The notes under the pieces are model-generated. The model was not told the DNA's origin and made no database searches. It saw only the letters and a list, made by a program, of their open reading frames with translations. From positions 1-53,727 of the IMG/VR virus record IMGVR_UViG_3300046459_000313: a stretch of DNA of 53,727 nt. The stretch is one strand, 5' to 3'. Both the position numbers and the translations under genes were made by a program. Below, piece by piece: positions 1 through 53,727 of the stretch (the first letter of the stretch is position 1; every line of letters begins with the position of its first letter). Origin of the DNA: a virus.

Positions 1-43
1 GTCCCTGGTCGCGGGTGGCGATGGCGTTGCTGATCTCGCTCAT
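1..43 (-). CDS. RecT-like ssDNA-annealing protein, N-terminal fragment
   Basis: Only the first 14 codons lie in the window; they read MSEISNAIATRDQG and the gene runs off the left edge. The ATG overlaps the stop of the exonuclease gene (ATGA), and AGGA sits about 9 nt upstream. A gene translationally coupled behind a YqaJ-type exonuclease is usually recT, and the short N-terminus resembles that family. Together the pair would form a two-component homologous recombination system (known for RecE/RecT-type pairs). The identification rests mainly on position. Confidence 0.5.
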   Translation of the reverse strand, partial: MSEISNAIATRDQG

Positions 44-948
44 GCGTGGGTGTCCTTGCTGGTGTACGGGCTGAGGGAGTAGGTCTTGCCGTCGCGGACG
101 GTGCGGTAGGCGATGCGGCGGTCGCCGGCGACGGCCCGCTTCCCGGTCCCGATGTGGTCGAGGAGGATCCCTTTGGCCGCAGTGAGTTCCTCGCCGGTGG
201 CCTTGTGCTGCAGCTGGGCGATCTCGTACCGGGCGGCGTCTTCGAGGGGGATCTCGACGTCGACGTCGTCAAGGCCGTCGGGCTGGACGCGGATGGTCTG
301 GTACGTGGCGTCGGCTCCGTCGATGGGCGGGCGCTCACCGCGGCGCACGGTGTCGAGGAAGTCCTCGGCGGCGTCGCGCATGACCTTCGCGTCGCCTGCG
401 TCGTACTCGATGACGTACTCGCGGTAGTCGTGGCCGGAGACGAGCAGGGCGACGTGGCAGACGTCCAGCCCGAGGGTGTCGAGCTGCCACTGCACTTGGC
501 ACCGGTAGTAGATGGGGAGTTCGTCGCTGCCGGCCGGGCCCCATCCGTCACCGAACGGGGAGGTCTTCACCTCGAGGAGTTCGGTGACCGTTCCGCGTCC
601 GGTGAAGGCGATCCGGTCCGGAGTGGCGCGCTGCCACTCGCGGTCCCGGTGCCGCCAAGTTCCGGTGGACTCGATGCCGTAGCCCTCGTGCTCGTCCAGC
701 CACTTCTGAGCGACGGCGTCCTCGAGCCGGTTGCCCCACTCGACCGCGGGGTTGCTCTCGAAGGGCGGGGTGGGCAGTCCGGCCTTCTTGTGCCAGAGGC
801 TGAACGGGCTGGCCCACGGGGAGAGTCCGAGGACGGCGGCGATCTCGGTGGCGGTGATGCAGAGGCCGGCGCGGGCCTCGTCCCATTCCGGCGTTCCAGG
901 GGTGAAGCTACCGAGGAGGACGCCGGTCGGCGGGTCGAAGGCGGTCAC
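40..948 (-). CDS. YqaJ-family viral exonuclease (RecE/lambda-exo type)
   Basis: The protein is 302 aa, starting at the GTG that overlaps the upstream stop (GTGA); the longer open frame before it is low-complexity read-through. Visible YqaJ/PD-(D/E)XK features are an N-terminal TATEIAAVLGLS segment, NPAVEWGNRLED, ATPDRI, the catalytic LLEVKTS, and YYRCQVQWQLD (QxQ). The family degrades one strand of dsDNA ends so that a RecT-type protein can anneal the exposed strand, and the next gene downstream appears to be recT. It belongs to the leftward early operon. Confidence 0.9.
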   Translation of the reverse strand: MTAFDPPTGVLLGSFTPGTPEWDEARAGLCITATEIAAVLGLSPWASPFSLWHKKAGLPTPPFESNPAVEWGNRLEDAVAQKWLDEHEGYGIESTGTWRHRDREWQRATPDRIAFTGRGTVTELLEVKTSPFGDGWGPAGSDELPIYYRCQVQWQLDTLGLDVCHVALLVSGHDYREYVIEYDAGDAKVMRDAAEDFLDTVRRGERPPIDGADATYQTIRVQPDGLDDVDVEIPLEDAARYEIAQLQHKATGEELTAAKGILLDHIGTGKRAVAGDRRIAYRTVRDGKTYSLSPYTSKDTHA

Positions 949-1196
949 GCCGCACCTGCGATCTGCTGCAGCTGCTCGACTCCGCCGATGTCGTTCTTCG
1001 CGGTGAGCATCGCGGCGACGAGCTCGGGGTACGCGCCGCGGAGGATCTCGGCGTTGACCATGTCGGCGGCGTCGATGGTCTCCATCAGTCGCTCGGTGTA
1101 GCTGCCGGGCTGCATGCCGCCGTCCCGGCCGTAGTGCCAAAGCACGTGACGGGCGGTGTCTCCGGTGATGGCGGGCGTCTGGGTCTGGGTGCTCAT
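945..1196 (-). CDS. small hypothetical protein, 83 aa
   Basis: The gene starts at an ATG preceded by AGGAG about 6 nt upstream, and its stop overlaps the exonuclease start. The protein is acidic to neutral with no recognisable domain. It contains HVLWHYGRDGGMQPGSYTERLM followed by a predicted helix, a layout often seen for small proteins upstream of phage exonucleases. Coupling to the exonuclease suggests a role in the recombination operon; the function is unknown. Confidence 0.65.
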   Translation of the reverse strand: MSTQTQTPAITGDTARHVLWHYGRDGGMQPGSYTERLMETIDAADMVNAEILRGAYPELVAAMLTAKNDIGGVEQLQQIAGAA

Positions 1197-1225
1197 GTGG
1201 TTCTCCTGGTGGTGTGGGGGGCCGG

Positions 1226-1251
1226 GGGCCGCCGTGGGGGTTCGGCGGCCC
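1226..1251. other. inverted repeat, 8-bp GC stem
   Basis: GGGCCGCC and GGCGGCCC are separated by 10 nt, in the gap between two leftward genes. There is no T-tract on either strand, so this is more likely an RNA-processing or attenuating hairpin than a true terminator. Confidence 0.35.
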
Positions 1252-1302
1252 GCGGCTGGCAGACGGAGCCGGGGAGCTCGGACGTCCGCCGGTCGGGGTG
1301 GA

Positions 1303-1845
1303 TCAGGTGGCGTCGGCGAGCTGCACGATGCGGCTGTGGGCCTCGTTGAACGGCTCGGTGTCGAGGCCCATCCACGGCACGCGGTACGTCATCGCGAGCA
1401 AGATGTCGTAGGAGCTGAAGCGGTCCGCCTTGAACTCGTCGGCCGCGGCCGCGATGTCGGCGTCGGTGTAGGTGCCGTTGCTGGTCACGTCGCCGGACAT
1501 GTAGGCCCTGCCGGGTTCCTCGCACCAGGCGTAGGAGAGCTTGGCGTAGAGGTCACGGGCAGCACTGCCGGTGACGGTGGCCTTGAGAGTGTCGGTGTTC
1601 TGCGTCCAGTCGATGCCGGTGTCCTTGAGGATCTCCACGCCCTTGAGCGCGTCCTCGCGGCGCATCGCTTCGGCGATGCCGAGGCCCTCGTGGTGGCCGA
1701 TCCGCCAGCGGGCCGGGTCGTTGATGGCGTGCTCGACGGGCATGCGGAACACGACCAGTCCGGGCGCGGCCTCGATGGCCTCGCGGATGGTGTACCGCTG
1801 CTCGCCGTGGACGATCATCACGTACTCGGTGATTTCACCGATCAT
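1303..1845 (-). CDS. hypothetical early protein, 180 aa
   Basis: The start at 1845 (MIGEITEY) is preferred over the ATG five codons upstream, because that upstream codon lies in the ribosome-binding site itself (GGAGGG, 8 nt before 1845). The first 60 residues resemble a small beta-rich domain (MIVHGEQRYTIREAIEAAPGLVVFRM); the rest looks mainly helical. No catalytic motif or known family was recognised. It sits alone between two hairpins within the early operon. Confidence 0.65.
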   Translation of the reverse strand: MIGEITEYVMIVHGEQRYTIREAIEAAPGLVVFRMPVEHAINDPARWRIGHHEGLGIAEAMRREDALKGVEILKDTGIDWTQNTDTLKATVTGSAARDLYAKLSYAWCEEPGRAYMSGDVTSNGTYTDADIAAAADEFKADRFSSYDILLAMTYRVPWMGLDTEPFNEAHSRIVQLADAT

Positions 1846-1878
1846 GGGGAATCCCTCCATGGGATGCTTGGGGTGGAC

Positions 1879-1903
1879 GCCCCGCCACTTCGATTGGCGG
1901 GGC
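1879..1903 (-). terminator. intergenic hairpin, 9-bp stem
   Basis: GCCCCGCCA pairs with TGGCGGGGC across a 7-nt loop between the coiled-coil gene and the 180-aa gene. The leftward RNA has no long U run, so partial termination or RNA stabilisation is more likely than full termination. Confidence 0.45.
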
Positions 1904-1956
1904 TTCTGCGTTGGCGTGCCGGGCCGGGGGCCTTCGTCATCCGCCGGCCCGGCAGG

Positions 1957-2397
1957 TCATGCGGCCGGGGCCGGTATGTGCGTCGGGTCGAGAGCGGCTT
2001 GCGGGGAGTGCGCGAGGGTGACGACCAGGCCGGAAGCGAACCGGGCCTGGATGTCGCGTGCGTCGATCTCCTGCGTCTTCGCGATGACGTGCTCGGCGCC
2101 GATCCCGATGCGGATGCGGTCCTCGAGCTTGTCGATCTCCTTGTCGCGGAGCTTCACGACGGCTTCGAGCTGGGCGATGGTCTGCCGGGCGACGGCCAGG
2201 TCCTCGCGGGCGCCGGAGAGTTCGATACCGGCGGCGTCCAACTGGGCCTCGATCGCGCCGCGACTCCGACGGGCCTCGTCTATCTCGGTGGTCAGGCCGA
2301 TGAGCAGGCAGTCCGCATCGTCGAGTGCGGCGCGCAGCTGAGCCGGGGTCTTGCCGCGGTGCCGGCCGAGACTGCGGACGCGGGTTACGACGTTCAC
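1957..2397 (-). CDS. coiled-coil protein, 146 aa
   Basis: The ATG overlaps the stop of the preceding 30-aa membrane protein (ATGA). Residues about 18-100 form a long predicted coiled coil rich in A, E, L, D and R, with repeated LD, EIDEAR and VARQTIAQLEAVV patterns. The C-terminus is a short A/P-rich tail. Small coiled-coil proteins coupled to one-helix membrane peptides are common in actinophage early operons; their function is unknown. Confidence 0.6.
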   Translation of the reverse strand: MNVVTRVRSLGRHRGKTPAQLRAALDDADCLLIGLTTEIDEARRSRGAIEAQLDAAGIELSGAREDLAVARQTIAQLEAVVKLRDKEIDKLEDRIRIGIGAEHVIAKTQEIDARDIQARFASGLVVTLAHSPQAALDPTHIPAPAA

Positions 2398-2486
2398 TGG
2401 TTCCCCCTGATGTGGTCACTGATGAGCTGCCCGAACAGGACTATGAGTCCGAAGGCGAGGCCGATGACGGCGGCGACGGTGTTCAC
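2394..2486 (-). CDS. 30-residue single-pass membrane peptide
   Basis: The GTG start overlaps the upstream stop (GTGA) and the stop overlaps the next start (ATGA), so coupling fixes both ends. The sequence begins MNTVAAVIGLAFGLIVLFGQ, one hydrophobic helix followed by a short polar tail. Such a small product would be missed by length cut-offs. It could anchor or regulate the coiled-coil product translated right after it; that is inference. Confidence 0.5.
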   Translation of the reverse strand: MNTVAAVIGLAFGLIVLFGQLISDHIRGNQ

Positions 2487-2980
2487 GCGGCCGCCGCCTC
2501 GTTCAGACCGAGTGCGCGCTCGAGCTCGGCGTTCTCGGCGGTGAGCCGGGCGACCTGCGCGGTCGTCTCGGCAAGCTCCTTGGCCTGCCGCTCCTGCTGG
2601 AGCTCGGCGTCGTAAATGGGGGTGAATACCTTCGCGCCGTGCTTCATCGCGGTGTTGCACGGCCAGCTGGTGACGACGCCCTCGGTCCAGCACACGCGGC
2701 ACAGCCACGCGTTGGGCTTCCCGAGGTCGTCGAAGACGGGGACGTGGAACCGCGCCGGCAGCGCCTCCCGCTCCGCCATGTCCAACCCGATCAGCACTTC
2801 GTAGGACGGCATGTCCGGCGCCTCCAGCAGCAGAGTCCGGCGGGCGCACCCGTCGTGCTCGACCTGCTTGCCGTTGGCGACGTTGTTCCGGCAGGTGCCG
2901 CATGCCGACTCGTCTGCCTGCTGGCCGCGGGCGGCTTCCTCGCGAGCTCGGCATTCGGCCCGGAAGGTGTCGTTAGACAT
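2483..2980 (-). CDS. zinc-finger-like, coiled-coil hypothetical protein, 165 aa
   Basis: Two Cys clusters are visible: CGTCRNNVANGKQVEHDGC near residues 27-45 and a CRVCWTEG motif near residue 93, consistent with zinc binding. The last 50 residues (QQERQAKELAETTAQVARLTAENAELERAL) are a coiled coil. The start overlaps the end of the upstream gene by 8 nt. It may be a nucleic-acid-binding or scaffold-like early protein; no enzyme motif is seen. Confidence 0.6.
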   Translation of the reverse strand: MSNDTFRAECRAREEAARGQQADESACGTCRNNVANGKQVEHDGCARRTLLLEAPDMPSYEVLIGLDMAEREALPARFHVPVFDDLGKPNAWLCRVCWTEGVVTSWPCNTAMKHGAKVFTPIYDAELQQERQAKELAETTAQVARLTAENAELERALGLNEAAAA

Positions 2981-3287
2981 TGCGGTTCCCCCTGGTCTGG
3001 TTGCTGCGGCTGTCGTTGAGGAGGCGGGTGAGTCCGCCGTCGAGCGGGGACGGTGCGAGGTCGTCCCACACCCGGTTCAGCTGCTCCGCCGTGGGCTCCG
3101 GGGCCGGGATGGAGCAGCCGGCGGGGAGCGTGATGTAGCCGTGGGCGACGCTGTCCGCGTAGTCCTTCTCGGCCTTCAGGTCCCGGGGGCGGTCGACCAG
3201 ACCGAGGCCGCGGAGCAGCAGCGGACCGGCAGCAGCGGGGAGGGCGGTGAGCAGCTCCGACGTCACCGTCGTCGTGCGGGGCGTCAT
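2973..3287 (-). CDS. hypothetical protein, 104 aa
   Basis: The start at 3287 (MTPRTTTV) is set by the ATGA overlap with the upstream stop; the longer open frame upstream is a shadow. The protein has a hydrophobic N-terminal half (ELLTALPAAAGPLLLRGLGLV) and a charged C-terminal half ending SRSNQTRGNRNV. No domain is recognised. It is part of a five-gene ATGA-coupled string in the early operon. Confidence 0.55.
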   Translation of the reverse strand: MTPRTTTVTSELLTALPAAAGPLLLRGLGLVDRPRDLKAEKDYADSVAHGYITLPAGCSIPAPEPTAEQLNRVWDDLAPSPLDGGLTRLLNDSRSNQTRGNRNV

Positions 3288-3532
3288 CGGGTCCTCCGTG
3301 CGGCTTCGTTCTTCTTCTGCTGGCGAGCCACCCAGTCGGCGAAGCCGGGGTAGTCGTCGTTGGTGGAGCACGCCTTGGGGTGCGTGACCAGGAACAGGTC
3401 GAGTCGGTAGGCGAGGGCGTCCGACGGGGAGTGCGTCGTGGCGAGGGCCGCGAGGAGCGGGGCGCATGCCAGCTGCTGCTCGACGTCGGCGAGCGGCACG
3501 TTCAGGGCGGCGATCGTGTGGGGCGTGGTCAT
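3284..3532 (-). CDS. hypothetical protein, 82 aa
   Basis: Both ends are fixed by ATGA overlaps. The sequence (MTTPHTIAALNVPLADVEQQ) is helical and ends in a basic tail (QQKKNEAARRTR). A DYPGFADWV segment in the middle resembles short phage proteins of unknown role. No motif was recognised. Confidence 0.55.
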   Translation of the reverse strand: MTTPHTIAALNVPLADVEQQLACAPLLAALATTHSPSDALAYRLDLFLVTHPKACSTNDDYPGFADWVARQQKKNEAARRTR

Positions 3533-3861
3533 GACGCACCGCCCGTCGCGGCCTCGTCGGCCATGGCGCGGAGGTAGGCGGCGTCCATTCCTGCCCAGGT
3601 CGTGCGGGGGTCGACATCGACGTCGGCGACCCGCGCTTCAAGGGCGTCGGCGGCCTCGCGCAGCACCTCGGCACGGGACGGGCGAGCGGCCAACTCGGTC
3701 AGCGCCCACTGGAGATGAACCAATGCCGCTTGGCCAATGTCGTCCGTGGCCGTGGCGTACTTGGCGAACACCTCAGCTACGCCTGTGCGGCGGTCGAGTG
3801 ACAGGGAGTCGAGATGCTGGCGGGCCTCGGCGTCGCGCTCTGGCGACAGGGGGGCGCTCAT
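3529..3861 (-). CDS. hypothetical protein with LSPERDAE N-terminus, 110 aa
   Basis: The start at 3861 is chosen because it overlaps the previous stop (ATGA). The N-terminal APLSPERDAEARQHLDSL motif is shared with the 266-aa protein encoded two genes upstream. The protein is largely helical, with a VLREAADALEARV segment typical of small Streptomyces phage and plasmid proteins. It resembles Ea22-like early proteins in architecture; the function is unknown. Confidence 0.6.
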   Translation of the reverse strand: MSAPLSPERDAEARQHLDSLSLDRRTGVAEVFAKYATATDDIGQAALVHLQWALTELAARPSRAEVLREAADALEARVADVDVDPRTTWAGMDAAYLRAMADEAATGGAS

Positions 3862-4175
3862 GACGCCACCTCGGTCCACTCGCTGATCCGGACGGTGCGC
3901 TGGAGGGCGGGGTTGGTCTTGAGGACTTCCGCCACGGTCTCGGCAGGGAAGTGGGTCAGGGGGTGGACGGTGCCGAACTCGTCACGGAACCCCTGCTCGA
4001 CGACCGGGGCCGGGAGGGCGGCCAGCTCGGCGCGGAGGCGGTCCACCTCGTCCATGGCGGCACGCACCATGCCGAACGTGGGCGACACGTAGTCGATGCC
4101 GCCGAACTTCCTTGCGGCCGCCGAGAGGTGAGCTCGGATGTGGCTGTACTGTCCCGGGGTCATCGGGGTGCTCAT
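3858..4175 (-). CDS. hypothetical protein, 105 aa
   Basis: ATGA overlaps link this gene to both neighbours. It starts MSTPMTPGQYSHIRAHLSAAARKFGG and contains a short coiled-coil stretch (MDEVDRLRAELAALP), followed by a mixed C-terminal region. No domain is recognised. It sits between two genes sharing the SPER(E/D)AE N-terminal motif, suggesting a small set of related early proteins. Confidence 0.55.
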   Translation of the reverse strand: MSTPMTPGQYSHIRAHLSAAARKFGGIDYVSPTFGMVRAAMDEVDRLRAELAALPAPVVEQGFRDEFGTVHPLTHFPAETVAEVLKTNPALQRTVRISEWTEVAS

Positions 4176-4972
4176 GACGTCACCTCGGATCCCTCGGCCG
4201 CCTGGTCGGCGAGCTTCTCCAGGTGTTCGGACGCGTCCAACAGGCCGTCCGAGTAGCCGTCGCGGTAGGACTGCGGGCGATCACGCAGCACCCGCGTCTC
4301 CGTGTCCAACTCCTCAACGACCTTGGCCGCCTCGGAGAAGACGCTGGAGCGGAAGGCGCGCGGCTGGGCGAACGGGTCGTCCGCGTTCGGCATCGCCTGC
4401 CAATAGAGCCACTGGGCGCCCAGCGCGTCGACGCCAGGATCGTCCGAGTCGAAGATGAAGGACGACAGTGATCGGCCGGTGGCCGCCAGCGCGTTCTCCA
4501 GCTTGACGATGCGGGCGGCCTGCTCGGTCCGGAGGCGGTCCAGCTCGGCAAGGAGGTCTGTGGCGTACTGCGCCGATGCCTCAAGCCAGCGGGCGACCGG
4601 ATTGGCGACGCCGACGATGTTGTCCGGGTCGTACTCGGTGCGACCGATGGCGAGCGTGCTACCCGAGCGCATCGTCGAGTACTTCTCTCCTTCGCGCTGG
4701 TCCCGGAACTTCAGGTCGCCGTAGACCACGTGGCCTGTCTCGGGGTCAAGGACTTCATCGCCCCGGTGGTCGGTCGGTTTGGCGGCGCGCAGCACGTACT
4801 GGCGGCCGGAGTGGTCGGTGACGAGCTGCGGGCCACCGGCGTGGCGCGATCCGATCCAGCGCCAGGGAGGCGCGGGGATGGCGTTCAGGTCGGCGCGGAT
4901 CTCGGCCTCGCGCTCCGGCGAAAGGGCGGCGGGGCTGGTGTTGTTCGGGGCTGCGGATGGGATGATGGACAT
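4172..4972 (-). CDS. Ea22-like early protein, 266 aa
   Basis: First of the ATGA-coupled string, with its own GAGAGGTGG ribosome-binding site. The N-terminus (LSPEREAEIRADLNAIPAPPWRWIG) carries the SPER...AxPxPW signature seen in many Streptomyces phage and plasmid proteins. A central VARWLEASAQYATDLLAELDRLRTEQ stretch resembles the helical core of Ea22-type proteins. The C-terminal half is helical and acidic. Role unknown; position suggests expression soon after derepression. Confidence 0.6.
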   Translation of the reverse strand: MSIIPSAAPNNTSPAALSPEREAEIRADLNAIPAPPWRWIGSRHAGGPQLVTDHSGRQYVLRAAKPTDHRGDEVLDPETGHVVYGDLKFRDQREGEKYSTMRSGSTLAIGRTEYDPDNIVGVANPVARWLEASAQYATDLLAELDRLRTEQAARIVKLENALAATGRSLSSFIFDSDDPGVDALGAQWLYWQAMPNADDPFAQPRAFRSSVFSEAAKVVEELDTETRVLRDRPQSYRDGYSDGLLDASEHLEKLADQAAEGSEVTS

Positions 4973-5063
4973 CGGTCCACCTCTCTGTTCAGCGGATGGT
5001 GTGGTGGATCTGAGGTCGTCTCCCGGGCTTGGTCGTTACGGGGGGCGGCCTCTTTTGCTGCGG

Positions 5064-5303
5064 TCAGGCAGCGGCGGGTACGGGCGCCGGCGTGGCACTG
5101 ATGCCGAGGTAGTCCTCGACGGCCGGGACGTTGAAGCGGAGCGTGCGGCGATCACTGCCTGCGGGCGCGAGGTCGACGACGCAGCGGCGGAGGAACTCCG
5201 GGTCGTTGTCCATGCGGTCGCGAATCCAGAAGTCGCTGACCTTCAGCCAGTCCTTCAGGTCGGCCTTGGTCATCAGTGGCGTGGGGGTACCGGGCTGGCT
5301 CAT
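5064..5303 (-). CDS. excisionase-like small HTH protein
   Basis: 79 aa with a strong GGAGG 6 nt before ATG 5303; the longer upstream frame is not coding. The core (MTKADLKDWLKVSDFWIRDRM...RFNVPAVEDYLG) matches a winged-helix Xis/AlpA-type fold: a W-L-x-V-S-D-x-W-I-R recognition segment followed by a short wing. Such proteins either act with the integrase in excision or activate early transcription. Two ATGTGGA operator copies 21 bp apart lie just upstream. Confidence 0.6.
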   Translation of the reverse strand: MSQPGTPTPLMTKADLKDWLKVSDFWIRDRMDNDPEFLRRCVVDLAPAGSDRRTLRFNVPAVEDYLGISATPAPVPAAA

Positions 5304-5368
5304 GGCCCCTCCTTTCAGTTGATGTGGATGAACTTGCGGTGAATGTGGAAACTGTCGGCACGAGAGAG

Positions 5369-5617
5369 TCAGGTGGGGGTGTTCGTGAACAGTTCCGCGA
5401 CGGGTTTGCCTAGTGCTCTCGCTACCAGGTCGGCGGATCGGGTGGTGAAGCTGTCCCGTCCGCTGGGTCCGGTGGAGACCATGTGGCCGATCGCTGACTG
5501 GCTGATGCCGTAGCCGGCGGGGTCGGCTTCCTTGGTCTTTTCGGCGAGGCGCTCGATGGACAGGCCGGCCGCGTGGATCGCGTCCCGTATGGGCTGGCCG
5601 TTGTCCAACCGGTGCAT
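5369..5617 (-). CDS. Cro/XRE-like HTH regulator, 82 aa
   Basis: The start at 5617 is chosen because GAAGGGG lies 6 nt upstream. The protein has an XRE-type helix-turn-helix: LSIERLAEKTKEADP...GISQSAIGHMVSTG, with SQSAIGHM as the likely recognition helix, then ADLVARALGKPVAELF typical of the fourth helix. It is divergent from the plus-strand repressor and is the first gene of the leftward operon, the usual position of a Cro analogue or lytic-switch regulator. Confidence 0.7.
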   Translation of the reverse strand: MHRLDNGQPIRDAIHAAGLSIERLAEKTKEADPAGYGISQSAIGHMVSTGPSGRDSFTTRSADLVARALGKPVAELFTNTPT

Positions 5618-5691
5618 GTGGTGCCCCTTCGTGGCCGAGAGTTGACGCCCTGCGACCGAATGTGGAAGACGGCCGCTGGCTTCGTTTCCAC

Positions 5692-5720
5692 ATTCAACGC
5701 CCAATGTGGACGGATGTCAA
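5692..5720 (-). promoter_or_regulatory. candidate leftward early promoter
   Basis: On the minus strand TTGACA (5720-5715) is followed after 17 bp by TTGAAT (5697-5692), a good sigma70-type match. One ATGTGGA motif (5704-5710) lies in the spacer and a reverse copy (5687-5693) overlaps the -10 box, as expected for a repressor-controlled early promoter. Transcription would enter the Cro-like gene. Confidence 0.55.
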
Positions 5721-5842
5721 TGGATGTGGGGGTCGTCAATGCCCGTATGTCGGGGATTCTGCATATGCCAGAAGTCCGCATGTGGAAATCATTGCTGGTC
5801 AGATGGGTCTCCAAGACTTGTAGCGAATGTGGACGATGCACG

Positions 5843-6208
5843 ATGCTTCTACATGTGGATGACCTCGCGGTACTCATCGAACGCGTCATGCGGGACAGGG
5901 ACTGGACCCTGTCGACCCTCGCGCGCCGCTCCGGCCTGTCCACGTCCACGCTCCACTCGTGGAAGAGCGGCGACCGGGCCACTGGCAGCAGGGGCCCGAG
6001 CCCCGACAAGCTCCGCCAGCTCGCCGACGGCGCAGGTATCCCTGTCGCGCAGGTCTTCGAGGCAGCTGGCCGGCACGTACCGGCACCCATGGATGACGAG
6101 GACGAGCGCCGCTTCCTGCACCTGTTCCGTTCTCTCGACCGCGCGGATCGCGGGGTAATCGAGGCGACCATGCAGGCCATGAGTGAGCGTCAGCGCAGCG
6201 CCAATTAA
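5843..6208 (+). CDS. phage repressor, XRE family (CI-like)
   Basis: 121 aa from ATG 5843; GTG 5855 is a possible alternative. Neither has a clear ribosome-binding site, so leaderless translation is possible. The HTH is WTLSTLARRSGLSTSTLHSWKSG (about residues 17-39), followed by PSPDKLRQLADGAGIPVAQVFEAAG. A C-terminal helical tail (DEDERRFLHLFRSLDRADRGVIEATMQAM) is typical of actinophage and Streptomyces regulators. Its divergence from the Cro-like gene across an ATGTGGA-rich gap supports the role of immunity repressor. Confidence 0.75.
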   Translation: MLLHVDDLAVLIERVMRDRDWTLSTLARRSGLSTSTLHSWKSGDRATGSRGPSPDKLRQLADGAGIPVAQVFEAAGRHVPAPMDDEDERRFLHLFRSLDRADRGVIEATMQAMSERQRSAN

Positions 6209-6368
6209 AAGATCTTGGCCGCTGCGTACAACCATTCTCGACGTTTAGGATTGAAGCATCAATCCCGTGAGCATCCTTCACGCGCGGTAGTTGACAGCGG
6301 TAACGTCGTGATTCCGCCGTAACCTCCACCTGCGGCCGGGCTACTAATGCCGTGTCCTTGGGGGCTTT

Positions 6369-6629
6369 ATGTGCGCGATAGTGCTTGTGGAGGATGTGGA
6401 CCCGTCCGTGCCGCGATGGGACCGCGATCGGGTGGCCTTGGTGATCGCACCCGGACTTACCTACTTCGAGGCCCTGAGGCAGATACGGGCCCTCCTGATC
6501 TTCCTGGGAGCCCCTCAGATGGGGCTCGGTGCGACATGCTGGTGTGGAGAGTACGTGGCCGTTCCCAGGGCCCGTGTCCCTCAGCAGCAAACCGCCGCCG
6601 GACGCGAGGAGGCCCGCAATGCCCGCTAA
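6369..6629 (+). CDS. possible small protein upstream of int, 86 aa
   Basis: An ORF from ATG 6369 to a stop overlapping the integrase start by 11 nt, with TTGGGGG upstream of the ATG. The middle (PGLTYFEALRQIRALLIFLGAPQ) is a plausible amphipathic helix, followed by CWCGEY. The last codons overlap the integrase ribosome-binding site, which would couple int translation to it. It is not recognised. A TTGACA at 6291-6296 in the gap before it could be a -35 box, but no good -10 partner is seen. Confidence 0.4.
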   Translation: MCAIVLVEDVDPSVPRWDRDRVALVIAPGLTYFEALRQIRALLIFLGAPQMGLGATCWCGEYVAVPRARVPQQQTAAGREEARNAR

Positions 6630-7869
6630 GGCCCGCAACAACCCCCGCCAGATCCGCATCAAGTCGTGCGGCTGCAAGGCCTGTACGGAGAAGTTCAGAC
6701 CCCGCGACAAGCCCACCCGCAAGGACTGCACCGGCAGTTGGCAGGCGCGGTACCGGGATCCGTCCGGCAAGCAGCGCGCGAAGACCTTCGCCGGGCAAGG
6801 GGCCAAGCGGAAGGCCGAGGCGTTCCTCGACAGGACGAGGGACCAGGTCCGGACCGGGTCGTTCGTGGACCTCGACCGAGGTCAGATCACCGTCGACGAA
6901 TGGCATGCCAAGTGGCAGGCTGCACAGCGGATCGGTGAGAACACTCGCGAGACGGCCACAAGCGTGTGGACGAACCACGTGCAGCCACAGTTCGGATCAT
7001 GGCGGCTCACTTCCATCGGGAACCTCGATGTCGAGGAGTGGGTGGTCGGCCGCGTGGCCGTAGTGGGCGTAGCAACGGTTGAGAAGGCATTCAAGATGCT
7101 CGATCGTCTGCTTACCGCGGCGGTCCGGGACCGGCGCATCACGCATAACCCCTGCGAGGGCGTCAAGCTGCCCAAGGCCCAGGCGAAGCACCCTGACGAT
7201 TTGATGCCGCCGACCTACGATCAGCTGGCGCAGATCCGGGCTCACATGCCGGACCACTTCCACCCGATGCTGATCTTTGCGGAGGAGACCGGGCTCCGAT
7301 GGGGTGAACTCGTCGGCCTACGCCGGTGCTTCGTAGACTTCGAGGCGGGCAGCATTCAGATCCGCGAGACGATCATTCAGGTCCACGGCAATCCGAAGCG
7401 GAAGGCCTATCCGAAGTCGGCGGCCGGCTGCCGGACTGTTCCGATGTCGGCTCGCGCGGCTCACGCCCTTAAGGGGCACCTGAACAAGCATCCCGTCGAG
7501 TCGTCCCGGACGGCCCCGTCCAGCGGCATGCATGCCGAGGAGCTGGTGTTCCGCGGGCGGCGCGACGGCGTGCTGGACAGAAGCAATTTCTGGAGAATGT
7601 GGACGTCTGCGAGCGAGGCGGCGGGGGTTGCCCGGCAGGTCGAGAATCCGGTGACGCGTCGCGTCGAGCGGTGGCCCCATGTGCACGATGTGCGGCACGC
7701 TTTCGCATCACGCCTGCATGCGCTGGGTGTGCCGGAGGCTGACGCCCAGAAGATCTTGGGTCATGAGCGCGGCGCAAAGATCACTTGGCTCTATACACAC
7801 GCCAGCGCGGGGTCGGTGGATTCGGTGCGCGCCGCCCTGGATCAGGGCGGATTGAGGATCGTTTCGTAG
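6619..7869 (+). CDS. int: tyrosine integrase (phage int), 416 aa
   Basis: The start at 6619 (MPAKARNN) is supported by GAGGAGG 7 nt upstream; the longer frame to 6529 lacks a site. The N-terminus has a Cys-containing arm-binding-type domain (SCGCKACTEKF, SWQARYRDPSGKQRAKTF), then a SAM-like core-binding domain (WHAKWQAAQR...). The catalytic domain shows R227 (ETGLRWGEL), H356 and R359 (HDVRHAF), LGHE, and nucleophile Y392 (WLYTHAS). The family recombines phage and host att sites. It faces the hairpin-rich gap at 7.9-8.4 kb, where attP may lie. Confidence 0.93.
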   Translation: MPAKARNNPRQIRIKSCGCKACTEKFRPRDKPTRKDCTGSWQARYRDPSGKQRAKTFAGQGAKRKAEAFLDRTRDQVRTGSFVDLDRGQITVDEWHAKWQAAQRIGENTRETATSVWTNHVQPQFGSWRLTSIGNLDVEEWVVGRVAVVGVATVEKAFKMLDRLLTAAVRDRRITHNPCEGVKLPKAQAKHPDDLMPPTYDQLAQIRAHMPDHFHPMLIFAEETGLRWGELVGLRRCFVDFEAGSIQIRETIIQVHGNPKRKAYPKSAAGCRTVPMSARAAHALKGHLNKHPVESSRTAPSSGMHAEELVFRGRRDGVLDRSNFWRMWTSASEAAGVARQVENPVTRRVERWPHVHDVRHAFASRLHALGVPEADAQKILGHERGAKITWLYTHASAGSVDSVRAALDQGGLRIVS

Positions 7870-8240
7870 CGGAATCCGCTCGGAGTCCACAACGCGTCCA
7901 CGCATCCACATCTACTGAGATCACCCCACATCCGAACCTTGACGGGGTCGGATGTGGGGTGACCTGCAGTTTTACAAGTCGCGACCCTTCCACCTGTGTG
8001 GATGTCGCTTCCACATCAGGTGTCCTTCTCCCGGTTGAGATAGTTGCCTAGCTCCGGATCGGACGATAGTCCACTTGTAGATACTCCCAGCTAGAAGGCC
8101 ACATTCGGGCCCCACACTATGAGATCCACAGAGCTGGCAGAGCTGCCAAGTCCACAAAGCATCCACAACGGCGACCCCCGCAGGGGTACCTCGAAGGAGT
8201 GAGGCAGCCCGTACCCCATTCCGCTCACGCGGATCCGACT
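7870..8240. other. gene-free stretch after int with TCCACA repeats; possible attP/arm sites
   Basis: No convincing ORF. TCCACA occurs at 7886, 7905, 8125, 8151 and 8162, a TTCCACAT at 8009-8016, and reverse TGTGGA at 7997-8002. This is the core of the motif found around the repressor. A cluster of short repeats immediately downstream of int could be integrase arm-type sites around an attP core near 8040-8100, or further operators. No tRNA-like core could be recognised. Confidence 0.3.
7921..7962. repeat. perfect 14-bp inverted repeat downstream of int
   Basis: TCACCCCACATCCG (7921-7934) and its exact complement (7949-7962) flank a 14-nt loop. The arms contain CCACAT/ATGTGG, so the structure could be a paired binding site. 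It could also act as a weak terminator for int, although only TTTT follows. Confidence 0.5.
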
Positions 8241-8247
8241 CTAGGAT

Positions 8248-8400
8248 CTTGATCACCGGGGAGGGTGCGCGTGCTGCGCAGTCCCTGATGCACCCCCATG
8301 CGAGGACCGGTGGGGAAGATGGTCGGTAGGGCTCAGCCCTATCGGTGGAGCCTCAACTCCACTGGAGACGCCCCCGCCGTGTGAACCGGCGGGGGCGTTC
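8248..8400 (+). ncRNA. candidate structured RNA, series of hairpins ending in a terminator
   Basis: A TAGGAT box (8242-8247) precedes a run of short stems: GGGTGC/GCACCC (8263-8268, 8290-8295), TAGGGC/GCCCTA (8327-8332, 8336-8341) and GTGGAG/CTCCAC (8345-8350, 8357-8362). These are followed directly by the 12-bp terminator hairpin at 8368-8398. No ORF fits. A small trans-acting or immunity RNA is possible; the -35 region is poor and the call rests on folding by eye. Confidence 0.3.
8368..8398 (+). terminator. rho-independent-type hairpin, 12-bp stem
   Basis: ACGCCCCCGCCG pairs with CGGCGGGGGCGT over a 7-nt loop, followed by TCTGCTGT. It closes the possible RNA upstream and insulates the integration region from the genes at 8.6 kb. 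Confidence 0.65.
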
Positions 8401-8413
8401 TGCTGTCAGTAAA

Positions 8414-8445
8414 CCGCCCCGACTCCCAAGAGGGAGCCGGGGCGG
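8414..8445. terminator. second tandem hairpin
   Basis: CCGCCCCG pairs with CGGGGCGG and an inner CTCCC with GGGAG, leaving loop AAGA and one internal mismatch. Two stacked hairpins suggest a firm transcriptional boundary here. The next 210 bases to 8659 hold no gene I can support. Confidence 0.45.
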
Positions 8446-8659
8446 GACGCCTTGGCCGAAGCCGGGCGTCAGGCGGCCGAATCGCGGATGCACTACGCGA
8501 GTAGCCGCCCGCCGCGCCGTAGCGCGACGTCTGGTCGGCGCAAGGACTGCGCGCCGGCGAATCAGCCGTGGGTCGGTGACACCCGTTGGCTGATCAAGAT
8601 CATATAAAGCATGTCTGCATAGGCTGACTCATGATCGTTCTGGGTTGAGCGTTTGTCGA

Positions 8660-8896
8660 GTGCCCCGCGACCCCGAACCCGACTGGATCCTGCAGCAGCG
8701 ACGGATCATCGGTGACCGGGTGCGATCGCAGCGCATGCACGCCAACCTCACGCAGGAGAACCTGCGTGATCTGTCAGGGGTCGAGCGGCTGACGATTCAG
8801 CGAATCGAGTCCGGAGCGACCGACGCGCGCATCGGCTGGCTGCTCCGCATCGCCGACGCGATGGGCATAGGCCTCCGCGACCTCCTCGACGGATAA
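8660..8896 (+). CDS. XRE-family HTH regulator, 78 aa
   Basis: GTG 8660 is preferred over TTG 8645 because the domain starts right after it. The protein is a single XRE domain: IIGDRVRSQRMHANLTQENLRDLSGVERLTIQRIESGATDARIGWLLRIADAMGIGLRDLL. The QENLRDLSGVERLTIQRIE segment is the HTH pair. It stands alone between two terminator-like hairpins, so it is a monocistronic regulator outside the immunity locus. Confidence 0.75.
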   Translation: MPRDPEPDWILQQRRIIGDRVRSQRMHANLTQENLRDLSGVERLTIQRIESGATDARIGWLLRIADAMGIGLRDLLDG

Positions 8897-8897
8897 A

Positions 8898-8941
8898 GCC
8901 CCGTCCGTCTCGTTGGCTCCACCTCACTCGACGGACGGGGC
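8898..8941 (+). terminator. hairpin after XRE gene, 12-bp stem
   Basis: GCCCCGTCCGTC pairs with GACGGACGGGGC around a 20-nt loop, starting one base after the stop codon of the XRE gene. There is no U tract, as is usual for Streptomyces terminators. Confidence 0.6.
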
Positions 8942-9237
8942 GCATGGGGTGCTGCCGCGTGGACGAGCGGACGAAGAATCCATTGGTGGCTGCGCACGAG
9001 TTCAGCACGCCTCGATACCCACACAACGGAGCCCTCCACCGGTAGCCACTACGGCACGCCCGCGCCAAGGCATGGCGGGGCGGGCTGACGAATCAGCCTG
9101 TTCACTCGGTGTCGGCTCCGGGTGGATGATCGAGATTCCCGCATCCGCCAGGCGTGAAACCGATGAACGTTCCGACGAATGTCACGTTCCGGTTGCGGTT
9201 CGCGCGCTGCCGTGCGCAGCGTCCGCAGGCAGTCGCC
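8942..9237. other. gene-free stretch, about 300 bp
   Basis: Open frames cross this stretch but lack ribosome-binding sites and have low-complexity, shadow-like composition. Apart from a small GC hairpin near 9058-9085, nothing recognisable is present. Confidence 0.5.
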
Positions 9238-9264
9238 TGTAACGCAGGCATGCCTGGCGTTACA
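9238..9264. promoter_or_regulatory. 27-bp near-perfect palindrome
   Basis: TGTAACGC and GCGTTACA flank the palindromic core AGGCATGCCT, with a single extra G breaking symmetry. The right arm overlaps the stop codon of the 64-aa gene. The GT(N)AC-type arms resemble GntR-family operators, and a small GntR gene starts about 340 bp to the right. It could equally act as a terminator of the leftward gene. Confidence 0.4.
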
Positions 9265-9454
9265 CGCCTCGCTTGGCGCGTTCCTTCGCCGCCCGGTACT
9301 CCTGCCGCAGCTCACCAGCGTCCGCACAGTCCATGCCCTCGGTGCGGCACGAAGGGCACGCCACGGTGTGCTGGATGAACGCGCTGTACGCGGTCTGGAC
9401 GATGGCGTCTTCGGCCCTGTGCTGGGCTGCCAGTGGCCCGCTAGGCTCGTGCAT
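9260..9454 (-). CDS. small Cys-containing hypothetical protein, 64 aa
   Basis: The start at 9454 (MHEPSGPLAAQHRAED) is preferred over GTG 9499 because GGGAG lies 8 nt upstream. The protein has AFIQHTVACPSCRTEGMDCADAGELRQEYRAAK: a CPSC...C cluster followed by a basic helix. This layout is common in Streptomyces accessory and AICE genes. Metal binding is likely; the function is unknown. Confidence 0.6.
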   Translation of the reverse strand: MHEPSGPLAAQHRAEDAIVQTAYSAFIQHTVACPSCRTEGMDCADAGELRQEYRAAKERAKRGV

Positions 9455-9602
9455 GTCATCAGCTCCCACTGCTGGTGTCCGCACCCCCGGATCGGTCACA
9501 CGGTCGCGGGGGTTTTTCGTGCTGTACCCTACAGCGCCCTATAGACCCATGTGCAGTACTACGTGTGTCTCTGCAGGTCAGAGGGGTCATACGGTCGTTG
9601 GC

Positions 9603-9860
9603 ATGGTGGACGACGACGACATGCCCGTGATTGATCCGGCCGGCCCGCAGTTGGTGTACGTAGTCGTGGCCGACCACATCGCGACACAGATCGCCGACGG
9701 ACGGCTGCCGGTGGGGGCGAGGCTGCCGGGCGAGCTGGCCATGGCCGAGATGTACGGCATCGCGCGGATGACGGTGGCCCGTGCGGTGCGGGAGCTGCGG
9801 GAGCGGGGCCTCGTCGTCACGGTCCGCGGCAAGGGAACGTTCGTCGCCGACCAGCCGTGA
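9603..9860 (+). CDS. GntR-type winged-helix regulator without effector domain, 85 aa
   Basis: The full GntR DNA-binding domain is present: LVYVVVADHIATQIADGRLPVGARLPGELAMAEMYGIARMTVARAVRELRERGLVVTVRGKGTFV. There is no C-terminal UTRA or FCD domain. ATG 9603 lies 7 nt after TACGGT (9590-9595), consistent with a leaderless transcript; ATG 9621 is an alternative. It is followed by the 78-aa protein and may regulate it and itself. Confidence 0.75.
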   Translation: MVDDDDMPVIDPAGPQLVYVVVADHIATQIADGRLPVGARLPGELAMAEMYGIARMTVARAVRELRERGLVVTVRGKGTFVADQP

Positions 9861-9900
9861 CCTCCAGCTGATTGTCAGACCCGCCGCTTACGATCCGGCC

Positions 9901-10137
9901 GTGGCAATCGAACTCCCTGAAGAACTGATCGAACTCGAACGTTCCGCCATCGCGGAGCAGCGCAAGGCCCTCGCCGAGCCGTACAGCGAAGAAGGCTGGG
10001 CGCCGCGGCGTGAGGCGGTAGCAGCTTTCCAGGCCGCGCTGACCGCCCATGCCGAGGCGACCCCCGGGGTGAACCGGTACGAGCTGGAGATGGCCGTGAA
10101 GCGGGCGGTCCTGCACCCCGAGCCTGAGGACGGCTGA
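9901..10137 (+). CDS. hypothetical protein, 78 aa
   Basis: The GTG at 9901 lies 6 nt after TACGAT (9889-9894), consistent with a leaderless promoter; no Shine-Dalgarno site is present. The sequence (VAIELPEELIELERSAIAEQ...AVAAFQAALTAHAEA) is acidic and all-helical. It follows the GntR gene on the same strand and ends just before a strong hairpin. No known function. Confidence 0.6.
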   Translation: MAIELPEELIELERSAIAEQRKALAEPYSEEGWAPRREAVAAFQAALTAHAEATPGVNRYELEMAVKRAVLHPEPEDG

Positions 10138-10144
10138 CGCAGCT

Positions 10145-10182
10145 CCGCCTCGCCCCTTGGCGCTGTCCTCGGGGCGAGGCGG
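10145..10182 (+). terminator. hairpin, 12-bp stem
   Basis: CCGCCTCGCCCC pairs with GGGGCGAGGCGG over 14 nt, directly after the 78-aa gene. Confidence 0.65.
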
Positions 10183-10273
10183 GAAGCAATCACCCTGTTT
10201 CGCGGGCCACTTGGCCCTGGGGATTGATGCAATAAGTCTACGAGGCCGGTATGACAGTCGGCCTGGACAGCAG

Positions 10274-10307
10274 GTGGCCCCGCCGACGGGGGACGCAGCG
10301 GGGCCAC
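10274..10307 (-). terminator. hairpin, 10-bp stem
   Basis: GTGGCCCCGC pairs with GCGGGGCCAC over 14 nt, downstream of the leftward 67-aa gene. Together with the hairpin at 10145 it separates convergent units. Confidence 0.55.
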
Positions 10308-10345
10308 GGCCAGTGTGGCAGGCGCGGTTGGCAGTGCGGGCGGTA

Positions 10346-10549
10346 TCAGCGGTCCTCGTCGGGCCAGACTTTCAGCAGCCGCCCGCCGTCTGCTTCGTCG
10401 GTGAGCGTGATGCGGGCGCCCGTCCGGCTGCCGCGCTCGCCGACCCAGGCCGCGAACTTCCTTTCGGCGGTCTTCAGGTCGGGCCACCAGCCGTGCATCA
10501 CAGGCTTGCCGTCGGTCGACAGCGTGAGGCGAAAGCGCAGGTTGTCCAC
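10346..10549 (-). CDS. small conserved-type hypothetical protein, 67 aa
   Basis: The sequence LRFRLTLSTDGKPVMHGWWPDLKTAERKFAAWVGERGS...ARITLTDEADGG looks like a compact alpha/beta protein. It is of a type common in Streptomyces genomes, often near mobile genes. It is followed by a hairpin and lies 9 nt downstream of the 108-aa gene, so the two are probably co-transcribed. Function unknown. Confidence 0.65.
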   Translation of the reverse strand: MDNLRFRLTLSTDGKPVMHGWWPDLKTAERKFAAWVGERGSRTGARITLTDEADGGRLLKVWPDEDR

Positions 10550-10558
10550 GGCGGCAGG

Positions 10559-10885
10559 CTACGACTCGTCGGTCACGATCGTTACGGCCGCCCCCGCCTC
10601 GCGGGCAGCTTCGCGCACAACGTTCACGGTCTCCACTAGTGGGGCACGGGGGCCGCCTCGCGGGGTGGTGGCGATGAGACAGGGCATGCACCGGTCCAGC
10701 CAGCGGCGGCCATGCCCAGGAACCTCGACGACGCCGGTCACTCTCGCCGGCTGGCCGCACCGCACGCACGGATGCTTGCCGTCGAGCCGCTCGATCCCTG
10801 CGCTTTGGCGCGGTGCCCACGGTGGAGCGGGGTCCAGCTGCGCCGGGTCGATGTCGAGGGATTGCAGCAGGTCAGCGTTGTCCAT
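10559..10885 (-). CDS. zinc-ribbon-like hypothetical protein, 108 aa
   Basis: ATG 10885 has GGAGGG 7 nt upstream. Two CxxC pairs (HPCVRCGQPARV and DRCMPCLIA) about 30 residues apart suggest one zinc site. The C-terminus (VETVNVVREAAREAGAAVTIVTDES) is helical then beta. It is probably a small regulatory or adaptor protein; no enzyme motif. Confidence 0.6.
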   Translation of the reverse strand: MDNADLLQSLDIDPAQLDPAPPWAPRQSAGIERLDGKHPCVRCGQPARVTGVVEVPGHGRRWLDRCMPCLIATTPRGGPRAPLVETVNVVREAAREAGAAVTIVTDES

Positions 10886-10960
10886 GCGGTTCCCTCCTGT
10901 CGGCCTCGGCAACGGTACGCCGCCCGATGGTACTCAAGGGTGCGGCGTAGACTCGAACGC

Positions 10961-11293
10961 ATGTACGACCTGCCACCCGACCTACCCAGGCTCCGGACCC
11001 TGCGGACCTGGTACGCGATGTGGGTAACACGCATCGACGAGGCCATCGCAGCGGCCGAGCAGCAGGAGCGGGAGCGGCGGCAGGGCGAGGAGCGGCGGCC
11101 GCCCACCCCGGACTGGATTGTCGAGCTCGGCATCGGTGTCGGCCGACCGCCGGTCGAGGTGCACGTTGGCGGGTGCCGGATGGCTGGGAAACGACAGCGC
11201 ACCATCACCCGGGAGCAGGCCCTCGCCGCCCTTGCCGACGGGATCCGGGCCTGCATTCACTGCCGGCCGGACACGGAGCTCGGGGTGCTGTGA
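10961..11293 (+). CDS. DUF6233-like protein, 110 aa
   Basis: It starts MYDLPPDLPRLRTLRTWYAMWV and contains RRPPTPDWIVELGIG, HVGGCRMAGKRQRTITREQALAALADG and a final ACIHCRPD, the pattern of the DUF6233 family, abundant in Streptomyces (from memory). ATG 10961 follows TAGACT (10948-10953) by 7 nt with no Shine-Dalgarno, so it is probably leaderless. It is convergent with the HNH gene, with stops adjacent. Function unknown. Confidence 0.75.
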   Translation: MYDLPPDLPRLRTLRTWYAMWVTRIDEAIAAAEQQERERRQGEERRPPTPDWIVELGIGVGRPPVEVHVGGCRMAGKRQRTITREQALAALADGIRACIHCRPDTELGVL

Positions 11294-11728
11294 TCAGATG
11301 CTGGCCAGCCGGATTGCACCGTGATCGGTCGCCCCGGGGATCCGCTCGCTCGGCCAGGTATTGCACCAGTGACAGCTCCAGCACAGGTTGTTTACAGAGT
11401 TCGAGCCGCCGTCGATGCGGGCGACGATGTGGTCGAGGCTGCCGATCCTGCGGCCAATGTGCCCCCACGGCATCGGCTTGCGGGTTTCGGGATGCATGGG
11501 CGCCGCCTGGACAGCGAGGGACCCGCAGTACGAGCACCGCCCGCAGGCAGCGGTCAGTACCGAGACAACGTCCTCGGTCGAGATTCGTTCTGTAGGGCGC
11601 CCGCTGAGCAGCCGCTCGCGGTTGGCGCGCTTGGCCTTCCTGCTGCACCAGTGGCGGATCTCCCGCATAGGGGTGCCTGCAAGGAAGGCCTCGAACGTCG
11701 GCCACAGCGGCAAGGGGACCTCAGTCAT
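11294..11728 (-). CDS. HNH endonuclease, 144 aa
   Basis: The HNH/zinc core is clear: CGRCSYCG, then RIGSLDHIVARIDGGSNSVNNLCWSCHWCNTW, containing the H...N...H ligands and two CxxC pairs. The N-terminal half is helical and basic (IRHWCSRKAKRANRERLL). It is the last gene of a leftward operon after the second recombinase and an HTH protein, overlapping the latter by 8 nt. It could be a free-standing homing nuclease or a defence or recombination partner. Confidence 0.8.
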   Translation of the reverse strand: MTEVPLPLWPTFEAFLAGTPMREIRHWCSRKAKRANRERLLSGRPTERISTEDVVSVLTAACGRCSYCGSLAVQAAPMHPETRKPMPWGHIGRRIGSLDHIVARIDGGSNSVNNLCWSCHWCNTWPSERIPGATDHGAIRLASI

Positions 11729-12044
11729 GCAGCTCTCCCGCTGCCAGCCTCCGACCGGCTGGATCGTCGAGGACCAGCCCCACGTACTGCTCGGCTGCCG
11801 CGGCCTGCACGAGGCGCTTCGGCACGCCCAGACCGGCAGCGATGGCGCCGAGTACCTGCGGTGTGATTTTGATGCGGCTGCCGGTGACGAGGTTGCCCGC
11901 AGTGCTCTTGCTTATCGTCGTCCCGGTTGCGGGGTCGATGGCACGCTCGGCGAACTCGCGGAGCGTGAGCGGACTGCCCTTGCCTACGTGCTTCTGCACC
12001 AGGCGCGTCAGCGCGTCCCTGTCTGCAGTCCTTCTCATGGTCAC
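11721..12044 (-). CDS. HTH DNA-binding protein, 107 aa
   Basis: The GTG start overlaps the recombinase stop (GTGA). An XRE-like domain runs LTLREFAERAIDPATGTTISKSTAGNLVTGSRIKITPQVLGAIAAGLGVPKRLVQ, in which SKSTAGNLVTG is the likely recognition helix. The C-terminus (YVGLVLDDPAGRRLAAGELHD) is short. Tight coupling to the recombinase suggests it regulates the operon or helps recombination. Confidence 0.7.
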   Translation of the reverse strand: MTMRRTADRDALTRLVQKHVGKGSPLTLREFAERAIDPATGTTISKSTAGNLVTGSRIKITPQVLGAIAAGLGVPKRLVQAAAAEQYVGLVLDDPAGRRLAAGELHD

Positions 12045-13081
12045 TTGGTGTCTCCTTCAGGCTGGAGTCTTGCCGCGAGCTTCGAGGCGAGACCGTAGGC
12101 GGGGTGATCGTCGAGCATGCGCCGGCGTCGGTTGTACCGCTGGGTGGTTCGCGGGTTGGTGTGGCCGACCGCGTCCTGGACGCGCTCGAGGGGGACGTTG
12201 TCGGCGAGGTTGTCGGTGATGAACTGGTGCCGCAAGGTGTGCGGCTTGATCGATGTCGCCTGCGGGATTCCTGCCCGGCGGGCCAGGACGCGCAAGTGCT
12301 TCCAGACCTCGGGCTGCGTCCAACGGCGTCCGCTGTCGGTGACGAACAGCGGGCCCTCTGCGCGGTCGCCGAGGTAGGCCCGGAGTGCGTCGAGGGCGAG
12401 GGGCGGCACGGGGACGGGCTTCTTCTTCCCGCCCTTGAGCGTGAGGGGCAGCGTCGTGTGTCCGCGGTCGTAGCCGAGCTGGTCGGCGTTGAGCGCGAGG
12501 ATCTCGTCGATACGGGGACCGAGGAGATAGAGAAGGGTGACGAGCGCGTAGGAGCGGGGCGCCCAGTCGCGCGCTGTTTCGATGAGCGCCATCGTCTCGT
12601 CGGGGAGCATGCCTTCGGTGGGGCTGTGGTCCGGATCGATGTACGGCCGGTCGACCGAGGCGAAGGGGTCGGCGGCGCAGGCGTCAACGCGGACGGCGTA
12701 GGTGTAGAAGGAGCCGGCGGCAGCGAGAGCTTGCGCCTGTGTGGACAGAGAGAGCGGCCCGGCCTTGCCGCGCTTTGTCTGTGCGGTGGCGAGGTGGTTG
12801 GCGTAGGCGTCGGCGAGCGGCAGCTTCGCTTGGAGCGGGTGGATGCCACTGCTGCGGGAGTAGTCCTCCCAGCGGAGGAAGTTGCGGGCGTAGGCGCGGC
12901 GGGTGTGCTTGCTCTTGCCGCGCGCGATCCAGGCTCCGGCGACGGTGGGCAGCGGGTCGCCCTCGCCGTAGATGGCGGCGAGGTGGTCTCGGATGGCGCG
13001 GGCTTCGTCGGGCCAGTCGTCGCGGGGGTCGCGGCGGTCGGTCGACAGCTCAGCCGACGGCCGCGGGACGAGGGTGGTCAC
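12041..13081 (-). CDS. second tyrosine recombinase, XerC/D-like, 346 aa
   Basis: GTG 13081 is chosen because it overlaps the stop of the 51-aa gene (GTGA), and GGAGGG lies just upstream. There is no arm-binding domain. The core-binding domain is at about residues 40-140 (AGAWIARGKSKHTRRAYARNFLRWEDYS). The catalytic domain shows R190 (LLGPRIDEI), H281 and R284 (HTLRHQF), AVGHTN, and nucleophile Y316 (TQRYNRR). It differs from the int at 6.6 kb, so the element has two unrelated site-specific recombinases. It could integrate a sub-element or resolve multimers. Confidence 0.88.
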   Translation of the reverse strand: MTTLVPRPSAELSTDRRDPRDDWPDEARAIRDHLAAIYGEGDPLPTVAGAWIARGKSKHTRRAYARNFLRWEDYSRSSGIHPLQAKLPLADAYANHLATAQTKRGKAGPLSLSTQAQALAAAGSFYTYAVRVDACAADPFASVDRPYIDPDHSPTEGMLPDETMALIETARDWAPRSYALVTLLYLLGPRIDEILALNADQLGYDRGHTTLPLTLKGGKKKPVPVPPLALDALRAYLGDRAEGPLFVTDSGRRWTQPEVWKHLRVLARRAGIPQATSIKPHTLRHQFITDNLADNVPLERVQDAVGHTNPRTTQRYNRRRRMLDDHPAYGLASKLAARLQPEGDTK

Positions 13082-13233
13082 GACCTGCCCTCCGGTCGGG
13101 CGAACATGCGGTCCTTGATCTGCGCCTGAGTGGGGGGTTCCCACTTGTGCCAACCGACCGGCTCCATCCACTGTCGGCCATGACCGCGCTGATCGATGCC
13201 GCACCAGCGACACGAGTGCGGAGTTGAAGTCAC
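13078..13233 (-). CDS. 51-residue CxxC mini-protein
   Basis: GTGA overlaps fix both ends: its GTG shares bases with the upstream stop and its stop with the recombinase start. The product begins MTSTPHSCRWCGIDQRGHGR and ends MFARPEGRS, with one CxxC plus nearby His residues. It is too short for usual length cut-offs. It may be a small zinc-binding directionality or regulatory factor for the recombinase, by position only. Confidence 0.6.
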   Translation of the reverse strand: MTSTPHSCRWCGIDQRGHGRQWMEPVGWHKWEPPTQAQIKDRMFARPEGRS

Positions 13234-13424
13234 TCGTCACCCTCGTCATCCGCGACGGTGAGCAGCTCCGGCGTCGGCCCCCACGTGGGCTGCCCGCTGG
13301 CATCGAGTCCTGTCATGTAGGGCCCATTACACCGCTTGCCGCAGGGGCATCCCGGAAGACAGTGCGGGCAGGTGCCGAGCCACCCCCATCCGTCTCGCTT
13401 GCAGTGGATCTGAGGCGTCGCCAT
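13230..13424 (-). CDS. cysteine-rich small protein, 64 aa
   Basis: A GAGAGGAG site precedes the ATG by 6 nt. The product contains CKRDG, CPHCLPGCPCGKRC within residues 8-32, so it probably binds one or two zinc ions, and ends in an acidic tail (VADDEGDE). First gene of the leftward operon leading to the second recombinase. Function unknown. Confidence 0.6.
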   Translation of the reverse strand: MATPQIHCKRDGWGWLGTCPHCLPGCPCGKRCNGPYMTGLDASGQPTWGPTPELLTVADDEGDE

Positions 13425-13445
13425 CGAGTACTCCTCTCAGTATTG

Positions 13446-13461
13446 GATAACTGTCATTATC
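13446..13461. promoter_or_regulatory. operator-like dyad upstream of the second-recombinase operon
   Basis: GATAA and TTATC arms flank CTGTCA, about 22 bp before the first ATG of the operon. On the leftward strand the dyad contains GATAAT, a possible -10 box. The HTH protein encoded in the operon is a natural candidate to bind here. Confidence 0.4.
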
Positions 13462-13510
13462 AACCATAGACTTGATTGATCGCCAGCACTTCCGGAGGCC
13501 GGTACGACGA

Positions 13511-13544
13511 ATGCCCCCTCCCACCCGAAGGTGGAAGGGGGCAT
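13511..13544. terminator. strong hairpin ending the late operon
   Basis: A 15-bp stem with one mismatch and loop CGAA begins 3 nt after the stop of the last late gene. It separates the late operon from the promoter region of the second-recombinase operon on the same strand. Confidence 0.75.
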
Positions 13545-13546
13545 CG

Positions 13547-13708
13547 TCACGCGGGTTCTTCGAAGGGCGGCACGTCGGGCTCGAGGAACAGTCCCTCGTA
13601 CTGCGGCTCGGGCTGCTCCTCGGCGAGCCCGAGGTCGACGAGCGTCCCCATGTCGGCGGCGCTGTCGTCCACGCGCCGCTGTACCGGCTGCGGCGGAAAG
13701 TCAGGCAT
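13547..13708 (-). CDS. small acidic hypothetical protein, 53 aa
   Basis: Start at 13708, overlapping the end of the collagen-like gene. The product begins [20 protein letters not shown] and is P/E-rich and acidic, ending [11 protein letters not shown]. It is the last gene of the late operon before the terminator. Not recognised. Confidence 0.5.
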
Positions 13709-14357
13709 CGAGTCTCCTGTACATGGCGGTTGCTGAGAGGGCGCCCAGGCCGAGCAGGCCCTTGCGGGAGTCGGACGACGGAGCCTCGCCACCATCGCGG
13801 CGGCACACCAGCGCGTCCGGGTCATCCGGCGGGGGCTGGAGGCTGTACCCGTCGGGGCACGTCTGGCCGTCCTTGCCGTCTGTACCGTCCTTGCCGTCGG
13901 CGCCAGGCGGACCGGCCGGACCGGTGTCGCCCTTCGGGCCGGCAGGACCGACAACGGACTGGCCGTCCGCACCCGGGACGCCCGTGGGCCCTGGCGAGCC
14001 GACACCAGCGGCGCCGTCGTCGCCATCCGTTCCGGGGCTGCCGCTCGGGCCCACCGGCCCGGTCGGGCCGATCGGTCCGGGCTCGCCCTGGTCGCCCTGC
14101 GGTCCAGGCGGCCCGACGACCGAGGCACCGGGCTGGCCGCGGCTGCCGGGCGGGCCGGCGACCGGGGACTCCCCCAGTCGCTCGACCTGCTGCGCGAGAG
14201 CGTCGCGCGCCTCGTTCGCGGTGCGGAGGTCGTGGGACAACCCCTGCAGGGTGATGACCAGAAATGCGAACCCGGCCAGGATCACGGCAACAGCCACGGC
14301 GAATGCCACGTCGGAGCGTTGGCGTGCGATGAGACCTGCGTTTCTGTGTCGCCTCAC
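13701..14357 (-). CDS. collagen-like membrane-anchored protein, 218 aa
   Basis: GTG 14357 overlaps the previous stop (GTGA). A membrane helix lies near residues 18-38 ([21 protein letters not shown]), then a short coiled coil ([19 protein letters not shown]). About 30 Gly-X-Y triplets follow at residues 68-165 ([19 protein letters not shown]). The C-terminal stretch has [12 protein letters not shown] and one further Cys. It lies after the holins, which is unusual for collagen-like phage proteins normally linked to fibres. It could be a surface or lysis-associated spacer. Confidence 0.7.
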
Positions 14358-14701
14358 GCTGCCGCCCCCTGGGTACTCAGGTACACGGTCAGCAGCAGCA
14401 TCAGCACTGGTGCGACGATCGCCGTGAATATCAGACGCCGGTCAGCGGCGCGCCTCTCGGCTGCCCGTTGATCCGCCTGCACCTTCTGGTCCGCCTCCTG
14501 CTGCCGTGACTCCTCGATGCCCTTGACTCGCTCGACGATTTGCCGGATCGCTTCGTCGCGCGCCAGCTGCTCCAGCTGGTAGCGCTCCATCGAGACCTTG
14601 CCGTCGAGGCGAGCCCCAAGCTCCCGGAAGTCCTCTTTCAGGTCCTGGCGGACGTCTTCGAGGCGACGCATTACCTCGCCGAGAGTCGGGGTGTCGGGCA
14701 C
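14354..14701 (-). CDS. coiled-coil/C-terminal membrane protein, XhlA-like
   Basis: 115 aa from GTG 14701, with GGAG 7 nt upstream. Residues 1-85 form a charged coiled coil ([25 protein letters not shown]...), followed by one membrane helix at about 90-108 ([19 protein letters not shown]). This topology matches the XhlA/BhlA type of holin-associated protein. It lies between a multi-pass holin and the collagen-like gene. Confidence 0.65.
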
Positions 14702-14717
14702 GTGCTAACTCCATTGC

Positions 14718-15065
14718 TCAGGCGCTGGTCGGCTTGACCGGGGCCGTCGACGGGGAGACCTGGCCGCGGGTGAGCAGGCCGAGAACGGCGAGCACCACCG
14801 CGTTGAGGGCGCCGACCGTCTCCGGGGAGACGTTGAACCCGTAGGCGGCGAGCAGCGCGACGGCTGCTGCGACGAGCCCGGTGAACGCGCTGGGCGCGAT
14901 CGGGCGGGTGACGGCAGCCGTGGCCGCGGCGAACACGGCTGAGACCACGGCGACGATCGCGCCGGCCTGCTCGCCGGACAGGCCGGCGTTGAAGGACACC
15001 AGCAGCGACAGGGCGCCGGAGATGCTGGCGATGATGAGAGCGGGCTCTCGGCCGAAGATGCGCAT
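14718..15065 (-). CDS. holin, multi-pass membrane protein
   Basis: 115 aa with three hydrophobic segments (IIASISGALSLLVSFNAG, GAIVAVVSAVFAAATAAV, TGLVAAAVALLAAYGF) and a possible fourth near residue 90. The N-terminus MRIFGREPALI is typical of actinophage holins placed directly after the endolysin gene. The tail is short and polar. Expected to permeabilise the membrane for endolysin release. Confidence 0.75.
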   Translation of the reverse strand: MRIFGREPALIIASISGALSLLVSFNAGLSGEQAGAIVAVVSAVFAAATAAVTRPIAPSAFTGLVAAAVALLAAYGFNVSPETVGALNAVVLAVLGLLTRGQVSPSTAPVKPTSA

Positions 15066-15086
15066 GGGTAGTCCGTTTCTGTGAGG

Positions 15087-16019
15087 TCAGTCGGTGACAG
15101 TGAAGCCTCGGCGGGCGCCGAGCTTGGTGAGGGAGGCCTTGCCGGGGATGCCGTCGGCGGCCTGTCCCTTGTAGCCGCCGCCGGCCTTGGACCGTTGCCA
15201 TGCGGCGTAGGCCTGGACGGTGACGGAGCCGAAGTGCCCGTCGCTGTACTTCTTCGCGAGCAGCCCGGCGTCGACGAGCGCGGCCTCTACGGTCTTCACA
15301 CCGGAGTACGTGACCGGGGTGCCAGCCTTTGCCGGGTTCGAGCGAGCAGCAGCGATCAGCTTGGACAGCGACACGGACGGCTTGACGGGCTTCGGCGGCG
15401 TGGGCTTCGGCGGCGTGGGCGTGGTCTTCGCGCCGAGTCGCTTCTCAACCCGGTCGCGCATCGACGCCATAGTGAAGCCGCGCGGGTCGACCTTCCCGGG
15501 CTGCCACTCCAGGTGCCCGATCACCGAACGGCGGTCCCAGCCATGCGCGCGGCAGATCGCGGCCGCCACCTTCTCGATGGCGAGCAGCTGTGCGGCGGGC
15601 CACGGGTCCTTTCCGTCTCCGAGGTTCTCGCACTCGAAACCGTAGAAATGCCGGTTGCCATCCACGGTGGCCTCGTTGTCAGCGGGCGCGGCGCGTTCGG
15701 CGACGACTGCGGCAAGCACATCCGGATCGCCGAGCCCCGCGTGATTCGCGCGCCCGTAGCCGACAAGGTGGACGGCGCCGTCCTTCGCGATGACGCCGTG
15801 GCACAGCGGTCCAGGGAGGGCGCTGTGCCCGTCCCGGCAGAGCTTCACCGTGGCCGCGGTGCCGCTGGTCACGGTGTGGTGGATCATCACGCCGTTCACC
15901 GGACCCCACGGGCCCTTGCTGTTGCGGTTGTGGGTACGCCAGTCACCGACCTGGACGACGTGCAGGCCCTCGTCAAGGAGGGCTTGCAGGAATCTGTCAG
16001 CGGACAAAGGGGTGGCCAT
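15087..16019 (-). CDS. endolysin: N-acetylmuramoyl-L-alanine amidase
   Basis: 310 aa from ATG 16019 (GGAGG 4 nt upstream); an ATG 15 nt earlier lacks a site. The Amidase_2 fold is visible: HHTV (H47/H48), HGVIAKDGAVHLVGYGRANHAG, FECEN, IGHLEW (H169) and KVDPRGF (D178), the usual zinc and catalytic positions. A Pro-rich linker (about 200-215) leads to a C-terminal peptidoglycan-binding-like region (VKTVEAALVDAGLL...SVTVQAYAAWQ). It cleaves the stem peptide from the glycan and works with the holin encoded next. Confidence 0.9.
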   Translation of the reverse strand: MATPLSADRFLQALLDEGLHVVQVGDWRTHNRNSKGPWGPVNGVMIHHTVTSGTAATVKLCRDGHSALPGPLCHGVIAKDGAVHLVGYGRANHAGLGDPDVLAAVVAERAAPADNEATVDGNRHFYGFECENLGDGKDPWPAAQLLAIEKVAAAICRAHGWDRRSVIGHLEWQPGKVDPRGFTMASMRDRVEKRLGAKTTPTPPKPTPPKPVKPSVSLSKLIAAARSNPAKAGTPVTYSGVKTVEAALVDAGLLAKKYSDGHFGSVTVQAYAAWQRSKAGGGYKGQAADGIPGKASLTKLGARRGFTVTD

Positions 16020-16035
16020 CAGGCCTCCAGACATG

Positions 16036-16056
16036 AAAAAAGCCCCGGTCAGGGGC
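16036..16056 (-). terminator. canonical rho-independent terminator between tail and lysis genes
   Basis: On the leftward strand GCCCC-N5-GGGGC is followed by six Ts, ending about 17 nt before the endolysin start. It would limit or time read-through from the tail genes into the lysis genes. Confidence 0.65.
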
Positions 16057-16080
16057 GGTTCGTGGGTGTAGCGGGGTGGG

Positions 16081-16701
16081 TCAGAGGCTGGTGAAGGCGC
16101 CGTTGAAGGAGACCCACGGAGGTTTTGCGGTGGAGGAGGTCCCCCACAGGCTGATGTGGCCGTCGGTCTGCAGGTCGACCTTCAGGGCGAGCCTGTCCGA
16201 GTTGGTGTCGGAGCAGGCGACGACGAATGTCCGCTTCGACGTCGGGCGGGCCGCGCTGGGGAGCGCCGTGTTGGTGAGGGTCCAGGCGCTGGGCACGCTT
16301 CCCGGGTAGGTGGTGCGGCCGATGCCGCCCCGGAACATGATCGTGTCCTCGCCGAAGAGGCTCACCACCCGGTACTGGAACGTCCCGTTGCTGTTGCCGT
16401 CCTGGGACCAGCCCGAGGTCAGGCTGATCGTGGTCCACACCGATGTGCCGACCGCCATGGTCACCCAGGCGGTTCCGTCGTACACCTGCAGCTGGTTGAC
16501 GTCCTGCAGCCACGCCAGCATGCCCTCGACCGGGGCGTAGGCGCCGACGAGGGTGGCCCCGCGTGACGACGCCGACGCGAAGCGGAGCACGCCGCGCGGG
16601 ATGATGCCGTCCGCCAGCGCCTTGACGGCGTCGGGGATGCTCGGCGGATCGGTCATCTGCCACAAGCCGATGTTCTGCCCGTAGCTGTCAGGCGTCGGCA
16701 T
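16081..16701 (-). CDS. minor tail or tail-tip protein, 206 aa
   Basis: The start at 16701 shares the A of the upstream stop (TGATG). It begins MPTPDSYGQNIGLWQMTDPPSIPDAVKAL, a style seen in tail proteins encoded before lysis genes. The C-terminal half is beta-rich (TSVWTTISLTSGWSQD...NGTFQYRVVSLFGEDTIMFRGGIG) and parallels the C-terminal half of the 210-aa protein two genes upstream. Probably a receptor-contacting module. Confidence 0.65.
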   Translation of the reverse strand: MPTPDSYGQNIGLWQMTDPPSIPDAVKALADGIIPRGVLRFASASSRGATLVGAYAPVEGMLAWLQDVNQLQVYDGTAWVTMAVGTSVWTTISLTSGWSQDGNSNGTFQYRVVSLFGEDTIMFRGGIGRTTYPGSVPSAWTLTNTALPSAARPTSKRTFVVACSDTNSDRLALKVDLQTDGHISLWGTSSTAKPPWVSFNGAFTSL

Positions 16702-16961
16702 CAGGGCGCCTCCGGTTCTGTCGGCGCCGGCCAGTCGAGCGGCGCATCGTTCGGGCGGCCAGTGAACTGGGAGACGATCCAACCCTTTGGGGCGAAGAAG
16801 TCACGCAATAGGCCTGCGACTTCCTCCGGACGCAGGGGCGCAACCCCTTCAGGCATGTAGTCGGCATAGACGAGGAACGACAACGACGCCGACCCCATGC
16901 CATCAGCTGTGTCCATCCGGGCCGAAAACGTGGCCTGCGTAGAGAACGCGGAGCCTTCCAT
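16701..16961 (-). CDS. small hypothetical tail-region protein, 86 aa
   Basis: GGGAGG precedes the ATG by 4 nt. The sequence (MEGSAFSTQATFSARMDTAD...EEVAGLLRDFFAPKGWIVSQFTG) looks like a small alpha/beta protein. It lies between two beta-rich minor tail proteins. No known domain recognised. Confidence 0.6.
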   Translation of the reverse strand: MEGSAFSTQATFSARMDTADGMGSASLSFLVYADYMPEGVAPLRPEEVAGLLRDFFAPKGWIVSQFTGRPNDAPLDWPAPTEPEAP

Positions 16962-16971
16962 GGAGCCTCCC

Positions 16972-17604
16972 TTAGAGGTCGTAGTAGGAGCCGTCGAGGG
17001 CGAACCATCGGGTGTAGTTCGGCGTCGTCAGGCCGTGGATTTGGAGCACGCCGCCAGCGGACACTTCGGCGGCAGTGACGCCCTTGGTGTCGGAGCTGGA
17101 CTGGCGACGCACCGTCCATGTGCGGGCGTATGAAGGGCGACAGCCCGCGGGAAGCGCTGCCGAGAAGGGCGTTTGAGCGATGACGTCCGTGGTGCAGGCC
17201 ACGGAGCCTCTGAGTTCGACGCGTCCGGAGCCTGCCACTGTCACCAGCCGGTACTGGGCCGGGCCGAAGACGTTGAATGGCGTGGTGAAGTTGGCGAGGA
17301 GAGGGATGTCCGTCCACGCCCCGTTGGAGGCGGTTGGGCCCGCGTACCGCCCCAGCGCCACCGCGGCCCCGGCAGAGGAGACGGTGACGCGGATGATGTC
17401 GCCAATAACTGGCGCCTGGTAGGCCTCGTCCCGGAGGGCGACGATGCCGTCCGTGGTGGTGACGGTGCCGTCCGTACCGACCGTGGCGACCACGGCCCGG
17501 TACCAGTCGCTGCCGCGGACGGCGGGCGTTGTCTTGCCGACCTGGGCGGCGTGCCGTTTAAGCGCTGCCGCCAGGGCCTGCGTTGCTGCTTGGCCGGACT
17601 TCAC
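16972..17604 (-). CDS. minor tail protein, 210 aa
   Basis: The GTG start overlaps the upstream stop (GTGA). An N-terminal helical stretch (QAATQALAAALKRHAAQVGK) precedes a beta-rich body with VGTDGTVTTTDGIVALRDEAYQAPVIGDIIRV, resembling an OB-like fold of baseplate components. The C-terminus (TTPNYTRWFALDGSYYDL) is aromatic-rich. Likely a tail-tip component assembled with the DUF5047-like protein. Confidence 0.65.
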   Translation of the reverse strand: MKSGQAATQALAAALKRHAAQVGKTTPAVRGSDWYRAVVATVGTDGTVTTTDGIVALRDEAYQAPVIGDIIRVTVSSAGAAVALGRYAGPTASNGAWTDIPLLANFTTPFNVFGPAQYRLVTVAGSGRVELRGSVACTTDVIAQTPFSAALPAGCRPSYARTWTVRRQSSSDTKGVTAAEVSAGGVLQIHGLTTPNYTRWFALDGSYYDL

Positions 17605-18689
17605 GAGTCCTCCTTGGCGCTGATCGTGCCGATCGGGAAGTCGCCGCCGTCGTCCAGCGGGACGGTGAAGGATGCGATCTGGTGGAGTTCCCGGAGGCCG
17701 TCCGGATGCGTGACCCGGATGACGTCACCGGGCTCCAAGGCCGGGTTCGGCATGGAGCTGAGATCGCCCTTCGTGTTGGGCGCCCTGGCGGCTCTCAACT
17801 TGACGTTGGCCGCTGCGGTACACGCGGCCAGGGTCGTCAGCGTCGAGCTGCTGTAGGTGGTGGGGCGGTGCCCGAAGGGCCCGTCCCAGTACGTCGGCGA
17901 TCCGGGATCGGTATCGACCGCCAGGTACTGCACGGGTGCGCCGGCGCCTGTCGAGTCGCCCTTGGCGAGGACCCCGTTGAAAACGCCGTCCGCGCTCATC
18001 GACCGGGTGCCCTTGACGTAGACGCCGCCCTCGGTGGCCTCGACCGCCCATACCGGGGTGACGGCGAGGAGGTCCGGCAGTGCGCTGATGACGAAGACGC
18101 CGTCGGCGTTCACGAAGCATTCGGCGCCGGCCGCTGCGGCTATCTCCTGGCAGGCCGCCCACGGGTCGCCGTCCGCATCCCAGGCTCGAGGGCCGATTGC
18201 CGCGTCGACGATGAGGCTGATGACCTGAGCGTCCGGAATGGATCGTGTGATCAGGGCGGTGATCGCCCCGACCACGGTGCCGGTCGCCTGGTAGGGGGTT
18301 GTGAACTTGTCGTCGGCAACGATGGCGGAGATGTCTTTGCCGGTCAGCGTCACCGGCCCTTCGGCAGGATCGCCCTCGACCTCGTCGAGCCGGAACGTGC
18401 CCAGCGGGACGAGTTCGGTGGTGCCGTCGCCGTATTCGACGCCTCTGCGAATCACTAGCCGGGCCCCGTAGGTGGCGAGCTGGTCGACCGGGGTCAGCGG
18501 TATCAGCGAGACGTCAGCGGTGGTGACGGTGCACGTCCGACGGATCGCCTGCCCGCGGTCGACGGGCACGCTCCCGCCCGTGTGCTCGACCGGGACAACC
18601 CGGCCGTCCGTCATGAACAGCAGCACCTCTGTCACCGGGCGATGGGATTCGGCGAGGCGTGGCAGGAACCGGGCGGAGACGGGGTACAT
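17601..18689 (-). CDS. minor tail protein, DUF5047-like hub component
   Basis: 362 aa beginning MYPVSARFLPRLAESHRPVTEVLLF, the hallmark start of DUF5047-type actinophage tail proteins. The body contains IPLTPVDQLATYGARLVIRRGVEYGDG...VPLGTFRLDEVEG and later PALEPGDVIRVTHPDG, features of gp27/tail-hub-like folds. It lies directly downstream of the large minor tail protein, its usual place in siphovirus tail clusters. Confidence 0.75.
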   Translation of the reverse strand: MYPVSARFLPRLAESHRPVTEVLLFMTDGRVVPVEHTGGSVPVDRGQAIRRTCTVTTADVSLIPLTPVDQLATYGARLVIRRGVEYGDGTTELVPLGTFRLDEVEGDPAEGPVTLTGKDISAIVADDKFTTPYQATGTVVGAITALITRSIPDAQVISLIVDAAIGPRAWDADGDPWAACQEIAAAAGAECFVNADGVFVISALPDLLAVTPVWAVEATEGGVYVKGTRSMSADGVFNGVLAKGDSTGAGAPVQYLAVDTDPGSPTYWDGPFGHRPTTYSSSTLTTLAACTAAANVKLRAARAPNTKGDLSSMPNPALEPGDVIRVTHPDGLRELHQIASFTVPLDDGGDFPIGTISAKEDS

Positions 18690-18692
18690 GAA

Positions 18693-20933
18693 TCACCCCA
18701 TCCGGTGGTCGAGGAAGAGATCCTCGCAGGTGGCGTAGGTGCTCAGGAGGTCGGCGCACGTTGCGAACTCGGCGACGACGTCCTGCCAGGTGCGGCCCGC
18801 GGACCCGTTGACGCCGGTGGTGACGGGCATGTCCGTCTCGGTGAGCGGCAGTGTCCAGGCGCGCATGGTCTCCATCGCCGCGCCGCCAGTGCGCCCCTCC
18901 TCGATCTGGCCGACGGTGACGTACATGTCGGAGACGCCCATGCCTGGAGCGGCCTGCCAGAGGAGGACGTTCCCGGAGTCGAGCAGCCAGTGCAGGCCAT
19001 CTCGCTCTTCGTCGGACAGCGTCCAGATGGCCAGGTCGCCTTCCAGGCCCTGGCGTCGACCGGACAAGATCACCGCGTTGCGGCGGCCCTTGACGACATA
19101 GCGGGATTGTTCGATCGGGCGCTGCCAGTCCGGGCCCCGCTGGACCATGACCTGCATGTTTCGCTGCGGATTGCCCGGGTCTTTCAGCCACGCCCAGTTG
19201 GCGTCGGCGTGCGGAATGGTGACGAAGATCGAAAGTTGCGAGAGTGCTGTCCCTGTCGAAGGATCGATTACGTCGACGAGGTACTGCACCCGCGTCGCCA
19301 GCGGCGCCTCGTAGTCCTCGATGACCATCAGGTCCGACGTGATGACGAACGTCCCGTCGTACAGACCTGAAGGACCACGGACCAGGGTCCTCGCACCGGA
19401 TGCGGACACCCTGGACACCCGGAGCAAGAATCCTGGGGTGAGCTCGCGGGCGGTGACGGTGACCGAGGCCGTATCCTCCTGCACCACCGCCTCCATCTTG
19501 GGCAGCGTCTGCCACAGCGCGACACGGTCGATGCGAAGCACCGAGTTTGCCGCGGTGGCTGTCAGCGTCCACTCGACGGCAGCCTGCGTCGCTCCGGCGG
19601 GGGCGATCTGATCGGTGGTCAGCAGCCACCAGCCGGACGCGGGTATTGCACCTGTCGGGTAAGGCGTAAGGCCGAGGTCCGTGTTCGCCGCGTCGTACCA
19701 GCGGATACCCCGGTTCGCTGTCCACCCACCCGCCGTGGTCTGGACGGTGTACATCAGCCTGAAGCCAAGACCGCCGCTCCCCGCCGGCAGCGGGAATTTG
19801 GCGGAGCGAACAGTGGAGGCAGTTGCGGTCGCCGATGTCACCGTCATGGCATACGAGCCGTCGACCGCATAGGCGCCCCAGGGTGTGGAACGCGCCAGCG
19901 TGGCCACCCCTGATGTGCGGGTCCATCCAGCAATACCCTGCTCAAACGAGGCATCGGCGTAGGGCAGGACGCTGCCAGTCTGAATGACCAGAGAGAGCGA
20001 AATGACTGCCTGCTCAAGGCGGAGTACCTGGCCGGCCGACGCGGTATCGATCCCCGCCGCCATGCGCGCCTTTGCAGCCCCTGGCGGCGCCACGGCAGAT
20101 ACCCGCTGTCGCTGGAATCCGGTGCTGGCTGCCGCGAGGGAAGCCCTGGCTGCGGAGAGCTGCGTCCCGGCGGCATCGTAGTAGCGGAGCTCAATCCATG
20201 CGGCTGAGCCGGTCGTGGGCGGAGCCAGATAGGCGTATGCCTGGTACTCGACTCCTGGCGTCACGGCGGGTGAATCGACCGAGAGGATCGACGCGTTGCC
20301 TGCCGCCGTAGCGGTCATGGCAAGGACTTCGCCACCAGCCCAGTACCAGTCGACCGCCCACGACGTCGGCGGCGCCTGGCGGCTGATCGTCGCGTTGACT
20401 TCCGGCGCCCAACCGGAGGTGTCGATCTCCGACGACTCGGTGCCGAAGTCGAACAGGTTGCCCATCGTGCGGATCGGCTCACCGAGGTAAACGTTCTCCC
20501 AGTAGTGGGGAACGGCTGCTCCTGCGGCTGTCGAGGACAGGACGATGCGGACCCGCGTCGCACCCATCGGCGCGGTACCGGCCACACCGACCCGGTGCCA
20601 CGAGGCCGAGGCCGCCGACGTGGTCAGCGACCACAGCATCGACCCGACCGGCGTGTACGTGTTGTCCAGCCACTCCAGGCCGATCCGCTCCGCCTCCGTA
20701 CCGCTGGAGGTGTCCGCGAAGACCTGGTAGGTCTTGCCGGCCGTCACTGGGTAGCCGGTCACGGTCTCGGCCTGCGCATCGCCCGCGGCGTTGCTCTTCA
20801 CCGCCAGCACCTTCGGCCCGTTACGGCCTCCGGTGCCTGCCAGCAGCGAACAGTTCAGGCGCGGACGCCAGCCGGCGAATGTCGGGTCCATCGACTCCGT
20901 CGCCGCGGACAACATGTTGCCGGGGATCGCCAT
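18693..20933 (-). CDS. large minor tail protein with carbohydrate-binding-like repeats, 746 aa
   Basis: The start overlaps the tape-measure stop (TGATG). At least three beta-sandwich repeats of similar layout are visible, each with a V(T/S)(A/P)G...Y-x-(A/V) segment (YPVTAGKTYQVFADTS; PAVTPGVEYQAYAYL), W/Y-rich strands, and G(A)TxxRV/A(K)ARM motifs, resembling CBM4/9 or jelly-roll modules. The C-terminal third (VQEDTASVTVTARELTPG...RNMQVMVQRGPDWQRPIEQSRYVVKGR) resembles a distal-tail structural region. Likely binds host surface glycans. Confidence 0.75.
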   Translation of the reverse strand: MAIPGNMLSAATESMDPTFAGWRPRLNCSLLAGTGGRNGPKVLAVKSNAAGDAQAETVTGYPVTAGKTYQVFADTSSGTEAERIGLEWLDNTYTPVGSMLWSLTTSAASASWHRVGVAGTAPMGATRVRIVLSSTAAGAAVPHYWENVYLGEPIRTMGNLFDFGTESSEIDTSGWAPEVNATISRQAPPTSWAVDWYWAGGEVLAMTATAAGNASILSVDSPAVTPGVEYQAYAYLAPPTTGSAAWIELRYYDAAGTQLSAARASLAAASTGFQRQRVSAVAPPGAAKARMAAGIDTASAGQVLRLEQAVISLSLVIQTGSVLPYADASFEQGIAGWTRTSGVATLARSTPWGAYAVDGSYAMTVTSATATASTVRSAKFPLPAGSGGLGFRLMYTVQTTAGGWTANRGIRWYDAANTDLGLTPYPTGAIPASGWWLLTTDQIAPAGATQAAVEWTLTATAANSVLRIDRVALWQTLPKMEAVVQEDTASVTVTARELTPGFLLRVSRVSASGARTLVRGPSGLYDGTFVITSDLMVIEDYEAPLATRVQYLVDVIDPSTGTALSQLSIFVTIPHADANWAWLKDPGNPQRNMQVMVQRGPDWQRPIEQSRYVVKGRRNAVILSGRRQGLEGDLAIWTLSDEERDGLHWLLDSGNVLLWQAAPGMGVSDMYVTVGQIEEGRTGGAAMETMRAWTLPLTETDMPVTTGVNGSAGRTWQDVVAEFATCADLLSTYATCEDLFLDHRMG

Positions 20934-23900
20934 CAGCTACCTCCTCCCGCACTCAGAACCCGGACGAGCTCTCCGTTGGCCCGGTGGACCTCGGCCCTAG
21001 CGATGTGCGAGATCTCCTCGTTGCCGACGAAGACCTTCACGGACAGGTCGCCGAGCGACCCCATGCCGCCACCGTTGACCAGGGCATTGGCCTGCGACGT
21101 CGTAAAGACCGGCTCCGGCTTCCCAGTGCCGTTGTAGGCGAGGTTCATGCCGGGCTGCAGGTAGCCGCCCGAGTCGTAGGACCCGGGCTTGAACCCGTAG
21201 TGGCTGGTGAACATGGGTGCGCTCCAGCCGCGGGCCCTGGGCCCGACAACGACACCATCACCGCCCCTCGACTCGACGTTGACGCCGCCGATCGTGCCCG
21301 CAGTGTGTCCGACACCGGCGTTCGTGATGCCGATCTGGAACGGGCTCTTGGCGTTGAGGACCCATCCGGGTGGCGCCTGCTTGCCGGAGAATGCCCCGGT
21401 CGCCCACCGACGGTGGGGCTTCTGACCTCGGATCTTCGACTCGATCGCGCTCATGAAGCCGGAGCAGTCCCATGACGGGTTGCCGTTGCCCGCCCACTGG
21501 TAGGGCAGGCCAGCCTGCGTCTTGGCCCACCTGAGAGCAGACTGAATCTTGGGGCCGCCAACGCCGCCCGCGCCCTTCTTGTCGGCCTTCTTCGAGTAGC
21601 CGAAGAGGCTGTCGAGGATGCGGTCCGGGATTTTCCGGACCATCTTCCCGAAGTCGCCGGCTGCGCCTGGGAACTTCGCGAGCAGGGGGTTCACCACCGT
21701 GCTGACGCCGGCTCGGGCTGATGCCTCGAGGCCGTCCTTCAGCCAGTCCGCGGTGTTCTTTACGCTGTCCCATGCCGCTGATCCGGCGCCGGAGACGGTC
21801 TTTCCGATCCACCCGAAGATGCCGCCGTCGGCGAACTTCTGCGTGGTCGGGTTGCCGCCGAGCGCCGGGGCGAGGGCCGCCTTGACGCCAGTGGCGCCCC
21901 GGGTGGTGGCGATTTTGTTCATGGTGGAGACGAAGCCGGAGCCGACAGCCCGGGTGAACTCGGGCCGCATGATGGCCTCGCCGCCGGACAGCTCGAGGCC
22001 GCCGCCGGTCGGGGATACGAACTTGTGAATGTCCTTACCGGGGCTGTAGCCAGGAAGAACACCGCCGGTCGCCCAGCCCTTCGTTTCCATCGGCTGAATC
22101 TTCGGAGCACCGAAAGCCTTCGCGATCATGTTCCACGTCGGCACGATGCCCGCGTTGTAGATCTTGTCGATGATGAAGCGGACGGGCTTCTTTGCGATCT
22201 CCTGGACCTTCGACCACTGCTTGCCGATGAAGTCCTTGGCGTCCTTGAAGCTGTCGCCGACCCGTTTGACGCCCTTGTTGATGTTGTCGAACGCGGGCTT
22301 CAGGGCCTTGTCCCACAGCCACTTACCCTTGTCCGCGATCCATCCGAAGACCGGCTTGGCGTACTTGTCCCACAGTTCCTTGATCTTGCCGCCGACGAGA
22401 CCAGCACCCACCTTGATGAACTCCCAGGCGGGCTTGATCTTGTCGGTCCACATCTTGGTGACCTTGTCGCCGATCCACGTGAAGACCGGCTTGACGTAGG
22501 AGTTCCACAACTCCTTGATCTTGTCTCCGACAAGCCCAGCGCCGACCTTGATGAGCTCCCAAGCAGGCTTGAGCCGCTCATTCCACAGCCACGTCGCCTT
22601 GTCGCCGATCCACGTGAAGATGGGGCTGAACACGTTCGTCCACAGCCACGACCCCACAGCGGCCAGCGCCTTGAATGCGATCACCAAGGGTGCGATCAGG
22701 ATCGTCAGGACGATCGTGGCGAGGATCCGCGCCGCTGCACCGATGAAGCTGAATACCGGGCTGAGGATCGTGTTCCAGAGCCACGATGCGGCCGTACCCA
22801 GCGCCTTCACCGCGATCACGATCGCGCCGAAGACCGGCTTGAGGATGCTGGTCCACACGAACAGCGCACCGGTCTTGATCGCCGACCACACCGCGTCCAC
22901 GATGTTGCGGAACCAGGTGAAATGCTTGTAGGCGTAGATGACGGCGGCAACCAGGGCGACGATCCCGATGATGATCAAGGTGATCGGGTTGGCGTTCATC
23001 ACCAGGTTGAAAGCCAGCATCGCCAGGGTCCACACCCGAGTCGCGATGAACGCGAGGTACATGCCCTGGATCAGCCACGGCAGCGTCTCGGCGATCGACG
23101 CAATCCCGCGCGCCAGCGCACCAAGCACGCGCAGCACCGGCCCCGACAAAGGGGCCAACGACTTCCCTACCTGGTAGAACGCACTGCTGATGTCGCCGAT
23201 CGCCTTCGCGAGTACCGGCCCCTGCTTCGACGCGTAGGCCAGGAACCGCTCGAACTGAGGCGACCCCTTCAGCTGTGAACCCCACGTCGCGAACCGGCCC
23301 GTGATCCGCTGCATAGTCTTCGAGATCGAGTCCATGTGCGGCAGGAAGGCCTGGATCACGCCAGCCATGCCCTTGAAGATGTTCCCGAAGGATGAGCCGA
23401 TCGCCACGATCGCCGGGGTCACGGAGCCCGCCAGATCCTTCTTGAACGTCTTCCACCACGGCGACTTGAAGCCCTTGGACACCTTGTCCTGCAGGATGCC
23501 GATCCCCTTGGCCGCCGCCAGTACGAACGGTGTCAGCCCCGGCAGGGCGTTCTTCAGCCCGACCAGCGCCCTCGTGAACAGCGGCATCACCTGCGGCTGC
23601 AGCGACGTCGACCACGCCTTGAACGCGGTTCGCAGCGAGGTGAACGCGTTGAACGTGCCCCGGGCGGCCGGCGTCAGCTTCGCCAGCTCTGCCTGGTACT
23701 TCGCCTGCGCGAGGGCAGCCTGATCGACGCCCCCGGCCGCAGACTGCGACGCGGAGGCAATCTGACGCTGAGCGCCCGCCACAGCGTCCGCGGCGGACTG
23801 CTGGGCAACCGCGACGTTCGCCGTCGCCTCAGACACCCGCTCCTGCGCCTGCGTGATCTGCCGGGATGTCTCCACCTGCGTTCGGGCGGCCTCAGCCTGA

Positions 23901-25399
23901 GCGTCCCCTACCGCACGGGTACGGTCCGCCACGTCCTGCTGGGCCTTCGCCAGGCGGTCCTGGGCGGACTTGACCGTGTCCGAGCCCTCAACGCCGGCCC
24001 GGTTCGCGGCAGCCGTCTCGCCCTTGAGGCGCTTCGTCTCGGTGGTCTGCTCCTTGAGCCTCTGCACCGCCTGGTCGTAAGCGAGCAGCGCACGGTCCTT
24101 GTCGAGCTGGGTGGCCTTGGCGTCCGCCATCGTGGCGTTCAGCTCGGCCTGAGCCTCCTGCACTCCGAGCGTCGCGTCCCGTTGCGACAGCTGAGCGTCC
24201 GCGAGCCTGGCGTTGAGGTCCTCCAGCTCCAGCACCGCCTCGTGACGGGCGTCCGTCAGATCCTGCTGCGCCTTCCGCGCGTCCTTCTGCGACTGGGCGA
24301 GGGCCCGCTCAGCGTCCTCGATCGCACGGGCCGCCGCGGCATTTCGTTGAGCCGCCTGCACGGCAGCGTCAGCCGCCGCCTGTCGGGCGTCACGCACCGC
24401 CTTCTGCGCCTGGGCGATCTGCCGGGCCCCATTGCGCTCCGCCACTGCCAGGGCCTGCTGGGCGCCAGCCATCTGCAAAGCCTTCGAAGCGCCCTGGCTG
24501 TTGGACTGCGCGCCCTTCAGCGTCGAGGACGTGGCCGCATCCTGGGCCGCCTTCTGCGCCTGGAGGGCCCCAGCAATCCCCTGAAAGGCAGGGATCGCGA
24601 CCGCTGCCAGAGCGCCCACACCAGCGCCAGCAGCGACGCCCGCAGCAGCGATCGAGCCGATGCCGGCGGCAAGCACAGGAATCGCGGGGATGGCCGCCAG
24701 GCCGCCGATCGCGACCGTGAGCTGAAGTACTGCTGACAGCGCCCCGGATGTGTCGACGTCGATACGGGCACGCTTCCCGTCGACGGCAGCGATCGCCGCC
24801 CGGACTGCGGCCAGCTCCGCCATGGCCGACGCCGTGTCGGCTCGGACCTGCACGTTGGGGTGCTTGGCGCCGAGGCGGGTCAGCTCCGCCTCGATCAGCT
24901 TGATCTCGGCCTTCGCGGCGCCGGCCTCGATGTCGATGCCGATCCGCTTGTTCGCGAGGGTCTCCATCCGGACCCGCAGGGCCTGCAGGTCCGCGTCGGC
25001 CTCGCTGGTGTTCGCGTCGATCTGAATCTTCGGCAGCGAGCGGAACGCCGCCTCCAGCCGGGTTTTCATCGCCCGAGAGAACGCTCCACCCGTCTCGTCA
25101 CCCTGGCGGACAGCCGATGCGCGCGCCGCCGCTCCGCCCTGGGTGACACCGTTACGGAGAGCACCCCGGATCTCAGCGGTGATGCGAGCAGCGATCTGCT
25201 GGCCGATCTGCTGACCGATCCGGAGCCCGATGTCGCCAACCTGCGCCTGCATTGCCGGGCCGAACGAGCGGCCTGCCGCGCTACCGGCATCCTCGCCGGC
25301 CCGCGTTGCCGCCGGAACGAGCCCGGCACGCAGACGCTGGTAGATCCCCTGCGTGTTCGGGATGACATCGACCTCGACCGAGCCCACCTGGATCGCCAC
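20933..25399 (-). CDS. tape measure protein with NlpC/P60-like C-terminal module, 1488 aa
   Basis: The longest gene in the window, in the standard place after the tail chaperones. The order is: charged N-terminus; Ala/Gly-rich hydrophobic stretch near 225-280; long coiled coil at about 290-560; hydrophobic helices near 770-840; and W-rich internal repeats near 920-1030 (KPAWELIKVGAGLVGDKIKELW and near-copies). The C-terminal region carries AGLPYQWAGNGNPSWDCSGF (Cys near 1310) and VGHTAG, as in NlpC/P60 peptidases. It sets tail length, and the peptidase-like part may open the wall during DNA entry. Confidence 0.92.
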   Translation of the reverse strand: MAIQVGSVEVDVIPNTQGIYQRLRAGLVPAATRAGEDAGSAAGRSFGPAMQAQVGDIGLRIGQQIGQQIAARITAEIRGALRNGVTQGGAAARASAVRQGDETGGAFSRAMKTRLEAAFRSLPKIQIDANTSEADADLQALRVRMETLANKRIGIDIEAGAAKAEIKLIEAELTRLGAKHPNVQVRADTASAMAELAAVRAAIAAVDGKRARIDVDTSGALSAVLQLTVAIGGLAAIPAIPVLAAGIGSIAAAGVAAGAGVGALAAVAIPAFQGIAGALQAQKAAQDAATSSTLKGAQSNSQGASKALQMAGAQQALAVAERNGARQIAQAQKAVRDARQAAADAAVQAAQRNAAAARAIEDAERALAQSQKDARKAQQDLTDARHEAVLELEDLNARLADAQLSQRDATLGVQEAQAELNATMADAKATQLDKDRALLAYDQAVQRLKEQTTETKRLKGETAAANRAGVEGSDTVKSAQDRLAKAQQDVADRTRAVGDAQAEAARTQVETSRQITQAQERVSEATANVAVAQQSAADAVAGAQRQIASASQSAAGGVDQAALAQAKYQAELAKLTPAARGTFNAFTSLRTAFKAWSTSLQPQVMPLFTRALVGLKNALPGLTPFVLAAAKGIGILQDKVSKGFKSPWWKTFKKDLAGSVTPAIVAIGSSFGNIFKGMAGVIQAFLPHMDSISKTMQRITGRFATWGSQLKGSPQFERFLAYASKQGPVLAKAIGDISSAFYQVGKSLAPLSGPVLRVLGALARGIASIAETLPWLIQGMYLAFIATRVWTLAMLAFNLVMNANPITLIIIGIVALVAAVIYAYKHFTWFRNIVDAVWSAIKTGALFVWTSILKPVFGAIVIAVKALGTAASWLWNTILSPVFSFIGAAARILATIVLTILIAPLVIAFKALAAVGSWLWTNVFSPIFTWIGDKATWLWNERLKPAWELIKVGAGLVGDKIKELWNSYVKPVFTWIGDKVTKMWTDKIKPAWEFIKVGAGLVGGKIKELWDKYAKPVFGWIADKGKWLWDKALKPAFDNINKGVKRVGDSFKDAKDFIGKQWSKVQEIAKKPVRFIIDKIYNAGIVPTWNMIAKAFGAPKIQPMETKGWATGGVLPGYSPGKDIHKFVSPTGGGLELSGGEAIMRPEFTRAVGSGFVSTMNKIATTRGATGVKAALAPALGGNPTTQKFADGGIFGWIGKTVSGAGSAAWDSVKNTADWLKDGLEASARAGVSTVVNPLLAKFPGAAGDFGKMVRKIPDRILDSLFGYSKKADKKGAGGVGGPKIQSALRWAKTQAGLPYQWAGNGNPSWDCSGFMSAIESKIRGQKPHRRWATGAFSGKQAPPGWVLNAKSPFQIGITNAGVGHTAGTIGGVNVESRGGDGVVVGPRARGWSAPMFTSHYGFKPGSYDSGGYLQPGMNLAYNGTGKPEPVFTTSQANALVNGGGMGSLGDLSVKVFVGNEEISHIARAEVHRANGELVRVLSAGGGS

Positions 25400-25418
25400 G
25401 GAAGCCTCCTTCCGCGCG

Positions 25419-25872
25419 TCAGGCCGCGCCGCCGTTGATCAGTCTGAACAGGGTTTCCGCACCACGGTCCGAAAGGCCCTCGGCCTTCTTCGGGGCTACG
25501 CCGGGGCGCCGCATCGGCTCCGGCCGCTTCGGCTTACGCCCCTTACCGTCGGAGTTGACGGCGACGAGGATGTACTCGAGCTGGTGCAGGGAGTCGGTGA
25601 TCCCGGCAAGGAGCTGCTCGGTCATCGACCACTGGCCCTCTTCCGGCTTGCCCTTCCTTGACTGCGCCTCGTAGTCCTCGGGAGACATGGCGTTGCGGAG
25701 GGCGGTCATCGTCGCGGACTCGGGCGGCAGGTGCTGGATCAGTACTCGCAGCTGCCGCCACGTCATGCCGCCACGGTGAACGTCGAGGATGTCCCGCTGG
25801 TAGTAGCGCCAGAGGTCGGCCTCTACCGCTTCCGCGTGGCCCTCGAGGACCGAGACGGTCCACTGGACTTTC
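25419..25872 (-). CDS. tail assembly chaperone, frameshift extension (T-like part)
   Basis: This frame has no strong start of its own. Translation enters by a -1 shift at 25874-25868, reading on as KVQWTVSVLEG...ADLWRYYQRDILDVHRGGMTWRQL, a typical T-chaperone sequence, and ending at 25419. The fusion with the upstream 95 codons would be about 244 aa. It helps fold or deliver the tape measure during tail assembly. The ATG at 25766 lies inside the domain and is unlikely to be the true start. Confidence 0.8.
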
Positions 25873-26152
25873 CCACCGATTCCCCGGACGCCTCGCCGGC
25901 GGCGTTGAGCATCTCGCCGATCTGGTCGTTCGTCGGGTCGAGGTCCAGGTACAGGTCGTAGGAGTCGGGGCTGAGGACGTCCTCAAGGAAGGCGTCCATG
26001 TCCCCGGCCTTCAGCTTCCGCTGCCACGACTGCTTCCACGCGCCCGGCGGCACGATCTCCAGCACTTCGTCGCCACATATCGCCTTCACGTAGTGGCCAG
26101 CGGCTTCGATCTCCTGCGCCTCGGCAGGAGTCACATCAGTCTTCTCGGTCAT
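25823..26152 (-). CDS. tail assembly chaperone (G-like part), 109 aa
   Basis: GGAGG lies 9 nt before ATG 26152. The product has an acidic, helical core (AWKQSWQRKLKAGDMDAFLEDVLSPDSYDLYLDLDPTNDQIGEMLNAAGEASGESVGK) and a short basic tail after the shift site. Most ribosomes should stop at 25823, giving the abundant short form, as in lambda gpG versus gpGT. It lies between the major tail gene and the tape measure. Confidence 0.85.
   Translation of the reverse strand: MTEKTDVTPAEAQEIEAAGHYVKAICGDEVLEIVPPGAWKQSWQRKLKAGDMDAFLEDVLSPDSYDLYLDLDPTNDQIGEMLNAAGEASGESVGKSSGPSRSSRATRKR
25868..25874 (-). promoter_or_regulatory. -1 programmed frameshift site GGGAAAG
   Basis: In the zero frame it reads G GGA AAG, the X XXY YYZ pattern and the same heptamer used in phage lambda gpG/gpGT. 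The -1 frame downstream is open for 149 codons and encodes the expected T-part; the zero frame stops 15 codons later. Confidence 0.85.
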
Positions 26153-26196
26153 GGGCGCGGGCCTCCAGAATCACGGCGCGGGCAAGGGAAACGAAA

Positions 26197-26240
26197 GGGT
26201 GGGCGGACCGGGCCCGCGCCAGGGAAAGGCCCGCCCACCC
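26197..26240 (-). terminator. hairpin after the major tail gene, 10-bp stem
   Basis: GGGTGGGCGG and CCGCCCACCC pair perfectly over 24 nt, starting 3 nt after the major tail stop. A partial terminator or RNA-stabilising stem here would raise major tail protein relative to the chaperones. Confidence 0.5.
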
Positions 26241-26243
26241 AGC

Positions 26244-26831
26244 TCAGGACGCCGGGTCAGCCGGAGTGACCGGCAGCTTGTCGACGTGGTAGACGGTGTT
26301 GCCCGCCGCATCCGGGTACGTGGTGATCGTCCACTCGAAGCCAGACATCTCGTCCTGCTTGTACGTGACGTCGGAACGGTCGGAGATCTCGCCCTCCGGG
26401 ACGTAGAACCCGCGGGCGCTCTCGCCGTCGAGGACGATGAACCAGAACGCGCGCCGGTCAGGAACGGGCGAGGCGGTCTCGGCGAACTTGGTGATGCCGC
26501 CGACGTCCGGCATCAGGTCGGTCGCGTCGAGCCGGTAGTGCAGGCTCATCACGGAGGTGCGGGAGGTTTCCCACATCGTCGCCGAGAAGGTGCGCACGGA
26601 CTTGGTGATCTGGGTACGGAACGGGCTGGTGAGACCCCACGGGGTGAACTCCTGGGAGTCCTCATCCCATCCGTTCACGAGACCGTCGTCGCTGATGGCG
26701 CCGAGCGCGGCCCACGGGTCGGCCGGCTGGTCCAGCGGCGACGCCAGGGCGGGCGTACCGACCGGGGCCACCCAGGCCCCGCCGTTCGCACCGACCATCG
26801 TGAGATCCGCAGCGCGGGTGATGTTGACCAT
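26244..26831 (-). CDS. major tail protein, 195 aa
   Basis: ATG 26831 (MVNITRAADLTMVG) has GGAG 8 nt upstream; upstream codons are shadow. It lies immediately before the frameshifted chaperones, where the tail tube gene belongs, and is flanked by hairpins. The body is beta-rich with DDGLVNGWDEDSQEFTPWG and FRTQITKSVRTFSATMWETSRTSV, typical of siphovirus tube proteins, ending VTPADPAS. Confidence 0.82.
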   Translation of the reverse strand: MVNITRAADLTMVGANGGAWVAPVGTPALASPLDQPADPWAALGAISDDGLVNGWDEDSQEFTPWGLTSPFRTQITKSVRTFSATMWETSRTSVMSLHYRLDATDLMPDVGGITKFAETASPVPDRRAFWFIVLDGESARGFYVPEGEISDRSDVTYKQDEMSGFEWTITTYPDAAGNTVYHVDKLPVTPADPAS

Positions 26832-26899
26832 GATTGTTCTCCAGACATGGAAGAGCCCGCGCACGGGCGGGTACAGGGGTCCGGCGCGGGCCCAGCCGG

Positions 26900-27298
26900 T
26901 CAAGAGACCGGGTGACTGTGGATTTGGTAGGTCGCCCCGACACGGCGGAGCGCGGTGTTCTCGTAGGGGCGGACAGTGGGTCGGGTGACGCCTCGGACCG
27001 ATCCGAAGACCGCGGCGGACGTCGCCGACCCGCGCAGCTGCTCCAGGAGCAAGCCGTGGACTGTCGCCGCAAGGCTGATAGCCGCGGCCCGGGTGGCCGC
27101 GTAGACGTCGACGTCGACGAGCGCCCGGTCGAGCCGGAACCCGTCGTCATCGCCGCCCACCACCTCGACCTGCACGGTCGGGAGTTCCTCGAGCAGGTCG
27201 TTGTCGAGCTCGTCCCGGACAACGGCGTCGCCGCCGAGACGGGCCTGCAGCCAGCCGATGAGCTCCAGCTCGATGTCGACCGAGCCGACCGCGGCCAT
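26900..27298 (-). CDS. tail terminator-like protein, 132 aa
   Basis: The start at 27298 shares the A of the upstream stop (TGATG). The sequence (MAAVGSVDIELELIGWLQARL...LLEELPTVQVEVVGGDDDGFRLDRALVDVDVYAATRAAAISLAATVHGLLLEQLRG) has the alpha/beta layout of tail-terminator/gpU-type proteins. Its position between the HK97 gp10-like and major tail genes agrees. Confidence 0.72.
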   Translation of the reverse strand: MAAVGSVDIELELIGWLQARLGGDAVVRDELDNDLLEELPTVQVEVVGGDDDGFRLDRALVDVDVYAATRAAAISLAATVHGLLLEQLRGSATSAAVFGSVRGVTRPTVRPYENTALRRVGATYQIHSHPVS

Positions 27299-27630
27299 CA
27301 GCCCCGTCCCCCGGCCTGAGCGGCCCGCAGCAGCACGTGGTGCGCCCGGACCCTCTCTGTGCCGTACTCCACCCAACGGGCGTAGTACGCGGTGTTCCGG
27401 ACCGTCGCAGTTGCGCGATCCCGACGGCGGCCGCCTCGGGCGGTGGACGAGACCTCGAAGCTGCCCTTGTAGTGCCCCGGATGCGGATCCCAAGCCCCAG
27501 CGCCCACCGGTGCGATAGAGACGGCCACCGACTCAATGACGCTGGCTCGCCGCTCCATCTCCGCCTGAATCATGGGCGATCGGAGAAGTTCTCCGACGCC
27601 CTTCTTGGACATCTTGAACTTGGCGGGCAT
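27298..27630 (-). CDS. HK97 gp10-like head-tail component, 110 aa
   Basis: ATG 27630 is chosen because AGGTGG lies 5 nt upstream; an in-frame ATG three bases earlier is too close. The sequence (MPAKFKMSKKGVGELLRSPMIQAEMERRASVIESVAVSIAP...GHYKGSFEVSS...TAYYARWVEYGTERVRAHHVLLRAA) matches HK97 gp10-like proteins: basic N-terminus, G-Y-K-G-S-F and A-x-x-V-E-Y-G-T motifs. It joins head and tail during assembly. Confidence 0.75.
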   Translation of the reverse strand: MPAKFKMSKKGVGELLRSPMIQAEMERRASVIESVAVSIAPVGAGAWDPHPGHYKGSFEVSSTARGGRRRDRATATVRNTAYYARWVEYGTERVRAHHVLLRAAQAGGRG

Positions 27631-27658
27631 CATGACCACCTACTCATCTGGGGGCGGC

Positions 27659-27985
27659 ATGGACGTCAAGGGCGTACAGGGCAACATCAGCTTCGATGGT
27701 GAATGGATCACCATCACGAAGAAGGAAATCGGCCAGCAGGCACGGGAGTTCAAGATCCGCGCGGCCGACGTCACTGGCACCAGGCTCAAGCCCGGCACCC
27801 GCCTGTTCCACGGCTACGTGCAGTTCGTACTCCCCGGCAGCGCACCCGCCGACGAATCGAAGAGCCTGCTCACCGGGGGCCGGCCGCCGCAGTCCGACCC
27901 GCACAGCCTGTCCATCCCCCGCAGCGCCAACGACGCCGCAGAGAAGCTGATCGCCGCCGTAGAGCAGGCGCGGCCTACCCCGTAA
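27659..27985 (+). CDS. DUF4429-like protein on the opposite strand within the late operon
   Basis: 108 aa from ATG 27659 (GGGGGCGG just upstream); ATG 27632 is an alternative. The domain reads VQGNISFDGEWITITKKEIGQQA...FKIRAADVTGTRLKPGTRLFHGYVQFVLPGS, close to the DUF4429 pattern found in many actinobacterial proteins. The tail has RSANDAAEKLIAAVEQA. It is the only rightward gene in 27 kb of leftward late genes and overlaps the end of the next gene by 11 nt. TTGGAC (27605) and CATCAT (27628) could form its own promoter. A moron-type insertion, perhaps expressed in the lysogen. Confidence 0.7.
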   Translation: MDVKGVQGNISFDGEWITITKKEIGQQAREFKIRAADVTGTRLKPGTRLFHGYVQFVLPGSAPADESKSLLTGGRPPQSDPHSLSIPRSANDAAEKLIAAVEQARPTP

Positions 27986-28337
27986 CGCGGTCGGCAGCGA
28001 ACTGCACCGGTCCGCGAGTGCCCGTGAACGGGGACTGGTGCCAGTCCCCCGGCTCCCCGGTCACCTCGCACACGTGGCCACGGATCCGGAACTGGTCCGT
28101 GGTCAACACGTCCGTGTCGGGCGGGGCGTAGACGGTGAACCCGACGATGACCGTGTCCCGGGCCTGCTGCTGGTCCCCGCCCACCTGCGGTGTCTCCGCT
28201 CGAGGTGCAACAACGCACCCTAGAACCGGAGTCTCCGTGAGTGGGCCGGGGATCGGCTTACCGCGGCCGTCACGGCCTGGTGATGGGCCGCGCCGTAGCC
28301 GGACGATCGTCTCCCCGTAGGGGTACGGGGCAGGCAC
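27975..28337 (-). CDS. head closure/connector-like protein, 120 aa
   Basis: GTG 28337 overlaps the upstream TAG stop, with GGGGGTGG 5 nt before it; GTG 28346 is an alternative. The sequence has PYPYGETIVRLRRG, DTVIVGFTVYAPPDTDVLTTDQFRIRGHVCEVTGEPGDWHQSPFTG, matching the beta-barrel stopper proteins (gp16/HCP2-like) in which a WxxP-type ending is typical. Position between adaptor and gp10-like genes agrees. Confidence 0.72.
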   Translation of the reverse strand: MPAPYPYGETIVRLRRGPSPGRDGRGKPIPGPLTETPVLGCVVAPRAETPQVGGDQQQARDTVIVGFTVYAPPDTDVLTTDQFRIRGHVCEVTGEPGDWHQSPFTGTRGPVQFAADRVTG

Positions 28338-28753
28338 TACATCCACCCCCAACCCGGTTCGTACTTCAGACCCGGGCCGGTCGCGCCGTCGATCGGCCAC
28401 GTCGGCGACGGGTCAGCGGTCTCCGGTGTCGGATCGATCGTGAACGCCCCACCGCGGCCGGCCAGCGACTTGAGCGCCGCCTTGTCCGCCTTCGTGAGGT
28501 ACAAGCCGCCAGAGCCCTGAGGGCGCTGTACGGACATCGGACCGATCGTCTCGTAAGAGACCTGCTGCGGATTGACGTAGGCCCGGCCCGCCACCGACAG
28601 CACGACCGCAGTCGCCTGGTCCGGCAGAGGCTTCACCACCGACTCGGCCAGAGCAACCGCCTGCTGGATCAGAAGATCCGACCGGTCGCCGTCGATCTCC
28701 GGGAGCCCCAGGTACATGCCGAGCTGCTCGGCCGTCGGAGCTACGAACGCCAT
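28337..28753 (-). CDS. head-tail adaptor, 138 aa
   Basis: TAGGAGG precedes the ATG by 5-6 nt. The sequence begins MAFVAPTAEQLGMYLGLPEIDGDRSDLLIQQAVALAESVV and continues with VVLSVAGRAYVNPQQVSYETIGPMS, the all-helical fold plus loop typical of gp6/gp15-type connectors encoded soon after the capsid. The C-terminus is Pro/Trp-rich. Confidence 0.75.
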   Translation of the reverse strand: MAFVAPTAEQLGMYLGLPEIDGDRSDLLIQQAVALAESVVKPLPDQATAVVLSVAGRAYVNPQQVSYETIGPMSVQRPQGSGGLYLTKADKAALKSLAGRGGAFTIDPTPETADPSPTWPIDGATGPGLKYEPGWGWM

Positions 28754-28762
28754 GGTCGCCTC

Positions 28763-29797
28763 CTATCGGGCCAGGCCCTCGATCGCATCGCACCAGTCGG
28801 CCAGCTCGGCCGACGGATCCAGCTCCGCACTGCGAGCCTTCGCCCGCTTCGACGCCAGCCGGTACTCGGCCGGCGCCAGGAGCTTCCGCAACACGGCCTC
28901 GTGGCCGTCGATGTCGTTCCGGTCGACGAACACACCGGCCTCGCCGAGCGACTCGCACAGGCCCGGCGTTGGATGGGCAACGACGGGGATGCCGGAGGCG
29001 AGCGCCTCCACCCCGGCGCGACCCCAGGACTCGTAGGAGCTGGGCATGAGCAGCACCTTCGTGCGGCCGTACACCTGCTCCCGCATGTCCTGGCCGTCGA
29101 TGTGCTCGACGATCTCGACGTTCGGCAGATCCGGGAGAACCTGCTCCCCGTAGGCGCCGCGCACCGCGAGGAACTGCTGATCCGGCATCCGGTGGGCCAG
29201 GGCCTCGAGGACCCGGCCGCCCTTCTCCGGGTTGCAGTTGACCAAGGTGATCGCCTTGCCGGGCTTCGTCGCGTAGTCCTCGGCGAACACCGGCGGGCGT
29301 ACAACCAGCTCGACGCCCGGCCGCACGGATTTCGGGTACTCGGCGAAGAAGAGCTCCGCCTCCGTCTGCATCCACTGGCTGTTGTAGACGGCGAGCGCTG
29401 TGCCCCCAGCAGCCATGTCGCGGAACGTGGGCCGGTGCGTGTTGTGGCAGATCGCCACCATCGGCTTCCCGTACCCGCGGGCGAGGGCCGACGTGGAAGG
29501 CACGCACTCCAGGTGCGACACCAGAACATCGGCCTTTCGGACCGCTGTGGGGAAGTCCAGGCGGGCCTCCAAGGGCACCACCTGGATGCCCCGGTAGTCG
29601 TAGGGCTCGTTGATCCTGCCGTAGCGGGACAGCCACACCTGCACGTCGTGGCCGCGGTCAACCAGCGGCCGCAGCATGGACACGAGCATGTGCTCGGCGC
29701 CCGCGTTGTGCTGCGGCGGCATGAGATGGACGCGGGCCACGATCGACAGCGGCCTGGCTGCCCCGCCCGGCGCGGTGGCCGGGACAGCCGCCGTCAT
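28763..29797 (-). CDS. glycosyltransferase, GT-B fold (GT4-like), 344 aa
   Basis: The start overlaps the capsid stop (TGATG). Clear GT4-type features: N-terminal AGAEHMLVSMLRPLVDRGHDVQVW (about 32-55), VAICHNTHRP, NCNPEKGG near 210, and the C-terminal donor-site motif SYESWGRAGVEALASGIPVVAHPTPG with EX7E spacing. It transfers a sugar from a nucleotide donor. Coupling to the capsid gene suggests that the substrate is the capsid or another virion protein, as reported for some actinobacteriophages. It does not look like a DNA-modifying enzyme. Confidence 0.85.
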   Translation of the reverse strand: MTAAVPATAPGGAARPLSIVARVHLMPPQHNAGAEHMLVSMLRPLVDRGHDVQVWLSRYGRINEPYDYRGIQVVPLEARLDFPTAVRKADVLVSHLECVPSTSALARGYGKPMVAICHNTHRPTFRDMAAGGTALAVYNSQWMQTEAELFFAEYPKSVRPGVELVVRPPVFAEDYATKPGKAITLVNCNPEKGGRVLEALAHRMPDQQFLAVRGAYGEQVLPDLPNVEIVEHIDGQDMREQVYGRTKVLLMPSSYESWGRAGVEALASGIPVVAHPTPGLCESLGEAGVFVDRNDIDGHEAVLRKLLAPAEYRLASKRAKARSAELDPSAELADWCDAIEGLAR

Positions 29798-30753
29798 CAG
29801 GTACCGCTCGGGGTGCCGGTGAACTTGACGAACGCCTCCGCGTCACCCAGGACGAAGCCGTAGTACGCCTCCGCGAGGAGGAGGACCAGGTTCTCCTGGA
29901 ACGCCGAGTGCACGCCGCCGTCCTCGTCGATGTACGTCGCCTCGCGGGAGATCCGCACGGTGACGTCCATGCCGACGCCGTAGGCGGTCTGCGACCAGTC
30001 GCCACCGATGGCCCGCAGGCCCGAGTCGACGGTGCCGGACTGGCGGCGCAGCTTGCCCGAGACGCTCCGCGAGTAGGCGATCGGCTCGCCGACCAGCGAC
30101 CCGGCCAGCGCCGCGCCGGTGCCCGGCTGGGTGGTGTCGACGAGGATCGGACGGCCCGTGGTGTCCGTGGCGCCGAGGAGCTTCATCTTCAGGCGGTGGT
30201 CGGCGACGGTGCCGGTGTAGTCCCAGTCGTCGTCGACGACGTCGCCCATGCCCTTGACGAAGTCGCCCCAGATCCCGCCGTTCGCCTGGGTCGTGGTGCC
30301 CAGGGTGACGGCCTTGGTCGTCTGGGTCAGGTAGTCGGCGAAGGGGCCGGTGGCGCCCTTCATCGTCTTGCCGTGGATGGCTGCACGGTCGAACGCGCGG
30401 GAGAACGCGGTCGGCAGGTCCGACTGGAGCTGCGTCCAGAGGCCGGCAGCGTTCGACTGCACGACCTCCATCGCGACGGGGATGAGGACGGCGATCTTCT
30501 TGCCGGTCATCTGCTTGATGTCGACGCCACCCGTACCGAGCGGCTTGCGGCCGGCCTGCTCGACCCAGTCGGCGGTCGGCACGTCCAGCGGCACCGGAAC
30601 GGCGGTGTTGGCGCTCATGGAGAGCGGCACACGCCGCGCCAGCGACATGACCGCCGACTGCTCGACGGACTTCTCGAAGATCGGCCCCGTGAGCTGGGGC
30701 GGGAGGAACGTCGCGTTGACGTCCGAAAGCTTGATGGGATTCGTGTGAGCCAT
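29797..30753 (-). CDS. major capsid protein, HK97-fold, 318 aa
   Basis: Typical capsid sequence: N-terminal TFLPPQLTGPIFEKSVEQSAVMSLARRVPL, VPVPLDVPTADWVEQAGRKPLGTGGVD, KIAVLIPVAMEVVQSN, FSRAFDRAAIHGKTMKGATGPFADYL, and a C-terminal AYGVGMDVTVRISREATYID...QENLVLLLAEAYYGFVLGDAEAFVKF (P-domain and A-domain strands). It lies directly after the scaffold. No delta-domain protease is encoded nearby; a separate scaffold is present instead. Confidence 0.92.
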   Translation of the reverse strand: MAHTNPIKLSDVNATFLPPQLTGPIFEKSVEQSAVMSLARRVPLSMSANTAVPVPLDVPTADWVEQAGRKPLGTGGVDIKQMTGKKIAVLIPVAMEVVQSNAAGLWTQLQSDLPTAFSRAFDRAAIHGKTMKGATGPFADYLTQTTKAVTLGTTTQANGGIWGDFVKGMGDVVDDDWDYTGTVADHRLKMKLLGATDTTGRPILVDTTQPGTGAALAGSLVGEPIAYSRSVSGKLRRQSGTVDSGLRAIGGDWSQTAYGVGMDVTVRISREATYIDEDGGVHSAFQENLVLLLAEAYYGFVLGDAEAFVKFTGTPSGT

Positions 30754-30768
30754 GGAGGGCTACCTCTC

Positions 30769-31353
30769 TCAGCGGCCCTTCAGGGCCTGGTCCATGAGCC
30801 CGGCGAAGATGTCGCCAGGATCGGAAGATGTGCGATTGCCGTTGCCCGATGAGCCCTGCGTGCGGTCCGGCCGGGGCGAACGCGGACCCTCGTCCGGCTT
30901 GCCCCAGTGCGGCTTCCGCTTCAGCAGGTCGGCGAGGGCGCGCTTGATGGCGTCGGAGTCGATGGCGCCGTCGTCGTCCACGTAGGCGGCGGGGTCGAGG
31001 GCGCCCGCGGCGTCCTCCGGATCCGCAAAGTCCTTTGCGGCCAGCGCTTCGACCTTCGAAGCGACTGCGGTACGGACCGCCTTCGCGGCACGCTCCTGAG
31101 CGGCCGTGAGCGACTCGGTAAGCCGCTCGGTCTCCGACTTCTGCGCGTCCTCCAGCTCCTGCGCCCTCTTGGCGAGGGGCTCGAGCTCCTTGAGGCGCTT
31201 GCGGAGGTTCTCGTTCTCCGAGTTCTTCTTGCTGAGCGCCTTCTTGGCCCTCGCCTCGTCGAACGGTTCCTGCTGGGACTCCGTCGCCTCCGGGGCGGTC
31301 TCGGACTCCTGCGTCTGCTGCTCGACCTGCTCGGTCTCGATCTCTTCGGGCAT
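30769..31353 (-). CDS. capsid scaffolding protein, 194 aa
   Basis: A very acidic, Glu/Gln-rich N-terminus, a long coiled coil (KALSKKNSENENLRKRLKELEPLAKRAQELEDAQKSETERL, about 38-95) and a disordered Ser/Asn/Gly-rich region followed by a short C-terminal helix (IFAGLMDQALKGR) that likely contacts the capsid. This is the standard scaffold layout, directly upstream of the capsid gene. Confidence 0.85.
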   Translation of the reverse strand: MPEEIETEQVEQQTQESETAPEATESQQEPFDEARAKKALSKKNSENENLRKRLKELEPLAKRAQELEDAQKSETERLTESLTAAQERAAKAVRTAVASKVEALAAKDFADPEDAAGALDPAAYVDDDGAIDSDAIKRALADLLKRKPHWGKPDEGPRSPRPDRTQGSSGNGNRTSSDPGDIFAGLMDQALKGR

Positions 31354-31407
31354 GACTGGGTCGCCCTCCTGGGGCTGAGAAAGGCCACCTCCAGGGCGGC
31401 CATGGGA

Positions 31408-32178
31408 TTACAGAGCGGGCAGATGCCCGTGATCGGCGAGAGCCTGGCGGAACCGCCTCAGCTGATCGCCCGAGTGAGGCGCCGCGAACTCGCGGTACAG
31501 CCGCTCCCACTCCCGTGCGTGATCGGACAGCTCGAACCGCTGCCCTTTGAACACCGGGACGACGCCGCAGTGGCAGCCGTCGTGCGACCGGAAGTTCGCC
31601 GTGTCCTGCTTGTAGACCGCGCCGCGGGTCGCGAGGAGCTTGCAGAAGGCGCACGCTCCGAGCGATGCCGCGCGAGCCCATGCGGTGGCCTGGCGATCCT
31701 GGCGCACTGCCTCCCGAACAGTGCCCCGGCCCTGGTCGGTCACCAGCTTCTGCGCGACGGCCTCAGCCTTCTTCTCGGCCTGGTCGAGACGGGTCTCGAG
31801 CGGCTCGCGCTGGACGTCTGTGGTCGCCGGGTCCTCAGGATCCCGATCCCAGATGTCCTTGGTCGCCCACCGCAAGCTGTTGTCGACCTGCTCGTCCGGT
31901 GGCGGATCCAGCAGCGGAACCGTGAACCGGCCCGTCACCGCCGCCGCCACACGCTCAGCCTCGTAGTAGTCGGCCGCCAGCGACGCCGAGGCCGAACCGT
32001 ACTGGTCGACCAGCGCCCGGACGGCGAGGATCCAGTCCGGCACGGACGCCTGCAGCCTCGACGGAATGATCAGCCGCCGCAGGCTGCGCATGTCCCGCGT
32101 CAGCAGCCGAGTCAGACCCTGCTGCGCCTGGCGGTGCCCGTCCGCTGCGGCGCCGCCGTCAGAGACTCGCGTCGCCAT
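31408..32178 (-). CDS. MuF-like minor head protein, 256 aa
   Basis: It overlaps the portal gene by 20 nt. The N-terminal half is helical; the C-terminal half carries LGACAFCKLLATRGAVYKQDTANFRSHDGCHCGVVPVF, the Cys/His-rich MuF motif common to actinophage minor head proteins. It binds portal and enters the capsid. No toxin or protease domain is fused after the MuF part. Confidence 0.82.
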   Translation of the reverse strand: MATRVSDGGAAADGHRQAQQGLTRLLTRDMRSLRRLIIPSRLQASVPDWILAVRALVDQYGSASASLAADYYEAERVAAAVTGRFTVPLLDPPPDEQVDNSLRWATKDIWDRDPEDPATTDVQREPLETRLDQAEKKAEAVAQKLVTDQGRGTVREAVRQDRQATAWARAASLGACAFCKLLATRGAVYKQDTANFRSHDGCHCGVVPVFKGQRFELSDHAREWERLYREFAAPHSGDQLRRFRQALADHGHLPAL

Positions 32179-33595
32179 TGCTGGCCTCCGGCGTCACAGC
32201 AGGCTGTGCACTGCTGGCCGCGGCCGTCAGAGACGCCAGGACCTGCCTGCCCTGAGCCCGGCGCCGCTCTGCCGCCACCCGCTTCCGCTGGTCCTCGGTC
32301 AGGCCGGCCATCTCCAGCGCCACATCGCTGTCAGCGGGGAGGATACCGGCCTGCACCATCTTCACCGCGGCGTCCGTCTGGGCTGCCAGGGTCGGCGTTG
32401 CAGGGTTCCGCCACACCGCCTCGATTCGGCGAGACTTGTCCGGCGGGGTGCCGTCACGCACCCACAAAGCCAGCCGCATCGCCTCACGATGCGTCGCCCC
32501 GAACCGGCGAATCCTGCGCTCCGCCTTCTTGACCAGCATGCCCTCCGAGCTGCGGATCGCATCCGCGCTCGCCGGGTTGTCGCTGGTGTAGCCCAGCATG
32601 TGCGGCGGTAGACCCAGCTGCGTCGCCATGATCCGGGCATACAAGTCGATGATTTTCGTCTGGCCGGACGGGTCGTGGGCCGTGAACTGGCCGACCGTGG
32701 GAACGTTGCCGTCTTCGTCCCGCTCCAGCGCCAGGACCCGGCCGATGTACGTCTCCCAGGCCGACTTCGCGTTGCCCTCAGCATCCTGGAAAGCCGACTC
32801 AGACGCGCCGAGGATGTACCGCTGCGGCGCCCCGAAGAACTCCGCGGCCACCTCCATGCCCATCAGCCGGCGACACGCCGCATCCGTGATGGACATGACC
32901 TCGGGCGTGATCTCCGACTTCCCGACCCGGTCCGCGGTGCGCTGGCGGTTCGCCATCCGCAGCACCGGCACCATGCCGAGCTTGTGCTCGTCGCGGTCGA
33001 TGACCTCCCAGCCGCCGTCGGTCTCGACGGCCTGAATGGTCTGGTCAGGCAGGTACAGGGTGACGAGGCGGTCGTCGGGTGCGAGGCCGTAGTCCAGCCG
33101 GTCAGCCTGGCACTCCCGCAAGGCGGACCGCGGTTCACGGCGGCGCGCGTCCCACTCGAGCGTCATGTCCAGCGGTGACTCGAACGTGATCAGCGGCGGA
33201 GCGTCGGGATCGTCCGCCGACCCGGCCGTCACGTACTCACGGCCGTAAGTCAGCGCGTCCAGGTGTGCGAGCGACGCCTCATCGAGCCAGTCGTTCGCCT
33301 CCACGATCTCGTCCAGGTCCGACGAATCGGAGCCGTCGGACCACCGGAACGCCTCCAGGTCGAGTCGCTGCTCCAGCGCCTCAACGCCGATCCGCGGCCA
33401 GCCGATGACCGTATGCAGGCCCTTCAGCTGCGGCGGGATCGAGATGCCCAGGTCCCGGACCAACTGCTCGCCGTTGAAGTACGCGTCGAACAGTTCCAGC
33501 TTGAACCGCTGCGACAGCAGGTCGGACCGCAGCATCGTCAGGATCTGCAGCTCATCGTCCGACAAGCCCAGCAGGGGCAAAGTGGGAGTCGTCAT
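32159..33595 (-). CDS. portal protein, SPP1 gp6-like, 478 aa
   Basis: The start at 33595 overlaps the terminase stop (ATGA). Features include LLSQRFKLELFDAYFNGEQLVRDLGISIPPQLKG, YGREYVTAGSADDPDAPPLITFESPLDMTLEWDARRREP, GMVPVLRMANRQR and TKIIDLYARIMATQLGLPPHMLGYTSDNPASADAIRSSEGMLVKKAERRIRRFG, the stem and crown segments of SPP1-type portals. It forms the dodecameric DNA channel. Confidence 0.92.
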   Translation of the reverse strand: MTTPTLPLLGLSDDELQILTMLRSDLLSQRFKLELFDAYFNGEQLVRDLGISIPPQLKGLHTVIGWPRIGVEALEQRLDLEAFRWSDGSDSSDLDEIVEANDWLDEASLAHLDALTYGREYVTAGSADDPDAPPLITFESPLDMTLEWDARRREPRSALRECQADRLDYGLAPDDRLVTLYLPDQTIQAVETDGGWEVIDRDEHKLGMVPVLRMANRQRTADRVGKSEITPEVMSITDAACRRLMGMEVAAEFFGAPQRYILGASESAFQDAEGNAKSAWETYIGRVLALERDEDGNVPTVGQFTAHDPSGQTKIIDLYARIMATQLGLPPHMLGYTSDNPASADAIRSSEGMLVKKAERRIRRFGATHREAMRLALWVRDGTPPDKSRRIEAVWRNPATPTLAAQTDAAVKMVQAGILPADSDVALEMAGLTEDQRKRVAAERRRAQGRQVLASLTAAASSAQPAVTPEASNGDASL

Positions 33596-35322
33596 CGCAG
33601 CACCACCACCCGTCCCTTGCCTCGCGCCGTCGACCGCTTCGACCACGCCGTCGAGTTCATGACCATCCGTCGCAGCATGCGGGCGCCGATCGCGCACACC
33701 ACCAGGTCGACCTTGCGAGACGACTCGCGGTGCTCCTTGCCGATCGTGTAACCCCAGGCATTCGTCCGTCGTCGGGCGTTCGCCACATGCTGGCGGAGCA
33801 CCTTGTGGCCGTCGTGCGTCAACTGGCGCTCCAGGACATCCCGGTAGAACCGGTCCACGGCCTCCGTGAATGTCTGCTGACGGCGCCGATCACGCATGTC
33901 CCACATCACCGCGTGGCGGCCGTTTCCGCTGCTGACAGCCTTCAACTTCAGGCGCTTGCCATACCGCTGCGCCCAGGCATCCACATAGCCGTCCCAGTAC
34001 CGTTCGCCATCCGCGTCGTCTTGCCCAGCGCCCGGGTCCGCGAAGAACGCGAGGGGCTTGTACTCGGCGAACACGTTGTCCACCACCCCGTCCACCTGCT
34101 CGCGCGGCACCCGCCACGGCGTTCCGTCCGGCCAGTTCGCCGGCCTCTGCCACACCCCGAACGTCACCAGGTGCCCGTCCGACAGGCGGCAGCCGACCAG
34201 GCCCGTCGCGTCGTCCGACTTGGAGCCGTCGAAGAACAGCACCAGCTCATCGCCAGGCTGCAGCTCGATGCCCTCGTGCGGGCAGGCGTCCCATTCGTAA
34301 GGCGCCAGGTAGGCGTCCTCGGCCGCGATGATCTGGTTGAACCAGAAGCGGCGCGACCGAGACGGCGGGTTACGGACGTCGAGGATCGACGCCTTCAGCC
34401 GTTCGATGTCCAGCCACGTCGAATCCCCCCGGACCGCCTTCAACGTCGGCACGATCCACGCCTCGGTCAGCTTCGCCTCGGCTGGAGCCTCGAGCGAGTC
34501 GTAGAACAACCCGGTGTCCGCGCTCCGGCCGGCCTCCGCCGACTCGAACGCGTCGCGGGTCCGCTCCGCCACCGAGTCCTCGCCCGGCTCGTAAGCGTTC
34601 GTGTTCGCCAGCGTCCGGCTCGCGCCATCCGCACTCTTGGTGGCGTTGCGCTCGATGACCGCCGCCATCTCGTGGCCGCCATTCGTCGACAGCCAGTGGT
34701 GCGTCTCGCCGAGCGACACGAACGTCGGCCGGCCACCCTCCAGCGCACGGGGCGAACTTGTGACCGCCTCAATGCGGGCACGGCCCTTGTCGGCGTAGAT
34801 GATCTCCTTGCCGAGGTCGATCCGGTACTCCTCGATCGCCCGCTTCGTCAGGATCGACGGAAACAGCGTCATCGTGTTCCGGGTCTGATCCTGCGACACT
34901 GCGGCGATCTGAACCCAGGCCGCCGGATGCTGCTCCCCTAGCGGCTGCCCAGGCGGGACACCCCACTCGTTGCCCTCGTCCGCAACCTCGCCAAAGCGGC
35001 ACGGGCCGACGAACTCGAACGCCGAGAACGTGGCCACCAACGGGTCCTTGCCGTGTCCCTTCATGCGCTGGATCACGCCGTCACGCCACAGGAACCGGTT
35101 CGTCGCCGGGTCCATCGCGTACCACCACAGGGTCAACCGCGCCTGCTCCGGTGTGTACCGCCACGGCGCCCCGACGTAGTGCTGCAGGTAGGTGGACGTC
35201 CAGGCCAGGGCATGCCAGCCCAGCGTGTACTCCGGCAGCAGGAACTTCCCGTCCGCGCCGCGCTTCCACGTCGGCCCGATCGTGAACGGTTCGACGACCT
35301 CGGGGACTTCCTCGTCAGCCAC
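33592..35322 (-). CDS. terminase large subunit, 576 aa
   Basis: The ATPase domain includes a Walker-A-like RMKGHGKDP (86-94), AAVSQDQTRNTM, and a Walker-B-like TFVSLGETHHW (200-210). The nuclease domain starts at ELVLFFDGSKSDDATG (D365) and continues with FFADPGAGQDD and a final VDLVVCAIGARMLRR. The length is normal. It cuts and translocates DNA into the prohead, with the small subunit encoded upstream (8-nt overlap). Confidence 0.93.
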   Translation of the reverse strand: MADEEVPEVVEPFTIGPTWKRGADGKFLLPEYTLGWHALAWTSTYLQHYVGAPWRYTPEQARLTLWWYAMDPATNRFLWRDGVIQRMKGHGKDPLVATFSAFEFVGPCRFGEVADEGNEWGVPPGQPLGEQHPAAWVQIAAVSQDQTRNTMTLFPSILTKRAIEEYRIDLGKEIIYADKGRARIEAVTSSPRALEGGRPTFVSLGETHHWLSTNGGHEMAAVIERNATKSADGASRTLANTNAYEPGEDSVAERTRDAFESAEAGRSADTGLFYDSLEAPAEAKLTEAWIVPTLKAVRGDSTWLDIERLKASILDVRNPPSRSRRFWFNQIIAAEDAYLAPYEWDACPHEGIELQPGDELVLFFDGSKSDDATGLVGCRLSDGHLVTFGVWQRPANWPDGTPWRVPREQVDGVVDNVFAEYKPLAFFADPGAGQDDADGERYWDGYVDAWAQRYGKRLKLKAVSSGNGRHAVMWDMRDRRRQQTFTEAVDRFYRDVLERQLTHDGHKVLRQHVANARRRTNAWGYTIGKEHRESSRKVDLVVCAIGARMLRRMVMNSTAWSKRSTARGKGRVVVLR

Positions 35323-35755
35323 CGATGCGGGACTGGTAGTCGGCGATCGCCGTCACGGACGCCGGGGCTTTCCGGGCCGGCTGCTTCCGCTCCAGCTCGA
35401 TCCGTGCACGGCGGCGGTCGCCCTCCGTCGTCAGCAGCGACGCCATCACGCTGTTGAGCGCAGCAACGTACTGCCCGTTCGGCGGCCGGTCCGACTGCAG
35501 GCCTCGAGACATCAGCTCCGCCGCATACCGGGCCATCGCCCAGTCCGACGGCTGATAGAACGCGGCCTGGCCCGACTCCCGCAGCGACAGGTACCAGTCG
35601 ACCGCGATCTCATGCCACTGCCCGTCCGGCTCCGGAAGGTCCGGCAGATCGGTCGGCGGACCCGACGGAGCCTGGGTGATGGAGTCCTTCTCCTCTTTGG
35701 AGCGGTGCCCCATGCGCTCCTCGGAGCGCTTACCAATAGGTCCTCGTGCGCCCAT
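35315..35755 (-). CDS. terminase small subunit, 146 aa
   Basis: ATG 35755 (MGARGPIGKRSEERMGH) has GGAGGTC 5 nt upstream. The basic N-terminus with G-x-R-G-P and the helical core AVDWYLSLRESGQAAFYQPSDWAMARYAAELMSRGL match P27-type actinophage small terminases. It recognises the packaging site and loads the large subunit. Confidence 0.85.
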   Translation of the reverse strand: MGARGPIGKRSEERMGHRSKEEKDSITQAPSGPPTDLPDLPEPDGQWHEIAVDWYLSLRESGQAAFYQPSDWAMARYAAELMSRGLQSDRPPNGQYVAALNSVMASLLTTEGDRRRARIELERKQPARKAPASVTAIADYQSRIGG

Positions 35756-35831
35756 AACGACCTCCAGGGTCCGGAGCGGGGCTGCAGCCACCAGGGCTGC
35801 AGGCGATCGGCCCGCTCTGACCACCAGGGCG

Positions 35832-36413
35832 CTAGCGGGTGTTGCTTGACGGCGTCTGGCCCGAGTGGACCCGATCGCCCTTGCGTAGGTTGCAGATCAG
35901 ATGGGCGCAGCGGACATTCGTCCGGACGTGTGCTCCACCCTTCGCTAGCGGGACAACGTGATCCAGCGTCGCGCTCAACGGATCACCCTTCGAGGCATTC
36001 GACAGAGCGCCGTCTCCACAGATCCAGCAGGCCCAGCCGTCTCGCTCGAAGATCTCGGCGGCACTGAACGACTCGGCACCGACACCGGCCTTGGCTGCAC
36101 GACGAGCATGCACGTAAGGCTGCATCCGCTTCGAGTGCCACTTGGCCTTGCACTCTGTTGCGCCGCAGTGCTGCCGATCGCGGCGTGCCGACTCGAACGA
36201 GGCCTCGCAGTAGGGGCACGTCAGCGTCACTCGGGGTTTCTGGCGCCGAGCATTCGTCGCTTCGCTCCACTCCTCGAACCGGCCATCAGCTTGAGCTCGC
36301 ACGTCGCAAGCCCGAGCCCGGCAGACCGCTGAGCAGTAGCGCGGCACCGGGCCGCGCGACCCCCGGGCGAAGGCGGAGCCGCACTGAACGCACATGATCA
36401 AGGTCTGGGCCAT
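35832..36413 (-). CDS. HNH endonuclease with two N-terminal zinc fingers, 193 aa
   Basis: Residues 8-35 (CVQCGSAFARG...RYCSAVCRARAC) and 66-90 (CPYCEASFESARRDRQHCGATEC) form two zinc modules. The HNH core follows: IFERDGWACWICGDG, ATLDHVVPLAKGGAHVRTNVRCAHLICNLRKGDR. HNH proteins next to terminase genes often stimulate cos cleavage and packaging (established for HK97-type phages). Confidence 0.85.
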   Translation of the reverse strand: MAQTLIMCVQCGSAFARGSRGPVPRYCSAVCRARACDVRAQADGRFEEWSEATNARRQKPRVTLTCPYCEASFESARRDRQHCGATECKAKWHSKRMQPYVHARRAAKAGVGAESFSAAEIFERDGWACWICGDGALSNASKGDPLSATLDHVVPLAKGGAHVRTNVRCAHLICNLRKGDRVHSGQTPSSNTR

Positions 36414-36514
36414 GTGCCCATTGTCCCAGGCGCCTTGGAAACCCGGGCGGAATGTCAGGTGCTATACGGCCCCGATGGCTGGGATGCCGGGGAAGGGGGT
36501 ATCCCCCGGGCCGG

Positions 36515-36718
36515 CTAGGCGGCGAGCCGCTGGAAGTCGATCTCTTGTGACCGAAGGGCGGCGCCGGCGAGCTCCCTGGCTCGCGGGTCGGTCGACGTGT
36601 TCGCGATCTCTGTGATCACGTCGGTGAAGAGGTCATCCTCGAGCCCGTGAGCTCGCTCGTAGTCCGCTACGACATCGGCTATCGCCTGCACACGCTGCTG
36701 CACATGGGAGACGTCCAT
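36515..36718 (-). CDS. small hypothetical protein, 67 aa
   Basis: The start at 36718 (MDVSHVQQRVQAIADVVADYERAHG) has GGAGG 9 nt upstream. All-helical, acidic; TSTDPRARELAGAALRSQEIDF toward the end. It lies between two HNH genes near terminase. The ~100-bp gap on its left holds GC-rich dyads but no clear promoter. Confidence 0.6.
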   Translation of the reverse strand: MDVSHVQQRVQAIADVVADYERAHGLEDDLFTDVITEIANTSTDPRARELAGAALRSQEIDFQRLAA

Positions 36719-36761
36719 GCCTGCCTCCCTCCGCGCCGGCCGACCGTGGGCGCCCTCGTGG

Positions 36762-36959
36762 TCAGCCCTGTGCCTGCTCGCCTTCGGGCTCGTCGATGCG
36801 GGTGATGGTGGCTCCTGCATGCGAGGGGATGGCGATGCAGGTGCCGGCCTGGTCGGCGAGTACTGCCCAGCCGTGGTCGATGGCGAGGGTGAGCTGCTCG
36901 TCCTCGACGAGGATGTCCTCGCCTTGACCTTTGGGGTAGGTGATCAGGTAGCTAGGCAT
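36762..36959 (-). CDS. small beta-rich hypothetical protein, 65 aa
   Basis: GGAGTAGG precedes the ATG. The product (MPSYLITYPKGQGEDILVEDEQLTLAIDHGWAVLADQAGTCIAIPSHAGATITRID) looks like a compact SH3-like or barrel fold. Unrecognised; start adjacent to the stop of the upstream HNH gene. Confidence 0.6.
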   Translation of the reverse strand: MPSYLITYPKGQGEDILVEDEQLTLAIDHGWAVLADQAGTCIAIPSHAGATITRIDEPEGEQAQG

Positions 36960-36962
36960 GGC

Positions 36963-37265
36963 CTACTCCTTGATCCCTGGGTGTTGTTCGACCGGCCGCT
37001 TGCGTGTGGGCTGCGCCTCGGCCTTGAGCTTGGCTGCGGCTACGCCTTCACGTGCGCTCTTCTGGTCGTGGCATGGACCGCATACGCCTTGAAGTCCGGT
37101 CTCGCTGTGGTCGTCCTGCATGGCGACGATGTGGTCGCAGAACGCAGATGGCCGGACGTCGCAGATCTTGCAGATGGGGTCGCGTTCAAGAATGCGGGCC
37201 CGGATCTTTCGCCACCCGGGCGGGAGTCTTTTCACCCGGCCGGAGTTCTTCCAGCCCCCGCTCAA
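36963..37265 (-). CDS. HNH endonuclease, 100 aa, TTG start
   Basis: The TTG at 37265 overlaps the methyltransferase stop (TTGA) and has GGTGGAG 6 nt upstream; the next in-frame start (GTG 37235) would remove the conserved GGWKNS start. Core: RLPPGWRKIRARILERDPICKICDVRPSAFCDHIVAMQDDHSETGLQGVCGPCHDQKS, a standard HNH with two Cys pairs. The basic tail is short. Second HNH nuclease close to terminase. Confidence 0.8.
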   Translation of the reverse strand: MSGGWKNSGRVKRLPPGWRKIRARILERDPICKICDVRPSAFCDHIVAMQDDHSETGLQGVCGPCHDQKSAREGVAAAKLKAEAQPTRKRPVEQHPGIKE

Positions 37266-37804
37266 CGCCGGCTCCACCACCACACGCCGAGCGTCCCGCC
37301 GTGCATCGCTTCGACGTTGCCGCCGAGCGAGGCGAGTACGGAGTCCATGTCGCCCGCGTCCCACTGGTGGACGTGCTCCTCGTGCGGGTTGCCGTCGACC
37401 TCGCCCTGTACGGACTCGACGATCGGCAGCGAGACGAGGATGTTCCACGCGCCAGCAGCTTCGATCCGCTGCAGCAGGGCAACGGCGTCTTCGCGGGGCA
37501 TGTGCTCCAGGACGTCACCGCAGATGACGAGGTCCCGGTGGAAGAGGTGATCCTCGGACTCGCGAGCGTCCTCGACGTGGATCTCGTCGTATCCGTCGGT
37601 GCGGGTCTTGGTGTTCTTCAGCTTGTACTTGGTGATGTACGGCTTGTGGATCTCGATCGCCGTCCACCACACGCCGTGGTGCACCGGCCGGAACAGCCGC
37701 GCGTAGGTGCCCTCTCCGGGCCCGACGTCGCACACGGTGTTCGGCAGATGCTTCTTGAACCGCGCGAGGGACCAGTCCTTGCCCTCGGCATCGCTGGTAG
37801 GCAT
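37262..37804 (-). CDS. SAM-dependent methyltransferase, 180 aa
   Basis: AGGAG precedes ATG 37804 by 6 nt. Motif I is VCDVGPGEGTYARL (about 24-37), an acidic motif II follows (TAIEIHKPYI), and DLVICGDVLEHM (about 93-104) is motif IV. This is the class I fold. The DVLEH pattern fits small-molecule, sugar or protein methyltransferases better than DNA methylases, which would carry DPPY or PCQ. With the glycosyltransferase it may decorate virion glycans (inference). Confidence 0.75.
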   Translation of the reverse strand: MPTSDAEGKDWSLARFKKHLPNTVCDVGPGEGTYARLFRPVHHGVWWTAIEIHKPYITKYKLKNTKTRTDGYDEIHVEDARESEDHLFHRDLVICGDVLEHMPREDAVALLQRIEAAGAWNILVSLPIVESVQGEVDGNPHEEHVHQWDAGDMDSVLASLGGNVEAMHGGTLGVWWWSRR

Positions 37805-37821
37805 GGCTGCTCCTAGAACGG

Positions 37822-39096
37822 TCAGGCGGGCATCAGTTCCCGGATGGCGGTCGTAATCCTGCGGGACAGGTAGACGTGGCCGGCATCTGTCGGATGGACG
37901 GCGTCGCTTCCGATGTAGATGTCCGCGTTGCCGCTGCCGGTGGTGGCGCTCGTGTTTCCGGTGCCGGTGATGAACGGGCCGTGCGTGGCCACCAGCGTCC
38001 CTGCCGCGTTGTAGCAGCTGCCGGTGATCGGGCTGATGAACGGGAATCCGGCGCCCGCTGCGGCGACCCGCAGGGTCTCGTCTGTGTTGACCAGGGACGC
38101 GGCCGGGCTGCTCTTGGGTGACCAGCAGCCGATGACGTACACCTGCGTGTTCGGCAGCCCTGCCTTGATGGCGGCGTACAGGCTGTCCGCCGCCGTCTTG
38201 ATGGTCGCCTGGGAGCCGCCGTTGTCGTTGTAGCCCGCCCACACGACCATCCGGTCCGGGGCGTTGCTGATGACGTCGGTCTGAACGCGGTCCGCGAGAG
38301 TGGCGAAGGCTCCCGGGGTGATGTAGCCGGTGCCGCCCCGGGCCTCATCCCAGTAGTCGTCGCTGCCGAGCAGCCGTGCGGCTCGGTGTCCCCAGGTACC
38401 TGCGCCGCCACCGGTGTTGAGCGCGGAGCCGTCACTGAGTGAGTCGCCGAATGCCATGAACCGGTCGCTTTGCCGGGGGGTGGCCCACATGTTGGCGCCG
38501 GGCGGCAGGAAGATTCCGCCGAACGGAACGGTCGAGAAGTCGAACTTGATGACCCTGGGAGCGGCGCTGCCCAGGTCGATCGTCATCAGGTGGCTGCTGC
38601 CTGCGGTGGTGCCGCCGACGGCCGTCATCAGGTCGGCGACCTTGCGGCCGTCGATGTTCAACCGGTACATGCCCGCTGTCTGGAAGTTGAAGCGAAGCTG
38701 GAAGGCCTGCGCGTTCGTGCCGAACTGCACCGACCAGATCGACTGACTGGAGGTGAGGTTGCCGCGCGTGTTCGGGTACCGGGTGGTCGGCAGCACGTAC
38801 CCGGAGTCCGGGGTGCCAGTGCCCACCGTGATGCTGCCCGCACCGAGATAGGTGAAGGTGCCGGTCACGTCCGAGCCGGTCAAGGCCACACCTGCCGGGG
38901 CGTACTTGATGTACCCGCTGGTCGGCGTCGAGGTCTGCGCGGTCGAGATCGTCGGTGCGGCGCCCGCGTAGAGAGCATCGGCGACAACGGGGTCCGGAAG
39001 GTCGCGGCGCCGCCACAGATCCGCGTACCGGGCCGTGGCTGCCTGGCCGGGGGCCGCCGGGTCTTTCGGCAGGGTGAGGGCGCTGAGGACGTCCAT
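37822..39096 (-). CDS. SGNH/GDSL hydrolase, tail-associated, 424 aa
   Basis: An N-terminal beta-rich domain (about 1-205) precedes the SGNH domain: FGDSLSDG (S219), GGTGYITPGAF, VVWAGYNDNGG (N290) and SDAVHPTDAGH (D398, H401), the full catalytic block set. It hydrolyses esters, probably deacetylating surface polysaccharides during adsorption. It is coupled to the tail-fibre gene upstream (TGATG overlap). Confidence 0.87.
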   Translation of the reverse strand: MDVLSALTLPKDPAAPGQAATARYADLWRRRDLPDPVVADALYAGAAPTISTAQTSTPTSGYIKYAPAGVALTGSDVTGTFTYLGAGSITVGTGTPDSGYVLPTTRYPNTRGNLTSSQSIWSVQFGTNAQAFQLRFNFQTAGMYRLNIDGRKVADLMTAVGGTTAGSSHLMTIDLGSAAPRVIKFDFSTVPFGGIFLPPGANMWATPRQSDRFMAFGDSLSDGSALNTGGGAGTWGHRAARLLGSDDYWDEARGGTGYITPGAFATLADRVQTDVISNAPDRMVVWAGYNDNGGSQATIKTAADSLYAAIKAGLPNTQVYVIGCWSPKSSPAASLVNTDETLRVAAAGAGFPFISPITGSCYNAAGTLVATHGPFITGTGNTSATTGSGNADIYIGSDAVHPTDAGHVYLSRRITTAIRELMPA

Positions 39097-39881
39097 CAGC
39101 CGACCACGGTCACCCGGTACTGGCTGCTCGATGGCGCCGTCGCGAAGCTCAGGGTGACGACGCTGGTCGACGTGGCGACCCAGTCGGTGAGCACCGCGGC
39201 GTCGTCGGAGTTGCGGCGCACGGAGACGACGACGTCTTTCGTGCCGAGGCTGTGCGTGACCGCGATCGATGTGGCGGACCCGTCCCCGATGGACGCGGAA
39301 TAGTGCCGGGCAACCACGGCGGTGTCGACGGACACGGTGTCTGTGCCGACGGTGATGCCCGTTCCGGCGCCGACGTCGAGGGTGGAGCCGGAGAGGGTGA
39401 GGCCGGCGCCCGCGGTGGGAAGCGATCCGCCTCCGAACTGGGCGAAGACGATGCTGCTGGACCCGATCGTCGGGCTGTCCGTGGTCTGCGTCCAGGCCTT
39501 GTCGCCGTTGGTCGTGCCCGTGGTGACGTACACGGCCGCACCGTGGAGTTCGGCGGTCGAGTCGGCGTCCGTGGCACGCGCTGGCGCGCCGGACGCGGCG
39601 ACCACGTACACGCCGTTTTCCGTCTGTGTCGTCTGGTCCTTAATCAGGATGCGGTCGCCGGTGGCGAGGGTCACGCCGTCGATGACCTGGCCGTTGGCGT
39701 AGGCCGTCGCCAGGGTTCCGTTCGTCGTCGTCGCGGCCCGAACGGGCTGCTTCCAGAGCAGGCCGAGGACCTTGTTGTCGACGTACTGCTTCGTTGCGGC
39801 GTCCGTCGCGGAGGACGGATCGGCCAAGTTGATGATGCGCTGATTGTTGACGTCTGCGCCGGTGAGCAGGGGCACGGCCAC
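39096..39881 (-). CDS. tail fibre protein, 261 aa
   Basis: The N-terminus (LTGADVNNQRIINLADPSSATDAATKQYVDNKVLGL) is the classic phage tail-fibre repeat that caps trimer shafts. GDRILIKDQTTQTENGVYVV and GSSSIVFAQFGGG continue the fibre pattern. The C-terminal domain (TSIAVTHSLGTKDVVVSVRRNSDD) is beta-rich and similar in layout to the end of the 196-aa protein upstream. Confidence 0.85.
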   Translation of the reverse strand: MAVPLLTGADVNNQRIINLADPSSATDAATKQYVDNKVLGLLWKQPVRAATTTNGTLATAYANGQVIDGVTLATGDRILIKDQTTQTENGVYVVAASGAPARATDADSTAELHGAAVYVTTGTTNGDKAWTQTTDSPTIGSSSIVFAQFGGGSLPTAGAGLTLSGSTLDVGAGTGITVGTDTVSVDTAVVARHYSASIGDGSATSIAVTHSLGTKDVVVSVRRNSDDAAVLTDWVATSTSVVTLSFATAPSSSQYRVTVVG

Positions 39882-39893
39882 GGCGGTTCCTCC

Positions 39894-40484
39894 TCAGGAG
39901 CAGGTCGCCGTCCCGGCGATGGCGGTTGGAAAGGTGATCACGGCAAGGTTGTCGCTGGCGTGCGCGATGTCCGCGTAGCACACGATGCCGCCGGTGTTGA
40001 TGACGGCGATGTTCGGTCGTCGCCCCAGGTTGTGGGCGACCTGCCATGTCGCAGCGGGCGTCGACTGGGCGTGCGCGTAGGTACTGCCCGATGCTCCGGG
40101 CGGCCCCGGCGGGCCGGTGATGATGACGTAGTCGCCCTCGGCAGGCGTCACGGGCGTGATCGCGGCGAGGTTGACGACCGGGGTGTCCTTGGGGAGCAGG
40201 ACAGGAAACGAGACGGTCGACGAGTCGTAGGCGGTGAGGGTGAGCTGGTACGTCCCGCCGGTCGGGTTGATCCCGTCGGCATCGCAGGCGACAACGGTGA
40301 TGTTGACGTCCCCGTTGTCGGCGTAGGGCTCAACCGCGGGGCCTTGGACGGTGACTCCGGTGGCGACGTGAACGAACCGGCCGGCGGTGGGGACCAGGCG
40401 GATGCTGCCGTGTATGGCCGTGCCGTCGGGGTGCACTTGCTGGCCGACGACGGTGACGGTCTGGATCTCGGGAGGAAGCGCCAT
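39894..40484 (-). CDS. fibre-associated protein with short collagen-like patch, 196 aa
   Basis: ATG 40484 has GAGGAGG 6 nt upstream. An immunoglobulin-like region (about 1-115; IQTVTVVGQQVHPDGTAIHGSIRLVP...GGTYQLTLTAYDSSTVSFPVLLP) leads to GPPGPPGASGS and a C-terminal WQVAHNLGRRPNIAVINTGG domain. Likely a fibre base or tip component co-assembled with the next gene. Confidence 0.7.
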   Translation of the reverse strand: MALPPEIQTVTVVGQQVHPDGTAIHGSIRLVPTAGRFVHVATGVTVQGPAVEPYADNGDVNITVVACDADGINPTGGTYQLTLTAYDSSTVSFPVLLPKDTPVVNLAAITPVTPAEGDYVIITGPPGPPGASGSTYAHAQSTPAATWQVAHNLGRRPNIAVINTGGIVCYADIAHASDNLAVITFPTAIAGTATCS

Positions 40485-40554
40485 CGGGACCTCCTCGCCA
40501 CGTTGTTGTCCCGCCTCCGGGGCCCTCGACCGCGGCAGGCGGGACAGTCTGGGG

Positions 40555-40791
40555 TCAGGCGGCCTGGGCTGCTTCGGGCAGCGCCGGCGGCTCGCCAGGG
40601 GTGATGAGCTCGCGGGTCCATTCGTCGCGCTCGGCCTTGTTGAGCTCAAAGACGTTGTAGCGGACGTTGCCGCGGCCGGAGCCGTATCGCCGGATGCGGC
40701 CTTCGTGGGCCCATCGCCGGATCGTTACTCCGGGGCGGCCCGCGTAGTAGGCGGCGTCTTTCTCGCTGACGAGTCCGCGGGCGGCGGGCAT
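40555..40791 (-). CDS. excisionase/MerR-like HTH protein at head of late operon, 78 aa
   Basis: GGAGGTG precedes ATG 40791 (MPAARGLVSEKDAAYYAGRPGVTIRRWAHEGRIRRYGSGRGNVRYNVFELNKAERDEWTRE). This is the HTH_17-type winged helix: VSEKDAAYYAGRPGVTIRRWAHEGRI is the HTH, RYNVFEL the wing. It is the first gene after the TTGACG/TATCGT promoter and could be a late regulator rather than an excisionase. Confidence 0.72.
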   Translation of the reverse strand: MPAARGLVSEKDAAYYAGRPGVTIRRWAHEGRIRRYGSGRGNVRYNVFELNKAERDEWTRELITPGEPPALPEAAQAA

Positions 40792-40866
40792 GGTCACCTC
40801 CGCCGGGTACGACTGAGGGCCGCCGTGTCGGGCGGCCCTCAAAGTCACAAGTGTCCAGTGAGGCAG

Positions 40867-40896
40867 ACGATACGTTCGCCCACGTCATCGCGTCAA
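40867..40896 (-). promoter_or_regulatory. candidate late promoter
   Basis: On the leftward strand TTGACG (40896-40891) and TATCGT (40872-40867) are separated by 18 bp, a strong match to the Streptomyces sigma-HrdB consensus. Transcription would enter the HTH gene and then the fibre, packaging and morphogenesis genes. Confidence 0.6.
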
Positions 40897-40933
40897 GCTA
40901 TCGACGTTTCTCCGGCGATAGCGGGTCGCTATC
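40897..40933. promoter_or_regulatory. GCTATC operator cluster between divergent genes
   Basis: GCTATC lies at 40897-40902 abutting the -35 box, and an inverted pair GATAGC-N5-GCTATC occupies 40917-40933. The spacing and placement between the late promoter and the rightward gene suggest a regulator site affecting both directions. Confidence 0.5.
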
Positions 40934-40949
40934 CACCAGACTGGCACGC

Positions 40950-41132
40950 ATGCCGACGGTGTTCACGGTGCAGGCGGACTCCCTGGAGGAGTGCGCCGCC
41001 CAGCTGGCCCTGCTCTGTTCCGTGTTGGGGCTGTCTCCGCTGCTGAGGCCTACGCAGTCAGCGGGCACGAACCGGTGGCTCGCCCGCGCTGTACCTACGA
41101 CGAAAGCCCCGGCCGAGGAAGGCCGGGGCTGA
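40950..41132 (+). CDS. small hypothetical protein divergent from the late operon, 60 aa
   Basis: ATG 40950 (MPTVFTVQADSLEECAAQLALLCSVLGLSPLLRPTQSAG) lies 7 nt after CAGACT, with no Shine-Dalgarno site, so it may be leaderless. Its C-terminal codons run through the terminator hairpin at 41105-41130. Helical with two Cys. It may be a regulator of the adjacent promoter by position only. Confidence 0.5.
   Translation: MPTVFTVQADSLEECAAQLALLCSVLGLSPLLRPTQSAGTNRWLARAVPTTKAPAEEGRG
41105..41130. terminator. bidirectional hairpin, perfect 10-bp stem
   Basis: AGCCCCGGCC and GGCCGGGGCT flank GAGGAA. It ends both the rightward 60-aa gene and the leftward transfer operon, forming the left border of the transfer cassette. 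Confidence 0.75.
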
Positions 41133-41149
41133 TCGTCGCGCGGGTTCCG

Positions 41150-41635
41150 TCACTGCTGGTTGTTGGTCTTGGCCCATACGCCGCGGGTCTCGGTGTGGGT
41201 GCTGCGCTGGTCCTGGACGACGGTGCCGTTGAAGTGCTGGTGGATGGTGGGCGGCGCCGCTTCGACGGTGGCTTTGACCCGCCCGACGAGGCGGCCGATC
41301 GCGAGGGCGAGGGCCACGGGGGCGCCGAGCGCGATCGCCAGTGCGACGGGGTCGGCGTATCCGGACGCCATCATCACGAGGGAAGCGCTCCCGCCGAGAA
41401 GGAGGGACGCCACACCTCCGGACAGCATGAGCGCGCTGGCGTCGGTGGCCTTCTGGCTCATCGGGGGCCGGCCGGGCTGGGCGACGGGCGGGGTGGTGCC
41501 GACCAGCGGGAGCGGGGTGGTGTCGCGGTATCCGGCGATCAGCTCTTCGGTGATGGCCTGGTTGACGGCCTGCTGGAGGGCGTTGGGGGTGGGCTGCCCG
41601 GTCTGGGCCTGCTGCTGAGACTCGGGCAGCTGCAT
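41150..41635 (-). CDS. two-helix membrane protein of the transfer operon, 161 aa
   Basis: AAGGAG precedes the ATG by 10 nt. Two membrane helices lie at about 66-90 (DASALMLSGGVASLLLGGSASLVMM) and 96-115 (VALAIALGAPVALALAIGRL), with a C-terminal IHQHFNGTVVQDQRSTHTETRG tail. This layout resembles DUF6251-type proteins of Streptomyces plasmid and AICE spread loci (from memory). It is the last gene of the leftward transfer operon. Confidence 0.62.
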   Translation of the reverse strand: MQLPESQQQAQTGQPTPNALQQAVNQAITEELIAGYRDTTPLPLVGTTPPVAQPGRPPMSQKATDASALMLSGGVASLLLGGSASLVMMASGYADPVALAIALGAPVALALAIGRLVGRVKATVEAAPPTIHQHFNGTVVQDQRSTHTETRGVWAKTNNQQ

Positions 41636-41683
41636 GACGGTTGATCTCCTTCGGGTTGATGGCTGGTTGATTCGGAGTCGGCA

Positions 41684-42592
41684 CTAGGCGGGCACTTTTC
41701 CTGCGACACATTCGGTGCAGCGCAGCATGATCTGCCGGTCGTAATCGGTGGTGGCGTTGGAGTTGAGGGCGGGCACGAAGGTGGTGCCACGGCACCGCAT
41801 GCACTCGTTGGGGGTCGCGGGGCGGTCGTGGCCTTGGGCGACCCACTCCGAGTCGGTCATGCCGGAGTGCGGGTTGCGGGCGTTGGGGTCTGTGCTTACG
41901 GGCTGGCGCCTGTGTTCCTGCGCCGGATCGTTGGGGTCGTATGGCGCGGTAGGCACGGACACCGTCCGATCTGCCGGTGACGGGCTGCCGTTCTGGTTGG
42001 GCATGCGGGGTGTCTTCTTCCTGGCGGCTGGCTTCTTGGGCTCGGTCACTTCGATTGCTCCTTCGGCGGCTTGGCCGTACCAGGCGCCGCCGACGGTCTT
42101 GCCGCCGTGCTTCTGCCGCTCGTGCGTGCGGAGCGCCTTCGTGGCTTCCTTCGCATCCCGGAAGCGGGGCTTCTCCTTCTTGCCGCAGGGGCACGTCCAG
42201 CCGATGAGCCCGGTGTTCCGGTCGGCGCCGAACCGGGCGATCATCGCGACCTTGAGGCGGCCGGCCTTGCCCTTGGTCGGCTTGGCGGGGCAGGCGTTCG
42301 AACCAGTGAAGGCGCCGGTCTTCTTGTCCTTCTTGTAGATCACGCCGTTGCCCTTGCAGGTGGGGCAACCTTCGTGGGTCATGCGGAGGATCGCGGCGTC
42401 CTTGCGGGACATGACGGTCTCCTTCCGCGCGTCGAGCTCCTGGGCGGCTTTGAGGGCCATCCACATCCCGATCCGGGCGTGGATCGGGACCGAGCGCGGG
42501 ACCTTGAGGCCGCCGCCGACTCGGGCGCGGGAGACGGGCTTCCGGCGGCGGGCGGTGGTGCGCTTGCGGGCAGTCGACGTCCTGGCGGCCAT
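41684..42592 (-). CDS. zinc-cluster protein of the transfer operon, 302 aa
   Basis: The start at 42592 (MAARTSTARKRTTARRRKP) follows GAGAGGAA. A strongly basic N-terminus is followed by CPTCKGNGVIYKKDKKTGAFTGSNAC (DnaJ-like CxxCxGxG), CPCGKKEKPRF, a basic helix, and C-terminal CMRCRGTTF...LRCTEC, enough for several zinc sites. It begins about 45 bp from the iteron array and lies next to the traB-like gene. It may bind the array or relaxed DNA; no relaxase or Rep motif is visible. Confidence 0.6.
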   Translation of the reverse strand: MAARTSTARKRTTARRRKPVSRARVGGGLKVPRSVPIHARIGMWMALKAAQELDARKETVMSRKDAAILRMTHEGCPTCKGNGVIYKKDKKTGAFTGSNACPAKPTKGKAGRLKVAMIARFGADRNTGLIGWTCPCGKKEKPRFRDAKEATKALRTHERQKHGGKTVGGAWYGQAAEGAIEVTEPKKPAARKKTPRMPNQNGSPSPADRTVSVPTAPYDPNDPAQEHRRQPVSTDPNARNPHSGMTDSEWVAQGHDRPATPNECMRCRGTTFVPALNSNATTDYDRQIMLRCTECVAGKVPA

Positions 42593-42635
42593 GATCGACG
42601 GTTCCTCTCTTCGAATGTCACATATATGGATCAAT

Positions 42636-42776
42636 GGGGTGTCTATGGGCCGTCTTTGGCCCGACTAAGGCCCGTCTATGGCCCGGCTACCTGCAACGAT
42701 GCGTTGGCGGGTAGCCGGGGCCCAGACGGGGTCAAGACGGGGGTTAGGCGGCCTGAAGACGGGTCTTAGACGGGTC
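42636..42776. repeat. eleven 11-bp iterons in two inverted arrays (clt/origin-like)
   Basis: Five head-to-tail units run 42636-42690 (GGGGTGTCTAT, GGGCCGTCTTT, GGCCCGACTAA, GGCCCGTCTAT, GGCCCGGCTAC). A 20-bp centre follows (42691-42710; contains CAACG-N3-CGTTG). Six units in opposite orientation run 42711-42776 (on the minus strand GCCCCGGCTAC, ACCCCGTCTGG, CCCCCGTCTTG, AGGCCGCCTAA, GACCCGTCTTC, GACCCGTCTAA). Consensus GRCCCGTCTNN. The exact 11-bp period puts every copy on one face of the helix. The array lies at the 3' end of the traB-like gene, overlapping its last 11 codons, the place where Streptomyces clt/TRS repeats (such as GACCCGGA) are found. Confidence 0.75.
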
Positions 42777-44855
42777 GATCAGGCCTCCTGCGGCCCGCTC
42801 GACGGTGGATCGGTGCCAGCCTCGAACCTGGGGGCGGCCCTCCCATTCCTCCCGGCCGGCGGTGGCGTTGGGGGCGTGGGAGCGGAGGAGCTGCGACAGC
42901 TTGTTCGCGTCTATGGTCTCTGCTCCTGCGCCGTGCAGGGCGGGGAGCAGCACCTCGGAGGTGGGCAGGAAGCTGCGCCCGCTGGCCTCGAACTCGCGGA
43001 GCAGGACGGCCACCAGGCGGGCGTCGTCGATACCGCCCTGCGAGGCGAGCGCGTCGAGCCGGTCCGCGAGACTGACCTTCCCTGTGACGCCGTTGCGCGT
43101 GATGACGTGGAGCAGGTCGGCGGCGGCGAGGCTGTCCTGGTCGAACCAGGGTCGGCCTGCTTCCTTCCGGTCGGCGACGGCCTGCATGATCTGGTCGCGG
43201 GACAGGCGGTCCCACTTCCACAGGATCGGCCGGTCGTAGCCGGGGCCGCGGATGAATGCCTTCCCTGCGTCGAACACCCGGTCGTCGTCGACGGCGGGCT
43301 GCAGCCGGTCGGGCCGGTAGCCGGCCGCGGCGGCACCGGTGCCGAGAACGAGACGGATGTCTTCGGCGCGGGAGGCGAGCATCACCCGGTAGGTGACGGA
43401 GTCGGCGATGGCGTCGCCGAGGGAGTCCTCGGTGCCCTCCTGCGCGGCGAAGATCAGGAACACGCCGGTTTCACGGCCGATGCGCAGCAGCTCGATCGCG
43501 AGGGATTTGGCCTCCTTCGGCAGGTAGATGAACTCGTCGACGATGGCGTAGATGGCGGGGTACTCGGGGGACGGCTCCCACAGGTCACCCATGCCGCGCT
43601 GGTGCTTGACCTCGTTGCGGGCGGAGGCGATACGCACCAGGCGGGACAGCCACTCGGTGCAGTCCTTCGCGCCACGGATCGGCGAGGCGGCCATGACGCC
43701 CTCGAACTCGCGCAACCCGCCCTTGACGGGGTCCATCTCGATGGCGATGGCGTCCCGGCAGGCGGTGATGACCTCGGCGATGCACCGGAGCGCACCCTTG
43801 GTCTTCGCGGACCCGGACTTGCCGATGATGAGCATCGACATGCCGCGGAGCCGGAGTTCAAGCGGGGCCCCGTCCATGCTCCGCCCGCGGACGGCGACGT
43901 CGCGAACGGACAGGGAGTTCGGGCCGTGCACGGCCGGGCGGGGCAGGTTGGCGAACGGGTCGGCGGTGACGAGGCGCAGAACGAGGTGCGACGACGCTTC
44001 CAGGTCGGGCTCGATCAGGGTGCCGCCGCGCTTGATGTCGAAGTGGGCGTCGAGGGCGTCGGCTGCGGCGTTGACCTTGCCGGGGGTGGCCCCCTTGAGG
44101 ACGACGTCGATCTCCCATCCCCACTCGCGGTGGCCGAGGACGTTGATGCTGCGGGTGCCGATGCCCTCGTGCGCCAGGGCTCGGGACACGCACTCGATGA
44201 CCTGCTCGCCGCCGACGCAGTACGACAGCGGGAACGGCTCGTCGCTGTTGGGGTCTTCGTGATCGGCGATGACCTGGCCCGGCGCCAGCTGCGGGGCGTT
44301 GAGCCGGTACCGCCCGTACAGGGCTGTCACGGTCGCGGCGATGATCCCGGTAACGGTCGGGGGGATCGCCCACGAGTAGTCCAGGGCGGTCATTCCGGCG
44401 CCGGCGACGAGGGCGATCCAGCCGGCCAGGTTCAGGGCCGCAGTGGTCGCGGCGGCGTAGCCGAGGAACCTCCAGCGGGAGTGGCGCGTCATCTGGACCT
44501 TGTTCCAGTCGGTGCCCTTCTGCATTCCGCCAAGGGTTTCCTGGAGGTCGTGGGCGCGAACGTACCGGTATCCGAGGTAGGCGCCGGCCTTGAGTCCGGC
44601 CCAGAACCATCCGCCGAACGTCCAGCCTCCGCGGGCGGTCAGGCCGACAGCCCGCCCGGTGACAGAGGCGACAACCATGGCCGCGGAGCCAGCCCGGTAC
44701 AGGGCCGGGGTGGTCGGCTCGTAGATCTCCACGATCCCGGGAGCGATGTCGTCGTCGTCCACCGCGGGGGCGGCCGGCTCGGTGACGAGCTCGCCCTTGA
44801 TGACCCTGGGGAAGTCCCAGGCGATGGCGGACTCGTGTGCGAATTCGGTGGTCAC
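42744..44855 (-). CDS. FtsK/SpoIIIE-like DNA translocase, TraB-type conjugation ATPase, 703 aa
   Basis: An N-terminal region with membrane helices (about 55-75 and 130-185) precedes the RecA-like motor: Walker A IIGKSGSAKT (about 342-351), EMDPVKGG, Walker B YAIVDEF (about 434-440), and FAAQEGTEDSLGDAI. The C-terminal winged helix (about 620-700: GWHRSTVERAAGGLID) corresponds to the gamma/TRS-binding domain of Streptomyces TraB proteins. Those hexamers move double-stranded DNA between mycelial cells. ATGA-coupled behind the DUF2637 gene. A packaging or chromosome-segregation role is a less likely alternative. Confidence 0.82.
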   Translation of the reverse strand: MTTEFAHESAIAWDFPRVIKGELVTEPAAPAVDDDDIAPGIVEIYEPTTPALYRAGSAAMVVASVTGRAVGLTARGGWTFGGWFWAGLKAGAYLGYRYVRAHDLQETLGGMQKGTDWNKVQMTRHSRWRFLGYAAATTAALNLAGWIALVAGAGMTALDYSWAIPPTVTGIIAATVTALYGRYRLNAPQLAPGQVIADHEDPNSDEPFPLSYCVGGEQVIECVSRALAHEGIGTRSINVLGHREWGWEIDVVLKGATPGKVNAAADALDAHFDIKRGGTLIEPDLEASSHLVLRLVTADPFANLPRPAVHGPNSLSVRDVAVRGRSMDGAPLELRLRGMSMLIIGKSGSAKTKGALRCIAEVITACRDAIAIEMDPVKGGLREFEGVMAASPIRGAKDCTEWLSRLVRIASARNEVKHQRGMGDLWEPSPEYPAIYAIVDEFIYLPKEAKSLAIELLRIGRETGVFLIFAAQEGTEDSLGDAIADSVTYRVMLASRAEDIRLVLGTGAAAAGYRPDRLQPAVDDDRVFDAGKAFIRGPGYDRPILWKWDRLSRDQIMQAVADRKEAGRPWFDQDSLAAADLLHVITRNGVTGKVSLADRLDALASQGGIDDARLVAVLLREFEASGRSFLPTSEVLLPALHGAGAETIDANKLSQLLRSHAPNATAGREEWEGRPQVRGWHRSTVERAAGGLIDPSKTRLQAA

Positions 44856-46177
44856 TTCTGCTCCTCGGCGGCGGTGATGCGGGCGGTGATTGCGGCCTGC
44901 TTACGGGCGGCCGCGGAGTACTTCGGGGTGTCGCCCCGACGACGTACCGGGGGCTTCCTCGCGGGACCCCGCTGAGTACGGGGCATTTGGTTTGCACGCT
45001 GCGCGTTCGTGGTTTTGCTGAGGGTGTTGACGGAGGTGTTTTCGCGGGCCGCGGCGACACGTCGCTCGGCCGCGTTTCGCATGCGCAGGATCTCCGCGGA
45101 CTCACCAGGCAGGGCCCCGTCGACGTCGAGCTTGGCCCGCTTCCAGATGGCTTCCGTGATGGTCGTCTCACCCAGGTCTGCGGCGAGCTTCAGCGCGTGC
45201 TGGTGGACCGCCGAGAACTCCTTCGCTCGCGCGTCGTCGAGAGCCTTCGCAGACTGGCGAACAGCGTTCTCCCTGTAAGCCTGACGCTCGACTTCAAACA
45301 GCTTCGCCGCAGCCTCCTCGGCGGCCCTCTTCTTCTCCGCCTTCTTCAGCGCCTTCCGCTCCCGGCGGGTCAGTGCTCCGTCGCGCCTGCGGATCCGGCC
45401 GTGCTCGTGGAGGTCCCAGACGCCGGGACCGGCGAGTGACGCGAACGCGGTACCGATCGCGGTGGCCGGGTCGAACGCGGCCATCCCGTGCCACAGGTTG
45501 ATCCCCGCGGCGATGAACGCGAACATCCAGGTGACGGTGCGGTAGTGCCAGTGCGGGCGGTGGGCAGCGACGGCTGCCGCGGCGCCCTTGGTGACGACGA
45601 GGGCGGCACCTTCGAGCATCAGCGGCGCGATCACCAGCCACCATGCCTGCGGGTCCCAGAACGCGGCGACCTGGACGGGCAGGGCGACGACCGCGCACAC
45701 GGCGTAGAACGCGATGGCGTATCGCTTCCACGTGTCGTCGGCGGCCGCGATCTTCTCGGCGGCCGCCGCTTCGGCCTGCTGCTCGGCGTCGGCCTGCTCG
45801 CGGGCGGCGGTGTTCTGGCGCGCAACCTCGGCCCGCGCTGCTTCGATCTCCTCCATGCGGAGGTTGTGGGTGGCGCGCTTCTCCTCGGTGGCCATTGCGG
45901 TGCGCTCGTTCGCGAGGCGCTGCTTCTCCGCGTCGGCCTTGGCCTTGGTGCGTGTCGCTTCGGCTGCAGCTTCGGCGGCGATGCGCTGCGCTTCGGCCTC
46001 GGCGTAGGCGCGGGTCCGGATTGCGTCGGCCTCAGCCTCGGCAACCGGGTCGGGCTTCGGCTCGGTGGGCGCGGGCTCGACGGCGGTCGGCTTCTCCTCG
46101 GCGACGGCCTGCCAGTCCCCGAGTACGGGCATGGCGGGCCGCTTGTGGCCATTCACCTGGGGCGGGCTGGTCGTCAT
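44852..46177 (-). CDS. DUF2637/SpdB2-like membrane protein, 441 aa
   Basis: A Pro/Glu-rich N-terminus and long Ala/Glu coiled coil (about 45-148) lead to three or four membrane helices (about 153-173, 178-198, 214-233, 236-252) with AFWDPQAWWLVIAPLMLEGAALV and TWMFAFIAAGINLWHG, the DUF2637 signature. A basic, charged C-terminal region follows. SpdB2-type proteins are spread proteins acting with TraB in Streptomyces plasmids and AICEs. ATGA-coupled to the translocase, which supports that role. Confidence 0.82.
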   Translation of the reverse strand: MTTSPPQVNGHKRPAMPVLGDWQAVAEEKPTAVEPAPTEPKPDPVAEAEADAIRTRAYAEAEAQRIAAEAAAEATRTKAKADAEKQRLANERTAMATEEKRATHNLRMEEIEAARAEVARQNTAAREQADAEQQAEAAAAEKIAAADDTWKRYAIAFYAVCAVVALPVQVAAFWDPQAWWLVIAPLMLEGAALVVTKGAAAAVAAHRPHWHYRTVTWMFAFIAAGINLWHGMAAFDPATAIGTAFASLAGPGVWDLHEHGRIRRRDGALTRRERKALKKAEKKRAAEEAAAKLFEVERQAYRENAVRQSAKALDDARAKEFSAVHQHALKLAADLGETTITEAIWKRAKLDVDGALPGESAEILRMRNAAERRVAAARENTSVNTLSKTTNAQRANQMPRTQRGPARKPPVRRRGDTPKYSAAARKQAAITARITAAEEQK

Positions 46178-46199
46178 GGCGGTCGGTTTCCCTTCGGGA

Positions 46200-46502
46200 T
46201 CAGTGGTTGGCGGTTGCTGCGCGGCGGGCGCGGTGGAATTCGCGGATGAACTCGTCGGTGATGCCAGCCCCGACGAGCCCGCTGACGGGCGGGCGTCCGA
46301 TGCGTTGGGCGGCCCAGAGTTCGATGTAGATCGCCCGGGTGGCCACGTAGTTGATGACGGGCCGTATGCAGCGGACGGTGAGGACCAGGACGCCGAGGGC
46401 GCTCATGACGGTCAGGGCGAGGAGCCGCACCGACCAGACCCGCGTCCACGTCAGCGCCCGCCGGAACGGGCCGGGCTTCGCGGTGATCAGGTAGGGGTGC
46501 AT
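46200..46502 (-). CDS. small membrane protein of the transfer operon, 100 aa
   Basis: A basic N-terminus (MHPYLITAKPGPFRRALTWTRVW) leads to one clear membrane helix (VRLLALTVMSALGVLVLTV) and a second weaker one, then a basic helical tail (FIREFHRARRAATANH). Similar small one- or two-helix proteins occur upstream of SpdB2 in Streptomyces spread operons. Role unknown. Confidence 0.6.
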   Translation of the reverse strand: MHPYLITAKPGPFRRALTWTRVWSVRLLALTVMSALGVLVLTVRCIRPVINYVATRAIYIELWAAQRIGRPPVSGLVGAGITDEFIREFHRARRAATANH

Positions 46503-46531
46503 GGTGCGGACTCCTTTCGGGTCGAGGTTGA

Positions 46532-46705
46532 TCAGGCGTCGACGGGGGCGAACAGTGCGGCTATCCGCATGAGCAGCGTCTCGGCGGCCATGAGGTGCCC
46601 GGCCAACTGGCCGGCGTTGGTCATGTCGATCGGGCCGATGCCCTCGACGTAGGCGCGGACGTCCTCAATCACGACGACCTGCTCGGCTTCACGGATGGCG
46701 TCCAT
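46532..46705 (-). CDS. small helical protein, 57 aa
   Basis: GAGAGGAG precedes ATG 46705. The product (MDAIREAEQVVVIEDVRAYVEGIGPIDMTNAGQLAGHLMAAETLLMRIAALF) is all-helical and acidic. No motif recognised; transfer operon. Confidence 0.55.
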   Translation of the reverse strand: MDAIREAEQVVVIEDVRAYVEGIGPIDMTNAGQLAGHLMAAETLLMRIAALFAPVDA

Positions 46706-46790
46706 GCGGGGCTCCTCTCTCGGGTCCGGGTGGTCCGGGCCTCTCTGCCGCCACCAGCTGTGGGGGCTGGGGACGACAGGGCGGGCCGGG

Positions 46791-47069
46791 TCAGGCGGCG
46801 CGGGCGAAGCGGGTGGACAGGGCGTCGAGCTCGTCAACGAGGCGCGGGCCGAACGGCTGGGCGGCGTCGATGTCGTGCGCCCGCTGCCACAGCAGGAACT
46901 CGGTCTCGGTGTCGTGGCTCTGCAGCGCGGCAATGAACCGGACACTGATCTCGCTGGCCTCGGCCCCGTCGATCTCCTCCTGGGAGGCGGAGATGTCGGC
47001 GACGATGACGTCCTGGCGGAGCTGCCGGATGTCGGCGGAGAACGTGGCGAAGTCTGCGTTGAACAGCAT
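46791..47069 (-). CDS. hypothetical helical protein, 92 aa
   Basis: The ATG follows a GAAAGGGCACCCCC leader. The product (MLFNADFATFSADIRQLRQDVIVADISASQEEIDGAEASEISVRFIAAL) resembles a small helical bundle with a conserved-looking LLWQRAHDID segment. Part of the leftward transfer operon. Function unknown. Confidence 0.55.
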   Translation of the reverse strand: MLFNADFATFSADIRQLRQDVIVADISASQEEIDGAEASEISVRFIAALQSHDTETEFLLWQRAHDIDAAQPFGPRLVDELDALSTRFARAA

Positions 47070-47109
47070 GGGGGTGCCCTTTCAGAGGGTGGTGCGGGAT
47101 GGATGGGGG

Positions 47110-47466
47110 TTATCGCTTGGTGCACTCGTCGGCGACGAGTTCGGCTGCGTAGTCCCAGTCGAGAGTTGCGTCGCTGCCGCCACCGGTACGGAGCTGCTCT
47201 GCGGCCCAGTCGGTGCCGAAGATTGCGATGCCGCCGCACATGGCGTCGCGGTCGGCTTCGCTGGTGCCGTCCCACGTCATGCGGATCGCGAGCTTGGTGA
47301 TCTCTCGCTTGTTGATGGCGGGCGGTGTCGGGTCCGCGGCCGGCTTGGCTGCCGGGGTCGGGGTTTCGGTGACGGTGGCGGTCACGGTCGGCCGGGTGCT
47401 GGTCCCGCAGGCGGTGAGGCTGAGGACCGTGGCGGTGAATATGGATGCGAGCAGCGTTTTACGCAT
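47110..47466 (-). CDS. predicted lipoprotein, 118 aa
   Basis: Signal peptide MRKTLLASIFTATVLSLTAC with a classical lipobox (LTAC), then a Thr/Pro-rich spacer (about 22-48) and a small exported domain containing two Cys (AMCGGIAIFGTDW and VADECTKR) that may form a disulphide. Surface lipoproteins in prophages and conjugative elements often act in entry exclusion; that is inference. It follows a strong hairpin. Confidence 0.72.
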   Translation of the reverse strand: MRKTLLASIFTATVLSLTACGTSTRPTVTATVTETPTPAAKPAADPTPPAINKREITKLAIRMTWDGTSEADRDAMCGGIAIFGTDWAAEQLRTGGGSDATLDWDYAAELVADECTKR

Positions 47467-47496
47467 GGGTGTCCGATCACGGTGGAGAGGTGGAAA

Positions 47497-47546
47497 GCCG
47501 CGGTCGCGGGTGGCCTCGGGGGATTTGGGCTCCCCGCGACCGCGGC
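47497..47546 (-). terminator. hairpin with 14-bp perfect stem
   Basis: GCCGCGGTCGCGGG pairs with CCCGCGACCGCGGC over 22 nt, between the 55-aa gene and the lipoprotein gene. It would terminate or attenuate transcription arriving from the HNH/HTH part of the operon, so the lipoprotein and traB section may also have its own promoter. Confidence 0.65.
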
Positions 47547-47556
47547 GGTATGTGGG

Positions 47557-47724
47557 TTAGCGGCGGGTGCGCTGCTGGCGGGCGAACGTGGCTCGGGTGT
47601 CCGCTGCGGACTCGTAGTCGCGGCGGCAAGCGGCGATCGTGGCCGGCTCTTCGACGATGCTGCTCGGCTTGGGGGCCTTGGCTGCTTGGTCGGCGCTCAG
47701 GGCGCTGGAGCGGAGCACGGTCAC
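47557..47724 (-). CDS. 55-residue basic protein
   Basis: The GTG overlaps the upstream stop (GTGA). The product begins MTVLRSSALSADQAAKAPKP and ends in RATFARQQRTRR, basic and helical. Too short for usual cut-offs; coupling supports it. Function unknown. Confidence 0.5.
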   Translation of the reverse strand: MTVLRSSALSADQAAKAPKPSSIVEEPATIAACRRDYESAADTRATFARQQRTRR

Positions 47725-48110
47725 CGCTCCGAGAGCTGAGCGAGCTCAGCCTGCGCCTGTGCCAGATGGTCGAAGTCGGCCGGCGCCATGGTGCGGGCGT
47801 CCATCGCGGACAGACGGGCGATCGTGTCCCGGCAGATCCGGGTGCGGATCGAAGTCCGATCGGCGGTGCGGACGTAGGACGCGGCCTCGTGGGCGAGACG
47901 GTCGGCCGGGCTCATGGCCCGATCGTCGGTCCACGAGAACCAGCCGGATGCACCGAACGCGGCCCCGTGCAGGTCGCCCACAGCGTGGCCGCCGGAACAG
48001 GCCATGTAGTCGCCAGTCGGGGTGCGCATGCCTTGAGCGGTACGTGCAGGGCACTGGCCCTGGCGAGCCGCCACGTCGGCCAGCGACATCGCGCAAGTGA
48101 GGTTGATCAT
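47721..48110 (-). CDS. hypothetical protein, 129 aa
   Basis: Start at 48110, overlapping the HNH stop (ATGA). The N-terminal MINLTCAMSLADVAARQGQCPARTAQGMRTPTGDYMACSGGHAVGDLHG contains three Cys and a His, possibly metal binding; the rest is helical (RLAHEAASYVRTADRTSIRTRICRDTIARL). Not recognised. Confidence 0.6.
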   Translation of the reverse strand: MINLTCAMSLADVAARQGQCPARTAQGMRTPTGDYMACSGGHAVGDLHGAAFGASGWFSWTDDRAMSPADRLAHEAASYVRTADRTSIRTRICRDTIARLSAMDARTMAPADFDHLAQAQAELAQLSER

Positions 48111-48796
48111 CGTTGAGCCTTCTTCCGGTTCTCGTAACGGCTTTGGGCCGCAGCTCGGCAGGCTCGGCAGTGCTCGTAGCCCTTCCGATCCACGTAGGTA
48201 TTGATCAGGTCGAGGACGTGCCCCTTTGCGCACGCCTTGGCGTCCGCTGAGCGGCGAGGCACGACGGGCGCCTCAAGATCGATCGGTGATTCGTTGAGGG
48301 GCGCCCCGGTTGTTGCGGCGTACTTGGCGCGCCCTGTCGTGATGGCGCAGGTGCGGCATTGCCGACCGCCGCTAGCCCCTATGGCTACGTTGGATCCGGA
48401 CAGGAGGTGCCCTCGATTGCAGTGCGTCTTGCTGGCGTTGATTGCCGCAACGGCGATCGGCGATCGCATGATGTTTTCGCGGCAGGTGACCGGCTCAAGG
48501 TGGGCGGGATTGCAGCACGGAGGGTTCCGACACAGGTGATCGGTGTGGAGTCCCTTGCCGATCTCACCAACCAAGATCATGTAAACGAGGCGGTGCGTAT
48601 AGATCTCGGCGCCCGCAAGGCCGACCCGTCCGTATCCCGGAGGCGTGCGCCTTCCCATCCACAGCCAGCACCCGTTTGAGTCCACGGCTATGTACGGCCA
48701 GATGCGGTCAAGGTCTTCCTGAGTGAGCCGAACCTCGCAACCGTCCGGGGTCGTCGCCGGCTTGAGCTCAGCCGGGTTCGGCTTTGCGGGGTTCAC
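48107..48796 (-). CDS. HNH homing-type endonuclease with C-terminal zinc motifs, 229 aa
   Basis: The GTG start overlaps the upstream TAG (TAGTG). The HNH_3-type core reads CWLWMGRRTPPGYGRVGLAGAEIYTHRLVYMILVGEIGKGLHTDHLCRNPPCCNPAHLEPVTCRENI. The C-terminal part has two Cys/His pairs (HCNRGHLLSGSN...CRTC and CAKGHVLD...HCRACR). This is the layout of phage group-I-type HNH nucleases, usually self-propagating insertions. It could instead nick the transfer region. Confidence 0.83.
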   Translation of the reverse strand: MNPAKPNPAELKPATTPDGCEVRLTQEDLDRIWPYIAVDSNGCWLWMGRRTPPGYGRVGLAGAEIYTHRLVYMILVGEIGKGLHTDHLCRNPPCCNPAHLEPVTCRENIMRSPIAVAAINASKTHCNRGHLLSGSNVAIGASGGRQCRTCAITTGRAKYAATTGAPLNESPIDLEAPVVPRRSADAKACAKGHVLDLINTYVDRKGYEHCRACRAAAQSRYENRKKAQR

Positions 48797-49032
48797 TACG
48801 CCGCCTCGGAAAGCTCGGCAACCGGGCCGCGACGCATCCGCTCGGCGATGACGTGTTCAGGGATGCGGATCTCTCCGCCCCTCTTCTTGCTGCCCTCACT
48901 GGGGCTCTTGCCGTAGCGGACGGCGGTGATCTCGCCTTCGTCCACCCAGCGGTAGATCGTCGACGGGTGCACGTCCAGGGCGGTGGCCGCTTCCTTGACG
49001 GACAGCGTCGGCAGCTTTACGGGAAGCGCCAT
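48796..49032 (-). CDS. excisionase-type HTH_17 protein, 78 aa
   Basis: ATG 49032 has GGAGGACG upstream. The HTH (LSVKEAATALDVHPSTIYRWVDEGEITAVRYG...IRIPEHVIAERM) is the MerR/Xis-like winged helix with VHPSTIYRWVDEGEI as recognition helix. It heads the leftward transfer operon and is divergent from the UTRA/GntR genes, like xis or pra in AICEs. Confidence 0.78.
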   Translation of the reverse strand: MALPVKLPTLSVKEAATALDVHPSTIYRWVDEGEITAVRYGKSPSEGSKKRGGEIRIPEHVIAERMRRGPVAELSEAA

Positions 49033-49076
49033 CGCGGCGTCCTCCAATCCGAGTTGGGGTCGGGTTGACGTTCTCG

Positions 49077-49105
49077 ACTGTACTGCTATTCCTAAAAAGC
49101 AGCAA
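49077..49105 (-). promoter_or_regulatory. candidate promoter and dyad for the transfer operon
   Basis: On the leftward strand TTGCTG (49105-49100) and TACAGT (49082-49077) are 17 bp apart. The spacer holds an inverted repeat CTGCT-N10-AGCAG (49083-49102), a plausible operator for the divergent GntR-type regulator. A TTGACG at 49065-49070 may serve the rightward genes. Confidence 0.5.
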
Positions 49106-49193
49106 GCTTCTCGCGACATCCGCAAGCTCGATCTAGTCGCTTATCGTGAGAACCAGCTAAGTTCGGACGACAGAGAAGGAGACGGAGCGGCTA

Positions 49194-49739
49194 GTGGCCA
49201 GCGACAACGAGTGGGTCAGTACCTCGGCGGACTACATCACCCCGCGCCCCGCCGGCGCAGCGGACGCCTGGACGGATGAGGCGGCCAGCCAGGCGACACA
49301 GGGACACCAGAAGCTCACGTATGCCGGCGAAGCCGTACCGCCATCAGCGGTTACGGACGCCTTCGGACTCACAGAAGGCGAGTACGCCATCGCGCGGAGG
49401 CGCATCATCTACGCCGACGAGACTGCGGTCGAGCTCGCCGACACCTACTACCCACCGCACATCGCAATGGGCACAGCTCTCGCCGATCCCCGAAAGATCA
49501 AGGGGGGCGCAGTCACCTACCTCGCCCAGTTGGGTCACGCCCCTGCACGAGTGATCGAGGACGTCACAGCTCGCCCGGCAACTGAGACCGAGCGGATGCA
49601 GCTCAGACTGTCCGAACAGGAGCCCGTCGTCGTCATCGAGCGGCTCACTCTCAACAGCTCCAACCGCCCGATCCAAGCCGACGTGATGGTCGCCCCCGCC
49701 AAGCTCAGGCGGCTCCGCTACGAAATGAAGGTGAGCTGA
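49194..49739 (+). CDS. UTRA-domain protein lacking the GntR winged helix, 181 aa
   Basis: GTG 49194 follows GGAG by 6 nt. Residues about 40-175 form a complete UTRA-type domain (LTEGEYAIARRRIIYADETAVELADTYYPPHIAMGTALADPRKIKGGAVTYLAQLGHAPARVIEDVTARPATETERMQLRL...VVVIERLTL). The region where the DNA-binding domain should be is short and non-HTH. It precedes a full GntR-UTRA gene by one base. It could form heterodimers or act as an anti-regulator or ligand sensor. Confidence 0.75.
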   Translation: MASDNEWVSTSADYITPRPAGAADAWTDEAASQATQGHQKLTYAGEAVPPSAVTDAFGLTEGEYAIARRRIIYADETAVELADTYYPPHIAMGTALADPRKIKGGAVTYLAQLGHAPARVIEDVTARPATETERMQLRLSEQEPVVVIERLTLNSSNRPIQADVMVAPAKLRRLRYEMKVS

Positions 49740-49740
49740 G

Positions 49741-50514
49741 ATGCCCGCGATGAACCGAACCCCCAAGAACGCGGTCGACCCTCGCCCCCTCCACGAGCGG
49801 ATCGCCACCGACCTGCGCCGCCAGATCCTTGCCGGCGACCTGCCGTCCGGCGGAAAGTTGCCGAGCACCGAGCAGCTGAAGGAGCGGTTCGGTGCTTCAA
49901 GTGCCAGCATCCAGAAGGCCGTAACGATGCTGAAGGAAGAGGGCTTGGTCGAGGGCCGCGCCGGCTCGGCCGTCACCGTACTGGGGGCCCGGCGCCAGCC
50001 GTTGACTCCAGCCGCATACTCGAAGCCGGCCGAGCCTGGCCAGCCGTACCGATGGATCACGGAGGCCGAGGCGAACGGCCTGCAGCCGAAAATTCAGATC
50101 TTGGATGTAGCCGAGGTTCGACCGCCTGCAGACGTCTGCGCGGTACTCGATCTCGGCGAGACGGGAACGGCTGTCCTCCGCAAGCAGTTGCTGTCCTTCG
50201 GTGACGAGCCGTGCGAACTGGTGCACTCGTACTATCCCTTGGAGCTGGCTCGGGGCACAGCTATGGCGGGCAAGGCCAAGATCAAGGGCGGTACGCCCAC
50301 GCTGCTCACCGAGCTGGGGCACCCGCCGCTTCACACCGTCGACCAGGTGACGGCCGAGGAAGCGACCACCGAGGAGTACGAGGCACTTCAACTGCCCCGC
50401 CAGATCGCGGTACTGCGGACCTTCCGTGTCGTCTACAGCACTGACGACAGGGTCATCGAGGTCACGACAATGGCAAAGGCTGGCCATCTGTACGCGCTGC
50501 GATACAACTTCTGA
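49741..50514 (+). CDS. GntR-UTRA transcriptional regulator, KorSA-like, 257 aa
   Basis: A GntR winged helix at about residues 17-80 (LHERIATDLRRQILAGDLPSGGKLPSTEQLKERFGASSASIQKAVTMLKEEGLVEGRAGSAVTV) is followed by a UTRA domain at about 100-250 (ELVHSYYPLELARG...TELGHPPLHTVDQVTAEEATTEEYEAL). KorSA-type GntR proteins repress the transfer and replication activators of pSAM2 and related AICEs, and the location opposite the transfer operon fits. The preceding UTRA-only gene is likely co-transcribed. Confidence 0.85.
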   Translation: MPAMNRTPKNAVDPRPLHERIATDLRRQILAGDLPSGGKLPSTEQLKERFGASSASIQKAVTMLKEEGLVEGRAGSAVTVLGARRQPLTPAAYSKPAEPGQPYRWITEAEANGLQPKIQILDVAEVRPPADVCAVLDLGETGTAVLRKQLLSFGDEPCELVHSYYPLELARGTAMAGKAKIKGGTPTLLTELGHPPLHTVDQVTAEEATTEEYEALQLPRQIAVLRTFRVVYSTDDRVIEVTTMAKAGHLYALRYNF

Positions 50515-50524
50515 CCTGCGCAAC

Positions 50525-50559
50525 AAGGCGCCCCGACCCGCACTGGGTTGGGGCGCCTT
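50525..50559 (+). terminator. hairpin after the GntR gene
   Basis: A stem of about 15 bp (AAGGCGCCCC/GGGGCGCCTT plus an inner GACCC/GGGTT with G-U pairs) and loop GCACT are followed by CTCGTTTA. It ends the rightward regulatory operon and is the right border of the transfer cassette. Confidence 0.75.
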
Positions 50560-50644
50560 CTCGTTTACTTCATCAGAGCCGCTAGCAACCATTCACAAAT
50601 CACGATACGGTTCGCGTGTTGCCCCGGACACTGTGAGCAACAAA

Positions 50645-50698
50645 AGGCCGGACGGTCGCCACCGTCCGGCCTGGAGATCAAGGCGGGTCGCCACCCGC
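50645..50698. other. two tandem hairpins with identical CGCC loops
   Basis: Stem 1 is 12 bp (50645-50656 with 50661-50672) and stem 2 is 6 bp (50683-50688 with 50693-50698); both close on CGCC. They lie in a 220-bp gene-free gap before the DUF6907-like gene, with no other feature seen. Possible terminator pair or RNA leader. Confidence 0.5.
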
Positions 50699-50734
50699 TG
50701 ACCAGTCGAACCCAACTCTGAGACAGGTTCATCG

Positions 50735-51100
50735 ATGACTGTACTGCATGAAGCCCCGGCAATCCCGTCCCCCGCTCCGGCTGTCTCGCACCCGACGGCA
50801 TGTCCGCCGTGGTGCAAGCACCGCCCGCGTCCCATGGGCCACGACTTCGGTCCGTCCGTCACTGCCCACTGGTCGCCCGAGTACCAACTGGCCGGCCCGC
50901 GCCCGGAGCCCAGCGGGTTGCCGATCCTGATGCGCGCCGAACTGTCCCGTCTGGACGAGGGCGCAGACGTGGACGAGGTGGTCCTGTACGTCCAGGGCGA
51001 GACGTCGGTCGACCTCAAGGCCGCCGAGGCGGACATCTTCATCGCCCAGGCGCAGGCGTGGGTGGACACGCTGCGGGTGCTGCGTCGGCAGATGGCCTAG
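50735..51100 (+). CDS. DUF6907-like protein, 121 aa
   Basis: The N-terminus (PTACPPWCKHRPRPMGHDFGPSVTAHWSPE) carries the CPxWC...H pattern of DUF6907-type Streptomyces proteins (from memory). The C-terminus has the usual VDEVVLYVQGETSVDLKAAEADIFIAQAQAWVDTL beta-alpha ending. The only rightward gene in this part. Function unknown; one zinc site likely. Confidence 0.72.
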   Translation: MTVLHEAPAIPSPAPAVSHPTACPPWCKHRPRPMGHDFGPSVTAHWSPEYQLAGPRPEPSGLPILMRAELSRLDEGADVDEVVLYVQGETSVDLKAAEADIFIAQAQAWVDTLRVLRRQMA

Positions 51101-51120
51101 CCCTCCAGGTACGCACGAAA

Positions 51121-51150
51121 GCGGCCCCCGCCCGGTTGGGTGGGGGCCGC
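51121..51150. terminator. bidirectional hairpin between convergent genes
   Basis: GCGGCCCCC pairs with GGGGGCCGC, extended by GCCC/GGGT, leaving loop GGTT. It separates the DUF6907-like gene from the leftward 213-aa gene. Confidence 0.7.
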
Positions 51151-51166
51151 GCTTCGTCGTGTACCG

Positions 51167-51808
51167 CTATGCCGCGATCCGCCGGTCGGCGAGCGGCAGG
51201 TCCATCAGCTCGCTGTGCCCGTACTGCTCGCCGCATCCGGGGCAGCGGCAGCCTGCGGTGTCCAGCGTGACTCGAAGCGTGGTGCCGCAGGGGCAGGCGA
51301 CGGGGATGACGCGGGCTCGCCGTTCCCCGGTGACCTGCTGCTCGCACTGCCGTCGCAGCTGGCCGACCTCGCGGGCGAACTCGTCTATCGCCGCGTGACT
51401 GGCCGCGGCCCACGGCAGGTTGACCCGCAGCGCCCGGACGACCTGGTCGAGTTGCTGCTGCATGCCGCCCTTCCATCGCGGATGGCCCCAGCCGAGCAGG
51501 TCATGCCAGTCGACCAGCCAGGTCTGCAAGACGGTGACGACACCGCCTCGGGCCAGGAGCGACAGCGGTTCGAGCCGGACGGGGAGCGGCGCGGTGCGGC
51601 TGCCGGACACGGCCGGTCCGCTGCCACCGGAGCCGGGCATGAGCCGACCGCCGAGCTGCGCGTACAGCCCGTCGGGCCCGGCGAGGGCGCGCAGGTGGCC
51701 GTCGATGCGCTCGGTGCAGGGGCGGCAGGCGTAGGCGCCAAGCTCGTCGGCATAAAGGCCACTTCGGCAGATCGTGCAAACGGGGGCTGTCGCGTCGGCG
51801 AGGGTCAC
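51167..51808 (-). CDS. double zinc-ribbon hypothetical protein, 213 aa
   Basis: GTG 51808 follows AAGGAG by 8 nt; the longer upstream frame is shadow. The N-terminal ribbon is VCTICRSGLYADELGAYACRPC; the C-terminal ribbon is ACPCGTTLRVTLDTAGCRCPGCGEQYG. The helical middle contains LQTWLVDWHDLLGWGHPRW and LDQVVRALRVNLPWAAASHAAIDEFAREVGQLR. This architecture is frequent in Streptomyces prophages. Possibly a nucleic-acid-binding protein. Confidence 0.72.
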   Translation of the reverse strand: MTLADATAPVCTICRSGLYADELGAYACRPCTERIDGHLRALAGPDGLYAQLGGRLMPGSGGSGPAVSGSRTAPLPVRLEPLSLLARGGVVTVLQTWLVDWHDLLGWGHPRWKGGMQQQLDQVVRALRVNLPWAAASHAAIDEFAREVGQLRRQCEQQVTGERRARVIPVACPCGTTLRVTLDTAGCRCPGCGEQYGHSELMDLPLADRRIAA

Positions 51809-51852
51809 GGCGGGTCTCCTTGCGGCAATGCGGTGCGGTGGGACGGTGGCGT

Positions 51853-51879
51853 GCCGGCCGGGGTGGGGGCCCGGCCGGC
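51853..51879 (-). terminator. hairpin, 10-bp stem
   Basis: GCCGGCCGGG and CCCGGCCGGC are separated by 7 nt, between two leftward genes. No U tract; attenuation is more likely than full termination. Confidence 0.55.
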
Positions 51880-51902
51880 GGGGTGCGTCAGGCGGTGGGC
51901 TG

Positions 51903-52523
51903 CTACTGAGTAGCGACGGCCTTGCGGGGGGCACCTGGGCAGAGAACGTCAGCCATACCGGGCTGTGGCTGCCACCGGTGCGGGACGTGTCCGTTGCTCA
52001 GCAACCACAGGCTGCAGGGCATCTGCCGCGCCTCGTCTTCGGTGGGCTGCTGCGGCTGGTCGAGGGCGGCACGAAGGTCGCTTGCGATGGCCGCGTACAG
52101 CTGGCGGTCATCGTTCTTGAGGGCGTCCTCGGCGAACTCCTCAAGGCGGGTTGCGAGGCCCCGCGCGCGTTCGATGGCGGCCTCGGCGTGCTCGGCGCGC
52201 TTTCGCCACCGCTTGATCGTCTCGGCATCCGATGCCGTCCGGCGACGCATGTCCGGCATCCTGGACCGGTCCAGGAAGTCCAGACGTTCCCGCGCGGCAT
52301 CCCGCTCGGCCTCGGCGGTCCGCAGGCTTTCGGCGGCGCGGCAGGCCTTCTGCTGCACGCGGTCCAGGTCCGCCCGCAGCTCCTCCATCTCCCGGCCGCG
52401 GCCCCCGAGCGCCCGTATCCCAGCCCGCAACTGCTGGGCTTCTTCGGCGAGGAGGCTGCCGCGTTCGGCCCGGTCGACGAGGTGCAGCAGGCTGGCCGCG
52501 GTCGCGGTGCGGGTGTCGGTCAT
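51903..52523 (-). CDS. coiled-coil protein with C-terminal Cys pair, 206 aa
   Basis: The ATG is coupled to the upstream gene (ATGA). A long coiled coil (about 20-150) contains EEAQQLRAGIRALGGRGREMEELRADLDRVQQ and RWRKRAEHAEAAIERARGLATRLEEFAEDALKNDDRQLYAAIASDLRAAL. The C-terminus has PCSLWLLSNGHVPHRWQPQPGMADVLCPG, a motif common to Streptomyces phage proteins of this kind. Function unknown. Confidence 0.68.
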   Translation of the reverse strand: MTDTRTATAASLLHLVDRAERGSLLAEEAQQLRAGIRALGGRGREMEELRADLDRVQQKACRAAESLRTAEAERDAARERLDFLDRSRMPDMRRRTASDAETIKRWRKRAEHAEAAIERARGLATRLEEFAEDALKNDDRQLYAAIASDLRAALDQPQQPTEDEARQMPCSLWLLSNGHVPHRWQPQPGMADVLCPGAPRKAVATQ

Positions 52524-52708
52524 CGGTTTCTCCTGGCTCGTGCTGCTGCTCGTCGTGCCGCCCGGTTGGATGTGGGGTCGGGTGCGTCGTCGGGGATGAC
52601 GACCTCGTCGATCCGTGCGATCACGTAGGTCTCCTGGCGGTCGCCTTTCGGGTTGCGTTCGGGGGCTATGTGGGACTGGCGCTGGGCACGGACTCGGCGG
52701 CCGGTCAT
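52520..52708 (-). CDS. small basic protein, 62 aa
   Basis: The start at 52708 has GGGGAGGCAGGG upstream; the end is ATGA-coupled. It is strongly basic at both ends (MTGRRVRAQRQSH; RAARRAAARARRNR), with DRQETYVIARIDEVVIPDDAP between. A nucleic-acid-binding role is plausible but unproven. Confidence 0.58.
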   Translation of the reverse strand: MTGRRVRAQRQSHIAPERNPKGDRQETYVIARIDEVVIPDDAPDPTSNRAARRAAARARRNR

Positions 52709-52872
52709 CCCTGCCTCCCCTTGACCTGGCCGTTCGTGTCGACCTTCCCGTCGGCCTGGGCGAGGAGGAGCACGCCTCGGTGCAGGACGTCGGCCGGGGC
52801 TTCGCCGCGGTACAGGCGCAGCAGGCGGGTGGTGGCGGGGCGGAGGAGCACCGTCCACGGGCGGATCGTCAT
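52705..52872 (-). CDS. small hypothetical protein, 55 aa
   Basis: Both ends are ATGA-coupled; the start uses the 19-bp junction repeat. The product (MTIRPWTVLLRPATTRLLRLYRGEAPADVLHRGVLLLAQADGKVD) is basic and helical. Not recognised. Confidence 0.55.
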   Translation of the reverse strand: MTIRPWTVLLRPATTRLLRLYRGEAPADVLHRGVLLLAQADGKVDTNGQVKGRQG

Positions 52873-53096
52873 CGGGTCGGCTCCTCGGTGTTGAGGCTGA
52901 TGCCGATGCTGATGCGCATGCCGCAGAGGGCGAGCAACTTTTCGGCCCACGGCAGGGTGAGTGGGGCTCGGCCGGTCAGCATGTGCGACATGTACTTGGT
53001 GCTGAGCCCGAGGCGCCGGGAGGCTTCCGCCTGGCTGAGGTTGGCTGTGGCAAGGGCTGCCCGGACCTGGGCCCGCAGGTGACTCTCGGCGCTCAT
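52869..53096 (-). CDS. XRE-family HTH protein, 75 aa
   Basis: Start at 53096, ATGA-coupled. The XRE domain is LRAQVRAALATANLSQAEASRRLGLSTKYMSHMLTGRAPLTLPWAEKLLALCGM, with SQAEASRRLGLSTKYMSHMLTG the HTH. It ends NTEEPTR, encoded by the junction repeat. A local regulator of the right-hand small-gene operon is likely. Confidence 0.75.
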   Translation of the reverse strand: MSAESHLRAQVRAALATANLSQAEASRRLGLSTKYMSHMLTGRAPLTLPWAEKLLALCGMRISIGISLNTEEPTR

Positions 53097-53230
53097 CGGG
53101 TCGGCTCCTCGCACTCGTGTTCAACGTCCGCTGTGAAGCCGTCTTCCTCGTCCCACCAGCCTTCGCCGGACGCTCCGCAGGAGCCGCACTCCCAGCGGCC
53201 GGCCAGGCTGATTCCTTCGTATCCGTTCAT
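53093..53230 (-). CDS. 45-residue zinc-ribbon mini-protein
   Basis: ATGA overlaps fix both ends. The product begins MNGYEGISLAGRWECGSCGA, continues with GEGWWDEEDG and ends HECEEPTR; the CGSC pair plus HEC could bind one zinc. Below usual length cut-offs. Function unknown. Confidence 0.58.
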   Translation of the reverse strand: MNGYEGISLAGRWECGSCGASGEGWWDEEDGFTADVEHECEEPTR

Positions 53231-53691
53231 CGGGTCGGCTCCTCGGTCGCGGCGGGCGCACAGTTGGGGTTGCAGAGTTCGTGATCGCCCTCGGCGTGGG
53301 CCATGAGTCGCTCGTGCGTGCTACACGGTTCGCCGCCCGGCTCGCAGGCAACGAAGTCACACGGGGTCGCCGCGTACTCCGCCTCGTTCGCCTTGCGGAG
53401 GAACGTCTCCATGAGGGCGAAGGCGGCGCCAGCGTGCTCGTTCTGGGTGCGGGCGGTGTAGGCGGCCCCTGCTTCGTCGCACTCGTCGGCGACTTCGCGC
53501 AGGATCGCGACCCGGTCGGCCGGTGCGGGCAGGACGGCCAGGACGGCGTCCGCTTGGCGCAGGTAGCCCTGATAGCTGGGGCTCTTCGTCCTGTCGAACT
53601 CTTGGGCCCACACCCATCCGTCTGTCGTGGCGAGCGTGTCGGCGATGCGGGTGCGGAGTTCGGCGGCGGGTGTGGTGGGCTGGTCGGTCAC
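53227..53691 (-). CDS. hypothetical protein, 154 aa
   Basis: GTG 53691 has GGAGG 6 nt upstream. It contains AELRTRIADTLATTDGW...YQGYLRQADAVLAVLPAPADRVAILREVADECDEAG, a module recurring in many Streptomyces phage and plasmid proteins, and a C-terminal Cys/His-rich region (TPCDFVACEPGGEPCSTHERL, HELCNPNCAP) likely to bind zinc. It resembles the small early proteins at 3.5-5 kb in style. The last 36 bases of the window hold no gene. Confidence 0.65.
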   Translation of the reverse strand: MTDQPTTPAAELRTRIADTLATTDGWVWAQEFDRTKSPSYQGYLRQADAVLAVLPAPADRVAILREVADECDEAGAAYTARTQNEHAGAAFALMETFLRKANEAEYAATPCDFVACEPGGEPCSTHERLMAHAEGDHELCNPNCAPAATEEPTR

Positions 53692-53727
53692 GGGTTCCTC
53701 CGGTTGTGGTTGGCTGGGCCGGGGCCG

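Follow-up and report, generated by a model that had tools for sequence, protein, structure and literature searches.

On bacterial chromosomes, short oriented sites known as KOPS are read by the C-terminal winged helix of FtsK (FtsK gamma). As summarised in PMC3583192 and PMC4170104, the clt/TRS elements of pSVH1 and pIJ101-type plasmids are short repeats recognised by the FtsK-like protein TraB, and TraB of pSVH1 recognises them via its C-terminal winged helix. The clt of pWTY27 measures 175 bp, made up of 16 bp of the tra gene 3' end and 159 bp downstream; it contains short direct and inverted repeats, and the FtsK-type protein TraA footprints two regions in it (PMC3583192).

We analysed a 53.7-kb IMG/VR virus record (hereafter the window, meaning the whole of this stretch of DNA), which carries terminase, tail and head genes, RecE and two integrases and is a Streptomyces prophage or temperate phage. 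At the 3' end of its FtsK/TraB-like translocase gene lies an array of 11-bp units in two opposed arms, for which we regard the pWTY27 clt as the closest demonstrated precedent: it likewise overlaps the 3' end of a tra gene, but it belongs to a conjugative plasmid and its units are TGACACC and CCCGCCC. Whereas KOPS are scattered and polar, the sites of the window are clustered in one symmetric array. Its units differ from the 8-bp TRS GACCCGGA cited in a first-pass annotation of this DNA, and PMC3583192 and PMC4170104 mention no phased layout in two arms for clt of the pSVH1/pIJ101 type.

The plasmid pFP1 and its relatives (L086, L082, L083, L170) encode a homologous translocase (33% over 463 aa) with an array directly 3' of the gene, and they have in common with the window the opposed arms, a GCAGGTCA/TGACCTGC pair and related flanking genes. 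Unlike the window, this group has CTCTAC/GTAGAG units and a near-perfect central palindrome, and its members are plasmids and not phages. Transfer of pFP1 and pFP11 reportedly depends on traB. The TraB-like protein of L082 (1984-4575) has an N-terminal stretch, STSMLQRKLRVGFAEAGALMEAL, at residues about 25-60, which resembles an FtsK gamma domain. A further point of comparison is pZL12, or Streptomyces phage ZL12 (GQ919031), which resembles the window in being a tailed phage with an FtsK-like gene upstream of its packaging genes, but the similarity of its FtsK is remote (25% over 154 aa, E 0.02). No array was found in it by a strict scan, which misses degenerate arrays, and its conjugal transfer has been reported (cited in PMC3583192).

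The array and its neighbouring genes

Read directly, positions 42636-42776 comprise five units, a 20-bp centre and six inverted units in a strict 11-bp register. The left arm (42636-42690, plus strand) has the consensus GGCCCGTCTAT and consists of GGGGTGTCTAT, GGGCCGTCTTT, GGCCCGACTAA, GGCCCGTCTAT and GGCCCGGCTAC. The centre (42691-42710), CTGCAACGATGCGTTGGCGG, contains the dyad CAACG-N3-CGTTG and, on the ftsK sense strand, the motif GCAGGT that is common to nearly all related arrays; the six right-arm units, in inverted orientation, occupy 42711-42776 on the minus strand. The units are degenerate, the weakest being the outermost left unit and the one at 42744-42754. On a two-arm period-11 score, computed over 110 columns with the centre length free at 10-33 bp, the array reached 85, compared with 70 or less in 40 Markov-1 simulated sequences of 53.7 kb and with 71 for the highest score elsewhere in the window. 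Both the reading and the score thus confirm the first-pass description of eleven units with an 11-bp period in two inverted arrays around a dyad.

The translocase gene (42744-44855, minus strand) has its stop codon at 42744-42746, within the right arm, which makes the last three right-arm units (42744-42776) part of the coding sequence. It encodes an FtsK/TraB-like DNA translocase of 703 aa (phrog_12531, E 1e-71) in which Walker motifs can be read from the sequence, with predicted N-terminal helices, an FtsK-fold motor and a C-terminal winged helix. The AlphaFold2 model is confident in the motor, which Foldseek matched to the E. coli FtsK motor 2ius (E 5.6e-15), placing it in the FtsK/SpoIIIE motor fold; long helices at residues 114-186, candidates for the N-terminal membrane segments of a TraB-type translocase, fall in a low-confidence part of the model. 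The C-terminal domain, to which we assign the 3' segment of the gene at 42777-43070 (minus strand) on the basis of predicted structure, fold searches and the co-variation described below, is modelled in the order alpha-beta-alpha-alpha-beta-beta-alpha of a winged helix. Foldseek with this domain alone returned no significant match, and in VIA-align many of the best matches were winged helices such as Rex (Z about 6.5, maximum 6.7), so that the fold assignment rests mainly on the order of secondary structure. The protein scored 34.2 bits against the NCBIfam plasmid_TraB equivalog NF041214, the cut-off of which is 800; it is a relative of plasmid TraB that lies outside this equivalog.

The array is adjoined at 42600-42635 by an AT-rich segment (TTGATCCATATATGTGA on the opposite strand), which is kept in the window's subgroup and may be the promoter of the downstream gene. 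That gene (41684-42592, minus strand) encodes a CxxC zinc-finger-like protein of 302 aa, stays beside the array across the subgroup and shows a weak relationship to the gene immediately following the traB array in pFP1 (blastp E 1e-4), while the upstream gene (44852-46177, minus strand, 441 aa) is related to the DUF2637 protein upstream of traB in pFP1 (blastp E 1.2e-11), both E-values being computed against a set of only seven proteins. The gene order DUF2637-like, translocase, array, zinc-finger-like is common to the window and pFP1, the downstream match being weak.

Helically phased inverted units with an AT-rich, possibly promoter-bearing segment by the downstream gene would suit an operator at which a phage regulator controls the translocase operon or the downstream gene. 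The location of the array at the 3' end of the translocase gene, overlapping its coding end, speaks against an operator, which we consider very unlikely. The first-pass annotation had named an iteron-type replication origin or a partition site as alternatives, and repeated 11-bp units, a dyad and an adjoining AT-rich stretch are features that would fit either of them. Among the neighbouring genes tested, which are part of the window's genes, these alternatives gained no support, since none matched Rep, ParA or ParB; moreover pFP1, which has a separate rep/iteron locus (PMC3583192), still has an array after traB. We hold an origin or partition role to be extremely unlikely.

Related arrays in Streptomyces phages, genomes and plasmids

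Neither blastn of the window array region against phage records nor a single-protein scan of IMG/VR returned matches, whereas an alignment-based scan succeeded. Related arrays were gathered by translocase-alignment scans of viral contigs and Streptomyces genomes, with the addition of three plasmids, which gave 65 non-redundant loci where the array starts within the 3' end of a homologous translocase gene or just after it. These loci belong to Streptomyces prophages, genomes and plasmids, pFP1 included. The design common to the 65 arrays consists of two opposed arms, a phasing of 10-12 bp and, usually, an inverted GCAGGTCA/TGACCTGC pair. Unit sequences vary, the types being GTCTA (the window's group), TGCTCA, TGCTCG, TGATCAG, GTGACG, TGACA, TGCTA and CTCTAC. 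The symmetric layout had been singled out in the first-pass annotation as unlike a simple one-direction TRS string, which is correct, but symmetry turns out to be the rule in this family, in plasmids as well.

Averaged over the family, the autocorrelation peaks at lags of 10-12, 21-22, 33, 43-44 and 54, in contrast to coding DNA with its period of 3, and exact units most often follow one another at 10, 11 or 12 bp (210 counts). The spacing of the inverted GCAGGT/ACCTGC pair takes values of 75, 86-87, 97-98 and 107-108 bp, i.e., steps of about one helical turn. The GCAGGTCA/TGACCTGC pair lies 10-63 bp after the ftsK stop and is kept despite differing units (L092, L097, L102, L119, L086 and most others). 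A protein-blind DNA query, GCAGGTCAN{75,77}TGACCTGC, found 80 loci; at 27 of these an FtsK gene stops 40-63 bp short of the motif, and with a longer-spacing query an FtsK gene ended 25-46 bp before the motif at 10 of 52 loci. Away from FtsK loci, most matches to the GCAGGTCA pair appear to be fortuitous. With an exact 5-mer detector, 40 of the 65 arrays stood above all shuffles; this detector misses degenerate arrays, including that of the window, and the absence of an array by this measure is therefore weak evidence. More distant FtsK-type genes have arrays of AGGGAG, TGGAC and GATCGGC units at or near their ends (L300 about 8150-8330, L302, L019 1381-1533, L172 4618-4760), L300 and L302 being short records (about 15 kb) that contain terminase and FtsK.

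Co-variation of array units with the translocase C-terminal domain

The first-pass annotation had proposed looking for co-variation between unit sequence and the winged helix of the translocase, and such co-variation was found. Array k-mer distance correlated with the distance between C-terminal domains (CTDs) when the motor was taken into account (partial Mantel r=0.575, p=0.0005), while the correlation between array and motor given the CTD was 0.17. As a control, the DNA of the downstream gene had no link to the CTD given the motor (r=-0.016, p=0.63). On these figures the unit sequence follows the C-terminal winged helix of the translocase and not the motor.

In L092-L094 and L149-L152, a window-type motor (53-72% identity over residues 301-575) and a window-type downstream gene (45-59% identity) are kept, the CTD is 16-22% identical to that of the window as against 39-74% in the rest of the subgroup, and the array units have switched to TGCTC or GATCA. 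As we read these alignments, CTD and array have been exchanged together between unchanged flanks. In L091, the CTD of which has diverged, most units have GTCC where the group has GTCTA. Within the TGCTC class of arrays, the wing motif TLG accompanies TCA units in 26 cases, and TCG units are paired five times with PIG or GIG; in three exceptions (L132, L139, L141) TCG units occur with TLG. These counts come from related sequences and are not independent.

Because the CTD lies next to the array, part of the correlation comes from their being inherited together. What speaks against linkage as the sole cause is the downstream control, together with the swaps inside conserved flanks and the concerted changes of units, and the latter two favour recognition. 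A unit that follows the translocase CTD also counts against an operator bound by a phage regulator, and its co-variation with an FtsK domain counts against an origin or partition site. If the correspondence holds, the natural CTD/array swaps would provide a ready-made specificity code between winged helix and DNA site.

Candidate roles of the array and elements lacking a translocase

Most probably, judging from the sequences compared here, the array is a cis-acting recognition and loading site of clt type for the adjacent phage FtsK/TraB-type dsDNA translocase. The first-pass annotation had called it a clt for this translocase; as a claim about a DNA site this is strongly supported by the 65 loci, the CTD co-variation and the joint swaps, whereas for conjugation we infer it from the homology and synteny with pFP1, the precedent of pWTY27 (PMC3583192) and the FtsK-less elements with several arrays described below. 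By this analogy, a clt role in conjugation is likely. In the mechanism that we propose, the phage's own dsDNA translocase would load at this clt-type site and, as a membrane-anchored motor, would move phage DNA as duplex across a hyphal septum or into neighbouring mycelium in the manner of plasmid TraB; homology to the pFP1 transfer region is what suggests such movement between compartments or mycelia. On the two opposed arms, two motors would sit facing opposite ways, and a circular molecule would be pulled through as two duplex arms. Such bidirectional, two-motor loading is conjecture; if true, it would explain the passage of a closed circular duplex across the septum, and the symmetric layout makes testable the long-standing question of TraB movement of uncut circular duplex.

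The same cognate site could also serve a translocase that acts solely within the phage cycle, e.g., by moving replicated or prophage DNA across septa into other compartments or prespores, with no conjugal transfer, in which case elements without FtsK would carry arrays so as to be moved along. In keeping with this, the translocase gene lies a few kb upstream of packaging genes in both the window and L011, and a related FtsK (about 33% identity) is found even in the lytic Samistivirus phages, for which spread in the manner of a plasmid is unnecessary. On the other hand, synteny links the module to the transfer region of the plasmid pFP1, and Samistivirus has no array after its FtsK gene: at its loci, including L084 (4380-4382), another gene follows FtsK directly and no array was found there, nor was one found in the complete NootNoot genome by the strict scan, which misses degenerate arrays including the window's own. 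The Samistivirus loci suggest that a phage FtsK can probably work without an array. Absence of the repeats from close relatives that keep the translocase, which the first-pass annotation had put forward as grounds for abandoning its reading, was not observed, although FtsK without an array does occur in distant lytic phages. We regard a function confined to the phage cycle as possible but doubtful.

Three elements in which an FtsK match is absent carry five array types each in one tandem block, namely L275 (about 10170-10980), L298 (about 8930-9900) and L455 (about 11020-11800). The blocks are periodic at 11, 22 and 33 bp, with some arrays assigned by eye and with viral records that may be fragments, and the window's GTCTA type is present in two of the three elements. 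L275, a 17.7-kb contig with terminase and helicase-primase, has the types GTGACA, TGCGC, TGCTCA/TGCTA, GTCTA and TGTCAG and shares its genome record with a 75-kb prophage (L011/L095), whose own array is of the GTCTA type. The L298 stretch, about 14.7 kb between direct repeats of which the right-hand one is at the end of a tRNA-Arg gene, carries an integrase as well as capsid genes. The third element, L455, is recorded as a prophage of 37.8 kb. Where relatives of the L298 island's capsid occur in other genomes, no arrays were seen, and multi-array stacking is thus not a fixed trait of this capsid lineage. Several array types in tandem where the translocase gene is absent are a further argument against an operator, and the five-array elements imply that a pump whose gene lies elsewhere can make use of an array. 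If this is true, they would represent a new sort of hitchhiker on the pumps of other elements.

Returning to the clt-type loading site, we advance, as a tentative proposal that is less probable than not, that in many temperate Streptomyces phages a plasmid-type translocase and its symmetric site provide another way, independent of virions, to spread duplex DNA within or between mycelia, that pump-less prophages and islands exploit this by collecting sites for five different pumps, and that the two-arm site loads two opposed motors. Were this the case, a plasmid conjugation module of pump and clt-type site would be widespread in temperate Streptomyces phages, and the line between infection and conjugation would be blurred.

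As a separate observation, the two integrase genes of the window, at 6529-7869 (plus strand) and 12041-13303 (minus strand), are different from each other and lie 4 kb apart, possibly reflecting two elements or a decayed second integrase.
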